A DNA stretch of 64,000 bases, taken from positions 78,561,911 to 78,625,910 of the forward strand of contig CM059198.1 in NCBI GenBank assembly GCA_030323885.1, written 5' to 3'. Positions within the stretch are counted from its first letter, which is position 1; each line of letters starts with the position of its first letter. This document shows, in pieces, positions 1 through 64,000 of this stretch. Origin of the DNA: Branchipolynoe longqiensis (lineage: Eukaryota > Annelida > Polychaeta > Phyllodocida > Polynoidae). A program made the translations under genes and the position numbers. The notes beneath the pieces are model-generated. The model searched no databases, was not told the DNA's origin, and saw only the letters and a list, made by a program, of their open reading frames with translations.

Positions 1-664
1 GGTGTCTGCGGCGAGGGGGCGGGCGGGGGAGAGGAGGGGGGGGGTTGTGGTGTTGGTAGTGGCCGCCGGGGGGTGGGGTGGGGCGGGGGCTGGTCGCTTC
101 CGGGGAAACGTGAGTGGCGTGGGTGGCGTGGGTGGCGTCGGGAGCCGCCGGGGCGGCGAGGCCTGTGGTGAGACCGTGGCGGGCGGTGGCCGGGTGGTCG
201 GTGGAGATGAGAGAGACGGGGCCTGTGGTAAGGCCGAGGCGTGCGGTGGCCGGGTGGTCGGCAGAGATGAGACGGAGGTGGCGGTTGGGTGCGGTGTGGC
301 GGTCTGAGGGGGGGTCTGTTGGGTCGCGGCGGGCGGCGACTGGGGGGGGGGGCTTTGAGGCCGGGTGTGGGAGCGGTTTGTGGTTCTGCGGTCAGGGGGT
401 TTGGCGGGCCGGGACGGCGGCGAGATGTGAGGGGGCGGTGGGATATGAGAGGGCGGCGAGATGTGAGGCGGTGAGTCAAGGGGCGGTGAGATGTGAGGGA
501 GGTCGGTTGTGGGTGTGCGTGGGTTGGCGTGGGGGGTTGGGTGGGGCCGGCTGGGTCCCTCCGGGCCGGGCTGGAGGGGGCGTCGGGCTAAAAATCCGCC
601 GAGGGGGCGGGGGCCCCCCGGTCGCGGCCTTTTTTGCTAATACAGACGGCCTCCGAGTGCATTG
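1..664. other. GC-rich region beside gag-like ORF
   Basis: Strongly G-rich on the plus strand, with short direct repeats: an imperfect pair of about 63 bp spans 165-291 and shares the motif ggtggccgggtggtcgg. Further imperfect repeats of the type gagatgtgagg lie at 420-500. On the minus strand this would be proline-rich coding sequence or the spacer downstream of the gag-like ORF at 665-1792. I find no recognisable enzyme domain here. It may be the interior of the same retroelement, cut by the window edge. Confidence 0.4.
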
Positions 665-1792
665 TCAGGAATTTTCTGACATTTGCGCAGTACGCGCAAG
701 CGTGTCGATACCTCGACGCCCCCTCCCCATGGGTCTCGCCGGCCCCCCACGGTCGCAGGAGGCTGGGTCACGGTTCCATGAGGGGCAGGGGGCGCCGTGG
801 GATTCTCGGATGTAGGGAACCCTAGTGTCGGTCTGGGGGCGTGGCTGGGGTCTGGGGGCGGGGCGGGCAAGGTCGGAGGAGCGGGCGGGGGCGAGCAGGG
901 CAGTGGTGGGCATGGTGAAGGCCTCCATGCGGACCATGTTGATGGCCGCCCGATCGTGCCACCCGTGTGGCAGCCTTCCGTCAGCGATCCACGTGAATAC
1001 CATCTCCGAGTAATGGCGGACGGTAGCCCAGGGATGAACGAGATTGTCCCGGTGGATGGTGAGGGCGTGGTGGCTGAGTCCGGGAAGGGAGTGGGCGGGG
1101 AAGGCGGGGTGGGCCTCCAGCATGCGAAGGGCGAGTGTATACTCATCCTTGGTCGCCTCCCCTCGCTTCACCGCCTTCCTCTCCGCCCCCCGTTCTATTA
1201 AATCACAGGGGAAGATGTAGTGGGGGGAAATACCTTTGAGTCGGCCGGCGTTGTGCGTGTCGGCCGAGTCGAGTATCTCCCGCACTGCGTCGGCTGCGGA
1301 GGTGGAGGAGTGGGCGTGGGCATTGCGGTAGTGCAGGGGAGGCGGGGCTTCCGATGGTTGAGGGGGGGAGGCCCCCCCCCTGGTGAAGCGCTGGTAGTCG
1401 GGGTGGATGGCCCCCGGAGCCGCCGGCAGGGGCGGTGGAGGCGGGTGTGCCCCCCCTACGATGTGGCGGGGGGCCCGGGCGGGGTAGGGCTGCTGAGGTG
1501 GCGTCTGAGGCGGCGCGGCGGTCGGGGTCTGTTGAGGCGCAGCTCCGCGCTCGTCCCGAGCGTCGATAATGTCGAGTCTGGCCGACATACGCTCCAGGGC
1601 CGCCACTGTGTCGAGGAGAGTGGCCTGCATGGTATGCCCCCACTCTGAGGGGGGGTCGCCGGGGGCGACCCTCGGGAGCGGGGCGGCCTGAGGGGGCGAG
1701 GAGGGTGCGGACGAGTGTGTCGATCCGGCCTCAGATATGCACAGCGCCTCCCTGCGGGCGGCGCGCCTCCCCCGGCCTCGTCCGTTAGGCAT
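665..1792 (-). CDS. gag-like ORF1 of a retroelement, probably DIRS/Ngaro type
   Basis: The ORF is open for 375 codons from the ATG at 1792 (MPNGRGRGRRAARREALC). It could extend upstream to 2071, but the GC-rich composition ends near 2010 and the basic start at 1792 looks natural. The N-terminal half is low-complexity, rich in Pro, Ala and Ser. A conserved-looking middle follows (FPCDLIERGAERKAVKRGEA, then a helical stretch ending in FTWIADGRLPHGW). Near the end is a C-x3-WNRDPAS-C stretch that may be a degenerate zinc-binding site. This order resembles ORF1 of tyrosine-recombinase retrotransposons as I remember it; I see no reverse transcriptase or recombinase in the window, so the class is inferred. 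GC content is far above that of the AT-rich flank, consistent with a recent insertion or strong compositional bias. An LTR-element gag is the main alternative. Confidence 0.45.
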   Translation of the reverse strand: MPNGRGRGRRAARREALCISEAGSTHSSAPSSPPQAAPLPRVAPGDPPSEWGHTMQATLLDTVAALERMSARLDIIDARDERGAAPQQTPTAAPPQTPPQQPYPARAPRHIVGGAHPPPPPLPAAPGAIHPDYQRFTRGGASPPQPSEAPPPLHYRNAHAHSSTSAADAVREILDSADTHNAGRLKGISPHYIFPCDLIERGAERKAVKRGEATKDEYTLALRMLEAHPAFPAHSLPGLSHHALTIHRDNLVHPWATVRHYSEMVFTWIADGRLPHGWHDRAAINMVRMEAFTMPTTALLAPARSSDLARPAPRPQPRPQTDTRVPYIRESHGAPCPSWNRDPASCDRGGPARPMGRGRRGIDTLARTAQMSENS

Positions 1793-2009
1793 GATGTGGC
1801 GTGGTGAGGAAAGTGCCAAAGAAAAAACTGTATGGAGGAGCGGAGTGTCTGGAGGCAGGAGGGCGAGTGGCCTGAGGCGGGAAAGGGGGCGGCTATAAGG
1901 GGATGGAGCCGGGGTGGTTAGGTAAGAGCCAACGGCTGGAGGAGAGAAAGGAGGGGGGGGGGTCCTCCCTCGCCTCGCATCAACCGCAATGCGAGCATTA
2001 CGACCAAGT

Positions 2010-3700
2010 GCACCACTTGTAAGTAACCGATCGTTATTACAAGCTAGAAAAATGATGTCAAATTTCCACATCTGGTGAAGTCACTACTATATTCTATGAC
2101 AAAACTAACGTTATTTGGCGAATTTCTGAAAGTTATACAATCAAATGCAACTAACAGTTTAACACTGTATTCTAAACACATCAGTATATATATTTTTGTG
2201 TGTGCATACTCAGGTTACTTTTGTTTGTATATAAACAATTGTTAAACAAAATTGTTGCAAATTGGATGTCAAATATGCAGCATAAATTTGAGATAATTGT
2301 TTTAGTTTTGACAATTTGGTGATTCATGGAACTGTACAGCTTTAACAAGGGATGCTTCAACTTGTTACTTTGTTGCAATTACTGAAGTGGTCTAGTCTTC
2401 TGTCTAGACATTAATGATGGAACGTCCAGATTCTGTCAACATTTCAAAAGATGCACAATCTAGTGTAATCATAATGTTATTAAATCCAAATGTCACAATC
2501 GACATACTATATTTTGGTGTTCTTTCTTTGATCTTTTCTTCTTATTCTTTTAAATATATTATTTGATTCATTCTAGCATTGTTTGATTAATTTTAGTCGG
2601 GTAATTTTGTGGGTAATTTTGACCGTATACATTGGCTGTTTGGCAGTGGTGTAATATCATTCAATATAATATTCACTTACATGTTTATACCATATATAAC
2701 AGTATATTCGACATTACAAATATCAGTATCATTTGGTAATATATATATATATTTAATATATATCCATCATTAACAACTAGTCCATAGCAATATTATGATG
2801 GAGCCATATATCAATTTTTAATTTTGTAATTTGGGGGGTGATATTCCTAAATTATAAGGGCATACATAAGCGATTTATACTGATATATAGGCAATAGCAG
2901 TAACCTCATATTGTATTATCAGAAATACATTTTGAAAATCTGATGCTTCACGGGACTATGCAGCTTTAACAAGGCATACTACTCATTGTTACTTAGTTGC
3001 ATTTGAGCTTTGAATACTTCGGGCATTCGTATAACTGCTCACAGCTCACATATATTTTCATGTCGATGTTAATGATATAATTATACATTTAAAATAATTG
3101 TTTCTTTACCTTGTATTGTCTCGTATTTCATCTTATGTCAATTCACATCTCATAATAAGTCACATTTAATGTTTTTCACGTGCCTCAAGGGCCTGGTGTC
3201 CGGTGCTTGGTCCCCGCATTACCTGTTTACTTCTCATTGCCTCGGCTGTTGCTTAGCTTGCCTGACATTCTGCACGTCTTCATTCTGGCCATTTTGACTA
3301 CAGCCATTTGTCTCTGTCGACGATCTGTGCATCTGTGCTTCTTGGCATCCGTACATCTGTGTCTGTGCCTGTAGGCATCTGTGCATCCATGGGCCATCTT
3401 TTCAGGCATCTGTGCATTCATGTCATTTGTCAGTGCTGTTTCTGTTGGTGCCTGGGGAGTTGCTGCCGGATGCACCGCAGCTCCTTCCAGTACTTGTTAC
3501 ATTGTCTCTGTTTGTAACCAGGGTGTTCATGCCTGGTACACTGAACTTGCATTACATGTTGATTGGTGAACGGGGTGCTGATGCCCGTTATGCATCAGAA
3601 GCAATGGGCCTGAAAGCACCATTGCCTCCACATCTGACACCATGTAATATATATTGATGTCAACACTATAACTTCTAGTTTGCAACTGTCTTTATTTAGA
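2010..3700. other. AT-rich intergenic DNA with repeat remnants
   Basis: No credible coding sequence. Two related remnants, about 2285-2375 and 2925-3010, share a gatgcttca..ggactatgcagctttaacaagg-like stretch. They resemble the 3' end of the MITE family seen complete at 56286-56638. At 3318-3425 there is a short degenerate array of gcatctgtgcat-type units. TA-rich microsatellite occurs near 2740-2765. Confidence 0.5.
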
Positions 3701-3964
3701 ACGTTTGCTCATGACGTAACCCTGTGCCACACTGGGGGCTTTCGGTCAACAAGACAACTGAAACACATATACATTACAGCATTTTGCGGCTTTGGCTGTT
3801 AGTAGTCTCTATGTCAGTTTTTTCAATATTTCTCCAAAGTTTTTGTCTAACCTGTGTATGATATCTTAGCCTACTATCCACATCCTGACATGTCCTTAGA
3901 TATTGCTAGAACGCTAGACCATAAAGCCCCAACAAACAAACTTTCAGAATACAATCCTTTACTG

Positions 3965-5365
3965 TTTGTGTAATGCAAATGTTGTTGATTGATTGGTGGT
4001 TGCTTTACGCCATGTTGGCAGCATAGGCCATATTCACAGCGAGAAATGTTTGTTTTTGTTCAAACCATCGCTTTTACATGTAAAAGCATACAATCAATTT
4101 TGTGTCAATGGACACTCATGAATTTTGTAAACTCACAATCATATAGCTAAATAAAAGTCTAAATGATAGTATTATTCACTGATGAAATTTGTTTAAAAAC
4201 CTATATGAGTTGGTACAAACCAGCTGCCCTCAAAAAGGCTAAAATGTTTTCTTGTTTTACTTTAGTAAAAAGGTCATGCATGTTGTTTGCAGTGTAAAAT
4301 TGTTGGCGCAGGGCCATGAAATCCACACAGTTTAATCAAATGTGTTTTAATGTCAGTGGGGACTGACATCCAATACATTCAGGGGGAGGCTCCCCGTTGA
4401 GCAGAAAAACGTGTGTTAGCCACGAGTGGCCAATATGGCATCTTGTTAAAACAACCTGGTCGTGTCGCCCTTCCAGGCGACTCTGCGGCAGTCCGTTCAC
4501 GGAGGGGGTAATTCTATGGAGTTTGTTGTCTGGGTGTTCATCCCATTCGATCTGCCATAGGTTCCAAATGTATTTTTGAATGGTAGGTTTCAGATCAGAG
4601 TGGGGAATATGACAGTGTTCCAAAGGAGCAGTCAGGGCTCGAGTGGCCGCTTGATCTGCTCTCTCATTTCCTGGGATACCCACATGACTAGGCACCCAAC
4701 ATAGGTGAATGTCAAATTTTGCTATTGAAAGAGAGTTTAGTTTAATGAGTACTTTAAGTAGTATTGGGTGGTCCAGTTTCCTATTGTTTAAAGCCTGAAG
4801 GCAGGAAAAAGAGTCAGTGAAAATGATGAATTTATGACTGGCTGAGGTTTCGATGCACTCTAACGTGAGTAGGAGTGCTCGTGCCTCAGCAGTAAAGATA
4901 GAACTCTGATCTGGAATACACATACCTAATTCATGTCCGTGGACGATTGCTGCCGCAGAGACTCTGTTGTCTGTCTTTGACCCATGATATGAAAGTGGGT
5001 GCATTTGACTTTTCTTCGACATGGCCAGCTGGAGGATGATGTTTGGTTTCCTCAGCTGTCAGGGAGGAACATCTGAATATTGTGAGGGTGCTATGTTATG
5101 TATATTTGCCCTCAGGGCCTCCAAATGAGGCTTTATTCTGAGGCCTAATGGCTTTATGTATGTTGGCCTTGATTCATAGAGGCATTCATATGGTGGCATA
5201 AAAATGTAGTTATATGCAGGATTTAAAATATTTCCTTTTAATTTTATCACATATTGCATAGACAGTTTGAGCCTTCTACTCTTAAGGGAAGGCTCTCGGC
5301 CTTCGACATAAAGGCTCTGGACGGGCGAGGTTCTAAACGCCCCCAGGGCCAGCCGAAGGCCTTGA
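3965..5365 (-). pseudogene. 5'-truncated non-LTR retrotransposon with RNase H (Jockey/CR1-like)
   Basis: Read on the minus strand, the remnant begins near 5365 with HHQGLRLALGAFRTSP, a motif typical of the region between reverse transcriptase and RNase H in Jockey-type elements. It continues through YVIKLKGN and the RNase H domain. A stop interrupts it at about 5058 (TGA in a position that normally carries Trp), and the frame reopens at 5022. RNase H shows FTAEARAL, FTDSFSCLQAL and WVPSHVGIPGNERADQA, which carry the later acidic residues. The first Asp site reads SYHGSKT instead of the usual TDGSKT, so the catalytic Asp is missing, possibly with a small deletion before it. The frame breaks again at 4336, and the C-terminal block ending at the stop at 4201 lies in another frame. 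The 3' untranslated part runs to about 3965. A related fragment lies in the gene intron at 38745-39126. Confidence 0.75.
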
Positions 5366-5499
5366 TGGTGTACAGTGGTTAATGCAAAGCTGCTGTCTAT
5401 GATGTGTCCATGTATATTATCTATATGCTGTATAGCGTCTTATGAGAGTATAACGGCTCGTAAGGGAATTACTTGTTTTTTATTGTACCTACGATTCTA

Positions 5500-6300
5500 T
5501 ACAATGCCTCCTCGACCTGACACATGTGACGGGTGGCGTCACCAACCAGCCGCCCCGTCCCTAACGGATTTGCCACAGACTCAGTCGCTCCTGAGGATAA
5601 TTTTTTCTGTTGGGAAGCTAAACCTCGATGAGTTGGTAGCAACCTCGTCCCTCTGGTGCCTGAATATATAGTGGGTATATATATCCATATACGCGTATAC
5701 ATCTTCGGCTGGAGCTATTTGTTATTATTATGTTTTATATGCATTTATTTCATTATGTACCAATGCGATATCGTCTATGCTTTTGCTCGAGGCTGCTGGC
5801 GACGGTGGCGCCTCCACCGCCAAATCCAGGTGCTTATGCTACACCCAACTATGGCTGATTCACTCACTTGGAAAAGTTATTGGATATATATATGGGATTT
5901 ATATGCTATATATAATTAATTATATAGATATAAATATCAGTGTGATTTGATTCCGCTGTAGGTCTATATCTAGCTATTATTCACGTGCATGTTGCTATTC
6001 TATTTCAGTTCAGTCTGTACTTTTCCAGTAAGGAACCTTGGCCTGCCTTCGGTCAGCTTGGTGCCGAGCTGGGCGCGTCCAGGCATTTCCAGTTCACCGG
6101 AACCAAGGACCGGCGGCCATTCGTCAGAGAATTGAGACTTTATGGGGTATGGCGTTTGTCATCCGGCCATGCGCCTAAATAAAACCTCAGCTCCCACCCA
6201 CACCTGTGTCACTGTCTATTTAGTTTTCTAACAGGCATAAGATACTTATATATATATATAATACATCTTTATAGGGTAATATGCTATCTATATATCTATC
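5500..6300 (+). other. AT-rich stretch with three GC-rich islands, unassigned
   Basis: Three short islands (about 5502-5665, 5755-5860 and 6020-6183) have coding-like composition in very AT-rich surroundings. The last is open for EPWPAFGQLGAELGASRHF and similar, and ends in a TAA that overlaps an AATAAA signal at about 6178. A pyrimidine-rich tract ending in ttcag precedes it near 6005. They could be exons of a small plus-strand gene or fragments of a retroelement. I cannot join them into a convincing reading frame. Confidence 0.2.
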
Positions 6301-6795
6301 AATCAATCAATCAATAGTTCCATCCTCTAGTCGAGGGTTGGATGCAATGGTTCTCCACTTGTCCCGATGGTGTGCTGTTCTGATAGACTGTGAATAATTC
6401 AAGCCTGTCCACTGTGAAATATTTGTAAACCATGATGTTCTTGGTCTCCCTCTCCCTCTGCTGCCATTCACCTTCCCTTCCAACAATGTACGGTATATTG
6501 AACTCTGACGAATGATGTGGCCAAAATAAATAAGTTTCTTTGTCTGTATAGTGGCAAACAAGCTTTTCTTATTTTTAATTTTTCTGAGAACTTCTTTGTT
6601 GGTGATCTTCTTTGTCCATGATATTTTCATCATCCTTCGATAAGTCCACATCTCAAATGCTGCTAAACGTTTGTACATTTTCTTAGAGATTGTCCATGTC
6701 TCAGCCCCATACATTAGAGTAGACCACACATAACACTGAAGAATACGCTTCCTTGTATGTATTAATATCTTACTTGATGTTAACACTCTATACAT
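6300..6795 (-). pseudogene. 3' end of an RTE/CR1-type reverse transcriptase ORF
   Basis: A 162-codon minus-strand ORF matches the region after the reverse transcriptase palm in endonuclease/RT ORFs: WSTLMYGAETWTISKKM, then FEMWTYRRMMKISWTKKITN, and the tail GSRGRGRPRTSWFTNI. Nothing catalytic remains; the copy is 5'-truncated at about 6795. Just past the stop the minus strand carries repeated ttga units (caatcaatcaatcaata at 6299-6316 on the plus strand), the kind of simple 3' tail left by target-primed insertion of these elements. No TSD was identified. The Jockey-like remnant at 4201-5365 is a different family. Confidence 0.75.
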
Positions 6796-7070
6796 TTTGG
6801 AGAATGTTGTTCAGGCTATTGTTATCCTTCTCTTAATTTCTTCCTCACATCTCCCATCATTTGTAATGGTATATATCTATATATACATATATGCATATAT
6901 AGATATAGATATATATAGATACAAACTGTGTTACAACTGCACCTGGATGCGCTTGACTTTACTGCATATTGCATTGTATCGCGTTCCAAGTACATTATCG
7001 GGTTAGTACCCGATAACATGGATTGTGTCTGGCTCGAGCAATTGTCAACAAGACAGTCATAGATCCGCAG
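6796..7070. other. AT-rich spacer with TA microsatellite
   Basis: At 6869-6920 there is a run of atatat/agatat repeats. The rest shows no coding potential. A short inverted pair (cattatcgggttagtacccgataacatg) sits near 6992-7020. Confidence 0.5.
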
Positions 7071-7074
7071 GGGG

Positions 7075-7386
7075 TCCGGACGCAGTGGCCTAATCGATAG
7101 AGCACGGGCCTAGCATGCGGAAGGTCTGGAGTTCGGCTCCCGGTTGAGGTAAACCAATGTCTTTAACATTGATACATGTAACTTCCTAGCCTGGTGCTCG
7201 GCATTAATACGGCAAGGACTGGTTAGCTTAGTGTCATGATAATGTGACTGAGTGTAATATTGGGTCATGGCGCTGGTGGCCTGATTTCCCAGTGGGGCAG
7301 CACTATAAAGGTCACCATGAGTGAGCACTGTCACAAGTCGCATATGGCATTAGATGTTGCCAGGATGTAAAACTCCAACAACCAAC
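7075..7386 (+). mobile_element. SINE-A (tRNA-Arg-like head), near full length
   Basis: The head has A-box-like cagtggcctaatcgatagag and B-box-like gagttcggctcccgg. The central body follows (taaaccaatgtctttaacatt, then the cctagcctggtgctcggcat block), and then the tail gtgactgagtgtaatattgg through caggatgtaaaactccaaca. The D-arm resembles tRNA-Arg. It abuts the 42-bp array. This is the reference copy for the family in this window; it is not a functional tRNA gene because the 3' acceptor strand is absent. Confidence 0.75.
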
Positions 7387-10245
7387 CAGCTGCACAGAAG
7401 TGATCATCACTGATATCCTTTTGTCCTTTGCCTGCACAGAGGTGATCAACACACCCCCCCACACACAACAACACACATCCTTTTGTCCTTTGCCTGCACA
7501 GAGGTGATCAACACTGACCTTCTTTCATCCTGTGCCTGCACAGAGGTGATCAACCCTGACCTTCTTTTGTCCTTTGCCTGCACAGAGGCGATCCCCCACA
7601 AACAACACACCCAACACTGACCTTCTTCTGTCCTTTGCCTGCACAGCGGTGATCAACACTGACCTTCTTTTGTCCTTTTCCTGCACAGAAGTGATCAACA
7701 CTGAACTTCTTCTGTCCTTTGCCTGCACAGAGGTGATCAGCACTGACCTTCTTTTGTCCTTTGCCTGCACAGAGGTGATCATCATTGACCTTGTTTTGTC
7801 CTTTGCCTGCACAGAGGTGATCAACACTGACCTTGTTTTGTCCTTTGCCTGCATAGAGGTGAGCAACACTGACCTTCTTTTGTCCTTTGCCTGCACAGAG
7901 GTGATCAACACTGACCTTATTTTGTCCTTTTCCTGCACAGAAGTGATCAACACTGAACTTCTTCTGTCCTTTGCCTGCACAGAGGTGATCAGCACTGACC
8001 TTCTTTTGTCCTTTGCCTGCACAGAGGTGATCATCATTGACCTTCTTTTGTCCTTTGCCTGCACAGAGGTGATCAACACTGACCTTGTTGTGTCCTTTGC
8101 CTGCATAGAGGTGAGCAACACTGACCTTCTTTTGTCCTTTGCCTGCACAGAGGTGATCAACACTGACCTTCTTTTGTCCTTTTCCTGCACAGAAGTGATC
8201 AACACTGAACTTCTTCTGTCCTTTGCCTGCACAGAGGTGATCAGCACTGACCTTCGTTTGTCCTTTGCCTGCACAGAGGTGATCATCATTGACCTTCTTT
8301 TGTCCTTTGCCTGCACAGAGGTGATCAACACTGACCTTCTTTTGTCCTTTGCCTGCATAGAGGTGATCAACACTGACCTTCTTTTGTCCTTTGCCTGCAC
8401 AGAGGTGATCAACACTGACCTTCTTTTGTCCTTTGCCTGCACAGAGGTGATCAACATTGACCTTTTTTGTCTTGCGCACAGAGTGACACACTGACCTTCT
8501 TTGTCCTTTGCCTGCACAGAGGTGATCATCATTGACCTTCTTTTGTCCTTTGCCTGCACATAGGTGATCAGCACTGACCTTCTTTTGTCCTTTGCCTGCA
8601 TAGAGGTGATCAACACTGACCTTCTTTTGTCCTTTGCCTGCACAGAGGTGATCAACACACCACCCACCACAGAGGTGATCAACACTGACCTTCTTTCATC
8701 CTGTGCCTGCACAGAGGTGATCAACCCTGACCTTCTTTTGTCCTTTGCCTGCACAGAGGTGATCATCACTGACCTTCTTTCATCCTTTGCCTGCACAGAG
8801 GTGATCAACACTGACCTTCTTTTGTCCTTTGCCTGCACAGAGGCGATCAACACTGACCTTCTTCTGTCCTTTGCCTGCACAGCGGTGATCAACACTGACC
8901 TTCTTTTGTCCTTTTCCTGCACAGAAGTGATCAACACTGAACTTCTTCTGTCCTTTGCCTGCACAGAGGTGATCAGCACTGACCTTCTTTTGTCCTTTGC
9001 TGCACAAAACAACCCCCCACAGAGGTGATCAACACTGACCTTTTTTGTCCTTTGCCTGCACAACACACCCCCCCACACAACACACCCCCCACAAAACAAC
9101 ACAACCCCCCCCAGAGGTGATCAGCACTGACCTTTTTTGTCCTTTGCCTGCACAAGGTGATCATCATTGACCTTCTTTTGTCCTTTGCCTGCACAGAGGT
9201 GATCAACACTGACCTTGTTGTGTCCTTTGCCTGCATAGAGGTGAGCAACACTGACCTTCTTTTGTCCTTTGCCTGCACAGAGGTGATCAACACTGACCTT
9301 ATTTTGTCCTTTTCCTGCACAGAAGTGATCAACACTGAACTTCTTCTGTCCTTTGCCTGCACAGAGGTGATCAGCACTGACCTTCGTTTGTCCTTTGCCT
9401 GCACAGAGGTGATCATCATTGACCTTCTTTTGTCCTTTGCCTGCACAGAGGTGATCAACACTGACCTTCTTTTGTCCTTTGCCTGCATAGAGGTGATCAA
9501 CACTGACCTTCTTTTGTCCTTTGCCTGCACAGAGGTGATCAACACTGACCTTCTTTTGTCCTTTGCCTGCACAGAGGTGATAATCATTGACCTTCTTTTG
9601 TCCTTTGCCTGCACAGAGGTGATCAGCACTGACCTTCTTCTGTCCTTTGCCTGCACAGAGGTGATCAGCACTGACCTTCGTTTGTCCTTTGCCTGCACAG
9701 AGGTGATCATCATTGACCTTCTTTTGTCCTTTGCCTGCACATAGGTGATCAGCACTGACCTTCTTTTGTCCTTTGCCTGCATAGAGGTGATCAACACTGA
9801 CCTTCTTTTGTCCTTTGCCTGCACAGAGGTGATCAACACTGACCTTACTTTGTCCTTTGACTGCACAGAGGTGATCAACACTGACCTTCTTTTGTCCTTT
9901 GCCTGCACAGAAGTGATCAACACTGACCTTCTTTTGTCCTTTGCCTGCACAGAGGTGATCAACACTGTCCTTCTTCTGTCCTTTGCCTGCACAGATGTGA
10001 TCAACACTGACCTTCTTTTGTCCTTTACCTGCACAGAGGTTATCAACACTGACCTTCTTTTGTCCTTTGCCTGCACAGAGGTGATCATCACTGATCGTCT
10101 TTTGTCCTTTGCCTGCACAGAGGTGATCATCACTGATCGTCTTTTGTCCTTTGCCTGCACAGAGGTGATCAACACTGACCTTCTTCTGTCCTTTGCCTGC
10201 ACAGAGGTGATCAACACTAACCTTCTTTTGTCCTTTTGTCTGTTC
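7387..10245. repeat. 42-bp minisatellite, about 67 copies
   Basis: The unit begins gaggtgatcaacactgacc and ends tttgcctgcaca. Because 42 is divisible by three and the unit lacks stops in several frames, long spurious ORFs appear on both strands: plus-strand TEVINTDLLLSFAC repeats and minus-strand QAKDKRRSVLITSV or GKGQKKVSVDHLCA repeats, up to 525 codons. Substituted units recur in the same order (for example the aagtgatcaacactgaactt variant followed by the gatcagcactgacc and gatcatcattgacc variants), so there is a higher-order repeat of several units. C-rich interruptions (acacaccccccc) occur near 7452, 7590, 8655 and 9005-9115. I regard the ORFs as by-products, not genes. Confidence 0.9.
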
Positions 10246-10440
10246 AGGCTGATTCTTTTAATAGGGATTACATTTGTATGGTAGATGTCTGACATACATT
10301 ATCTTTTGGTTAAAATTCCTGCTTGGTATACCATGTTGTGGTGTAGATATGTGGCTGGCATTGTTTTGTGGGTAAGTGTATGATGGACATTATGCAGTAG
10401 GAATGCTTCCCGCTGGGATTCACTAATTGTAAAGCCCCAG
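10246..10440. other. Spacer after the 42-bp array
   Basis: No gene or clear repeat. It contains gtagatgtctgacatacatt, a weak relative of the palindrome-ladder unit at 11762-12240. Confidence 0.4.
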
Positions 10441-11065
10441 TCATACCTACCCTGGATCAGGGGCCGGACGAGCCCCGGACCGTCATCCACCGTGGTCCGT
10501 GGCGATCACTGGTGATCCATGGCTCATCCGTGGCTGGTCCTTGGTGATCCTTGGTGATCGTTGGTGATCTGTGGCTGGTCCAGCTTCATCCGGGGTCCAC
10601 CCCGGATGTTTTAAAATGTTAAAAACATCTGGGGCGGTCCGGGGAATATTGCGATCCGGGCTCGATCCAGCATCGTCCAGGATGATCCGGGTGTAATCCG
10701 GGGGTGGTCCAGGTAGTCCGGGGGTGGACCCGGGTTAGTCTGTGTAGCGTCCCGGCCAGTTCGGGGCTGTCCAGGCGTTTTTTAAGCCGGATGAGCCATG
10801 TTTTAGCAATGGTTTAACCCGGACCAGCCCTGGACTAGGCCCGACATAGCCACGGACCACTCCCGGACTGCACGGATAAGACCCGGACAAGCCGGATGAG
10901 CATGGATCAGCCACAGATCGCCACGGATAGCCCGGTTTACCACGGATCAGTCCAGGATGAGCCCCGTTTTTGTATATATATAGCAGGAGCAAGTCCACTT
11001 CAAGTCCGGGACTGATCCGTGACTACTCCGTGGATACACCGGGTAGTCCGGGGGTGGTCCGGCTA
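10441..11065. repeat. Degenerate ccgg/gatcc-rich repeat region
   Basis: Many short, diverged words such as ggtgatccatgg, gtccggggg and cacggatcagtcc occur in both orientations. It looks like an old short-period array leading into the cleaner 12-bp array. No coding sequence was recognised. Confidence 0.55.
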
Positions 11066-11322
11066 GACCAGGGGCTAGACCGGGGGCTAGACCAGGGGCT
11101 AGACCGGGGACTAGACTGGGGGCTAGACCGGGGGCTAGACCAGGGGCTAGACCGGGGGCTAGACCGGGGGCTAGACCGGGGGCTAGACCGGGGGCTAGAC
11201 CGGGGCTAAACCGGGGGCTAAGCCGGGGGCTAGACTGGGGGCTAGACTGGGGGCTAGACCAGGGGCTAGACCGGGGGCTAGACTGGGGGCTAGACTGGGG
11301 GCTAGACCAGGGGCTAGACCAT
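11066..11322. repeat. 12-bp minisatellite (gggggctagacc), about 21 copies
   Basis: Head-to-tail gggggctagacc units with few substitutions (aggggctagacc, gggggctagact, ggggactagact). The strand is G-rich with regular GGGG runs, so G-quadruplex formation is possible. ORFs such as repeated APGLAPGL on the minus strand follow from the 12-bp period and are not taken as genes. Confidence 0.9.
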
Positions 11323-11399
11323 GTAAGTGTGACTGTGAGCCCCAAAACGACCAAAATAGCGATTTTATCCGGGGCTGTCCGGGACAGTCTGGGGGGGGG

Positions 11400-11760
11400 C
11401 CTCATCCGGGTATTTTATTTATTTTTTGTGACAAGTTTTTTATTCTGCCCATAACGTATAAGCTCCCGTAAGGGTGCTTGTTTTCAACGCTGGACAGCTG
11501 TGGTACTGGATTGGTCTGGTCCCGCACTCAGGAGTCTTTATGTCTGAATGAGGCGTTAGGTAAAGGTCTGCGAAGTGGGATTCCTCGAGGAGTTCAGTAT
11601 TTTTGTGGATTAAGTGTATGTTGTGCCAGTATTTCGTCTGTAAGTGTACGATGGGCATTATCTGTTTTCTCTGATCCTTGATATGGTTCACTGCGTTTAG
11701 GATACATTTATTGCAAGTGCAAGTATATATTATCTATTGGGTGTTTCCAGCTGAGGTTCA
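11400..11760. other. Spacer without a gene
   Basis: No recognisable gene. A ggttcactgcgttt / ggttcactattta sequence near 11745-11770 leads into the palindrome ladder. Confidence 0.4.
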
Positions 11761-11761
11761 C

Positions 11762-12240
11762 TATTTATAGGGTAGATGTCTGGCGAGCATTGTTTGTATT
11801 TATGTATTTAGTCACCAAATAATGCTCACCAGACATTTACCTTATAATAGTGAGGTTGACTATTTGTAGGGTAGATGTCTGGCGAGCATTATTTGTACAT
11901 ATGTATTTAATCAACAAATAAAGCTCACCAGACATTTACCCTACAATAGTGAGGTGAACTATTTGTAGGGTAGATGTCTGGAGAGCATTATTTGTATTTA
12001 TGTATTTAGGCACCAAATAATGCTTGTCAGATATTTTCCCTACAATAGTGAGGTTCACTATTTGTAGGGTAGATGTCTGGTGAGCATTATTTGTATATAT
12101 GTATTTAATCAACAAATAATGCTCACCAGACATTTACCCTACAATAGTGAGGTGCACTATTTGTTGGGTAGATGTCTGGTGAGCATTATTTGTATATGTA
12201 TATAGGCAACAAATAATGCTTGCAAGACATCTACCCTACA
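11762..12240. repeat. Tandem palindromic units, about 98 bp, five copies
   Basis: Each unit starts with ctatttgtagggtagatgtc and continues with tggcgagcattatttg. After an AT-rich middle, the second half is close to the reverse complement (caaataatgctcaccagaca, then tttaccctac). Units begin near 11762, 11859, 11958, 12057 and 12149. Each unit can fold into a stem of roughly 35 bp, so the array is a row of hairpins. It could be a tandemly amplified MITE. Confidence 0.85.
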
Positions 12241-12247
12241 CATAGTT

Positions 12248-12440
12248 TTGTTTTGTGTGTTTGTTGTTTTACGTCCTAGCAACATATAAGGTCATATCAG
12301 GACGGGTACCGACTTGTGACAATGCACACTCATGGTTACTTTATAGTGCTGCCTCACTGGGAGACCAGACCGCCAGCACCATTACCTGATATCCCACTCA
12401 GTCACATTATCCTAACACTAAGCCAACCAGTACACATAGT
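12248..12440 (-). mobile_element. SINE-A 3' part
   Basis: The minus-strand tail is present (tttgttgttttacgtcctag, then aaggtcatatcaggacgggt, then ccactcagtcacattatcct). The tRNA head is missing. It abuts the palindrome ladder. Confidence 0.7.
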
Positions 12441-12890
12441 GAACCTCAGCTGGATTTAACTGAACCCAAGTTCAGTGCTGTGAATGCTTGATGTCTGGCT
12501 GTTATTAACTGTTTCGTCTGATTCCCGTATAATACTCTCAATGTATTTCGGACAGGTGTCTGATTGTCATTAACTAGTTTAGTTTGAGAGTCAACGACAA
12601 CAATGACCCATCTACACTCTCTTTTTAGATTGTGAAGTACCCTAATTAAAATGTGACGTAATATCTAATCTAGTAATTCTAGTAATATCTAATCAAATAT
12701 AGACAATTGCAATTTAGCTAATTGAAGAGTTAAATATAAATGTGGATTTTCTAAGATAAGCCGTATTTACTGGACTACCTAAATAACACACATACGACTC
12801 GTAACAAGTCTTCTCGGTTTAATCTGGTTCTTGGAGCTTGTCTAGTAGTCAGCACCACTTTGAAAGGCTGTTTTTGGGGGGCGGGGGTTT
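12441..12890. other. Spacer without a gene
   Basis: AT-rich, no ORF or array recognised. A G-run (ttttggggggcgggggttt) lies near 12871. Confidence 0.4.
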
Positions 12891-12894
12891 ACCT

Positions 12895-13215
12895 CCTAAA
12901 CACATCTCCGACTTGTGACAGTGTGCACTCATAGCAACTGTATAGTGCTGCCCGACTTGGAGACCAGACCAACGATACCCTGGCCGATATCCCACTCAGT
13001 CACATTATCCTAATGATGAGCTAACCAGTCCTTATTGACCCCTTATTCACCACATGCTACTAATTATTCCTTGTGTTGCTTATTTACTTGCACTCAAGCA
13101 AAAATGAGAGACAAATAAGTGTTCACACTTCCTGTCTACCATTCGCTATTTCGCTATTTTGTCCTAGCCTAGTAATGCTGAGTGCCAGGCTAGGTAGCGA
13201 CAAGTATCAGTTTTG
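12895..13215 (-). mobile_element. Split SINE-A copy
   Basis: The tail part (cgacttgtgacagtgtgcac through gatgagctaaccagtcctta) lies at about 12905-13036. The body part (cctagtaatgctgagtgcca, ggctaggtagcgacaagtat) lies at 13165-13208. About 125 bp of other sequence separates them, so the copy was interrupted or rearranged. Confidence 0.6.
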
Positions 13216-13298
13216 TAAACGTGTGTAAGTGTAAGTCATTTGATACCAAGGCGACAAGTGTTGTGATTTGCACTCACCTCCCAAGGTGGAATCAAAAA

Positions 13299-13662
13299 CC
13301 CTATAATACTAAGACGGCTCACTCAGCCTGTACCGTGTAATCAAAATGATCAAACCCACCACTTGGTGCACTGGCTGTTCTCTTGATTAAACAGGTGCTA
13401 TATTATATGTATAAATGTATATATGAATGTGAAAGATGTGTGATGATGGTGATGTTGATGATGATGCTGATGATGATGCGTATTTGTTCATAGCAATTTC
13501 ATATTGATGTGTATTCATACTCGCCTATCTCATGTATAATATAATTGTATGTGTTTACATGTGAAACACCAACCAGCAGCTGGGCTGATCACACCCCCAC
13601 AAGGTGGCACTGCAAAATTTACATGGGAGAGATAGGGAGTGAGCCGTCTTAGTATTATAGGG
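13299..13662. mobile_element. MITE with perfect 26-bp terminal inverted repeats
   Basis: 13299-13324 (starts ccctataatactaagacggc) and 13637-13662 are exact reverse complements. Between them is non-coding sequence with a gatgatgatg microsatellite (about 13440-13480). The 364-bp size and perfect ends fit a non-autonomous DNA transposon. The immediate flanks do not show an obvious target duplication. Confidence 0.75.
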
Positions 13663-13713
13663 TATTTGGTGGAATTCCAGATACACAGTTGCGAAAGCAT
13701 CAGGGAGCCGACC

Positions 13714-13985
13714 GGACGCGGGCTTCGGTTCCCGGTCGAGTCAAACCAATGACTTATCAAATTGATACTTGTCACTTCCTAGCCAGGCGCCCAGCATTAA
13801 TAGGATAGGGAAAGGACTGGTTAGCTCAGTGCATGGATAATATGACTGGATGAGTGGTGCCAGCGTCCTGATTTCCCAGTGGGGCAGCACTATAAAGACG
13901 CGATGAGTGCAGATTGTCACAAGTCGGTACCCGTTCTGATATGACCTTAATTGTTGCTTGGACAAAACACTCCAACAACCAACCA
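13714..13985 (+). mobile_element. SINE-A, head truncated
   Basis: Begins in the B box (cttcggttcccggtcgagtc), runs through the central body and ends ggacaaaacactccaacaac. The A box is missing. Confidence 0.7.
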
Positions 13986-14149
13986 AAGGGAAAGGGTAGA
14001 TCTATATATGACAGCAATTGGTCAGTTCAAATTATTTATATTTGATCTTAGATGTTGCTAAGACATAAAACCCCCAAAAAGCAGAAAAACAAGGAGCGGC
14101 TGCGGAAAGAGTAAAAGTAAAATAATACATAATAGTCTATGCTGAAAGG

Positions 14150-14375
14150 TCAGGGAAACCAGGCCGCCGGCACCATGACCCGATATCCCACTCAGTCGCA
14201 TTATCTTGACACTGAACTAACCGTTCCTTACCCTATCCTAATAACTGATTAATGCGGAGCGCCAGGCGAGGAAGCGACAACTATCAATTTTAAAGTCATT
14301 GACTCGACCGGGAACCGAACTCCCGACCTTCCGCACGCAAGGCCCGCGCTCTACCGATTCGGTCACGGCGCCCGG
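14150..14375 (-). mobile_element. SINE-A, tail truncated
   Basis: Minus-strand copy that keeps the body (ccaggcgaggaagcgacaac) and the full tRNA-like head (cgaactcccgaccttccgca, then ctctaccgattcggtcacgg). The distal tail is missing. Confidence 0.7.
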
Positions 14376-14475
14376 TGAGGTACATTGAGTACAGTTGGAT
14401 ACTCGTGTGACCACTATACAGCTATGAGTAATGTGCGAAGAACCATAATGCACATTTGTATCTCCCAATAATTGA

Positions 14476-15487
14476 TAGTGTGGTGGTTTGCACTGGCCTC
14501 TCGGGCAAGTAACCACATATACAGGTAGGCATGGGTAGTGTGTTGATACCAGGGAGCCTAGGTGGTGTAATGGTTAGCACACTGGCCCAGAATGCAAGAA
14601 GATGTGCGTTTGAGTCCCGCTCTAGGCACAATATTTCCCATTTTCATCGCCCCCATGAAACTGGTTGCCGTGACCATGATCCTGTACAAGCTACACGCTG
14701 TATGGTTGTTGAACCTACGCCTGTATGTATGTAATTGTAAGCATTAAAAGACTTACAACCAACAACACCCCCCAAACCCACAAACAAAAACCAGGGAGCC
14801 TAGGTGGTGTAATGGTTAGCACACTGGCCCGGAATGCAAGAAGATGTGCGTTTGAGTCCCGCTCTAGGCACAATATTTCCCATTTTCATCGCCCCCATGA
14901 CACTGGTTGCCGTGACCATGATCCTGTACAAGCTACATGCTGTATGGTTGTTGAACCTACACCTGTATGTATGTAATTGTAAGCATTAAAAGACTTACAA
15001 TTCCAGGGGGACAAGTGTAGTGGTTTGCACTGGCCTCTCGGGCAAGTAACCACATAGACAGGTAGGCATGGGTAGTGTGGTGATACCAGGGAGTCTAGGT
15101 GGTGTAATGGTTAGCACACTGGCCCGGACTGCAAGGAGATGTGGGTTCGAGTCCCACTCTAGGCACAATATTTCCCATTTTCATCACCCCCATGACACTG
15201 GTTGCCGTGACCATGATCCTGTACAAGCTACACGATGTATGGTTGTTGAACCTACGCCTGTATGTATGTAATTGTAAGCATTAAAAGACTTACAATTCCA
15301 GGGGGACAAGTGTAGTGGTTTGCACTGGCCTCTCAGGCAAGTAACCACATAGACAGGTATGTATGGGTAGTGTGGTGATACCAGGGAGCCTAGGTGGTGT
15401 AATAGTTAGCACACTGGCCCAGAATGCAAAGAGATGTGGGTTCGAGTCCCACTCTAGGAGTTATATTTCCCATTTTCATCACCCCCA
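14476..15487 (+). mobile_element. Four SINE-B copies (tRNA-Gln-like head) in tandem
   Basis: Each copy has the head gcctaggtggtgtaatggtt, then agcacactggcc, a B box gttcgagtcccgctctaggc, and the body cacaatatttcccattttca through gttgccgtgaccatgatcct. They start near 14552, 14795, 15090 and 15385. The third and fourth also repeat a leader with ggcctctcgggcaagtaacc, giving a period near 295 bp. The A-box arm closely resembles tRNA-Gln and the ends can pair as an acceptor stem (gcctag/ctaggc), but the anticodon arm is not well formed. I call SINEs, not tRNA genes. The last copy is truncated after the head. Confidence 0.8.
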
Positions 15488-15489
15488 CG

Positions 15490-15900
15490 ACAATAGCTTA
15501 TATAAATACAGTTCCTCTGAACTAGAATAGGTATCATCCCAACCACGGACAAATACATACATTCGTCCTAAAATAATACTCGCATAATAAAATATACAAC
15601 ACAAAACATTATTTTCAGATAACCTCACCGTAGATTTCCGCTATTTTTCGCCTGAGACCTCTTTAGTCCTTGTACATTTCCAGATGGCGCAAGTGTAAAA
15701 TGAACAATGTGCAAGCCCTATTTAAATTGTGGTGCTGCCCAATTATTTGTGGTGTGACATTTGGGAACTAATGACAGCTTCCACCAATGGTATTTACGTC
15801 ACACCCAATTACTTGAGAGGACCCCCCCCCCCTATGGGTTTAATTGTGTCGGTCTAATCTCACTACGGCTCAGTCTAGCCTCAGCTGTCGGACATTAATC
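15490..15900. other. Spacer without a gene
   Basis: No array or ORF of note. A run of ten C lies near 15821-15831. Confidence 0.4.
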
Positions 15901-15904
15901 AGCC

Positions 15905-16505
15905 TGGACGGGACGGCTGAGTGGGCACAGTGCTCGCCTGCCGTGCGGGAGGTCCTTCATATTGTTTGTTTGTTTGAGTTTTACGCCCTGGTGACATCTA
16001 AGGTCATATCAGGACGGGTACCGACTTGTGACAGTTCGCACTTATGGCGACTGTATAGTGCGGCCCTACTGGGATACCAGGGCGCTGGCACCATGACCCG
16101 CTTTCCTCCTCAGTCACATTATCCTGATACTGCGCTAACCAGTCCTAGTCATATCCTAGTAATGCTGAACGCCAGGCTAGGAAGCAACAAGTATCAATTT
16201 AGTAAGTAATTGGTTTGACGCGCCTGGTAATTGAACTCCCTACCTTCCACATGGAAGGCCTGTGCTCTACTTTTTCGGTCACCGCGTCGGGTACGTCCTT
16301 CAGATCAATTCCCAGACCTCGTCAAACCAAGGACTTACAAATTGTACACTTGTCGCTCGCTACCTTGCGTTGCGGTCGCAGTCTACTGGTCTGCATTCCT
16401 GAGATAAGACAAACAGATTAGCTCAATGTCTAGATATTGTGACTGAGTGAGTTATCGGGTCATGGTTCCTGCCAGGTTTCCCAGTGGGGCAACACTATAT
16501 AATTG
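15905..16505 (+). mobile_element. SINE with a second SINE nested in its B box
   Basis: The host copy starts gggacggctgagtgggcaca and reaches ggtccttca, and resumes after the insert as gatcaattcccagacctcgt plus the shared central body. The insert at 15960-16294 is a minus-strand SINE-A (tail gagttttacgccctggtgac to head tttttcggtcaccgcgtcgg). The 8-bp sequence gtccttca at 15952-15959 is repeated at 16295-16302 and is the likely target-site duplication. The host copy is therefore the older one. Confidence 0.75.
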
Positions 16506-16544
16506 TTGGTACAGTAGTTAATTAAGTAAGGGACATTTCAATTG

Positions 16545-16745
16545 CCAAATTTCTACGACAGACTAACGATTTGATAGCTCCACACATGCCGATTCTACGA
16601 CTATCCTACGACCGACTCAGGATTTGATAGCTACACGCACGCTGATCCTACGACACACTCAGGATTTGATCGCTACACACATGCCGACCTGACGACTCTC
16701 CTGCGATACACGCACGATTTGATCGCTACACACATGCCGATCCGA
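16545..16745. repeat. Short tandem repeat, four diverged copies
   Basis: Units of about 53 bp contain gatttgatagctccacacat or gatttgatcgctacacacat and a tacgac-rich part. The start of the small cysteine-rich ORF lies in the last unit. Confidence 0.6.
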
Positions 16746-16988
16746 TTGTGTCCCGCTTGCTCCCACCGCGATCACCAAGAAGAGAGTTGTGTCACATGGC
16801 AAGCAGATGCTGAATCCGATTCTGATGCTATTTTTAGCTGCTGCATATGTGGTCTCCCCTCTGAGAATGAAGCAGACGACATCCTAGATACAAGATTCAC
16901 CCCACACTTCCAGTACAGGGGTAAAAAGCAACCCATTAGAAAAGCTGCCGAAGAATTTCGACATGCTGATTTAACTAACTTAATTTAA
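16719..16988 (+). CDS. Small cysteine-rich hypothetical ORF
   Basis: 89 codons. It contains LCPACSHRDHQEESC and IFSCCICGLPSEN, two closely spaced cysteine pairs with His between, as in a small zinc-binding module. The C-terminal half (DTRFTPHFQYRGKKQ) has a partner on the opposite strand near 17230-17300 (LDKRFTPYLQDRGER), so this stretch belongs to an inverted repeat, perhaps of a transposable element. The ATG lies in a tandem repeat, which makes a real start doubtful. I do not recognise the product, and the ORF may be chance. Confidence 0.2.
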   Translation: MIATHMPIRLCPACSHRDHQEESCVTWQADAESDSDAIFSCCICGLPSENEADDILDTRFTPHFQYRGKKQPIRKAAEEFRHADLTNLI

Positions 16989-17325
16989 GAAGCACATATA
17001 TTCTTTATGTACGTCTTCATATTTACACGCTACTTTTGAGTTGGAAAATATAATAAAACATATACTTTAATGAAATTTAAAAGTGAAATCGATGGCGTTC
17101 TCTGGCCGCCATCTTGTCTTTTTGCATTCTCTCCCATTTCACCAACTCTGTGTTGATGTAAGTAACCATTTGACACTGGTGCCAGGCATTCTACTTCCTG
17201 TTCCATACTAAAGCTATTTTCGCCCATATTTAGACTACGTTGTCGTTCACCCCTGTCCTGTAAGTATGGGGTGAATCTTTTATCTAACGACATCCTAGAA
17301 GGCTTCCATCTCACTCTTTGCGTGC
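16989..17325. other. Spacer containing one arm of an inverted repeat
   Basis: The right arm (about 17235-17300) is an imperfect reverse complement of about 16880-16930. The shared part includes agattcaccccacacttcc on one side. No other feature was recognised. Confidence 0.35.
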
Positions 17326-17329
17326 ATGA

Positions 17330-17565
17330 GATCGGCAATTCGGTTCCCGGTCGAGTGAAACCAATGACTTATAACATTGATACTTGTCGCTTCCTAGCCT
17401 AGCACTAGGATAGGGCAAGGACTGGTTAGCTCAGTGTCAGGATAATGTGACTTAGTGTCATTTTGTTTGTTTGTTGTTATTTACGTCCTAGCAACATCTA
17501 AGGTCATATCAGGACGGGAGAGGGATATCGAGTCATGGTGTTGGTGGCCTGATTTCCTCGACAGA
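17330..17565 (+). mobile_element. Rearranged SINE-A with inverted internal segment
   Basis: Plus-strand body at 17337-17456 (ggttcccggtcgagtgaaac through ggataatgtgacttagtg). It is followed by a minus-strand tail piece at about 17461-17518 (tttgttgttatttacgtcct to catatcaggacggg). The plus-strand sequence then resumes (gatatcgagtcatggtgttg). An internal inversion or a nested truncated insertion could explain this. Confidence 0.55.
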
Positions 17566-17682
17566 CAAATTCTGTGGTTTAAATGTAAATATTTGATCGT
17601 TACTTATTGGGTCGATATGGCCCAGGGTAACAATTGCGACACAATATGTCATTACACTGAATCTGCATATTCACATACAGGC

Positions 17683-17992
17683 CTCGCATGCGGGAGATCC
17701 GGAGGTCGCGAGTTCGGTTCCCGGTCAAGTCAAACCAATGACTTAAAAATTGATACTTGTCGCTTCCTAGCCTGGTGCTCTGCATTATTAGGATAGGCGA
17801 AGGACTGGTTAGCTCGGTGTCAGGATAATGTGACTGAGTGTGATATCAGGTAATGGTGCCGACGGCCTGATTTCCCAGTGGGGCAGCACTTTAAAATCGC
17901 CATGAGTGCGTACTGTCACAAGTCGGTACCCATCCTGATATGACCTTAGATTTTGCAAGGACGTAAAACAACAACAAATAAACAAACAAGCA
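17683..17992 (+). mobile_element. SINE-A, A box truncated
   Basis: Starts ggcctcgcatgcgggagatc, has gttcggttcccggtcaagtc, the body, and a tail ending tgcaaggacgtaaaacaaca. Confidence 0.75.
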
Positions 17993-19660
17993 AAGCATAT
18001 TCACATAGTAGGACAGACTGTGTTTAAAACATGATTGCAACATTGTGTTTAGTGAAATTTAAGTGCAAACATGTGCAATTAAACTGCAGTTAATAAGTTC
18101 CACAATTATTGATTATAATTTTAATTTCAGTCATTATGCTGTGTTTCAATATTATTTATATTTCTATAAACGTCGGATGAAGTTATACTCCCTGCCCACA
18201 GTAGGGGTGAGTGACAACTATGTCTAAACAGACCAGAAAACCGATTTGGTATGAATCAACTGTCAATAAGAGGTGGAGCTCCTGGTTCCAGCATCCAGCG
18301 TTTATCTATATTGAAGTAGAGTTAATGAATTGGAAGAGAATGCAAAAAAAACACCAAAACCTGAGTTCATGAATTATTTACCCAAAACTAGTGGGCTATG
18401 AGTATAATAGCATTTGAAATCATAGTTTCTTTCATATCATGGCTATGTGGTGTGGCAGGTTAAAACTCCCTTGGGTCGGTAAAAGTGTAGGCTTGGGCTT
18501 CCCATCGACCAACTGTCTAATGGTGAAACAAGTATATTCAGACTTATCCATGATAGGCAGTATAAATCTTCAAGAAAGTAATATCTGGCTATGTGTACGT
18601 GAAGTTTCATCACTATAATATCCCCCAAAATTGCCTGCCGAGGTAAACAAAATTCAATTAGCCCACACCCCCCTCCCCCCAAGTTTCCCCTAAGCCGATT
18701 GATGGGGATTGTTTCCTGAAAGATAGCCGATGATGACAAATCATCGGCTATCGTCGTTAAATAACACAAACTTTCCCTTGTTTCCTGAATGACTACATGC
18801 TATATTTATTCAGAAAAACCATAAACCATTTATGTCTGAATTCTTTTCGGAGAAGTGCAATAATTGTTAGTACGACGGACTATTTTAGTTTGCCACCGGT
18901 CAGCGACCTGCCTTACAGACAGCGTTCAATACTACCCAATATAGCATGCTAGTATGGCGCTCAGAGTGGATTACCTGTCTTAGAAGTCACATACAATCAA
19001 CGAACACGTCACTTATTCGTGGGAGAGGGGTGGGGGTGCAGGTGGGATGGGGTGGGGTAAGCGGTGGGGGTGGTGGTGGCTGTGGGCTGAGGGTGTGTTG
19101 TTGACATTGAGTGATACACCGGGGACTGTATCAACTCAATAAGCCCTGGTCATCTTGTACTCGCCCGGCGAACCACATATTGCCCAGGGATGAAATATCT
19201 CCGCAATTTCGCGGATTTCTCCGATTGTTTATATTCACCGATTAACTTAAGAAAACGCCAATATAGATGACGGCTATTGGTTAGTTTGAATCCCATTCTT
19301 ATGTGACCTTAGATGTTGCTAGAACATGAAACCCAAATAAGAAAGAGTTTGACATGGGCGATAATACACTCACAATAAGGACAGTTGAAACCTGACTTCC
19401 AGCATTTTCCCGCAATTCCCTGACAGTGCTAATCCTATGGGGAAAGATGTGTGTTTTCATGGACTTTCGCTGTTTGTGTAATAACGACAGCTTGGAACCC
19501 GCTAGATGGCGCCTAAATCTCAGGCCGATTTCCGTGTTCTTTTGCCAGACACAAGTTTAATCCTTGATTGCCCTTGTGGCCTGTTGCATCCAAGCCGATG
19601 CCCGACCGACCAGACGAACACCCCCCTCACCATGTGTGCAATCGTGGAGTCCAAGTTACC
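17993..19660. other. Intergenic DNA, no gene recognised
   Basis: Features seen: a sequence at 18180-18330 related to the dispersed repeat at 47960-48330 and 49980-50230 (gaatcaactgt, ggttccagcatccagcgttt); a perfect hairpin at 18722-18752; a G-rich run at 19020-19100. I find no convincing ORF. Confidence 0.45.
18722..18752. other. Perfect 13-bp stem hairpin
   Basis: gatagccgatgat (18722-18734), a five-base loop gacaa, and the exact complement atcatcggctatc (18740-18752). No U-run follows. It could be the centre of a small inverted-repeat element. Confidence 0.7.
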
Positions 19661-19664
19661 ATAG

Positions 19665-22600
19665 AGATGATAAACATAGTGTAAAATACTGGTAGTTAAC
19701 AATAGGGCATATTGCACTAGAGATGATGAACATAGTGTAAAATACCGGTAGTTAACAATAGGGCATATTGCACTAGAGATGATGAACATAGTGTAAAATA
19801 CCGCGAGTTAACAATAGGGCATATTGCACTAGAGATGATGAACACAGTGTAAAATACCGCTAGTTAACAATAGGGCATATTGCACTAGAGATGATGAACA
19901 CAGTGTAAAATACCGCCAGTTAACAATAGGGCATATTGCACTAGAGATGATGAACATAGTGTAAAATACCGCTAGTTAACAATAGGGCATATTGCACTAG
20001 AGATGATGAACATAGTGTAAAATACCGCGAGTTAACAATAGGGCATACTGCACTAGAGATGATGAACATAGTGTAAAATACCGCTAGTTAACAATAGGGC
20101 ATATTGCAATAGAGATGATGAACATAGTGTAAAATACCATTAGTTAACAATAGGGCATACTGCACTAGAGATGATGAACATAGTGTAAAATACTGTGAGT
20201 TAACAATAGGGCATAATGCACTAGAGATGATGAACATAGTGTAAAATACCGCCAGTTAACAATAGGGCATATTGCACTAGAGATGATGAACATAGTGTAA
20301 AATACCGCTAGTTAACAATAGGGCATATTGCACTAGAGATGATGAACATAGTGTAAAATACCGCTAGTTAACAATAGGGCATATTGCACTAGAGATGATG
20401 AACATAGTGTAAAATACTGTAGTGGTCTGCACTGACCTCTCAGGCAAGTAACCACATAGACAGGTAGGCGTGGGGAGTGTATTGATATCAGGGAGCCTAG
20501 GTGGTGTAATGGTTAGCACACTGGCCCGGAATGCAAAGAGATGTGGGTTCGAGTCCCGCTCTAGGCACAATATTTTTTTTCCATTTTCATCACCCCCATG
20601 ACACTGGTTGCCGTGATCAGGATCCTGTACAAGCTTTGCGCTGTATGGTTGTTGAACCTACCCTGTGTATGTATGTGTTAGTGCATTGCCTGTATGTATG
20701 TAATTGTAAGCATTACAAGACTTACAATTCCAGGGGGACGAGTGTAGTGGTCTGCACTGACCTCTCAGGCAAGTAACCACATAGACAGGTAGGCGTGGGG
20801 AGTGTATTGATATCAGGGAGCCTAGGTGGTGTAATGGTTAGCACACTGGCCCGGAATGCAAAGAGATGTGGGTTCGAGTCCCGCTCTAGGCACAGTATTT
20901 CCCATTCTCATCACCCCCATGACAATACCATTAGATAACAATAGGGCATATTGCACTAGAGATGATGAACATAGTGTAAAATACCATTGATAAAACATAC
21001 TAAGAGATAAATAGTGTAAAATACTGGTAGTTAACAATAGGGCATATTGCACTAGAGATGATGAACATAGTGTAAAATACCGCTAGTTAACAATAGGGCA
21101 TATTGCACTAGAGATGATGAACATAGTGTAAAATACCATTAGTTAACAATAGGGCATACTGCACTAGAGATGATGAACATAGTGTAAAATACTGTGAGTT
21201 AACAATAGGGCATACTGCACTAGAGATGATGAACATAGTGTAAAATACCGTTAGCTAACAATAGGGCATATTGCACTAGAGATGATGAACATAGTGTAAA
21301 ATACTGCTAGTTAACAATAGGGCATATTGCACTAGAGATGATGAACATAGTGTAAAATACCGCTAGTTAACAATAGGGCATATTGCACTAGAGATGATGA
21401 ACATAGTGTAAAATGCCGCTAGTTAACAATAGGGCATACTGCACTAGAGATGATGAACATAGTGTACAATACCGCTAGCTAACAATAGGGCATATTGCAC
21501 TAGAGATGATGAACATAGTGTAAAATACTGCTAGTTAACAATAGGGCATATTGCACTAGAGATGATGAACATAGTGTAAAATACCGCTAGTTAACAATAG
21601 GGCATACTGCACTAGAGATGATGAACATAGTGTAAAATACCGTTAGCTAACTATAGGGCATATTGCACTAGAGATGATGAACATAGTGTAAAATACTGCT
21701 AGTTAACAATAGGGCATATTGAACTAGAGATGATGAACATAGTGTAAACTACCGTGAGTTAACAATAGGGCATACTGCACTAGAGATGATGAACATAGTG
21801 TAAAATACCATTAGCTAACAATAGGGCATATTGCACTAGCGATGATGAACATAGTGTAGAATACTGCTAGTTAACAATAGGGCATATTGCACTAGAGATG
21901 CTGAACATAGTGTAAAATACCGTTAGCTAACAATAGGGCATATTGCACTAGAGATGATGAACATAGTGTAAAATCCGCTAGTTAACAATAGGGCATATTG
22001 CACTAGAATGATGAACATAGTGTAAAATACCATTAGTTAACAATAGGGCATATTGCACTAGAGATGATGAACATGGTGTAAAATACTGCCAGTTAACAAT
22101 AGGGCATACTGCACTAGAGATGATGAGCATAGTGTAAAATACCCTTAGCTAACAATAGGGCATATTGCACTAGAGATGATGAACATAGTGTAAAATACCG
22201 CTATTTAACAATAGGGCATATTGCACTAGAGATGATAAACATAGTGTAAAATACCACCAGTTAACAATAGGGCATACTGCACTAGAGATGATGAACATAG
22301 TGTAAAATACCATTAGCTAACAATAGGGCATATTGCACTAGAGATGATGAACATAGTGTAAAATACCACTATTTAACAATAGGGCATATTGCACTAGAGA
22401 TGATGAACATAGTGTAAAATACCGCCAGTTAACAATAGGGCATACTGCACTAGAGATGATGAACATAGTGTAAAATACCATTAGTTAACAATAGGGCATA
22501 CTGCACTAGAGATGATGAACATAGTGTAAAATACCCTTAGCTAACAATAGGGCATATTGCACTATAGATGATGAACATAGTGTAAAATACCACTAGTTAA

Positions 22601-22920
22601 AAATAGGGCATATTGCACTAGAGATGATGAACATAGTGTAAAATACCGCTATTTAAAAATAGGGCATATTGCCGTAGAGATGATGAACATAGTGTAAAAT
22701 ACCGTTAGTTAACAATAGGGCATATTGCACTAGAGATGACGAACATAGTGTAAAATACCGTTAGTTAACAATATGGCATATTGCACTAGATATGATGAAC
22801 ATAGTGTAAAATACCCTTAGCTAACAATGGGGCATATTGCACTAGAGATGATGAACATAGTGTAAAATACCGCTATTTAACAATAGGGCATATTGCACTA
22901 GAGATGATAAACAATAGGGA
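19665..22920. repeat. 56-bp satellite, about 49 copies
   Basis: The unit contains gttaacaatagggcatattg, cactagagatgatgaacata and gtgtaaaatacc. Most variation falls in the three or four bases after ataccg. Two SINE-B copies at 20420-20930 interrupt it. Several units after the interruption show gctaac in place of gttaac, suggesting local homogenisation. Confidence 0.92.
20418..20932 (+). mobile_element. Two SINE-B copies inside the 56-bp array
   Basis: Heads at about 20491 and 20817 (gcctaggtggtgtaatggtt), each preceded by the leader with gacctctcaggcaagtaacc. The first is nearly complete, ending caagacttacaattccaggg; the second stops after catcacccccatgaca, where array sequence resumes. The two copies plus leaders form a tandem pair of about 325 bp. 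Confidence 0.8.
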
Positions 22921-22929
22921 ATATTGCAC

Positions 22930-23330
22930 TTAGAGCCTTATTTGAACCCACATGTATTGCAATTCTGGGGCTAGTGTGCTGACCATTACTCCACCAAGGC
23001 TCCCAGATGCAATCACCCTATTCATGCCTACCTGTCTATGTCATTCTTTACCAGAAGTCAGTGCAGATTACTAGTCGTCCCCCTGAAATTGTAAGTCTTT
23101 TAAATGGTTTACATGAATACGTCACTTAATGCTGACAATTACAAACTTATATTTACATATATATGTACACAGGGTAGGTTCAACAACCATACAGCGTGTA
23201 GTTTGTATAGGGTCCTGGTCATGGAGACCAGTGTTGTGGGGGTGATGAAAACGGGAAATAGTGTGCCTAGAGAAGGTTTTGCACCCTCGCTTCTACCTAT
23301 TCCAGGCTTAGAGCGCTAATCAAGACTCTG
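22930..23330 (-). mobile_element. Diverged SINE-B, minus strand
   Basis: Head part at 22930-23005 (ttgaacccacatgtattgca, then gctgaccattactccaccaa). Body part at 23170-23275 (ggttcaacaaccatacagcg, then gtgggggtgatgaaaacggg). The pieces may be two separate truncated copies. Confidence 0.6.
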
Positions 23331-23514
23331 TCCACGCCTACCTGTCTATCATCATCATCATGCTGTCATTGGCGATGCGACAAAGACTGCTTTCATTACT
23401 TGACTGCCGCCCTGTCTATATGGTTCTGTTAATTGACCATACCTTTGGCGATGAATAAAAGGCACCTTATATCACTTCCTGTCTCGTTGTGAATTACTGG
23501 GATATGACAAAGGT

Positions 23515-23912
23515 CTGTTGTGGCTGTGTCAGGAAAATGTGAGTCGCTAGGTGGGACATCATTGTGGTGCTGACATGGTATCCCTCTAAGGCATCACTAT
23601 AAAACTATCTTGCAAGGCACAGTGAAAGGGAAAAAGAACACAAGGCGGGTAAGAGAAGAGGTAGGAAGACAACATCAGGGAATGGACAGGCCTGGAGTTT
23701 GGCAAGTCCCCCGAGGGCAGCGCAGAACAGCGACAAATGGAGAAAACTGGTTGTAAAGTCATCTGTGGTTCCCCAACGACCAACTCATTTCAGAGATTGA
23801 TGATGATGATGAGGATGATGACAACACCACCATAGGTGTACAGACACTGTCACACGTCAATGCCCGTCCTGTTAATACCTTAGATGTTGCTAGGTTATAA
23901 AACTCTAATAAT
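23515..23912 (+). mobile_element. Degenerate SINE-A interrupted by about 200 bp
   Basis: Left part: gtgtcaggaaaatgtgagtc through catcactataaaactatctt (23525-23612). Right part: cagacactgtcacacgtcaa through gttgctaggttataaaactc (23840-23906). The middle, including a gatgatgatgatgagg microsatellite, is foreign. Confidence 0.6.
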
Positions 23913-24034
23913 GAGGAAGATCAATTGTTCCTACTTTAAATTCCTACTCCTTACTCAACGAATGTAACCATGGTAACAAAACAAACATTGTCCAAGCAGC
24001 TTGGCTCTGTCCAAGCATAACACCACTGCCTATC

Positions 24035-24848
24035 TCACCCCACCCACCTCCCATCACCCACCTCCCATCACCCACCTCCCATCACCCACCTCCCATCACC
24101 CACCTCCCATCACCCACCTCCCATCACCCACCTCCCATCACCCACCTCCCATCACCCACCTCCCATCACCCACCTCCCATCACCCACCTCCCATCACCCA
24201 CCTCCCATCACCCACACCCCACCACTCACCTCCCACACCCACCTCCCATCACCCTCCTCCCCACCACCCACTCCCTCATCACATCCCATCACATCCTCCC
24301 ATCACCCACCTCCCATCACCCACCCCCATCACTCACTCCCATCAACCACTCACCATCACCCACCTCCCATCACCCACCTCCCATTCACCACGTCCCATCA
24401 CCCACCACCCATCACCCACTCTCCCATCACACTCCCACACTCCCTCCCATCACCCACCTCCCATCACCCACACCCATCACCTCACCTCCCATCACCCACC
24501 TCCCATCACCACCTCCCATCACCCACACCAATCACCCACCGCCCATCACCACCCATCACTCACCTCCCATCACCACTCCCATCTCCACACCCTCACACCC
24601 CCACCCATCACCCACCTCATCACCCACATCCCATCCTCACCTCCCATCACCCACCTCCCATCACCACCTCCCATCACCCACCTCCCATCCCACCCACCTT
24701 CCATCACCCACCTCCCATCACCCACCCTTCACCCACCTCCCATCACCCACCTCCTATCACTCACCTCCCATCACCCACCTCCCATCACCCACCTCCTATC
24801 ACCCACCTCCCATCACCCACCACCAATCACCCACCTCCCATCACCCAC
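24035..24848. repeat. 14-bp minisatellite (tcccatcacccacc), about 55 copies
   Basis: Regular at the left (24045-24210), increasingly degenerate in the middle, regular again near 24720-24848. The plus strand is almost entirely pyrimidine plus A, with nearly no G. The 311-codon ORF over it is a by-product of low complexity. Confidence 0.9.
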
Positions 24849-24849
24849 C

Positions 24850-25163
24850 ATCGACAACCTAATCGGTAGAGCGCGGGCCTCGCGTGCGGGAGGTCGGGAG
24901 TTCGGTTCCCGGTTGAGTCAAACCAATGACTTATAAAAATGATACTTGTCGCTCCCAAACCAGGCACTCAGGCACTCGGCATTAATAGGATAGATAGGGC
25001 AAGGACTGGTGTCACAATGACTGAGTGGGATATTGGGTCATGGTGCTGCAGTGGGGCAGCACTATAAGTATAAAGTCGCCATGAGTGTGTACTGTCACAT
25101 GTTGGTACCCATCCTGATATGACCTTATATGTTGCCAGGACGTAACACTCTAACAACCAACCA
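24850..25163 (+). mobile_element. SINE-A between two C/A-rich arrays
   Basis: Head aacctaatcggtagagcgcg with B box gagttcggttcccggttgag, central body, and tail through ccaggacgtaacactctaac. A segment between the body and the gtgactgagtgg block is shortened. Confidence 0.8.
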
Positions 25164-25980
25164 ACCTCTGCCTTTCCCACCCGCCACCCACCACCCAACA
25201 ACCACCCACCACCCACCACCTGCCACCCAACAACCACCACACCAACACCCACCACCCATCACCACCCAACAAACCAACCACCACCACCAACAACCACCAA
25301 CAACCAACCACCACCCACCCACCCAACAACCACCCACCAACCCAACCACCACCAACAACCACCAACAACCACCAACAACCACCCACCAACAACCACCCAC
25401 CACCAACAACCACCAACCACAACCCATCAACCACCAACAACCACCCACCACCGCCAACAACCACCAACCACCACCCACCAACCACCAACAACCAATCACC
25501 ACCCATCAACCACCAACAACCACCCACCACCAACAACCACCCACCTCCACCCAGCAACCACCAACAACCACCCACCACCCACCACCCACCATAACCACCA
25601 ACAACCACCCATCACCCACGACCACCCACCAACCAACAACCACCACCCATCAACCACCAACAACCACCCACCACCAACCACCACCCACCACCAACCACCA
25701 CCCACCAACCACCACCCACCACCAACCACCAACCACCACCCAACCACCAACCACCAACCACCACCCACCAACCACCAACAAGCACCCACCACCACCCATC
25801 AACCACCACCAACCACCCACCACCCAACAACCAACCACCACCCGCCACCACCACCCACAACCACCCACCACCCCCATCCACACCCAACAACCACCACCCA
25901 ATCCACCACCCACCACCCGCCACCACCACCCAACAACCCACCCACCACCCACACCCAACAACCACCCACCACCCACCACC
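25164..25980. repeat. A/C-only low-complexity array (ccaccaaccacccaac)
   Basis: About 800 bases composed almost only of A and C on the plus strand, with irregular caacaaccaccc and accacccaccaacc words. Both strands are therefore extremely skewed. No fixed period was determined. ORFs here (for example Val/Gly/Trp-rich on the minus strand) are not genes. Confidence 0.88.
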
Positions 25981-26159
25981 AGAAAGTCCCGCCACCCTCG
26001 GGCCCATCTGAGCCCATGGCCTGGTCAGGCGGCCATGACAGTTCGATCGCTCTTCTGCCCACTGGGGGAATGAGTGTGGGTGTGGATGTGGGAGTGGATG
26101 TGTGGGTGTGGGCGGGGTATTTGGGAGGGGGCGAAGGGGCAGCTCTGGGATCAATCTCC

Positions 26160-26240
26160 ACACAACATCGTCACTTTGTCACCTCGCCTCATTCTGACGT
26201 CACTTCACGTCATTCCACGTCAGCGCATGCGCGTGGTGCC
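26160..26240. promoter_or_regulatory. CRE and NRF1-like motif cluster
   Basis: A palindromic CRE, tgacgtca, is at 26195-26202. Two further cacgtca-like half sites follow (about 26207 and 26217), and gcgcatgcgc at 26223-26232 is the NRF1 core palindrome. Such a cluster in CpG-richer sequence is typical of animal promoters. No first exon is evident on either side; a minus-strand ORF starts at 26161 but is low-complexity. Promoter function is inference. Confidence 0.3.
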
Positions 26241-26299
26241 TTGAGCCTCTTCCAAAGCTGATGAGAGTCATCAGGTACCTTAGATGCCTGGCGTTACTT

Positions 26300-26455
26300 C
26301 TATCTGAGAATCATCACTTCACTTCTGTCCCAGATATTAAATATCCCCAAATCCTCACTTCACTTCTGTTTCAAATATCACGTATCTCAAATTCCTCACT
26401 TTACTCCCCTCCCGGTTATTAAGTATCTCACAATCCATACTTCACTTCTTTCCCA
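26300..26455. repeat. Short degenerate tandem repeat
   Basis: Four diverged units of about 45-50 bp with tcacttcacttctgtcccag and attaaatatc-like parts, ending where the 15-bp array starts. Confidence 0.55.
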
Positions 26456-26457
26456 GA

Positions 26458-27440
26458 CATTAAAGTTGTATAGGCTGATGTTGTATAGGCTGATGTTGTA
26501 TAGGCTGATGTTGTACAGGCTGATGTTGTATAGGCCGATGTTGTTTAGGCCGATGTTGTATAGGCTGATGTTGTATAGGCTGATATTGTATAGGCTGATG
26601 TTGTATAGGCTTATGTTGCATGGGCTGATGTTGTATGGGCTGATGTTGTATAGTTTGATGTTGTATGGGCTGATGTTGTATGGGCTGATGTTGTATGGGC
26701 TGATGTTGTATGGGCTGATGTTGCATAAGCTGATTTTGTATGGGCTGATGTTGTATGGGCTGATATTGTAAAGGCTGATGTTGTATAGGTTGATGATGCA
26801 TAGGCTGATGTTGTATAGGCTGATGTTGTATAGGCTGATGTTGTATAGGCTGATGTTATAAAGGCTGATGTTGTATATGCTGATGTTGTATACGCTGATG
26901 TTGTATAGGCTGATGTTGTACAGGCTGATGCTGTATAGGCTGATCTTGTATAGGCTGATGTTGTATAGGGTGATGTTGTATAGGCTGAGGTTGTATATAC
27001 TGATGTTGTATAAGCTGATGTTGTATATGCTGATGTTGTATAGGATGATGTTGTATATGCTGATGTTGTATAGGCTGATGTTGTATAGGCTGTTGTATAG
27101 GCTGATGTTGTATATGTTGATATTGTATAGGCTGATGTTGTATAGGCTGATGTTGTATAGGCTGATGTTGTATATGTTGATATTGTATAGGCTGATGTTG
27201 TATAGGCTGATGTTGTATAGGCTGATGTTGTAGATGCTGATGTTATATAGGCTGATGGTGTATAGGCTGATGTTGTATAGGCTGATGTTGTATAGGCTGA
27301 TGTTGTATAGGCTGATGTTGTACAGGCTGATGTTGTATATGCTGATGTTGTATAGGCTGATGTTGTATAGGCTGATGTTATATAGGCTGATGTTTTTGAA
27401 TTTCTGTAATTTTGTAGATAAATATGTTAGGTTGGTCATT
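26458..27440. repeat. 15-bp array (ttgtataggctgatg) expanded in a MITE terminal repeat
   Basis: About 62 units of ttgtataggctgatg. The array begins attaaagttgtataggctga and leaves through gatgtttttgaatttctgta, then aataaatatgttaggttgg. The intact MITE at 56286 has ttaaagttgcatagtccgat, then ggttttgagtttctg at the same place. The 15-bp unit thus corresponds to its terminal repeat word ttgcatagtccgatg. The minus-strand ORF of repeated NISLY is a by-product of the period. Confidence 0.88.
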
Positions 27441-27720
27441 ATAATCTCCCTTTTGGCATGCCTTTCAAAACTCTGACCCCATAAGCTTCAACAGTAACAG
27501 ATTCTACTAAATTAACTTAATATTCCTCGTCTGCAGTAAATATTGATTAAATACACAAATATCTAAGTTTAATCTGCGGGTTCAAATATATTAAGTTGAG
27601 CATAATAATGTACCTTACTTTAGTTTGAAGTAACTAGAATTTAAAATGACTAATTTAGGAGATATTTGAAGTGTAAACATGCTAATTTTGGTGTGCTTGT
27701 CAAAGCTAAGCCGACTCAAA
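27441..27720. mobile_element. MITE-1 interior, rearranged
   Basis: Contains aaaactctgaccccataagc (as in the MITE at 56460) and then a second overlapping interior piece (tgtaccttactttagtttga, gatatttgaagtgtaaacat). Two copies or an internal duplication are joined here. Confidence 0.6.
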
Positions 27721-27985
27721 CCAATGACTTACAACATTGATACTTGTCGCTACCTAGATTGGTGCTCGACATTACTAGGACAGGGTACAGCCTGATTAGG
27801 TCAGTGTCAGGATAATGTGACTGAGTGGGATAAATATTGGGTCATGTTGACAGTGACCTGGTCTTCCAGTGGGATAGCACTATAAACTCGCCATGAGTGC
27901 ACATTGTCACAAGTCGGTACCCATCCTGATATGACCTTAGGTGTTGCCAGGATGTAAAACTCCAACAACAAACAAACAACCTGAA
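27712..27985 (+). mobile_element. SINE-A, head missing
   Basis: Starts at cgactcaaaccaatgactta and ends caggatgtaaaactccaaca plus aacaaacaaac. Inserted at the end of the MITE-derived sequence. Confidence 0.7.
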
Positions 27986-28009
27986 TATGCCAATATCGGA
28001 GTGTTTTAG

Positions 28010-28256
28010 ATTTCGCTGGAATATGGATGAACTGCTCGGCAATCAAAGAAGGACATGAATGCAGCAGTGTTTGCCAGTTGCGTCGTTATTTGCACCTGGC
28101 TGGATATCAAGGCAAGTTGGCTGCAAGCAACAGGCCGGGGTATGTGGGTGTGGAGGATGCTTATCAGAAAGAGTAGCCTATGTGGTGGCATCAGGTTTCC
28201 TCCAAACAAATATGTCAGAATGACCACATGTTTGATGTCCAATAGCCGGTGATACA
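28010..28256 (-). mobile_element. Fragment of the SINE family seen at 62460
   Basis: The minus strand reads ggctattggacatcaaacat, then ggtcattctgacatatttgt, then ggaggaaacctgatgcc, matching 62470-62550 closely. The plus-strand left part (28020-28150) is not shared. Confidence 0.6.
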
Positions 28257-28854
28257 AACATCAATGCTATCTAGAGGTGTCGTAAAATATAACAAGTGTT
28301 GCGATTTCTTGGGTGTGAGGAAGTATGGTTGATGATTCAGCAAACATCAACCTCATTATGAAATTAGAGTAAGAACTGGCAATAAGTCACAGCCTGGCTG
28401 TGCTGAAGGAGGTTGTGTTATTGATTTAAAATCAGTCTCACAAAGAAATTAGAGTAAGACCTGGCAATAAGTCACAGCCTGTCTGTGCTGAAGGAGGTTG
28501 TGTTATTGATCCAAAATCAGTCTCACAAAGAAATTAGAGTAAGACCTACCACTGATTGGCAATACAATCATGGGCTATATGTGGTTTGTATTACAGATTT
28601 AACAATGTCAAGGTGGTGTAATGGTTCGAATCCTACTCTAGGCGTAACATTGCTCAACACCGCCCCAACAAACGAGAGGACAAGTTGGTCTAGCAACTGC
28701 ATCTCACAAAGGAATTAGAATAAGATATATCACTTCTTGGCAACACAGTCAATATCTACCTGTGTGTCAAAGAGGAGGTAATGTCAGTTTAGAAAGATCA
28801 GTCTCACAAAGAAATTGGAGTATGATATCTGACTTATTAGCACTAGGAAACCCC

Positions 28855-29280
28855 CACTAAGCTGCACTGCAAAGGGGCATGTGATATGTCACGGCCCACC
28901 AGCGGGACGCCCAATGGAAGGTAACCATGGCAAAAGTAGCCAGATAACACACCACACAGCTACGTACAAGCCTATGATATGTAAATAGGAGTAGGCTAGT
29001 CTAGTAATAAGCGTAGAAACAATAAATACATATATACCAAGAAAATTAAAAAAAACTAACATAGGCTATTAACCATACCAACCAATTATCTATCTGCTAC
29101 TGAAATGCAGGCAAACAAATAACTTATCAGCAGCCACTGTGTGGTAAGATAACACCAACACTACAACTGGCCAGCATTGAAAACAAGCCTGGGTACCCGG
29201 GCTTATATGCTATGGACAGTATAAATACAGCCTCAATAAAAAAAATAAAATAAAAAAAATACAGTAAATATTTAAGTGTT
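28855..29280. mobile_element. Unidentified insertion in the degenerate array
   Basis: About 425 bp unlike its flanks. It starts near cccccactaagctgcactgc and includes gtcacggcccaccagcggga and a gggtacccgggc palindrome, and array sequence resumes near 29281. No terminal repeats or coding sequence were recognised. Confidence 0.35.
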
Positions 29281-29734
29281 TGTGTGCAGTAGGTGGTAAT
29301 GTTTGTTTAGCAACACCAATCGTACAAAGAGATTATAGTAAGAACTGTCAGTCATTGGCAATAAACTCGGGGCCTTTGTTATGGTAAAAGATGTGTTATT
29401 GATTTAGGAACATCAATTTCACAAAGAACTTAGAGTAAGACCTGTCACTTATTGGCAATAAAGTCAAAGCCTATACATGTATATGTTGAGAGGTTGGTGG
29501 TGTTACTGATTTAGCAATGTCAATCTCACAAAGAACTTAGAGTAAGACCTGTCACTCATTGGCAGTAAATTCGATGCCCATATATAGGGAGAGGTTGTTT
29601 GAGTTACTTACTTAACATCGATTACAAACAAAAGAGTAGAGTAAGAACTTTCATCTTTTGGCAATAGACTTAAGGTGTATGTGCATGGAGAAGGATTTAG
29701 CAACATCAGTATCACAGCGAAATTAGCGTAAGAA

Positions 29735-29930
29735 CCAGATAGGATGGCCAAGTCAGTTGAGCGTCCGCCTCCCATTTTGGTAGTTCAGGGTATTTGTACT
29801 AATTTATTCGAGTCCTGGCTGAGTCAAACAAAAGACTTAACAATTTATACTTGTTGCTACCTAGCGTGGGACATGGTCAAGTGTCTGCGACTGAAAGTTT
29901 CCTAGCTTAGTCAACTAATATACCCTCCCC
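29735..29930 (+). mobile_element. SINE-C (third tRNA-like head)
   Basis: The head is aggatggccaagtcagttga, gcgtccgcctcccattttgg, followed by a degenerate B box and the gagtcaaac, gacttaacaatttatacttg body. The tail (catggtcaagtgtctgcgac) is diverged. Relatives are at 58862-59100, 61628-61795 and, on the minus strand, 47760-47960. Confidence 0.65.
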
Positions 29931-29944
29931 CAATCCCCAACACG

Positions 29945-30366
29945 CAGAGCTGCCAACCATTAGGATTTCTACGGAATCATTACGATTGTTGGCCCTTCAT
30001 TACGCCATTACACCCCTATGCTGAAACATTAAGGTAAATCCACCTTTGTTCACACTATATATGTTATACATGTATATATATATATGTGCTATATATAAAT
30101 ATATAAGACATATTTGAGTGATTAAATGCTTATATGGATACGTCACTGAGGCTGTTTTTGCAAATGAAGGGAAACATGACAACTAGAGCAGGCCGCGAAC
30201 CCATACTTCTGCCATTACGGGGATGGGGTCTGAACCATTAGGCTCTCTAGGCCACAAATCCCAAGTGCAAATGTGCTATGTGTGCAACATGTCGTGATTC
30301 ACTCAATTTGTCACAATTCTCGTGAACAGAACTACGCTTTCCCATTTTCAAATGTTGGCAGCTTTG
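29945..30366. mobile_element. MITE-2, terminal repeat agctgccaac
   Basis: Left end agagctgccaaccatt (29946-29961) and right end aaatgttggcagcttt (30349-30364) are inverted copies. The interior has cattacg words in both orientations. A second copy appears to span 57978-58655. Confidence 0.5.
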
Positions 30367-30420
30367 AAAATGTGGCATATTAGCAATACCGTCACGATTT
30401 CCATATATGGAGGAAGTTGT

Positions 30421-31765
30421 ATTGATCTAGCGCTATGAAACTAGAATAAGACCTTTGTTTCTTTGGCAATAAAGTAACGGTATGGGTGTGTATGGAGGAA
30501 GTGGTATTGATCTTGCGCTATGAAACTAGAGAAAGACATTTGTTTCTTTGGCAATAAAGTAACGGTACATGTGTGGATGGAGGAAGTTGTATTGATCTAG
30601 CACTATGAAACTAGAGAAAGACCTTTGTTTTTTGGCAATAAAGTAACGGTATGTGTGTGTATGGAGGAAGTGGTATTGATCTAGCACTATGAAACTAGAG
30701 AAAGACCTTTGTTTTTTGGCAATAAAGTAATGGTATGTGTGTGTATGGAGGAAGTGGTATTGATCTAGCACTATGAAACTAGAGAAAGACCTTTGTTTCT
30801 TTGGTAATAAAGTAACGGTATGTGTGTGTATGGAGGAAGTGGTATTGATCTAGCGCTATGAAACTAGAGAAAGACCTTTGTTTCTTTGGTAATAAAGTAA
30901 CGGTATGTGTGTGTATGGAGGAAGTGGTATTGATCTAGCACTATGAAACTAGAGAAAGACCTTTGTTTTTTGGCAATAAAGTAACGGTACATGTGTGTAT
31001 GGAGGAAGTTGTATTGATCTAGCGCTATGAAACTAGAGAAAGACCTTTGTTTCTTTGGCAATAAAGTAACGGTACATGTGTGTATGGAGGAAGTTGTATT
31101 GATCTAGCGCTATGAAACTAGAGAAAGACCTTTGTTTTTTGGCAATAAAGTAACGGTACATGTGTGTATGGAGGAAGTTGTATTGATCTAGCGCTATGAA
31201 ACTAGAGAAAGACCTTTGTTTCTTTGGTAATAAAGTAACGGTGCGTGTGTGTGGAGGAAGTTGTATTGATCTAGCGCTATGAACCTAGAGAAAGACCTTT
31301 GTTTCTTTGGCAATAAAGTAACGGTATGGGTGTGTATGGAGGAAGTGGTATTGATCTAGCGCTATGAAACTAGAGAAAGACCTTTGTTTCTTTAGTAATA
31401 AAGTAACGGTACGTGAGTGTATGGAGGAAGTTGTATTGATCTTGCGCTATGAAACTAGAGAAAGACCTTTGTTTCTTTGGCAATAAAGTAACGGTATGGG
31501 TGTGTATGGAGGAAGTGGTATTGATCTTGCACTATGAAACTAGAGAAAGACCTTTTTTTCTTTGGCAATAAAGTAACGGTACGTGTGTGTATGGAGGAAG
31601 TTGTATTGATCTTGCGCTATGAAACTAGAGAAAGACCTTTGTTTCTTTGGCAATAAAGTAACCGTACGTGTGTGTGGAGGAAGTTGTATTGATCTAGCGC
31701 TATCAAACTAGAGAAAGACCTTTGTTTCTTTGGCAATAAAGTAATAGTACATATGTGTGGAGGAA
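30421..31765. repeat. 85-bp minisatellite core, about 16 copies
   Basis: The unit has tatggaggaagtggtattga, tctagcgctatgaaactaga and gaaagacctttgtttctttg, then gcaataaagtaacggta. Units differ by few bases. Variant positions include agcgct/agcact/tgcgct and gtaataaag/gcaataaag. Confidence 0.9.
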
Positions 31766-32060
31766 GAGATAGTGGTGAGTTAGCGATACCAATATCCCAA
31801 AGACATTAGGGTAGGACAACGCTTTCTGGCAATAAAGTCAAGCTCTATGTGTGTAGAGGAGGCTTATTGATTTTACAATGTCAATCTTACAGCCACATTC
31901 GGGTAAGACCTGTCACTTATTCTCAATGTCAGTTTTGCAATAAAATTAGAATAAAATCAACCACTTATTGTAATATAGTTAAAGCCTGTAATGGTATTCT
32001 AACGATTGATTCTACCCCCATTATAAATGCTCACTTCTGCAGGATGACTATTTCCAGATA
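31766..32060. repeat. Degenerate right flank of the 85-bp array
   Basis: Three diverged units (aagacattagggtaggacaa; ggcaataaagtcaagctcta; gggtaagacctgtcacttat) mirror the decay at the left flank. Confidence 0.65.
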
Positions 32061-32117
32061 TTAATATGATTTTCCAATCCAAGTTCTTTATATATATAAA
32101 TCAAAACCGATGTTTAC

Positions 32118-32450
32118 TGGTTTGTTTTGTTTATTTGTTTGTTTGAGATTTACGTCTGGGCAACGTCTACAGTCATATTAGGGCAGCTACAGTGTGCGCT
32201 CATGGCGACTTTATAGCGCTGCCCCACTGGGACACCCGACCGCCGGACCATGACCTGATATGCCACTCAGTCACAGTATCCTATTACTGAGCTGTCTTTG
32301 CGATATTCTAGTAATGCCGAGTGTCAGGCTAGGAAGATAAAATACTCAATTTTGTAATCCATTGGTTTGACTCGGCTGGGAATCGAACTCCAGACCTTCC
32401 ACAAGGGAAGCCTGCGCTGCTACCGATTCTCGCACTGCGTCATGTGCGTT
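32118..32450 (-). mobile_element. SINE-A, near full length, diverged
   Basis: Tail tttgtttgagatttacgtct at the plus-strand left end, body ccgagtgtcaggctaggaag, head cgaactccagaccttccaca then taccgattctcgcactgcgt. Confidence 0.7.
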
Positions 32451-32579
32451 TAAAGGTAGCAGCTTATACTATGACCTTTCTTTGAGTAACGGCTTTTGCA
32501 TTTGATCAATGAATTCCACCTAAGCTGTTCGCTAATGCTTGTTTCTCTGTTTTTCAGGTAAGTACAACATCATGGATTC

Positions 32580-32831
32580 TGGTGAGGATAGTCATTGTGT
32601 ACTCAAGGTGGTGGCAGATGTCATTGTGTGTAAGGAAGGTGGGGAGGATAGTGATCATGTACTCAAGGTGGTGGTGCATGTCATTGTGTGTAAGGAAGGT
32701 GGTGAGGATAGTGATTGTGTACTCAAGGTGGTGGCAGATGTCATTGTGTGTAAGGGAGGTGGTGAGGATAGTGTTGAGTACACAATCACTATCCTCACCA
32801 CCTTCCTTACACACAATGACATCTGCCACCA
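32580..32831. repeat. 60-bp repeats followed by an inverted copy
   Basis: Three to four direct units contain ggtgaggatagtgattgtgt, actcaaggtggtggcagatg and tcattgtgtgtaaggaag. They are followed at about 32775-32831 by the reverse complement (gagtacacaatcactatcct, caccaccttccttacacaca, atgacatctgccaccac). The last direct unit and the inverted unit can form a hairpin with a stem of more than 50 bp. Reverse-transcriptase coding starts immediately after. Confidence 0.8.
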
Positions 32832-33449
32832 CCAATGGGGTCAAGCAAGGCTGTGTACTGGCCCCCACGCTCTTCTCCATCTTCCTATCAGCAATGCTAG
32901 ACGAGGCTTTCCGAGACATGGGGGATGGCATCTATATACAGTCCAGACAGAGCGCTGACCTATTCAATGTCGCACACTTCAGAGCGAAGACCAAGACTAC
33001 TCAGATACTGGTGAGAGAGCTACTATTCGCAGATGACAGTGCACTGGTTGCCCACTCTGCTGAAGAGACCCAGAAAATAGTGGACGCTTTCTCCGATGCA
33101 TCAAAGAAGTTTGGCCTGAAAATTAACATCAAGAAGACGGAGGTGCTGTACCAACCCAACTCTACAAGAACCCGAGAGGAGGAGATCATGGTTGACGGAA
33201 ACAAGCTGAACTCTGTTCCGGAATTCACCTATCTCGGAAGCACTATATCAAGTGATGGACGCATTGATGCTGAGATACAGAGGAGGATGGCCAAGGCTAG
33301 CGCATCTTTCGGCCGACTACGCCAGAGACTCTGGAACAACCACCATGTGTCCATTCGGGTCAAAGGTAAGATCTACCGCGCAATCGTGCTATCCACCCTA
33401 CTATACGGAGCCGAGGCCTGGACAGTGTACAGACAGCAGGTGAAAAAGA
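32832..33449 (+). pseudogene. Reverse transcriptase fragment of an RTE/CR1-type element
   Basis: The frame enters at TNGVKQGCVLAPTLFSIFLS, the RT fingers/palm region, and shows the catalytic LLFADDSALVAHSAEETQK (FADD box). It then shows KKFGLKINIKKTEVL and FTYLGSTISSDGRIDAEIQR, and the thumb part LSTLLYGAEAWTVYR. It is open up to the N run at 33450, so the 3' end is lost in the gap. The 5' part (endonuclease and N-terminal RT) is absent; the junction is with the inverted repeat at 32775-32831. The same frame continues backwards through the repeat to about 32582, giving a fused ORF that is unlikely to be translated. It is related to, but not the same family as, the copy at 6307-6795. Confidence 0.85.
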
Positions 33450-33947
33450 NNNNNNNNNNNNNNNNNNNNNNNNNNNNNNNNNNNNNNNNNNNNNNNNNNN
33501 NNNNNNNNNNNNNNNNNNNNNNNNNNNNNNNNNNNNNNNNNNNNNNNNNNNNNNNNNNNNNNNNNNNNNNNNNNNNNNNNNNNNNNNNNNNNNNNNNNNN
33601 NNNNNNNNNNNNNNNNNNNNNNNNNNNNNNNNNNNNNNNNNNNNNNNNNNNNNNNNNNNNNNNNNNNNNNNNNNNNNNNNNNNNNNNNNNNNNNNNNNNN
33701 NNNNNNNNNNNNNNNNNNNNNNNNNNNNNNNNNNNNNNNNNNNNNNNNNNNNNNNNNNNNNNNNNNNNNNNNNNNNNNNNNNNNNNNNNNNNNNNNNNNN
33801 NNNNNNNNNNNNNNNNNNNNNNNNNNNNNNNNNNNNNNNNNNNNNNNNNNNNNNNNNNNNNNNNNNNNNNNNNNNNNNNNNNNNNNNNNNNNNNNNNNNN
33901 NNNNNNNNNNNNNNNNNNNNNNNNNNNNNNNNNNNNNNNNNNNNNNN
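33450..33947. other. Assembly gap (498 N)
   Basis: A run of N between the RT fragment and the 60-bp array. The true length is unknown, so the array may be longer than shown. ORFs that cross it are meaningless. Confidence 0.99.
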
Positions 33948-36900
33948 GCATGAGCCTACTTGTTGGTGGAGGATGTAGAAAACAGTAACAACCCACTACA
34001 TAAAGTAACATGAGCCTACTTGTTGGTGGGGATGTAGAAAACAGTAACAAACCACTACGTAAAGTAACATGAGCCTACTTGTTGGTGGGAGATGTAGAAA
34101 ACAGTAACAAACCACTACGTAAAGTAACATGAGCCTACTTGTTGGTGGAGGATGGAGGATGTAGAAAACAGTAACAAACCACTACGTAAACTAACATCAG
34201 CCTACTTGTTGGTGGGGATGTAGAAAACAGTAACAAACAACTACGTAAAGTAACATGAGCCTACTTGTTGGTGGAGGATGTAGAAAACAGTAACAAACCA
34301 CTACGTAAAGTAACATGAGCCTACTTGTTGGTGGAGGATGTAGAAAACAGTAACAAACCACTACGTAAAGTAACATCAGCCTACTTGTTGGTGGGGGATG
34401 TAGAAAACAGTAACAAACCACTACGTAAAGTAACATGAGCCTACTTGTTGGTGGGGGATGTAGAAAACAGTAACAAACCACTACGTAAAGTAACATGAGC
34501 CTACTTGTTGGTGGAGGATGTAGAAAACAGTAACAAACCACTACGTAAAGTAACATGAGCCTACTTGTTGGTGGAGGATGTAGAAAACAGTAACAAACCA
34601 CTACGTAAAGTAACATGAGCCTACTTGTTGGTGGAGGATGTAGAAAACAGTAACAAACCACTACGTAAAGTAACATGAGCCTACTTGTTGGTGGGAGATG
34701 TAGAAAACAGTAACAAACCACTACGTAAAGTAACATGAGCCTACTTGTTGGTGGGGATGTAGAAAACAGTAACAAACCACTACGTAAAGTAACATGAGCC
34801 TACTTGTTGGTGGAGGATGTAGAAAACAGTAACAAACCACTACGTAAAGTAACATGAGCCTACTTGTTGGTGGAGGATGTAGAAAACAGTAACAAACCAC
34901 TACATAAAGTAACATGAGCCTACTTGTTGGTGGAGGATGTAGAAAACAGTAACAAACCACTACGTAAAGTAACATGAGCCTACTTGTTGGTGGAGGATGT
35001 AGAAAACAGTAACAAACCACTACGTAAAGTAACATGAGCCTACTTGTTGGTGGGGATGTAGAAAACAGTAACAAACCACTACGTAAAGTAACATGAGCCT
35101 ACTTGTTGGTGGGGGATGTAGAAAACAGTAACAAACCACTACGTAAAGTAACATGAGCCTACTTGTTGGTGGGGATGTAGAAAACAGTAACAAACCACTA
35201 CGTAAAGTAACATGAGCCTACTTGTTGGTGGGGGATGTAGAAAACAGTAACAAACCACTACGTAAAGTAACATGAGCCTACTTGTTGGTGGGGATGTAGA
35301 AAACAGTAACAAACCACTACGTAAAGTAACATCAGCCTACTTGTTGGTGGAGGATGTAGAAAACAGTAACAAACCACTACGTAAAGTAACATCAGCCTAC
35401 TTGTTGGTGGGGGATGTAGAAAACAGTAACAAACCACTACGTAAAGTAACATGAGCCTACTTGTTGGTGGAGGATGTAGAAAACAGTAACAAACCACTAC
35501 ATAAAGTAATGTAACATGAGCCTACTTGTTGGTGGAGATGTAGAAAACAGTAACAAACCACTACGTAAAGTAACATGAGCCTACTTGTTGGTGGAGATGT
35601 AGAAAACAGTAACAAACCACTACTAAAGTAACTGAGCCTACTTGTTGGTGGGAGATGTAGAAAACATAACAAACCACTACGTAAAGTAACATGAGCCTAC
35701 TTTTGTGGAGGATGTAGAAAACAGTAACAAACCACTACGTAAAGTAACATGAGCCTACTTGTTGGTGGGGGATGTAGAAAACAGTAACAAACCACTACAT
35801 AAAGTAACATGAGCCTACTTGTTGGTGGAGGATGTAGAAAACAGTAACAAACCACTACGTAAAGTAACATGAGCCTACTTGTTGGTGGGGATGTAGAAAA
35901 CAGTAACAAACCACTACGTAAAGTAACATGAGCCTACTTGTTGGTGGGGGATGTAGAAAACAGTAACAAACCACTACGTAAAGTAACATCAGCCTACTTG
36001 TTGGTGGGGGATGTAGAAAACAGTAACAAACCACTACGTAAAGTAACATGAGCCTACTTGTTGGTGGAGGATGTAGAAAACAGTAACAAACCACTACGTA
36101 AAGTAACATGAGCCTACTTGTTGGTGGGGATGTAGAAAACAGTAACAAACCACTACGTAAAGTAACATGAGCCTACTTGTTGGTGGAGGATGTAGAAAAC
36201 AGTAACAAACCACTACGTAAAGTAACATGAGCCTACTTGTTGGTGGGGGATGTAGAAAACAGTAACAAACCACTACGTAAAGTAACTGAGCCTACTTGTT
36301 GGTGGGGATGTAGAAAACAGTAACAAACCACTACGTAAAGTAACATAGCCTACTTGTTGGTGGAGGATGTAGAAAACAGTAACAAACCACTACGTAAAGT
36401 AACATGAGCCTACTTGTTGGTGGAGGATGTAGAAAACAGTAACAAACCACTACATAAAGTAACATGAGCCTACTTGTTGGTGGAGGATGTAGAAAACAGT
36501 AACAAACCACTACGTAAAGTAACATGAGCCTACTTGTTGGTGGAGGATGTAGAAAACAGTAACAAACCACTACATAAAGTAACATGAGCCTACTTGTTGG
36601 TGGAGGATGTAGAAAACAGTAACAAACCACTACATAAAGTAACATGAGCCTACTTGTTGGTGGAGGATGTAGAAAACAGTAACAAACCACTACATAAAGT
36701 AACATGAGCCTACTTGTTGGTGGAGGATGTAGAAAACAGTAACAAACCACTACATAAAGTAACATGAGCCTACTTGTTGGTGGAGGATGTAGAAAACAGT
36801 AACAAACCACTACATAAAGTAACATGAGCCTACTTGTTGGTGGAGGATGTAGAAAACAGTAACCAACCACTACATAAAGTAACATGGGCCTACTTGTTGG

Positions 36901-38160
36901 TGGAGGATGTAGAAAACAGTAACAAAGCACTACGTAAAGTAACATGAGCCTACTTGTTGGTGGGAGATGTAGAAAACAGTAACAACCCACTACGTAAAGT
37001 AAAATGAGCCTACTTGTTGGTGGGGATGTAGAAAACAGTAATAAACCACTACCTAAAGTAACATGAGCCTACTTGTTGGTGGTGGATGTAGAAAACAGTA
37101 ATAAACCACTACGTAAAGTAACATGAGCCTACTTGTTAATGGGGATGTAGAAAACAGTAACAAACCACTACGTAAAGTAACATGAGCCTACTTGTTAATG
37201 GGGATGTAGAAAACAGTAACAAACCACTACGTAAAGTAACATCAGCCTACTTGTTAATGGGGATGTAGAAAACAGTAACAAACCACTACATAAAGTAACA
37301 TCAGCCTACTTGTTGGTGGAGGATGTAGAAAACAGTAACAAACTACTACGTGAAGTAACATGAGCCTACTTGTTGGTGGGGATGTAGAAAACAGTAATAA
37401 ACCACTACGTAAAGTAACATGAGCCTACTTGTTGGTGGGGATGTAGAAAACAGTAATAAACCACTACGTAAAGTAACATGAGCCTACTTGTTGGTGGTGG
37501 ATGTAGAAAACAGTAACAAACCACTACGTAAAGTAACATCAGCCTACTTGTTGGTGGGAATGTAGAAAACAGTAATAAACCACTACGTAAAGTAACATCA
37601 GCCTACTTGTTGGTGGAGGATATAGAAAACAGTAACAAACCACTACGTAAAGTAACATGAGCCTACTTGTTGGTGGGAGATGTAGAAAACAGTAACAAAC
37701 CACTACGTAAAGTAACATGAGCCTACTTGTTGGTGGAGGATGTAGAAAACAGTAACAAACCACTACGTAAAGTAACATCAGCCTACTTGTTGGTGGGAGA
37801 TGTAGAAAACAGTAACAAACCACTACGTAAAGTAACATGAGCCTACTTGTTGGTGGAGGATGTAGAAAACAGTAACAAACCACTACGTAAAGTAACATGA
37901 GCCTACTTGTTGGTGGAGGATGTAGAAAACAGTAACAAACCACTACGTAAAGTAACATGAGCCTACTTGTTGGTGGAGGATGTAGAAAACAGTAACAAAC
38001 CACTACATAAAGTAACATGAGCCTACTTGTTGGTGGGGATGTAGAAAACAGTAATAAACCACTACGTAAAGTAACATGAGCCTACTTGTTGGTGGAGGAT
38101 GTAGAAAACAGTAACAAACCACTACCTAAAGTAACATGAGCCTACTTGTTGGTGGGGATG
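33948..38160. repeat. 60-bp satellite, about 70 copies, seeded by exon 12
   Basis: The plus-strand unit contains catgagcctacttgttggtg, gaggatgtagaaaacagtaa and caaaccactacgtaaagtaa. Length variants come from ggtggggatg versus ggtggaggatg. The last unit runs without a break into exon 12: cctacttgttggtggggatg is shared up to 38160, then ccgagagc belongs only to the exon. On the minus strand every unit repeats the exon end (..ATCCCCACCAACAAG) followed by TAGGCTCATG. Variants ttaatgggg at 37135-37260 and ataaag units at 36430-36870 cluster, which suggests local homogenisation. Confidence 0.93.
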
Positions 38161-38364
38161 CCGAGAGCTTGAAGGAGCAGCCACTGTCCAACGTAGTGCA
38201 GGTAAAGCCGAGCGAAGAAGATCAGGATGAACATGATGACCATTCCCCAGAATTCACGGGACCTCCACTGGGACAAGCCCAGCTCTGCCATGAACTGACG
38301 CCGGACGTAGGCCATCTTCTCGGAACTCTGCCGCGAAATGTGGCCCTTGTTTGCGGATAGGTCC
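38142..38364 (-). CDS. Host gene exon 12 (membrane segment; terminal or internal)
   Basis: The acceptor cattctag is followed by GGAC; the first base completes a Thr codon begun in exon 11. 73 residues follow. A charged stretch (SRQSSEKMAYVRRQFMAELG) leads to a hydrophobic helix (FWGMVIMFILIFFARLYL) and a second hydrophobic part (VGQWLLLQALGIP). It then reads TNK and TAG at 38144-38142. If TAG is the true stop, the protein is anchored by its C-terminus. But AACAA|GTAGGC at the same place is a usable splice donor, and exon 8 ends with nearly the same sequence (CCAACAA|GTAGGG), so the gene may continue to lower coordinates as a longer membrane protein. The last 16 coding bases are part of the 60-bp satellite unit. 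Confidence 0.8.
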
Positions 38365-38499
38365 CTAGAATGCAGCAGACAACAAAGCATAATCGTTCAA
38401 TAGGTGATACAAGCATCGGATATTGCATTGCCATAAATACTTTTCATTGGTCATTTCATAATTAAAAAGTTTTATATTTCATAATAGTGTCGTGGGGGG

Positions 38500-38590
38500 G
38501 GGGAGGAATGATGAAAATTGGAAATATTGCACCTAGAGCAGGATTCGAACCCACAACTTTTGCATTCTGGGCTAGTGTGCTAACCATTAC
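38500..38590 (-). mobile_element. SINE-B head, minus strand
   Basis: gatgaaaattggaaatattg, then cacctagagcaggattcgaa, then gctagtgtgctaaccatta. It runs into the ttac/ttag array, which may have grown from its ccattac end. Confidence 0.65.
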
Positions 38591-38745
38591 TTACTTACTT
38601 AGTTACTTAGTTAGTTACTTACTTACTTAGTTAGTTACTTAGTTAGTTACTTAGTTACTTAGTTAGTTACTTAGTCAGTTAGTCAGTTACTTACTTACTT
38701 AGTTAGTTAGTTAGGTAGTTAGTTAGTTACTTAGTTAGTTAGTGG
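38585..38745. repeat. Tetranucleotide array (ttac/ttag)
   Basis: About 40 units of ttac and ttag in patches such as ttacttacttagttagttac. Unlike telomeric repeats, it has four-base units and lies in an intron. Confidence 0.85.
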
Positions 38746-39126
38746 TAATTGCATAACACTGTGTTGGCAGAAAAGGCCATAATCACAGCGAGAAGTGTTC
38801 AAATCTCATTCTGGCATGTTACTATCGGGCCATCGCTTTTACACAGATTGCAAAAAGCACAGAATCAACTGTGTGCCAAGAGACACTATTGAAGTTAAAA
38901 GCTCACAATCACAAAAAAAAGATTGAGCCCAAATAAAATACTAGACAAAAGTTGTAGATATCGTTCTTCCTGAATTGGTGAAAATTGTTTTAATGAACTA
39001 TATAAGGCGATATAGTCCTGCCGCCCTCAAGAAGGCTAGGTTTAATTTGTCTTGTTTTACATTAGTTAAAAGATCACGCATGGTGCTTGCATTGTAAAAT
39101 TGTTGGCGCAAGGCCATAAAATGTGT
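38745..39126 (-). pseudogene. 3' fragment of the Jockey-like element, in intron 11
   Basis: The minus-strand frame THFMALRQQFYNASTM through AFLRAAGLYRLI is the C-terminal end of the same ORF2 family as 4201-5365, followed by its 3' untranslated region (matches around ggccataatcacagcgagaa and gccatcgcttttaca). It starts about 12 bases after the donor of exon 11. It is transcribed in the same direction as the host gene. Confidence 0.75.
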
Positions 39127-39137
39127 GGCGGACTGAC

Positions 39138-39277
39138 GTGACTGCGAAGCTGTGTTGCTCGAGCTGCTCCTGGTAGGTGAGCGGTCTCCTGGCTTTCTTC
39201 TTCGACAGGATGGGCGTCTTGGGCAAGAGTGTGTACAACTCCTTGTGGTACTCATCTACCGGGTTGTGCTGGTATTT
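39138..39277 (-). CDS. Host gene exon 11
   Basis: The acceptor ttttatag precedes AAATACCAGCAC, phase 0 with exon 10. Residues: KYQHNPVDEYHKELYTLL, then PKTPILSKKKARRPLTYQ and EQLEQHSFAVT. The basic KSKKKARR-like patch is notable. The exon ends at AC|GTCAGT (donor at 39137), phase 2, which fits exon 12. The donor is weak (C at +3), and a retroelement fragment starts right behind it. Confidence 0.75.
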
Positions 39278-39329
39278 CTATAAAACAGCATCTTTTCAGC
39301 AACAAAATGGCTTTTTTTGGTTAAAACAA

Positions 39330-39725
39330 GTTAAAGAATATATATAATGGTGGGGTGTGGGGGTTGGGGGTGGCGGTAGTTGTGGTTGTAGTGATGGTGG
39401 GTGGTTGGTGATTGTGGTGGATGCTGGTAGGTGTTGGTAGTGGTGGTGGTGGTGGTAGTGGTAGTGGTGGTGGTGGCGGTAGTTGTGGTTGTAGTGATGG
39501 TGGGTGGTTGGTGATTTTGTGGTTGTAGTGATGGTGGGTGGTTGGTGATTGTGGTGGGTGGTGGTAGGCATTGGTAGTGGTGGTGGTAGTGGTGGTGGTA
39601 GTTGTGGTTGTAGTGCTGGTGGGTGGTTGGTGATTGTGGTGGGTGTTGGTAGTGGTGGTGGTGGTGGTGGTGGTAGTAGTGGTAGTGGTGGTGGTGGTAG
39701 TAGTGGTGGTGGTAGTAGTGGTAGA
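39330..39725. repeat. TGG-rich VNTR in intron 10
   Basis: ggtggtggtagtggtggttg-type words, including a longer repeated unit with gtgatggtgggtggttggtg. It is strongly G/T-biased on the plus strand (coding-strand C/A-rich). Confidence 0.85.
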
Positions 39726-39829
39726 TTCGATTCTACATATCTAACTTAGATGATGGTGTACTTAGAAACATGCGTCACCACATAATAGAAGCGAATACTG
39801 GCGCAATGTAATAGAACCTGTTATTCCAG

Positions 39830-40019
39830 AAGTACATGGTGTCAGAGTTTTGGTGTGCCTGCCAAAATTAATTTAGCATGTTTGCACTTCAAATATCTCA
39901 AAAGTTACCCATTTAAAATAAAAGTTACTTTAAGGTAATTTACAGCGATCAACCTAATATATTTATCTCAGAAAATGACAGAAACTCAAAACCATCGGAC
40001 TTTGCAACTTTAAAACTAT
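39830..40019 (-). mobile_element. MITE-1, partial, minus strand
   Basis: gtgtcagagttttggtgtgc, then aaatatctcaaaagttaccc, ending in the terminal repeat accatcggactttgcaactt at 39991-40010. It ends ten bases before exon 10. Confidence 0.75.
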
Positions 40020-40027
40020 ACACATAC

Positions 40028-40237
40028 CTTGTAGAACATGCCGGGCTGCCCTTTGACGGGGTAAAAGTCACTGTCCTCGTCCATTATGTACAGGTCGTCC
40101 TCGGCACCATGCTCGCCGTCTGACCCGTCACTGACCTTGACCTTGTTGGTCCTGTGCACTTTCCGGGATCCAAAGGTGGTCATCGGACGCATCCTGCGAC
40201 GAATGGTCGCCTTGCCAACCTCACTGCTGGTGACGCT
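40028..40237 (-). CDS. Host gene exon 10 (basic then acidic linker)
   Basis: The acceptor tacattcag precedes AGCGTCACC; the donor is AAG|GTATGT at 40027. Seventy codons, phase 0 at both ends. A basic part (KATIRRRMRPMTTFGSRKVH) is followed by an acidic one (DGSDGEHGAEDDLYIMDEDS) and DFYPVKGQPGMFYK. The composition suggests a flexible regulatory linker. I see no catalytic motif. Confidence 0.85.
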
Positions 40238-40301
40238 CTGAATGTAGGTCACGGTGACACAATTAACGCAACCTGTTTGGTTAGGATATTGTCATAAAAC
40301 T

Positions 40302-40518
40302 AGGTTGGTTGATTGTTGGAGTTTTACAAATCAGGACGGGTACCGACTTGTGACAGTGCACACTCATAGCGACTGTATAGTGCTGCCCCACTGGGAAATC
40401 AGGCTGCCGACACCATGACCCGATATCCCACTCAGTCAAATTATCCTGACACTGAGCTAACCAGTACTTGCCCTATCCTATTAATGCCAAGCACCAGGCT
40501 AGGAAGCGACAAGTACTA
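40302..40518 (-). mobile_element. SINE-A, head missing, in intron 9
   Basis: ttgattgttggagttttaca, then caggacgggtaccgacttgt, ending ccaggctaggaagcgacaag. Confidence 0.75.
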
Positions 40519-40617
40519 GAAGGACCTGTTTGAAATGATATAGAATGATCTGTTTGGTATTGGTAATGATCTTGTCATAATACTAGAATTCGAATGATCT
40601 GCTTGTTAATGATATTG

Positions 40618-40725
40618 TCGTGGGAGTGATGAAAATGAGAAATATTGCGCCTAGAGTGGGAATCGAACCCACATCTCTTGCATTCCAAGCCAGTGGCCTA
40701 ACCATTACACCACCTAGGCTCCCTG
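40618..40725 (-). mobile_element. SINE-B head, minus strand, in intron 9
   Basis: gtgggagtgatgaaaatgag, then cgcctagagtgggaatcgaa, then ccattacaccacctaggctc. The tRNA-like part is complete. Confidence 0.75.
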
Positions 40726-40787
40726 CGAGGCCTCCACTCTACAGATTTAGCCATGAAGTCCGGTCCGGTAGACATTGAGAAACACCA

Positions 40788-40985
40788 GGCGCGGTGGACT
40801 AATCGGTAGAGCGCCGGCTTCGCGTGCGGAAGGTCGGGAGTTCGGTTCCCGGTCGAGTCAAACCAATGACTTTAAAATTGATACTTGTCGCTTCCTAGCC
40901 TGGCGCTCGGCATGAGTGTGCAGTCACAAGTCGGTACCCGTCCTGATATGACCTTAGATGTTGCTAGGACTTAAACAACAACAAA
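40788..40985 (+). mobile_element. SINE-A with internal deletion, in intron 9
   Basis: Complete head (ggcgcggtggactaatcggt, then gttcggttcccggtcgagtc) and body up to ctcggcat, then directly gagtgtgcagtcacaagtcg and the end tgctaggacttaaacaacaa. About 110 bp of the tail domain is deleted. Confidence 0.8.
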
Positions 40986-41039
40986 CATTGAGAAACAGCA
41001 GCAAGAATGGCAGTCTACTACTGGCGTGTCCGTGGTTAC

Positions 41040-41220
41040 CTCGCTGCTAGTTGACGCGCGGCGCTTTGTTTCCCCGAAGTAAGGATCGCGAAGCATCTCG
41101 ACCTTGGACACATAAGGAGGCGGGTTCTCCGACATCTGGTCGTCCTGGTAACTTGGACCTGCCTGCAGGTCCTCGGAGCTCCTTCCAAGATGGCCGACAG
41201 TTAGGTTCATGTCAGAGACG
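41040..41220 (-). CDS. Host gene exon 9
   Basis: The acceptor gattcacag precedes CGTCTCTGAC; the first C completes an Asn codon from exon 8. Sixty codons follow: VSDMNLTVGHLGRSSEDLQA, then SENPPPYVSKVEMLRDPYFG and ETKRRASTSSE. The donor is GAG|GTAACC at 41039, phase 0. It is rich in Ser, Pro and charged residues, probably disordered. A PPPY stretch (a possible WW-domain ligand) is present; that role is inference. Confidence 0.85.
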
Positions 41221-41319
41221 CTGTGAATCACAAAATGTAGATGGTTTTATACACACGTGGGGGTCTGGGTGTGTGTATATATGGGTCCTTCTCAGAAACT
41301 GTACAGAATTTGTGACACG

Positions 41320-42305
41320 GAAACCAAGTGAAAACATTCCAAATAATAGCGGAAAACATTCCAAATAATAGTGGTAAACATTCCAAATAATAGTGGTATA
41401 CATTCCAAATAATAGTGGTATACATTCCAAATAATAGTGGTAAACATTCCAAATAATAGCGGAAAACATTCCAAATAATAGCGGGAACCATTCCAAATAA
41501 GAGTAGAAAACATTCCAAATAAGTGGAAAACATGCCAAATAATAGCGGGAAACATTCCAAATAAGAGTAGAAAACATTCCAAATAATAGCGGTAAACATT
41601 TCAAATAATAGCGGGAAACATTCCAAATAATAGTGGTAAACATTTCAAATAATAGCGGGAAACATTCCAAATAATAGCGGAAAACATTCCAAATAATAGT
41701 GGTAAACATTCCAAATAATAGCGGGAAACATTCCAAATAATAGTGGTAAACATTCCAAATAATAGTGGAAAACATTCCAAATAATAGTGGTAAACATTTA
41801 AAATAATAGCGGGAAACATTCCAAACAATAGCGGGAAACATTCCAAATAAGAGTAGAAAACATTCCAAATAATAGCGGGAAACATTCCAAATAATAGCGG
41901 GAAACATTCCAAATAAGAGTAGAAAACATTCCAAATAATAGCGGGAAACATTCCAAATAATAGTGGTAAACATTCCAAATAATAGTGGTATACATTCCAA
42001 ATAATAGCGGGAAACATTCCAAATAATAGTGGTAAACATTCCAAATAAGGGTAGAAAACATTCCAAATAATAGCGGGAAACATTCCAAATAATAGTGGTA
42101 AACATTCCAAATAATAGTGGGGAAAATTCCAAATAATAGCGGGAAACATTCCAAATAATAGCGGGAAACATTCCAAATAATAGCGGGTAACATTCCAAAT
42201 AAGAGTAGAAAACATTCCAAATAATAGCGGGAAACATTCCAAATAAGAGTAGAAAACATTCCAAATAACAGCAGAAAATATTCCAAATAATAGCAGAAAA
42301 CATAT
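41320..42305. repeat. 22-bp minisatellite, about 44 copies, in intron 8
   Basis: The unit consists of aaacattccaaataatag plus gcgg, gtgg or gtag. Because 22 is not a multiple of three, three units (66 bp) make a 22-residue cycle, and the minus strand stays open in several frames (up to 365 codons of repeated LECFPLLFGMF). These are not genes. Confidence 0.93.
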
Positions 42306-42500
42306 GCATATGAAGCTTTGCATGTTATGCATAAGTCAGGGTTGGAGGGGGGTGAAATTCACTGTTTGATTTTTATTTTAAGCAAATTGAGAAAACAGCT
42401 CAAATTAACTGTGTAACATCATTCCGTAACATCATTTTAACACCCATCCATGACATCAATTTTACACACAACAAATTGTGCACACCCTGTCTAACTATGA
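42306..42500. other. Spacer in intron 8
   Basis: No array or gene. Short repeats of gtaacatcatt and acatcatttt occur near 42415-42440. Confidence 0.4.
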
Positions 42501-42504
42501 CGCT

Positions 42505-43205
42505 ATACAAACTGGAAGGAGCTCAGGCCTTTTCCACATTATAGACACAGTGTCCAACAAAAACAGTGTGAGTGTCTTTCCAAGATGGTGCAAACCCTGT
42601 CTAACCATAGCGTGACCCCAGCTGAAGACATTTCAAGTGTCTTTCCAAGATTGTACGAACCCTATCCAACTATAACCTGACCCCAGCTGAAGACATTATG
42701 AGTGTCTTTCCAAGATTCTACAAGCCCTCGCTAACCATGACCTGACCCAAGCTGAAGACAGGGCCAGTGACTTTCCAAGATGGCCCGCACTCCTTCTAAC
42801 CATGACCTGATCCCAGCTAAAGACATGAGTGTCTTTCCAAGAGTGTGTGAACCCTATTTAACCTGACCCCAGCTGAAGACAGCGCGAGTGTCTTTGCAAG
42901 ATGGCGCACACCCAATCTAACCATGACGTGACCATCACTGAAGACAGTGCAGGTGTCTTTCAAAGATTGTGTGAACCCTATTTAACCATGACCTGACCCC
43001 AGCTGAAGACAGCGCAGGTGTCTTTCCAAGATTGTGTGAACCCTATTTAACCATGACCTGACCCTAGCTGAAGACAGTGCGAGTGTCTTTCCAAGATTGT
43101 GTGAACCCTATTTAACCATGACCTGACCACAGCTGAAGACAGTGCAAGTGTCTTTCCAAGATTGTGTGAACCCTATTTAACCATGACCTGACCCCAGATG
43201 GAGAC
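42505..43205. repeat. 65-bp minisatellite, about 11 copies, in intron 8
   Basis: The unit contains gtgtctttccaagattgtgt, gaaccctatttaaccatgac and ctgaccccagctgaagacag. The left copies are more diverged and the right copies near-identical. The array stops about 18 bases before the end of exon 8. Confidence 0.9.
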
Positions 43206-43222
43206 CTGACGGCGTGCCCTAC

Positions 43223-43399
43223 TTGTTGGACGTTGCAGGGCTGGCGCCCTCCCGCTCGCCGACGTCGGGCAGGGACCCGGGGACGGGCACCTCGCCGTCC
43301 CGGCACAGCTCGCCGCCCGTGTGCACGCGGTCCGGGTAACTGAGCATCCCCGACGAGAACTGCAGCTCCACCTCGTACTCCTTCTGACCGGCCAGATAC
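43223..43399 (-). CDS. Host gene exon 8
   Basis: The acceptor gtgctgcag precedes GTATCTGGCC; the first G completes an Arg codon from exon 7. Residues YLAGQKEYEVELQFSSGMLS, YPDRVHTGGELCRDGEVPVP and GSLPDVGEREGASPATSN. The first half continues the beta-rich conserved region; the second is a loop-like acidic segment. I place the donor at AACAA|GTAGGG (43222), phase 2, because exon 9 then continues in frame; reading on would give an immediate TAG. Confidence 0.82.
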
Positions 43400-43429
43400 C
43401 TGCAGCACACAGGCGCGGTGTGAGTGGGG

Positions 43430-44930
43430 GCTTGCTGCTGTGTGTGGGGTGTGTGTGTGTGGTGGGTTTGATGGTGGTGTGTGTATAATGTGGGTGTTTG
43501 TTGGTGTGTGTGTGATGTGGGTTTGTTGGTGCATGTGTGTAATATGGGTCTGGGTTTGGTGGTGTGTGTGTTTGATGTGGGTGATGTGTGTGTGTGATAT
43601 GGGTTTGTTGGTGCATGTGTGTGATATGGGTATGGGTTTGGAGGTGTGTGTGTGTGTTTGATGTGGGTGATGTGTGTGTGATATGGGTTTGTTGGTGCAT
43701 GTGTGTGATATGGGTGTGGGTTTGGTGGTGTGTGTGTTTGATGTGGGTGATGTGTGTGTGTGATATGGGTTTGTTGGTGCATGTGTCATGTGATGTGTGT
43801 GTTGGTGTGCCGGTGTGTGTGTATGTATGTTGGTGTTGCATACTGGTGTGTGTATATATGTGTGTTGGTGCATGTGTGCATGTCTATATGTGTTGATGTG
43901 TGTGAGTGTTTGATGTGGGTGATGGTTGTGTGTGTTTGGTTGTTGGTGTTTACATATGGTGTGGTTTGGTGTTGGTGCATGTGTGTGTGTCTATATGGTT
44001 TTTGTGCGTTATATGTTGGTTTGGTGTGTGTATGTTTGTGTGGTGTGTGTGTGTCTATATGTGTTGATGTGTCATGTGATGTGTGTGTTGGTGTGCCGGT
44101 GTGTGTGTGTATATATGTTGGTGTTACATACTGGTGTGTGTATATATGCGTGTTGGTGCATGTGTGTGTGTCTATATGTGTTGGTGTGCTTACATACTGG
44201 TGTGTATATATGTGTGTTGGTTCATGTGTGCGTGTCTATATGTGTTGATGTGTCATGTGATGTGTGTGTTGGTGTGCCGGTGTGTGTGTATATATGTTGG
44301 TGTTGTGTGTGTGTGATATGGGTTGTTGGTGCATGTGTGTGATATGTGTGTGTGTTTGCTGGTGTGTATGTATGTGTGGGTTATGTGTGTGTGTAAATGT
44401 GTTGGTGCATGTGTGTGATATGTGTGTTGGTGTGGTGGTGTGTGTGTGTATAATGTTGGTGATGTGTGTGTGTGATATGCGTTGTTGGTGCATGTGTGTG
44501 ATATGGGTGTGGGTTTGGTGGTGTGTGTGTTTGATGTGGGTGATGTGTGTGTGTGATATGGGTTTGTTGGTGCATGTGTGTGATATGGGTGTGGGTTTGG
44601 TGGTGTGTGTGTTTGATGTGGGTGATGTGTGTGTGTGATATGGGTTTGTTGGTGCATGTGTGTGATATGGGTGTGGGTTTGGTGGTGTGTGTGTGTTTGA
44701 TGTGGGTGATGTGTGTGTGTGAAATGGGTTTGTTGGTGCATGTGTGTGATATGGGTGTGGGTTTGGTGGTGTGTGTGTTTGATGTGGGTGATGTGTGTGT
44801 GTGATATGGGTTTGTTGGTGCATGTGTGTGATATGGATATGTGTGTGTTTGTGTGCACGAGATGGGTGAGTGTGATATTTGTATGGGCGTGTGTGTGTGT
44901 GTCTGTGTCTGTGTGTGAGATGTGTTAGTC
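43430..44930. repeat. GT-rich array of about 80-bp units, in intron 7
   Basis: Units such as gtgtgtgatatgggtttgtt, ggtgcatgtgtgtgatatgg and gtgtgggtttggtggtgtgt alternate. The right part (44460-44830) is regular and the middle part degenerate. Long alternating TG runs could adopt Z-DNA. ORFs are spurious. Confidence 0.88.
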
Positions 44931-44939
44931 AGACATGTA

Positions 44940-46785
44940 GGATCAAATCTAGGTCAGTGTTTTAGTTTCGAAAATGTGATGCTTTCATTTGACTCTGCCA
45001 CCGTAATGAGTTACCAGTATCAAAGTAGGACATGATCAAATCCACGTAGGTTTTAGTTTCGAGAAGTTGATGCTTTCATTTGACTACACCGTAATGAGTG
45101 TTACCAGTATCAAAGTAGGACATGATCAAATCCACGTAGGTTTTAGTTTCGAGAAGTTGATGCTTTCATTTGACTACACCGTAATGAGTGTTACCAGTAT
45201 CAAAGTAGGACATGATCAAATCCACGTAGGTTTTAGTTTCGAGAAGTTGATGCTTTCATTTGACTACACCGTAATGAGTGTTACCAGTATCAAAGTAGGA
45301 CATGATCAAATCCACGTAGGTTTTAGTTTCGAGAAGTTGATGCTTTCATTTGACTACACCGTAATGAGTGTTACCAGTATCTAAGTAGGACATGATCAAA
45401 TCTACGTAGGTTTTAGTTTCGAGAAGTTGATGCTTTCATTTGACTACACCGTAATGAGTAGTCCGTATAGTCCAGTATCTAAGTAGGACATGATCAAATC
45501 TACGTAGGTTTTAGTTTCGAGAAGTTGATGCTTTCATTTGACTACACCGTAATGAGTGTACCAGTATCTAAGTAGGACATGATCAAATCCACGTAGGTTT
45601 TAGTTTCGAGAAGTTGATGCTTTCATTTGACTACACCGTAATGAGTGTACCAGTATCAAAGTAGGACATGATCAAATCTACGTAGGTTTTAGTTTCGAGA
45701 AGTTGATGCTTCCATTTGACTCTGCCACCGTAATGAGTGTACCAGTATCAAAGTAGGACATGATCAAATATACGTAGGTTTTAGTTTCGAATAGTTGATG
45801 CTTTCATTTGACTACACCGTAATGAGTGTACCAGTATCTAAGTAGGACATGATCAAATCTACGTAGGTTTTAGTTTCGACAAGTTGATGCTTCCATTTGA
45901 CTCTGCCACCGTAATGAGTGTACCAGTATCAAAGTAGGACATGATCAAATCCACATAGGTTTTAGTTTCGAGAAGTTGATGCTTTCATTTGACTACACCG
46001 TAATGAGTGTACCAGTATTTAAGTAGGATATGATCAAATCCACGTAGGTTTTAGTTTCGAATAGTTGATGCCTCCATTTTACTATGCCGTAATGAGTGTA
46101 CCAGTATCTAACTAGGACATGATCAAATCCACGTAGGTTTTAGTTTCGAGAAGTTGATGCTTCCATTTGACTATGCCGTGATGAGTTACCAGTATCTAAG
46201 TAGGACATGATCAAATCCACGTAGGTTTTAGTTTCGAGAAGTTGATGCTTTCATTTGACTACACCGTAATGAGTGTACCAGTATCAAAGTAGGACATGAT
46301 CAAATCCACGTAGCTTTTAGTTTCGAGAAGTTGATGCTTTCATTTGACTACACCGTAATGAGTGTACCAGTATCTAAGTAGGACATGATCAAATCCACGT
46401 AGGTTTTAGTTTCGAGAAGTTGATGCTTCCATTTGACTATGCCGTGATGAGTGTATCAGTATCTAAGTAGGACATGATCAAATCCACGTAGCTTTTAGTT
46501 TCGAAAAGTTGATGCCTTCATTTGACTACACCGTAATGAGTTACCAGTATCTAAGTAAGACATGATCAAATCCACGTAGGTTTTAGTTTCGAGAAGTTGA
46601 TGCCTTCATTTGACTACACCGTAATGAGTTACCAGTATCTAAGTAGGACATGATCAAATCTACGTAGGTTTTAGTTTCGAGAAGTTGATGCTTTCATTTG
46701 ACTACGCCATAATGAGTGTACCAGTATCTAAGTAGGACATGATCAAATCTACGTAGCTTTTGGTTTCGAGAAGTTGATGCTTTCA
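44940..46785. repeat. 90-bp satellite, about 20 copies, in intron 7, derived from MITE-1
   Basis: The unit contains gtaggttttagtttcgagaa, gttgatgctttcatttgact and acaccgtaatgagtgttacc, then agtatcaaagtaggacatga. The first copies (45060-45390) are almost identical at exactly 90 bp; later ones are 86-92 bp. It corresponds to the 3' end of MITE-1 (caccagtatctaagttagac, then gaaaatttgatgttttcatc at 56544-56622). Confidence 0.9.
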
Positions 46786-46830
46786 CTAGCTTTGAAACCG
46801 TTCATGCAATGCTTTAGTTCAGATTCTTAC

Positions 46831-46962
46831 CTTGGTAGTTTGACGATTTCAAAATACAAGTTGGCCATCCAGTGGTCAATGTCGGTTGAGATAAGCTCCT
46901 CGATCTTCTCATGTTTGCTGATCTCGGGGTCCATCTCCCCCCGCAGCAACGGCGCCTTGTAC
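46831..46962 (-). CDS. Host gene exon 7
   Basis: The acceptor tttgtccag precedes GTACAAGGCG; the first G completes a Lys codon from exon 6. Residues YKAPLLRGEMDPEISKHEKI, EELISTDIDHWMANLYFEIV and KLPR (last codon split AG|G). The donor is GTAAGA at 46830, phase 2. The alternating hydrophobic pattern LYFEIVKL looks like a beta strand. Confidence 0.88.
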
Positions 46963-47295
46963 CTGGACAAAGGACAGAACATCAGGGCCGCGTTCAGGCT
47001 CTGTCTCAGAGGCGCCTCGGAGATGGCCGTGACGTCATGCTAGTCTGAACGGCAAAAGCAGTTTGTTGTCTCGAAAATGGCCACCCCCATAGGCGGTGGC
47101 CATTTGCAATGGAAAAGCTGCACTGTGATTGGCTGAAACCACTGAATGCGGCAGCCATTTTCGAGGCGCCTTTCAGCTCCAGTCTGAAAAGGGAGGCATC
47201 TCCGAGACGTCGCCGAGACGCACCCTGAATGGAAATAGGTCAAAAAGCATCTCCGAGAAGGACCCTGAATGTGGCCCAGGGCTCATACAGCTTGA
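46963..47295. other. Intron 6, left part, with a possible inverted pair
   Basis: caggctctgtctcagaggcgcctcggagatg-type words at 46995-47030 recur inverted near 47165-47225 (tttcgaggcgcc, catctccgagacgtcgcc). This may be a small inverted-repeat element; no coding sequence is recognised. Confidence 0.35.
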
Positions 47296-47299
47296 GCCA

Positions 47300-47632
47300 C
47301 CAGACGCGGTCGCCAACTCGATAAGAGCAAAGGCTTCCCGTGGGGAAGGTCAGGATTACGAAACCAGGCTGAGTCAAACCAATCACTTACAAAATTCATA
47401 CTTGTCTCTAACTGGCTGGGCACTCGGCATTATTAAGATAGGGCAGACTGGTTGGCTCAGTATCAGGATAATGTGACTGACTGGGAAATCGGGTCATGGC
47501 ACTGGCAGTCTGGTCTCTCAGTGGGGCAGCACTATAAAGTTGCCATGAGCGTGCATTGTCACAAGTTGATACCCATCCTGATATGACCTTAGATGTTGTC
47601 AGGATGCAAAGCCCCAACAAACAAACAAGCAG
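47300..47632 (+). mobile_element. SINE-A, diverged head, in intron 6
   Basis: The head cagacgcggtcgccaactcg is altered. Body (gagtcaaaccaatcacttac) and tail (gtgactgactgggaaatcgg through gttgtcaggatgcaaagccc) are clear. Confidence 0.7.
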
Positions 47633-47761
47633 CTTGGGCTACCGGAATTCCCATTCATTTTCCCAAAACTTTGCAAAATCTGATCATTATAACCATTTCT
47701 CAAAAGACATTTTGAGATATTTCAGGAACTTAAAGAAACTTAATTTCATTCGTTGATTCAG

Positions 47762-47960
47762 TGGAGGAAATTTCAATCAGGGATAATTGGCCTCATTCCA
47801 CTGCTCCTTGCCCTGTTCGTGTAATGCCGAACACCAGGCTAGGTTAAAACAAGAATTTGTTTTGAAGTCATTTCTTTGACTCAGTCAGGGTTCGAACACA
47901 CAATCTGCAACATGGAAAGTGCGTGCTCAGTTCCAACTCATTCAGCCATCTTGGTGTTAG
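47762..47960 (-). mobile_element. SINE-C, near complete, minus strand, in intron 6
   Basis: On the minus strand: aagatggctgaatgagttgg, a B box gtgtgttcgaaccctgactg, the shared body (gagtcaaagaaatgacttca, cctagcctggtgttcggcat), then the SINE-C tail (ggagcagtggaatgaggcca, ctgattgaaatttcc). This copy shows the whole SINE-C plan best. Confidence 0.7.
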
Positions 47961-48335
47961 CCTAGATAAAGGATTCACCCCTAACCAGAGTATTGGTGAA
48001 TGACAACCTGCTTAAATCCGACCAAATGATGTTGTAGTGGGAATTAACTGTGTAATTGTTGGTGTTTATCTATATTAGGACTTGAGACAAAATGCAACAC
48101 ACAAAAATGGCGGCCACAGAAAGTGCTTGATTCGAAATTTAAATTGCAGTAATCCACATAATTTAATCAATTCTTCACTCAAAAATATCGGACTATGATA
48201 AACAAGCATTGGACCCATATATTTAGATTTTTGAATGTCAATTCATCGGGTTGTATCCATAAGCCGGCCTTGCAACACTTCTTCTACAGGGTCACAGAGA
48301 CGGCGCTGTGGGAGTAACTAAGTAGTAGCAGCCCT
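47960..48335. repeat. Dispersed repeat with one tttttctatagggtc-like word
   Basis: It matches 49985-50230 and 54290-54370 in order: ggtgaatgacaacctgctta; gtttatctat; aaaatggcggccacagaaag; gtgcttgattcgaaatttaa; atccataagccggccttgc; then acttcttctacagggtcaca and gagacggcgctg..gagtaac. The block that is a 34-bp array in the other copy occurs here once. It overlaps the end of intron 6 next to exon 6. Confidence 0.7.
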
Positions 48336-48343
48336 GGACTCAC

Positions 48344-48513
48344 TTTCCCTGGATGACGTCGAAGCGGCCATCGGTGATAGGAAAGCAGCCCCAGCTGACC
48401 ACGCGGTCTGTCGCCACCACAGCACCGCGAAGGAGGAACAACTCGAACACCAGCACCATGCCTGGGCGGATGCCTGGCTTGGACGGCAGCACGGTGAACA
48501 CGCTCTGGTCAAT
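48344..48513 (-). CDS. Host gene exon 6
   Basis: The acceptor gctaatgcag precedes ATTGACCAG, phase 0 after exon 5. Residues IDQSVFTVLPSKPGIRPGMV, LVFELFLLRGAVVATDRVVS, WGCFPITDGRFDVIQGK (last codon split). The donor is GGAAA|GTGAGT at 48343, phase 2. Successive short hydrophobic strands and WGCFPI are the best conserved-looking part of the protein. A C2-like beta sandwich is plausible but unproved. Confidence 0.9.
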
Positions 48514-49055
48514 CTGCATTAGCGAGAATGTGTATGTATGTTTACGTAGGGGACTTAGGGGGGGGGGGAGGGCTCCATTCTCTCTCACCCCTGCCACATA
48601 CACCGTACCCATAATTAATAGTAGCACGCTTTTTGCAGCGACCCACCATCTTAGCCTATAATACTGAACTTATTATGGCTAACGCACTAACACCGACCTC
48701 CTTCATAATCTACTAATATGCCCTACCTAAGTACCCGCTGATCTACCTATTTACAATGTGATGTAAACGGCCAGAAGACCTGTGCCTCGCCGCTGAAAAA
48801 AATGTATGTTCTGATGAACTGTTTTACCAAGAAACAAAATATGTGCTCTGTAACCCGTTATGTGAATATAAACTAGGACACTACTCCTCACAGTTTGAGA
48901 ACTTGCTGGCGTTGAACCAGCATTTGTTTCCTGGCTTCATATATTTGCGGGTGCGGAACGGAGAAGTATGAATGTAGTTCCTCGCATAGTCAGCCATTAG
49001 TCAGACCTACATCTGTGTGGTCACTTATATATTCAACTAAAAAAAAAGTATATAT
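48514..49055. other. Intron 5, no array
   Basis: AT-rich sequence with a run of eleven G near 48551. No repeat or ORF is recognised. Confidence 0.4.
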
Positions 49056-49059
49056 ATGT

Positions 49060-49316
49060 AGATGAGACTGTCTCAAAAGGTGCTAAGCAATATGGGACAA
49101 AACTTTGTCCATTGTAACGATCAACATACTATCTGCTTATTCATTTGCTCAGGATAAACTGATTTGTTTTTTAAATGGTGGTTCATAATCCCAATAGAAT
49201 ACATATTGATTTGAAGCAAATTTTCAGTGTAACCATTTCTGTGCTGTTTTGTGTCAATCGTTACAATGGACAACAAAAAAAGAGGTATCACCTTTTGAGA
49301 CAGGCTGAGATATATA
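49060..49316. mobile_element. MITE-3 with inverted ends, in intron 5
   Basis: tgtctcaaaaggtg (49069-49082) pairs with caccttttgagaca (49289-49302). Further in, tgtccattgtaacgatcaa (near 49107) pairs imperfectly with tcaatcgttacaatggaca (near 49253). The element is about 250 bp, flanked by ata-rich sequence on both sides. Confidence 0.65.
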
Positions 49317-49397
49317 CATATGTACATGTATATATGTACAACAAAGAATATACATATATATATACGAGTCAGGATCACGAAAAGAGGCCAATTGGTG

Positions 49398-49798
49398 GAA
49401 GTTATCGGCATCGAGCATGGATGTCGGCAATCGACGCCATAATTATAATTTAGCATTGACAGAGGTGTTGGAAAGTCTTTAAATTGATCCTGAATGTAAA
49501 GGTCGAGAAAATACAACAACCTTATTTGTTTCTAGGATAATTTAATATAAAATAAATAAATGCACAAGACTTTAAGAATTGCGATGCTGACATCTGTTAA
49601 AGTTGTCGGCATCGATCATTGGATGTCGCCGTCGATCGGTATAATTTTAGTTTAGCATTGACAGAGATGTTGGAAAGTCTTTAAATTCATCCTGAATGTA
49701 AAGGTCGAGAAAATACAACAACCTTATTTGTTTCTAGGATAATTTAATATGAAACAAAGAAATACACTACATTTTTAAGAATTGCGATGCCGACATCT
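49398..49798. repeat. Direct repeat, two copies of about 200 bp
   Basis: gttggaaagtctttaaattg, atcctgaatgtaaaggtcga and gaaaatacaacaaccttatt occur at about 49467-49530 and again at about 49669-49730, with matching flanks (ttatcggcatcgagcatgga / ttgtcggcatcgatcattgg). Confidence 0.8.
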
Positions 49799-49979
49799 TC
49801 ACTTGACCACCGATTGGTCCGTTTTCGTGAGGCTGACTCATACATAAATACTGCAGTCAAAACACATACTTCTCAGTCTAAGTGGAATAAGAAAAGACTA
49901 TAAATAGTAATTCGGTTTTTCTATATGTTGTATGAGAAAAGCTTCGGTTTTTAAGAGCTTTTCAGATTCATATTATCCA

Positions 49980-50232
49980 GAGTAGAGGTGTATGACAACC
50001 CTGCTTAGTCCGTGCTAATTCCTACTGCTTCAGTAGGAATCAACTGTGGAGGTGGTGGTTCCAATGCGCAGTGTTTATCTACAGCGGCTTAAAGCTGAGA
50101 AATGAGAATGAAAACAAAAAAACAAAAAAACAAGATGGTGGCCACAAAAAGCATTTGATTCGACTTTCAAAGTGTATTAATCTACATGATTCCATAAATA
50201 ATTCATGGGGGTTAAATCCATAACCGAGCCTT
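49980..50232. repeat. Left half of the dispersed repeat that carries the 34-bp array
   Basis: ggtgtatgacaaccctgctt, ggaatcaactgtggaggtgg, gcagtgtttatctacagcgg, caagatggtggccacaaaaa, ggttaaatccataaccgagc. It is homologous to 47985-48270; the right half resumes after the array at about 54310. Confidence 0.7.
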
Positions 50233-53200
50233 CCGCCACTTTTTCTATAGGGTTGTCTAACGCCTTCTGCTACTTTTTCTATAGGGTCGTCTAATGCCTC
50301 CTGCTACTTTTTCTATAGGGTCATCTAACACCTGCTACTTTTTCTATAGGGTCGTCTAACGCCTTCTGCTACTTTTTCTATAGGGTCGTCTAATGCCTCC
50401 CGCTACTTTTTCTATGGGGTCGTCTAGCCCTTTCTGCTACTTTTTCTATAGGGTCGTCTAACCCTTTCTGCTACTTATTCTATAGGGTCGTCTAACCCTT
50501 TCTGCTACTTTTTCAATAGGGTCGTCTAACCCTTTCTGCTACTTTTTCTATAGGGTCGTCTAACCCTTTCTGCTACTTTTTCTATAGGGTCGTCTAACCC
50601 TTTCTGCTACTTTTTCTATAGGGTCGTCTAATGCCTCTGCTCTTTTTCATGGGTCGTCTCACCATTCTGTACTTTTTCTATAGGGTCGTCTAACCCTTTC
50701 TGCTACTTTTTCTATAGGGTCGTCTAACCCCTTCTGCTACTTATTCTATAGGGTCGTCTAACCCTTTCCGCTACTTATTCTATAGGGCCATCAAACACCT
50801 TCTGTTACTTTTTCTATAGGGTCGTCTAACCCTTTCTGCTACTTTTTCTATAGGGTCGTCTAACCCATTCTGCTACTTTTTCTATAGGGTCATCTAACCC
50901 TTTCTGCTACTTTTTCTATAGGGCCGTCCAACGCCTTCTGCTACTTTTTCTATAGGGTCGTCTAACCCTTTCTGCTACTTTTTCTATAGGGTCGTCTAAT
51001 GCCTTCTGCTACTTTTTCTATAGGGTCGTCTAACCCTTTCTGCTACTTTTTCTATAGGGTCGTCTAACACCTTCTGCTACTTTTTCTATAGGGTCGTCTA
51101 ACGCATTCTGCTACTTTTTCTATAGGGTCATCTAACCCTTTCTGCTACTTTTTCTATAAGGTCGTCCAACACCTTCTGCTACTTATTCTATAGGGTCGTC
51201 TAACCCTTTCCGCTACTTATTCTATAGGGCCATCTAACACCTTCTGCTACTTTTTCTATAGGGTTGTCTAACCCATTCTGCTACTTTTTCTATAGGGTCG
51301 TCTAACCCATTCTGCTACTTTTTCTATAGGGTCATCTAACCCTTTCTGCTACTTTTTCTATAGGGCCGTCTAACGCCTTCTGCTACTTTTTCTATAGGGT
51401 CGTCTAACCCTTTCTGCTACTTTTTCTATAGGGTCGTCTAATGCCTCCTGCTACTTTTTCTATAGGGTCGTCTAACCCTTTTTGGTACTTTTTCTATAGG
51501 GTCGTCTAACACCTTCTGCTACTTTTTCTATAGGGTCGTCTAACCTTTTTTTTTTGGGACCTTCTGCTACTTTTTCAATAAGGTCGTCCAACACCTTCTG
51601 CTACTTTTTCTATAGGGTCGTCTAACGCCTTCTGCTACTTTTTCTATAGGGCCGTCTAACGCCTTCTGCTACTTTTTCTATAGGGTCGTCTAACCCTTTC
51701 TGCTACTTTTTCTATAGGGTCGTCTAACCCATTCTGCTACTTTTTCTATAGGGTCGTCCAACACCTTCTGCTACTTATTCTATAGGGTCGTCTAACCCTT
51801 TCTGCTACTTTTTCAATAGGGCCGTCTAACGCCTTCTGCTACTTTTTCTATAGGGTCGTCTAACCCTTTCTGCTACTTTTTCTATAGGGTCGTCGTTTTT
51901 TTTGGGTGTTGTTGTTTTTTGGTTCTAACCCTTTCTGCTACTTTTTCTATAGGGTCGTCTAATGCCTTCTGCTACTTTTTTCTATAGGGTCGTCTAACCC
52001 TTTCTGCTACTTTTTCTATAGGGTCGTCTAACCCCTTCTGCTACTTTTTCTATAGGGCCGTCTAATGCCTTCTGCTACTTTTTCTATAGGGTCGTCTAAC
52101 CCTTTCTGCTACTTTTTCTATAGGGTCATCTAACACCTTCTGCTACTTTTTCTATAGGGTCATCTAACCCTTTCTGCTACTTTTTCTATAGGGTCGTCTA
52201 ACGTCTTCTGCTACTTTTTCTATAGGGTCATCTAACACCTGCTACTTTTTCTATAGGGTCGTCTAACCCTTTCTGCTACTTTTTCTATAGGGTCATCTAA
52301 CCCTTTCTGCTACTTTTTCTATAGGGTCGTCTAACCCTTTCTGGTACTTTTTCTATAGGGTCGTCTAACACCTTCTGCTACTTTTTCTATAGGCTCGTCT
52401 AACCCATTCTGCTACTTTTTCTATACGGTCATCTAACCCTTTCTGCTACTTTTTCTATAAGGTCGTCCAACACCTTCTGCTACTTATTCTATAGGGTCGT
52501 CTAACCCTTTCTGCTACTTTTTCTATAGGGCCATCTAACGCCTTCTGCTACTTTTTCTATAGGGTCGTCTAACCCTTTCTGCTACTTTCTATATTTTTTT
52601 GGTTTGTTGGGGTTAAGCTTCTATTTTTCTATAGGGTCGTCTAACTTCTGCTACTTTTTCTATAGGGTCGTCTAACCCTTTCTGCTATTTTCTATAGGCG
52701 TCAAGTACTTTTTCTATAGGGTCGTCTAACCCATTCTGCTACTTTTTCTATAGGGTCGTCTAACGCATTCTGCTACTTTTTCTATAGGGTCGTCTCACCC
52801 TTTCTGCTACTTTTTCTATAAGGTCGTCCAACACCTTCTGCTACTTATTCTATAGGGTCGTCTAACCCGTTCTGCTACTTTTTCTATCGGGCCATCTAAC
52901 GCCTTCTGCTACTTTTTCTATAGGGTCGTCTAACGTATTCTGCTACTTTTTCTATAGGGTCGTCTAACGTATTCTGCTACTTTTTCTATAGGGTCATCTA
53001 ACCCTTTCTGCTACTTTTTCTATAGGGCCATCTAACGCCTTCTGCTACTTTTTCTATAGGGTCGTCTAACCCTTTCTGCTACTTTTTCTATAGGGTCGTC
53101 TAACGCTTTCTGCTACTTTTTCTATAGGGTCGTCTAACGCCTTCTGCTACTTTTTCTATAGGGTCATCTAACCCTTTCTGCTACTTTTTCTATAGGGCCG

Positions 53201-54312
53201 TCTAACGCCTTCTGCTACTTTTTCTATAGGGTCGTCTAATGCCTCCTGCTACTTTTTCTATAGGGTCGTCTAACCCTTTCTGGTACTTTTTCTATAGGGT
53301 CGTCTAACACCTTCTGCTCCTTTTTCTATAGGGTCGTCTAACCCATTCTGCTACTTTTTCTATAGGGTCATCTAACCCTTTCTGCTACTTTTTCTATAAG
53401 GTCGTCCAACACCTTCTGCTACTTATTCTATAGGGTCGTCTAACCCTTTCTGCTACTTTTTCTATAGGGCCATCTAACGCCTTCTGCTACTTTTTCTATA
53501 GGGTCGTCTAACCCTTTCTGCTACTTTTTCTATAGGGTCGTCTAACGCATTCTGCTACTTTTTCTATAGGGTCATCTAACCCTTTCTGCTACTTTTTCTA
53601 TAGGGCCGTCTAACGCCCTCTGCTACTTTTTCTATAGGGTCATCTAACCCTTTCTCCTACTTTTTCTATAGGGTCATCTAATGCCTTCTGCTACTTTTTC
53701 TATAGGGCCGTCTAACGCCTTCTGCTCCTTTTTCTATAGGGTCATCTAACCCTTTCTGCTACTTTTTCTATAGGGTCGTCTAACACCTTCTGGTACTTTT
53801 TCTATAGGGTCGTCTAACCCTTTCTGCTACTTTTTCTATAGGGTCGTCTAACGCCTTCTGCTACTTTTTCTATAGGGTCGTCTAGCGCCTTCTGCTACTT
53901 TTTCTATAGGGTCGTCTAACCCTTTCTGCTACTTTTTCTATAGGGTCATCTAACCCTTTCTGCTACTTTTTCTATAGGCTCATCTAGTGCCTTCTGCTAC
54001 TTTTTCTATAGGGTCGTTTAAACCTTCTGCTACTTTTTCTATAGGGACGTCTAATGCCTTCTGCTACTTTTTATATAGGGTATTCTAGCGCCTTCTGACA
54101 CTTTTTCTATAGGGTGGTCTAACGCCTTCTGCTACTTTTTCTATAGGGTCGTCTGACACCTTCTGCTACTTTTCTATAGGGTCGTCTAACGCATTCTGCT
54201 ACTTTTTCTATAGGGTTATCTAGTGCCTTCCACCACTTTTTCTATAGGGTCATCTAACACCTTCCACTACTTTTTCTATGAGGTCATCTTGCATATTCTG
54301 ACAATTTTTCAA
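50233..54312. repeat. 34-bp satellite, about 120 copies, in intron 5
   Basis: The unit contains ctgctactttttctataggg plus tcgtctaaccctt. Main variants are aacgcctt, aatgcctc, aacacctt and aacccatt before ctgctac, and gggccg or gggtca. These variants recur in blocks, so there is higher-order structure. T/G-rich breaks occur near 51545, 51895-51925 and 52590-52620; the ends (50215-50300 and 54000-54310) are the most diverged. Confidence 0.93.
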
Positions 54313-54369
54313 TAGGGTTTTCTCGCAGCCGTCACAGAGACAGTGCTGATGAGTAACTACAGCAGGGCT

Positions 54370-54984
54370 CATGCTACTTTGGGTGATAGAATATATGACC
54401 TTTATATGACCTAGATTTCTCCCCAAATATGACCTTTTTGTATGAACTTTATACAATGGTATTTCCATTAAAACGCTTTATTTCAAATCAATTGCTACAT
54501 AATAAGAAGTCACAAAACACTGAATACGAGACCATTTTTACAATACTGCATTGACTAATAAGTATCGCAAATAATGCAACAAATACATTTACTACAGCTA
54601 GAAATGTGGTGGCTTTGTGCCTGATTCTTTTATTGGCTTATTTATAGTCCACTAGAAACATGACACAAGAGACTATTTGATGTCAGTCCTTTCATGCAAT
54701 ATGACCGTTATATGACCTTATGACCAAAGTTATCCCAACATATGACCTTTTCAATGGTCACATCTTTTGTAAAATCCATATATGGCTATATATGACTTTA
54801 CATGACATTATATAACCTTAAATGACCATACATGACCTTACATGACATTATATGACCAAAGAAAACATGACCTTACATGACCATACATGGCCATACATGA
54901 CCATACATGACCATGTATGACCAAATATGACCAAATATGACCATACATGACCTTACATGACCTTACATGACCTGGGCACGATCC
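54370..54984. repeat. atgacc-rich region leading into the exon-5 array
   Basis: Left part (54370-54700) is AT-rich with scattered atatgaccttt. The right part (54760-54975) is a short-period array of tacatgacct, tacatgacca and tatgaccaaa words. The same words separate the exon copies at 54985-55931. Confidence 0.8.
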
Positions 54985-55931
54985 CTGTACACCTACCTTG
55001 ATCTCGGTGTTGTAAAAGTGTCCGTCGTGGTGCAGTGGCAGTGTGGTGCCGCCCCACTGCTTCGACCAAACATGACCTTACATGACCATACATGACCTGG
55101 GCATGATCCCTGTACACCTACCTTGATCTCGGTGTTGTAAAAGTGTCCGTCATGGTGCAGTGGCAGTGTGGTGCCGCCCCACAGCTTCGACCATACATGA
55201 CCATACATGACCTTACATGACCTGGGCACGAACCCTGTACACCTACCTTGATCTTGGTATTGTAAAAGTGTCCGTCATGGTGCAGTGGCAGTGTGGTGCC
55301 GCCCCACTGCTGGCCCCTCAGCTTCGACCAAACATGACCTTACATGACCATACATGACCTGGGCACGATCCCTGTACACCTACCTTGATCTCGGTGTTGT
55401 AAAAGTGTCCGTCGTGGTGCAGTGGCAGTGTGGTGCCGCCCCACTGCTGGCCCCTCAGCTTCGACCAAACATGACCTTACATGACCATACATGACCTGGG
55501 CACGATCCCTGTACACCTACCTTGATCTCGGTGTTGTAAAAGTGTCCGTCGTGGTGCAGTGGCAGTGTGGTGCCGCCCCACTGCTGGCCCCTCAGCTTCG
55601 ACCAAACATGACCTTACATGACCATACATGACCTGGGCACGATCCCTGTACACCTACCTTGATCTCGGTGTTGTAAAAGTGTCCGTCGTGGTGCAGTGGC
55701 AGTGTGGTACCGCCCCACTGCTGGCCCCTCAGCTTCGACCATACATGACCTTACATGACCATACATGACCTGGGCACGAACCCTGTACACCTACCTTGAT
55801 CTCGGTGTTGTAAAAGTGTCCGTCGTGGTGCAGTGGCAGTGTGGTGCCGCCCCACTGCTGGCCCCTCAGCTTCGACCATACATGACCTTACATGACCATA
55901 CATGACCTGGGCACGAACCCTGTACACCTAC
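54985..55931 (-). repeat. Seven tandem copies of the 3' half of exon 5 with its splice donor
   Basis: Each unit (120-138 bp) contains on the minus strand the codons for LRGQQWGGTTLPLHHDGHFYNTEIK (shown here only by its ends), then AAG|GTAGGTGTACAGGG, then gtcatgtatggtcatg words. Donor copies lie near 55001, 55121, 55247, 55383, 55521, 55659 and 55793; the real exon's donor is at 55931. The two leftmost copies lack about 15 coding bases (ctgctggcccctcag). The unit has no polypyrimidine-AG acceptor, so the copies look like donor-only pseudo-exons. Confidence 0.92.
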
Positions 55932-56074
55932 CTTGATCTCGGTGTTGTAAAAGTGTCCGTCGTGGTGCAGTGGCAGTGTGGTGCCGCCCCACTGCTGGCC
56001 CCTCAGCTTCGACCAGTGGAGCACGTGACCTCCCAACCGGTCATACAGCGACACCATCATCACGTAGCGGCCGG
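55932..56074 (-). CDS. Host gene exon 5 (complete copy)
   Basis: The acceptor tctatcag precedes CCGGCCGC, completing a codon begun in exon 4 (phase 1). Residues AGRYVMMVSLYDRLGGHVLH, WSKLRGQQWGGTTLPLHHDG, HFYNTEIK. The donor is AAG|GTAGGT at 55931, phase 0. The pattern YVMMVSLYDRLGG fits a C2-type strand-loop. Only this most upstream copy keeps the 5' half and an acceptor; the seven downstream copies keep the part from about LRGQQW onwards. Their coding part has stayed almost unchanged, so the duplication is recent or is being homogenised. Confidence 0.92.
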
Positions 56075-56285
56075 CTGATAGAAACATAACGAGAGGCCAA
56101 ATGCATGAAGCGGTGTTATCTTATCCCATCGCGAGAATAGCGGTGTGGTCCAAGTGGAATGCGTGAACGCAAAAAGTGACGGTTATAGCTAATCTTGTGG
56201 CTATTTTTAGATGTGGGAAGTCCCTCTAACTGGTACCTACGTGTACTGCTATCAGTCAGTCATTTCCACTGGCACAGTGTTACAT

Positions 56286-56640
56286 TAAAGTTGCATAGTC
56301 CGATGGTTTTGAGTTTCTGTTATTTTCTTAAATAAATATATTAGGGTGATTGTTATAATCTACCTTACTTTGGTTTGAAGTAATTTTGATTTTAAATGGC
56401 TAACTTTTGAGATATTTGAAGTGCAAACAGGCAAAATTAATTTTGCCAAGCTTGCCAAAACTCTGACACCATAAGCTTCTGCAGTAACATGTTCTATTAA
56501 ATTGCCTCAGTATTGCCTTCTACATAGCGACACATGTTTAATAAGTGCACCAGTATCTAAGTTAGACATGTAGAATACAATTTAGATAATTGTTTTTGTT
56601 TTGAAAATTTGATGTTTTCATCGGACTATGCAGCTTTAGT
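56286..56640. mobile_element. MITE-1, best complete copy, in intron 4
   Basis: Ends taaagttgcatagtccgatg (left) and catcggactatgcagcttta (right) are inverted repeats of about 20 bp with one or two mismatches. The interior has ggtttgaagtaattttgatt, gatatttgaagtgcaaacag and caccagtatctaagttagac. No coding capacity. Partial copies: 59130-59470, 39830-40019, 27441-27720. It is the source of the 15-bp and 90-bp arrays. Confidence 0.85.
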
Positions 56641-56667
56641 TGGTAGACCTATCCATATTTTAATTTT

Positions 56668-56805
56668 AGCACGCTCATAAATAACAGAATTTGATCTTAG
56701 CAGTTGATAGTCATGCTCATAAATAACAGAATTTGATCTTAACAGTCGATAGTCACGGTCATAAATAAGATAATTTGATCTGAAGCCGTGAATAGTCGAT
56801 CTTTG
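56668..56805. repeat. 44-bp tandem repeat, three copies
   Basis: Units with gctcataaataacagaattt, gatcttagcagttgatagtc; the third is diverged. Confidence 0.75.
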
Positions 56806-57033
56806 CTTTTTTAATAGTCGTTTTCAGCCCACAATGTACAGCTATCCTCGCCGGGATAGCACTAACCCTGCTGTGAAAAAGGTATAGGCTAAAACGAGGA
56901 TCGCGGTGAGCGAGGGAGACGGCAGGCGGAAATAGACTAGCCTCGTTTGCAGATGGCCCATTTTAGCCTCGCCAACATGCTTGTTGCTGTTTACTGCCAA
57001 TACCGATATGAATAGTGTCAATGTTGCACTCAC

Positions 57034-57175
57034 CAGGCAGCTTGTCCTTGACCCCCCTCAGGGTGCGCATCTTGATCTGCACTGGTTGCGGGGTCTTCTC
57101 CCAGTCGACTTTCCACCTGCGGCCCTTACTGCCTCCGTAGTGGCCGTCAGACAGCGTCAGATCCCCGTATATCGT
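57034..57175 (-). CDS. Host gene exon 4
   Basis: The acceptor tttccgtag precedes ACGATATACGG, phase 0 after exon 3. Residues TIYGDLTLSDGHYGGSKGRR, WKVDWEKTPQPVQIKMRTLR, GVKDKLP plus a split codon. The donor is CCTG|GTGAGT at 57033, phase 1. PVQIKMRTLRGVKDKLP reads like the first strand of a C2-like domain that continues in exon 5. Confidence 0.9.
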
Positions 57176-57970
57176 CTACGGAAACAATACAAGACACCGC
57201 AATGGACCGCGTCCTACTCCGCTTGAGGAATAAAGGAGCAAACCGAGATCGCTTCAACCCCCAGGGCACTCCCTGCTTTATTTCGCCACATTCGGAATAG
57301 AATTGACCTGTCACTGCCCAGCCGGGTAGCGTGTAACCGCCCTTGGGGGGTGGTGGCCACTGACAAGCGGTGGAACAGTCCACTCTAGGGACTGTTCCTG
57401 GTAGCGTGCTGCCACCTGTTGCTACTTGTTAGCAAACAGGGGTTAGTGTAGTCACCACTTCACCTCACCCACCCAACACCTTGTAAAATTTCCCGATATT
57501 TAGACATTGGAGGATGGTGTGAACTAGTCTATAGTAATTACAATTGCTATATAAAAAGGTAAATGGTATATAAAGCCAGAGGCATTAAGGTATTATGTGG
57601 TGCTGGTGATCCTTTACTGATTTGATATAAACATTACGTAGTTATGGATAGTGTGAGAGGGGCACTACTTTTAGTGTGACAGAGCCTTGGGAGCTCTGCT
57701 CACATACCCCCTCCCCCTAATTGTTATTTACGGATCACTGCACACCCAGACACAACAGGGCACTGTAGCCATAAACAACCAAGGCTTGGATACAGGCAGG
57801 TTGGATGTTCATTGGTTGGTTGAAGAATGCCTAGTGCTGATTGGAGGAGCTGATGATGTGACAGCCATCTTGGATTCATGAGACTATATAGTAATAAACC
57901 TGAGGGTGTAAGCTCTCCTTCTGTGCACTTTCTACTCTACCTTTCTCTTGCCTGTAGTGATTTCATATTT
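57176..57970. other. Intron 3, left part, possible solo LTR
   Basis: No ORF of note. Near 57860-57915, gactatatag followed by aataaacctgag and a pyrimidine-rich stretch looks like the promoter/poly-A part of an LTR. I could not define both ends, so no element is called. Confidence 0.25.
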
Positions 57971-57977
57971 AGTCTAC

Positions 57978-58656
57978 CTACACAACCACAGCTGCCAACC
58001 GTCGTCTTTGCAACCTCATGTCCAGTTAGATTTTTAAATTACTTATTATCTACTCTAACTAATCCTTTTCTTCTTTTTGTTTAAATGGATAACTATGAGT
58101 TTATTTCCCCATTCAAATAGAAACCTGTATACCAAAAGTCTGTCGTGTAAATGGTGTTCCATGAATACAAGTTTGTTTATAGATACACTGCACCAGCCCG
58201 TACTCAAGACCCCGGTCATGCTCAGGTCTGTAAACCCCAATTGTTCTATTTGTGTACTCCAGGTTTTTTTTAATTGTGTACTTTCAAAAATAATTGTGCA
58301 CTTTCAAAATTGCTTTTGGAATACACAATTTTTATTCTGTGCGTTGGTGTACTGCGGCTTAAAACTGTATACAAAATAAGCAAATAGTCGTAAGGGTAGA
58401 TTGTGTACTTTCAACAACAAAATTGTGCACTTTCCAAACAAAATTTGAAAGTACACAATGGTTATTTTGCATATACGGCAAAATCGTATGGTTGGGCAGG
58501 TCTGCATGCTAGGGAGACGTGAAACACATTGCAACACTGCGCTTTATATAGGTAAGACAGTTTCCTAATGTTTCACAGTATGTGCGTAATGGCGTAATGA
58601 AAGGCAGAACATTTCAGCTATTCCGCGGAAATCGTAATGCTTGGCAGCTCTGACGG
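57978..58656. mobile_element. Possible MITE-2 copy with a nested inverted repeat
   Basis: cagctgccaacc (57979-57990) and ttggcagctctg (58640-58651) match the ends of the element at 29945-30366. Inside, attgtgtactttcaaa (about 58267) pairs with tttgaaagtacacaat (about 58445), with more copies of gtgcactttcaaa between, so a second inverted-repeat element may be nested. Confidence 0.45.
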
Positions 58657-58660
58657 AAAA

Positions 58661-58696
58661 GACACGAGACACTAGACACTAGACACTAGACACTAC
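58661..58696. repeat. gacactagacacta microsatellite
   Basis: Four to five 9-bp units of gacactaga, immediately before the donor of exon 3. Confidence 0.85.
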
Positions 58697-58709
58697 AGGT
58701 TCAGCTTAC

Positions 58710-58820
58710 CGTGACCTCACCCTTCCGGAAGTTGAGTTTTGAGATGAGCTGGTTCTCGGCGCGTCTGAAGGCTTTGTGGATCCGGTCCAACATGATACGC
58801 TCCTTCTGCAGCAGGATCTC
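58710..58820 (-). CDS. Host gene exon 3
   Basis: The acceptor cgttctacag precedes GAGATCCTG; 37 codons, phase 0 at both ends: EILLQKERIMLDRIHKAFRR, AENQLISKLNFRKGEVT. The donor is ACG|GTAAGC at 58709. The heptad-like spacing of Leu/Ile/Met in a charged background continues the coiled coil of exon 2. Confidence 0.9.
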
Positions 58821-58861
58821 CTGTAGAACGCCAACAATGATGACGTCACAGAAAATAACAA

Positions 58862-59105
58862 TTCAGACGGCATGGCCAAATGGCTTTAGCGTCTGTCTCC
58901 CGTTTTGGTAGGTTGTGGGATTCGAAGTCACCGGTTCGAAGCCTGGTCGAGTCAAACCAATGACTTAAAAATTGATAGGCCTACTTGTCGCTACCTAGCC
59001 TGGCGCTCGGCATTATTAGGATAGGGCAAGGAGCAGTGGAATGAGGAAGACCAATCGTCCATGATTGACATTTCCCCTACTTAATCAACTAATGTACCAA
59101 CATAA
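58862..59105 (+). mobile_element. SINE-C, near complete, in intron 2
   Basis: Head cggcatggccaaatggcttt, B box gattcgaagtcaccggttcg, shared body (gagtcaaaccaatgacttaa; cctagcctggcgctcggcat; aggatagggcaagga), then the SINE-C tail (gcagtggaatgaggaagacc, catgattgacatttccccta). Confidence 0.75.
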
Positions 59106-59129
59106 ACAATGGCTTAAAGTTGTGTCATG

Positions 59130-59470
59130 GGTTGCATAGCCCAATTGTTTTGAGTTTCTCTCATTTTCTGAGATAAATATATCAGGTTGATCATTGTAAT
59201 CTACGTTACTTTCCTTTGAAATAACTTTTGTTTTAAATGGCTAACTTTTGAGATATTTGACGTGCAAACATGCCAAATTAGTCTGACAGCTTAGGCTTCA
59301 GTAGTAACAGGTTCTAGTAAATTGACTTATTTCGCCCTTCTATGCCGCAACAAATGCTTAATAAGTGCACTAGTATCTAAGTTAAAGATGTAGAATCAAA
59401 TCTAGGCGGGAATGCAAGAGATGTGGGTTGTTTTTGAAAATTTGATGCTTTCATCGGACTATGCAGCACT
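59130..59470. mobile_element. MITE-1 copy with a SINE-B scrap, in intron 2
   Basis: Ends ggttgcatagcccaattgtt and catcggactatgcagcacta; interior as in 56286-56640. At 59406-59430, gcgggaatgcaagagatgtg is SINE-B head sequence inside the MITE. Confidence 0.75.
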
Positions 59471-59644
59471 AAACTTCCGGTATTGGTGTATTGTCGGCTA
59501 CGCGGGGACATGATCGAGACATAAGATCATAAGAACGGTGTAAGATTCAGCAGCTCCATCAGGCGTGTCCACAGTGGGACATCCGCACAAGCCATACAAG
59601 ATACAAGAGACGAACCGGAACCTGCCGCAAGCAACTCTTCTTTA

Positions 59645-59935
59645 CACAGAGAGAGAGAGTGAAAGGGAGAGAAAGAGAAAGGAAGAGGAAGAGAAAGGAA
59701 GAGAAAGAGAAAGGAAGAGAAAGAGAGAAAGAGAGAAAAAGAGAGAGAAACAAAGCGAGAAAAGAAGAAAGAGAGAAAGTGAGAAAGGAAGAGAAAGATA
59801 GAGAAAGAAAGAGAGGGAAAGGAAGAGAGATAGAAAGGAAGAGAGATAGAAAGGAAGAGAGAGAGGGAGAAAGAGAGAAAGGAAGAGAAAGAGAGAAAGA
59901 AAGAGAAAGAGACAGAAAGATATAAAAGCATAAAG
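59645..59935. repeat. Purine-only gaaaga tract
   Basis: About 290 bases of almost only A and G (gagagaaagagaaaggaaga words). Mirror-like segments could form triplex (H-DNA). ORFs rich in KERERK or SLSLSF follow from composition. Confidence 0.92.
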
Positions 59936-60069
59936 GCTGACAAAGTGACCGCCGACACTCGAAAAAAATCAAGTTGGTTGCGCAACATGCACCCTCAGGC
60001 CAAATATTTCTGGCCACCCAATTGGTCAGTAACATTTCATTAATACTTTTACGTCATATTTCAAATAAC

Positions 60070-60275
60070 TTAGCCAGATGGGATACGAACCCAATGATCT
60101 GGAGAAGTCCTTAGAGGGAATCAAATTCCAACTATATGCTGATGACACCGTGATATACACAACAAGCAATAGCAGAAAAGAGAACAGAGTTAAGCTAAAT
60201 GAGAAACTAGTAGCTTTAGATAATTGGTGTAACTCCAACAAGATTTCCAGAAACCACAAGAAGTCGAAGTAGTGT
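60070..60275 (+). pseudogene. Reverse transcriptase fragment with YADD box
   Basis: About 60 codons: NDLEKSLEGIKFQLYADD, then TVIYTTSNSRKENRVKLNEK and LVALDNWCNSNKIS. This is the RT palm around the catalytic YADD. The frame is lost before the first residues and ends at a stop at about 60272. It differs from the FADD copy at 32832. It lies in intron 2, opposite to the host gene. Confidence 0.8.
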
Positions 60276-60539
60276 TTGTATGATTTTGTGCTAAAATGAA
60301 AATGTGAAACGTCGACAAGGTCCATTTACCCAAACCTTTTATAAACTGTTTTCTTGTATGACAGAATCTTGCTTGCTTCGCAATCAAATCCTGTTTCAAT
60401 TTGTGTTATGCATTTTAAAATGATGTTCTGGATGTGTTTAATTTCTATGTTACACAAGTGATTTTAACGTATTGGTCAATTTGTATAAGGTCAAAATCAA
60501 AAAGTGAAATAGCGCAACATGTAAACCTTCATATGACTA

Positions 60540-60860
60540 TAGTAATCTGCACTGACCTCTCAGTCAAGGAGCCACATAGACAGGTGGGCGTGGATAGGGT
60601 GATGCCATCAGGGAGCCTAGATAGCGTAACAGTTAGCACACTAGGCGGGAATGCAAGAGATGTAGGTTTAAATCCTGCTCTAGGCACAATATTTCCCATT
60701 TTCATCCTCCTCATGAGACTGGTTGCCATAATCTGGATCCTTTATAAGCTGTGTTGTATGGTTGTTGAACCCGTGCTCTGTGTATATGTAAGTGCATTGC
60801 CTGTATGTATGTAATCGCAAGCATTAAACGACTTATGGAAGAAAGCCATTTAAAAGACTT
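60540..60860 (+). mobile_element. SINE-B with leader, in intron 2
   Basis: Leader gacctctcagtcaaggagcc, head gcctagatagcgtaacagtt, B box gtttaaatcctgctctaggc, body through ttgaacccgtgctctgtgta. The copy is more diverged than the cluster at 14476. Confidence 0.75.
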
Positions 60861-61245
60861 ACAATTCCAAGGGGACGATGGTAGTAGTTTGCACTGACCT
60901 CTCAGACAAGGAGCCACGTAGACAGATGCTAGGTAGGCACGGATAGGTCAACTTTAAACTTAAAACCAAAACTAATGACCACTAACACAACAAGGAGAAG
61001 GCAGTCAGGGAAAATAACTATAGATAATCAAGCAACTAACCAACTAACAGGCTCACAGAGGGTGGGGGATGTGGGAGAATGCTTACAAACAGAGAAAGAA
61101 TGCATGCAGTAGATAGCTACACGACAACTGAAAGTAACAAAATAAGGGGAACCATGAGACTATTACTGTCTAGTGGCGAAAACAAGTCATTATACTTAAC
61201 CGTTATGGGCATTTTCTGGGGGGGGGGACCCCCCCAAAAAACGTG
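60861..61245. other. Intron 2 spacer with a second SINE-B leader
   Basis: 60862-60925 repeats the SINE-B leader (gtttgcactgacctctcaga). The remainder is AT-rich with no gene; a run of nine G is followed by a C run at about 61218-61233. Confidence 0.45.
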
Positions 61246-61249
61246 ATGG

Positions 61250-61362
61250 CATCAGGAAGCATAGGTGGTGTGATGGTTAGCACACTAGGCCGGAATGCAA
61301 GAGATGTGGTCCAAATCCTGCTCTGAGTACAATATTTCTCATTTTCATCATCCCTATAAAAT
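61250..61362 (+). mobile_element. SINE-B head, in intron 2
   Basis: aagcataggtggtgtgatgg, cacactaggccggaatgcaa, ctctgagtacaatatttctc. It ends about 38 bases before exon 2. Confidence 0.7.
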
Positions 61363-61399
61363 TATAGTATGGCCAGGTGAGAGCCGCAAGGATGCTTGC

Positions 61400-61561
61400 C
61401 TGTCTGCGCTTGATGAGTCGCCTCTTCTCCTTGATGTCCCTAGCGACCCGCTTCTTGGCTTCTTCCTCCTTGACGATGACCTCCTGCTGTCGCTCCCTCA
61501 TTGTGCGGGCCTCCTGCTCCTGGTAGTTAATGTGCTCATCGCGCAGGCGCCGCTCCTCCTC
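61400..61561 (-). CDS. Host gene exon 2 (coiled coil), GC donor
   Basis: The acceptor atttgacag precedes GAGGAGGAGCGG. Fifty-four codons: EEERRLRDEHINYQEQEART, MRERQQEVIVKEEEAKKRVA, RDIKEKRRLIKRRQ. This is a highly charged, proline-free alpha helix, almost certainly coiled coil. There is no GT donor at the end; CAG|GCAAGC at 61399 is a good GC-AG intron donor, and it keeps the frame with exon 3 at phase 0. Reading through would add ASILAAL and more without a known continuation. Confidence 0.85.
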
Positions 61562-61627
61562 CTGTCAAATAGAACAATAAACCTGCTAAGCCACCAACAG
61601 AGCGCCACACTACAGTGTACCAGTTGG

Positions 61628-61797
61628 GGTGGCCAAATGAGTTGCGCGTCCGCCTCCCATTTTGGTAGGTCACAGGATTTGGATTTGGATTCAAAACCCT
61701 GGCGGAGTCAAATCAACGAATTAAATATGTATACTTGTTTTGTGGTTGTTTGTGTGGGGTGGTGGGGAAGACCAAGTGTCCATGATTGAAATCACTT
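61628..61797 (+). mobile_element. SINE-C, body reduced, in intron 1
   Basis: Head ggggtggccaaatgagttgc, gcgtccgcctcccattttgg; B box part ggattcaaaaccctggcgg; short body; tail gtggggaagaccaagtgtcc, atgattgaaatcactta. Confidence 0.7.
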
Positions 61798-62215
61798 AGA
61801 TTAACTTACAGATCCTCTTCTGGCTGATCTAGGCCCTATTGGGCCTCTAATGGATTAACTTACAGATCCTCTTCTGACTGATCTAGGCCCTATTGGGCCT
61901 CTAATGGATCAACTTAAAGATCCTCTTCTGGCTGATCTAGGCCTTATTGGGCCTATAATTGATTAACTTAAAGATCCTCTTCTGGCTGATCTAGGCCCTA
62001 TTGGGCCTCTAATAGATTAACTTACAGATCCTCTTCTACGCCCTATTGGGCCTATAATGGATTAACTTAAAGATCCTCTTCTGGCTGATCTAGGCCCTAT
62101 TGGGCCTATAATGGATTAACTTAAAGATCCTCTTCTGGCTGATCTAGGCCCTATCGGGTCTCTAATGGATTAATGTACAGATCCTCTTCTGGCTGATCTA
62201 GGCCCTATTGGGTCT
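61798..62215. repeat. 54-bp minisatellite, about eight copies, in intron 1
   Basis: The unit has gattaacttacagatcctct, tctggctgatctaggcccta and ttgggcctctaatg. One copy near 62015-62045 lacks about 12 bases. It ends about 40 bases before exon 1. Confidence 0.9.
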
Positions 62216-62255
62216 CCAATGCCAGCTCTTTATGGTGGATGCAGCTTCAACATAC

Positions 62256-62385
62256 CTGGACATCCTCCAGAGTAATGGCACCAATCATGAGCACGTCATC
62301 CTTGACACCTTCCTCAAAGTCCTCCACGTAGGGCGCAATGTCCTCCTCTTCCAGCCGCAGTTTCAGCTCGGAGATCTTCTTGTAC
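62256..62385 (-). CDS. Host gene exon 1 of those visible
   Basis: The acceptor catcgtccag precedes GTACAAGAAG (phase: the first G completes a codon of an upstream exon beyond this window). Residues YKKISELKLRLEEEDIAPYV, EDFEEGVKDDVLMIGAITLE, DVQ. The donor is CAG|GTATGT at 62255, phase 0. The segment is acidic and helical. The start of the gene is not in the window. Confidence 0.85.
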
Positions 62386-62459
62386 CTGGACGATGCACGG
62401 CATAGAAGTTACAACAAAAAAAAGCTTGTTTTATTTCATGATACCTCTAGAGCACAGTG

Positions 62460-62765
62460 ATTTTCATCATTGGCTATTGGACGTCAAACATATGGTCATA
62501 CTGATATATTTCTTTGGAGGAAACCCGCTGCCGCCACATAGGCTACTCTTTCTGATAAGCAACAAGGGGTCTTTTGCATGCACTTTCCCACAGACAGGAC
62601 AGCACATATCACAGCCTTTGATGAACCAGTTGTGGACCACTGGTTGGAACAACAAATGGCCCACACTGCAAATGGGTACACTGAGCAGGATCCATCGGAA
62701 AACCGACACCTTCACAGGTGGACACTCTACTACTTGAGCTACGTCCCACTCCTAGCAGTTACAAG
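62460..62765 (-). mobile_element. SINE family resembling one I associate with molluscs
   Basis: gctattggacgtcaaacata, ggaggaaacccgctgccgcc, cttttgcatgcactttccca, cagacaggacagcacatatc, ctttgatgaaccagttgtgg; the tRNA-like head lies at the right end (cactctactacttgagctac, gtcccactcc), so the element is on the minus strand. From memory, this type of repeat is common in mollusc genomes. A fragment lies at 28150-28256. Confidence 0.6.
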
Positions 62766-62794
62766 GTCAAGGTCAGTTAAAACTCTCTACATTG

Positions 62795-64000
62795 TATGTT
62801 TGTTTTAGGTCGCAGCAACACCTCAGGTCATATCAGGAAGGGGTCCGGTTTGATTTGCTTTGTTTGTTGGAGTTGTACATCCTGGCAACATCTCAGGTCA
62901 CATTAGGAAGGAGACCGGTTTGATTTGTTTTGTTTGTTTGTTGGAGTTGTACATCCTGGCAACACCTCAGGTCATATCAGGAAGGGGACCGGTTTGATTT
63001 GTTTTGTTTGTTTGTTGGAGTTGTACATCCTGGCAACACCTCAGGTCACATTAGGAAGGGGACCGGTTTGATTTGTTTTGTTTGTTTGTTGGAGTTGTAC
63101 ATCCTGGCAACATCTCAGGTCACATCAGGAAGGGGACCGGTTTGATTTGTTTTGTTTGTTGGAGTTGTACATCCTGGCAACATCTCAGGTCACATTAGGA
63201 AGGGGACCGGTTTGATTTGTTTTGTTTGTTGGAGTTGTACACCCTGGCAACATCTCAGGTCACATCAGGAAGGGGAGGTTTTTGTTGTTTGTTTGTTGGA
63301 GTTGTACATCCTGGCAACATCTCAGGTCACATCAGGAAGGAGACCGGTTTGATTTGTTTTGTTTGTTGGAGTTGTACATCCTGGCAACATCTCAGGTCAC
63401 ATCAGGAAGGGGACCGGTTTGATTTGTTTTGTTTGTTTGTTGGAGTTGTACATCCTGGCAACATCTCAGGTCACATTAGGAAGGGGACCGGTTTGATTTG
63501 TTTTGTTTGTTTGTTTGTTGGAGTTGTACATCCTGGCAACATCTCAGGTCACATCAGGAAGGGGACCGGTTTGATTTGTTTTGTTTGTTGGAGTTGTACA
63601 CCCTGGCAACATCTCAGGTCACATCAGGAAGGGGACCGGTTTGATTTGTTTTGTTTGTTGGAGTTGTACATCCTGGCAACATCTCAGGTCACATCAGGAA
63701 GGGGACCGGTTTGATTGTTTTGTTTGTTTGTTGGAGTTGTACATCCTGGCAACATCTCAGGTCACATCAGGAAGGGGACCGGTTTGATTTGTTTTGTTTG
63801 TTTGTTGGAGTTGTACATCCTGGCAACATCTCAGGTCACATCAGGAAGGAGACCGGTTTGATTTGCTTTGTTTGTTTGTTGGAGTTGTACATCCTGGCAA
63901 CACCTCAGGTCATATCAGGAAGGGGACCGGTTGGATTTGCTTTGTTTGTTTGTTGGAGTTGTACATCCTGGCAACACCTCAGGTCATATCAGGAAGGGGA
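62795..64000. repeat. 75-bp array made from the SINE-A tail, about 16 copies, open at the window edge
   Basis: The unit has gtttgttggagttgtacatc, ctggcaacatctcaggtcac and atcaggaaggggaccggttt, then gatttgttttgttt. The 3' end of SINE-A on the minus strand reads gtttgttgttttacgtccta, gcaacatctaaggtcatatc, aggacgggtaccg, which is the same order. Length differences come from the number of gttt repeats. ORFs over it are by-products. Confidence 0.9.

Follow-up and report, generated by a model that had tools for sequence, protein, structure and literature searches.

Exon E5 of a minus-strand gene that its homologues suggest to be OFCC1-like is followed directly by an exon-edge array, which consists of seven partial copies of the 3' end of the exon, each of which carries its final 67-79 bases and the donor AAG/GTAGGT. 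Our explanation of it as a whole, which we hold with good confidence, is that of a mirage-type exon-edge minisatellite, i.e. a tandem repeat laid across the edge of an exon, which arose by tandem duplication, whose first donor is the one in use and whose copies are near-neutral. The array was found in a window, the whole stretch of 64,000 bases that was analysed, which covers C13:78561911-78625910 of an assembly of 1.85 Gb in 1914 contigs.

The gene and the array behind exon E5

The host gene was followed through ten exons in the window, and an additional exon, E0, sits upstream and outside it on segment L009. The exon called E5 here is the one that an earlier, sequence-only reading had counted as exon 5. 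The exons are as follows.

62256-62385, minus strand, exon of the OFCC1-like gene
61400-61561, minus strand, exon of the OFCC1-like gene, with the GC donor CAG/GCAAGC at 61394-61399
58710-58820, minus strand, exon of the OFCC1-like gene
57034-57175, minus strand, exon of the OFCC1-like gene
55932-56074, minus strand, exon E5, intact, 143 bp, with the acceptor TATCAG/ at its high end and the donor AAG/GTAGGT at its low end (tblastn with homologues, splice junctions, junction alignment)
48344-48513, minus strand, exon E6, joined to E5 in the protein (tblastn with homologues, junction alignment)
46831-46962, minus strand, exon of the OFCC1-like gene
43223-43401, minus strand, exon of the OFCC1-like gene
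40028-40249, minus strand, exon E9, limits approximate
39140-39277, minus strand, exon E10, limits approximate

The joined product of 547 aa, which includes a guessed E8/E9 joint, gave 52 protein matches at E <= 0.001 among 7994 candidates scored, and the best-scoring homologue was a protein of the bivalve Dreissena with 58% identity. Several homologues carry the name orofacial cleft 1 candidate (OFCC1) in bivalve, shark and bird records. The name is given here as 'OFCC1-like' because the Pfam OFCC1 model matches neither the 547-aa product nor the Mactra protein named OFCC1; the model did match one shark relative. No Pfam domain was found in a 132-aa piece or in the 547-aa joined product, and a search of solved structures returned one match (E 0.81).

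The array lies at the low end of E5 and is made up of the following elements, in which each donor is given by its first intronic base on the minus strand (55931 for donor 1).

55926-55931, minus strand, donor 1, GTAGGT, regarded as the ancestral E5 splice site on the basis of the homologues aligned at the joint (51 of 55 without insertion or loss)
55795-55873, minus strand, copy 1, 79 exonic nt, donor 55794, same as the exon
55658-55736, minus strand, copy 2, 79 nt, donor 55657
55521-55599, minus strand, copy 3, 79 nt, donor 55520
55384-55462, minus strand, copy 4, 79 nt, donor 55383
55247-55325, minus strand, copy 5, 79 nt, donor 55246
55122-55188, minus strand, copy 6, 67 nt, 12-bp deletion, donor 55121
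54997-55063, minus strand, copy 7, 67 nt, 12-bp deletion, donor 54996
54788-54973, minus strand, intronic 10-bp minisatellite (AAGGTCATGT / TATGGTCATG)

The unit measures 137 bp (the seventh 125 bp), of which 79 bases are exonic and 58 intronic, and a 12-bp exonic deletion leaves 67 exonic bases in copies 6-7. Tandem Repeats Finder (TRF) reported a period of 137, 6.1 copies and 98% matches with a score of 1589, far beyond chance. The sequence-only reading had described seven near-identical copies of the end of this exon, which the alignment of the units and TRF bear out; its figure of about 75 coding bases per copy was right as an approximation and inexact in detail. It had also seen no copied acceptor, and this too stands, as in the 82.9-kb joined sequence the donor edge of E5 occurs at eight places and the acceptor edge at one, the acceptor having been copied with none of the seven units. 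A search of the genome, in which simple repeats are left out so that the counts are lower bounds, gave at least nine matches, all of them at the E5 locus: the exon, the seven copies and a weak ninth match (32 bases, 94%, E 3.4e-4) at window positions 54881-54912, inside the 10-bp tract.

All the copies lie inside intron 5, and the coding sequence is continuous with that of the homologues. The last unit of the array continues into the intronic 10-bp minisatellite, and the 58 intronic bases of each unit end with about three 10-mers of the same type. Over 54782-54973 the 10-bp repeat contains five AGGTCA and 13 GGTCA words, some at 10-bp spacing, which may resemble the DR4 elements of nuclear receptors.

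Donor choice and its predicted consequences

For the alignment across the E5/E6 joint, 60 proteins were fetched, and P0052-P0055 and P0060, with fewer than 15 residues there, were dropped (n=55). No residue is added or lost at the joint in 51 of these homologous proteins, which come from corals, bivalves, sharks and birds; the four exceptions are P0013 and P0014 with extra residues, and P0045 and P0058 with 19 residues instead of 20. This conservation argues that the intact donor 1 is the real splice site of E5. When the true frame is read past donor 1, 21 codons are followed by TGA at 55868-55866 (minus strand), upstream of every later donor. The distance from this stop to the junction would be 71, 208, 345, 482, 619, 744 and 869 nt for donors 2-8, respectively. 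Nonsense-mediated decay follows the rule that a stop lies more than about 50-55 nt before a junction. Since the stop stands at least 71 nt before the junction for each of donors 2-8, all the resulting messages are predicted decay targets under this rule.

Donor strength does not tell the sites apart. All eight read AAG/GTAGGTGT and are identical, and their calculated pairing with U1 is -12.2 kcal/mol throughout, as against -5.7 to -10.3 kcal/mol at six other tested donors. The eight equal donors in a row of the sequence-only reading are thus confirmed in sequence and in pairing energy. Because the pairing is equal, the later copies should be strong sites, and sequence strength gives donor 1 no advantage. 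Rather, a preference for donor 1 may come from exon definition, with an exon of 143 nt as against at least 280 nt, and it would agree with precedent. Donor 1 would then serve nearly all the functional mRNA and the copies would be spliced out, while the occasional use of donor 2 or a later one would lengthen the exon, bring in a premature stop and hence lead to nonsense-mediated decay. The E5 array is most likely tolerated, unstable, near-neutral DNA which at most lowers the mRNA output when it is long; it likely has either no role or that of a length-dependent loss of mRNA.

Such a loss could also be imagined as a control in its own right, a splicing rheostat in which equal donors compete for U1 and the length of the array sets the output of the gene through the share of messages that decays. 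The stop at least 71 nt before the junction at every later donor and the strength and identity of the donors would suit such a device, but near-neutral turnover accounts for the sequence equally well, and we regard the rheostat as unlikely.

A second array and the placement of arrays around donors

The array at E5 has a counterpart in the same gene. Exon E0, located on L009 (C13:78625000-78634900), reads ...SLFTQPEHVS/R and matches a Solemya relative, and its donor has its first intronic base at 67269 in window numbering. The array there occupies L009:3288-4210 (about 66377-67299 in window numbering), with a unit made of about the last 30 exonic bases and CAG/GTAGG that recurs down the intron. 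The units are mostly of 91-92 bp, one being of 66 bp, and the donor is found at 11 places counting the real one, i.e. ten extra. Skipping the E0 donor leads to a TAG at once. At the joint of this array no clear shared word was seen by eye. Exon-edge arrays therefore stand at two of the ten donors of the OFCC1-like gene, and no acceptor-edge array was found at any of the 11 exons tested in it.

The second array also bears on whether the first is real. A single true copy might have been multiplied by the assembler or by the merging of haplotypes, as the basis is a single assembly and difficulties of this kind have been met before: the draft genome is reported to contain an apparently faulty assembly of one globin mirage of amphioxus (PMC3087553), and the amphioxus PGBD5 locus is described in two versions with different repeat number (PMC3902484). 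Such an artefact is nevertheless very improbable here. The copies differ by substitutions and by the 12-bp exonic deletion, and the E5 array is a single block free of N runs, both of which speak against a simple misjoin; a like design with a different sequence exists at E0, and the surrounding DNA is full of ordinary arrays.

The window holds 42 merged tandem arrays that cover 30,250 of its 64,000 bases, and a window so rich in arrays suggests that their birth is frequent. By 10-kb bins, arrays cover 26-64% of the bins in which the window lies and 4-53% over the 100 kb to its left, 0-8% in the stretch between about 26 and 119 kb past its right end, and 0.3 to 16% in four 10-kb samples elsewhere. 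A scan of 283 kb for arrays with recurrent donor-like motifs gave 12 rows, four of which were the two arrays of the OFCC1-like gene. In five of the eight others (three of one tRNA-Ser-like block, another tRNA-Ser-like array and a 57-bp array) no exon was seen by eye; the row at 14790-15492 contains tRNA-Ser-like elements, and two further rows are GAGGTG-rich arrays near -74 and -69 kb.

Several other repeats of the window may be mentioned. The tRNA-Ser-like elements are arranged in tandem at 14548-15492 with periods of 242 and 295 bp, and ARAGORN called six tRNA-Ser in the window, which are probably tRNA-derived short interspersed elements. A 34-bp array at 50228-54279 has a unit that on the plus strand resembles a 3' splice site (CTAAC, a pyrimidine run, TATAG/G); a branch-point-plus-acceptor pattern matches it 88 times on the plus strand and not once on the minus strand, so that the acceptor-like strand is antisense to the gene whose intron holds the array, and the remaining window adds 28 plus-strand matches to this loose pattern. 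A run of 498 N at 33450-33947, probably a scaffold gap, directly precedes an array at 33949-38157 in which a 60-bp unit occurs about 70 times.

The placement of arrays of at least 100 bp was compared with random placement of the exons, for this one gene, with the low end of the last exon excluded, the limits of E9 and E10 approximate and that of E0 placed one base too low, to no effect on the counts. Two of the ten donors are spanned by arrays, as against a null mean of 0.55 (P about 0.10, one gene); hence the overlap of arrays with donors needs no special cause. Within a distance of 50 bp, a limit set after the data had been inspected, arrays are found at five of the ten donors (the two spanned ones included) as against a mean of 0.86 (P about 0.0009). 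For acceptors the corresponding figure is one of 11 as against 0.95, and none of the 11 is spanned. The three arrays near donors without exon copies (61799-62221, 44941-46785 and 42563-43205) start 35, 46 and 18 bp past the donors that belong to the exons at 62256, 46831 and 43223, respectively. It could be, though we think it rather doubtful, that in this genome minisatellites arise preferentially at the 5' splice sites of transcribed genes, with donor-edge arrays accumulating and acceptor-edge arrays being purged. On that account a donor copied downstream would go unnoticed by the cell, since splicing would favour the first donor and the use of any later one would end in decay.

Origin of the array and comparison with known systems

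The E5 array would have begun with the tandem duplication of a segment that starts inside E5 and ends in the intronic 10-bp repeat. The word TGGTC is present at both ends of this segment, within CACTGGTCGAAG on the side of the exon and within TATGGTC on that of the minisatellite, and the new joint between units reads ...CATGTATGGTC/GAAGC.... A duplication between these two short matches is suggestive; yet a match of at least 5 bp to the 10-mer tract exists at nine of the 137 exon positions, so that the microhomology at the joint is weak evidence of mechanism. As the copying took in just the 3' end of E5 and its donor, the intact exon remains upstream and every copy lies within the intron. The units may subsequently have multiplied and been partly homogenised by unequal exchange. 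This is indicated by the unit of the exon itself, which equals the first copy over all 137 bp, and by the grouping of variants, some being common to copies 2-4 and the 12-bp deletion to copies 6-7. The proposal of the sequence-only reading that near-identity reflects recent spread or homogenisation agrees with this pattern.

Tandem duplication of an AGGT-bearing segment has been put forward as a route of intron gain (Rogers; Gao and Lynch), and the array could be seen as an early stage of it. Each unit has AAGGT, in principle usable as both types of splice site, and mirages have been proposed as such a source in the amphioxus globins (PMC3087553). However, the copies lie within an existing intron, the coding sequence has no new intron, and the bases before AG/GT (ACAACACCGAGATCAAG) have by eye no pyrimidine tract; we consider this reading highly improbable. 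The copies were also considered as recursive splice sites and rejected, as by eye no pyrimidine tract precedes AG/GT. Least of all, with a chance close to nil, is the array expected to serve alternative coding, be it through protein encoded by the repeats that a later donor would bring in or through use of the copies as small exons. Some frames are open through single units, but TGA closes the true one 21 codons on, so that the extension of the protein through a later donor, as envisaged by the sequence-only reading, is rejected; the copies carry no acceptor and are thereby rejected as exons, and the E5/E6 joint has no insert in 51 of 55 homologous rows.

With the mirage-type minisatellite as the preferred reading, what is least expected is that a single gene should hold a pair of donor arrays and that five of its ten donors should have an array no more than 50 bp away. 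The eight identical and the 11 similar donors behind real exons offer natural tests of the choice of the spliceosome among equal 5' splice sites. Arrays of this kind provide a countable case for deciding between three possibilities: that they are noise, that they modify dosage, at which ABCA7 hints, or that they supply material from which new introns are made.

By analogy, the E5 array appears to belong to a known kind, the exon-edge minisatellites described as 'mirages' and as a donor VNTR. Amphioxus mirages are tandem repeats across exon/intron edges, reported in Adh3, the globins BflGb6 and BflGb9, troponin C and PGBD5, with units of 150-160 bp in BflGb6, 157 bp in BflGb9, 10-72 bp in Adh3, and 60 and 108 bp in PGBD5 (PMC3087553, PMC3902484). 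The BflGb9 mirage duplicates the 3' boundary of exon 2, a donor edge, and that of BflGb6 an acceptor edge; the BflGb6 array shows concerted evolution, its two haplotypes differ in copy number, and the data on the Adh3 and globin mirages suggest normal splicing (PMC3087553, PMC3902484). In human ABCA7, the intron-18 VNTR starts at the exon-18 donor, the first two bases of the unit being the donor GT, and the downstream units repeat this donor in 12 to about 427 copies; it is polymorphic and disease-linked, and use of the next donor, beside canonical splicing, retains one 25-bp unit, with a frameshift and a premature stop as the result (PMC5954066). With these amphioxus and human cases, as far as their available text goes, and with the second array in the same gene, the word 'unusual' that the sequence-only reading had applied to the array is too strong. 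No closer case appeared in the available parts of PMC2812944 and PMC12783039, which treat repeats where human exons meet introns and repeats inside the introns of earthworms. Tandem duplication as a route of intron gain has, according to the accessible part of a review, one in vivo demonstration (PMC3443670), and a potato case is described in PMC4974935. The cases in the accessible text of PMC3087553 and PMC3902484 have cephalochordate hosts; if the present host is not a lancelet, which its 1.85-Gb assembly would suggest beside the about 0.5 Gb of amphioxus, the phenomenon is wider than these two sources report in that text, which is no claim that such cases are unpublished.

The likenesses and differences can be set out for each system. 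As in the amphioxus mirages so far as described there, the unit spans the exon/intron boundary, the intact exon adjoins, the frame is kept and the unit length is similar. The near-identity of the E5 units and their signs of unequal exchange are likewise shared, and as in BflGb9 it is the donor edge that is copied. Unlike the mirages in those accounts, the OFCC1-like gene has two donor-edge arrays, of 8 and 11 donors, and at none of its 11 tested exons an array on the acceptor edge, and the E5 array is known from its sequence, whereas the splicing of the mirages was tested. The intron-gain cases, from what is available of PMC3443670 and PMC4974935, share with E5 the tandem copying of segments that bear splice sites, but there the new intron lies within coding sequence, whereas the E5 copies remain in an old intron. 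Similarly to the ABCA7 VNTR, the E5 units repeat the own donor of the exon directly after it, in eight donors from 55931 to 54996. A premature stop is predicted for E5 should the next donor be used. In contrast to the 25-bp units of ABCA7, those of E5 carry 67-79 exonic bases.
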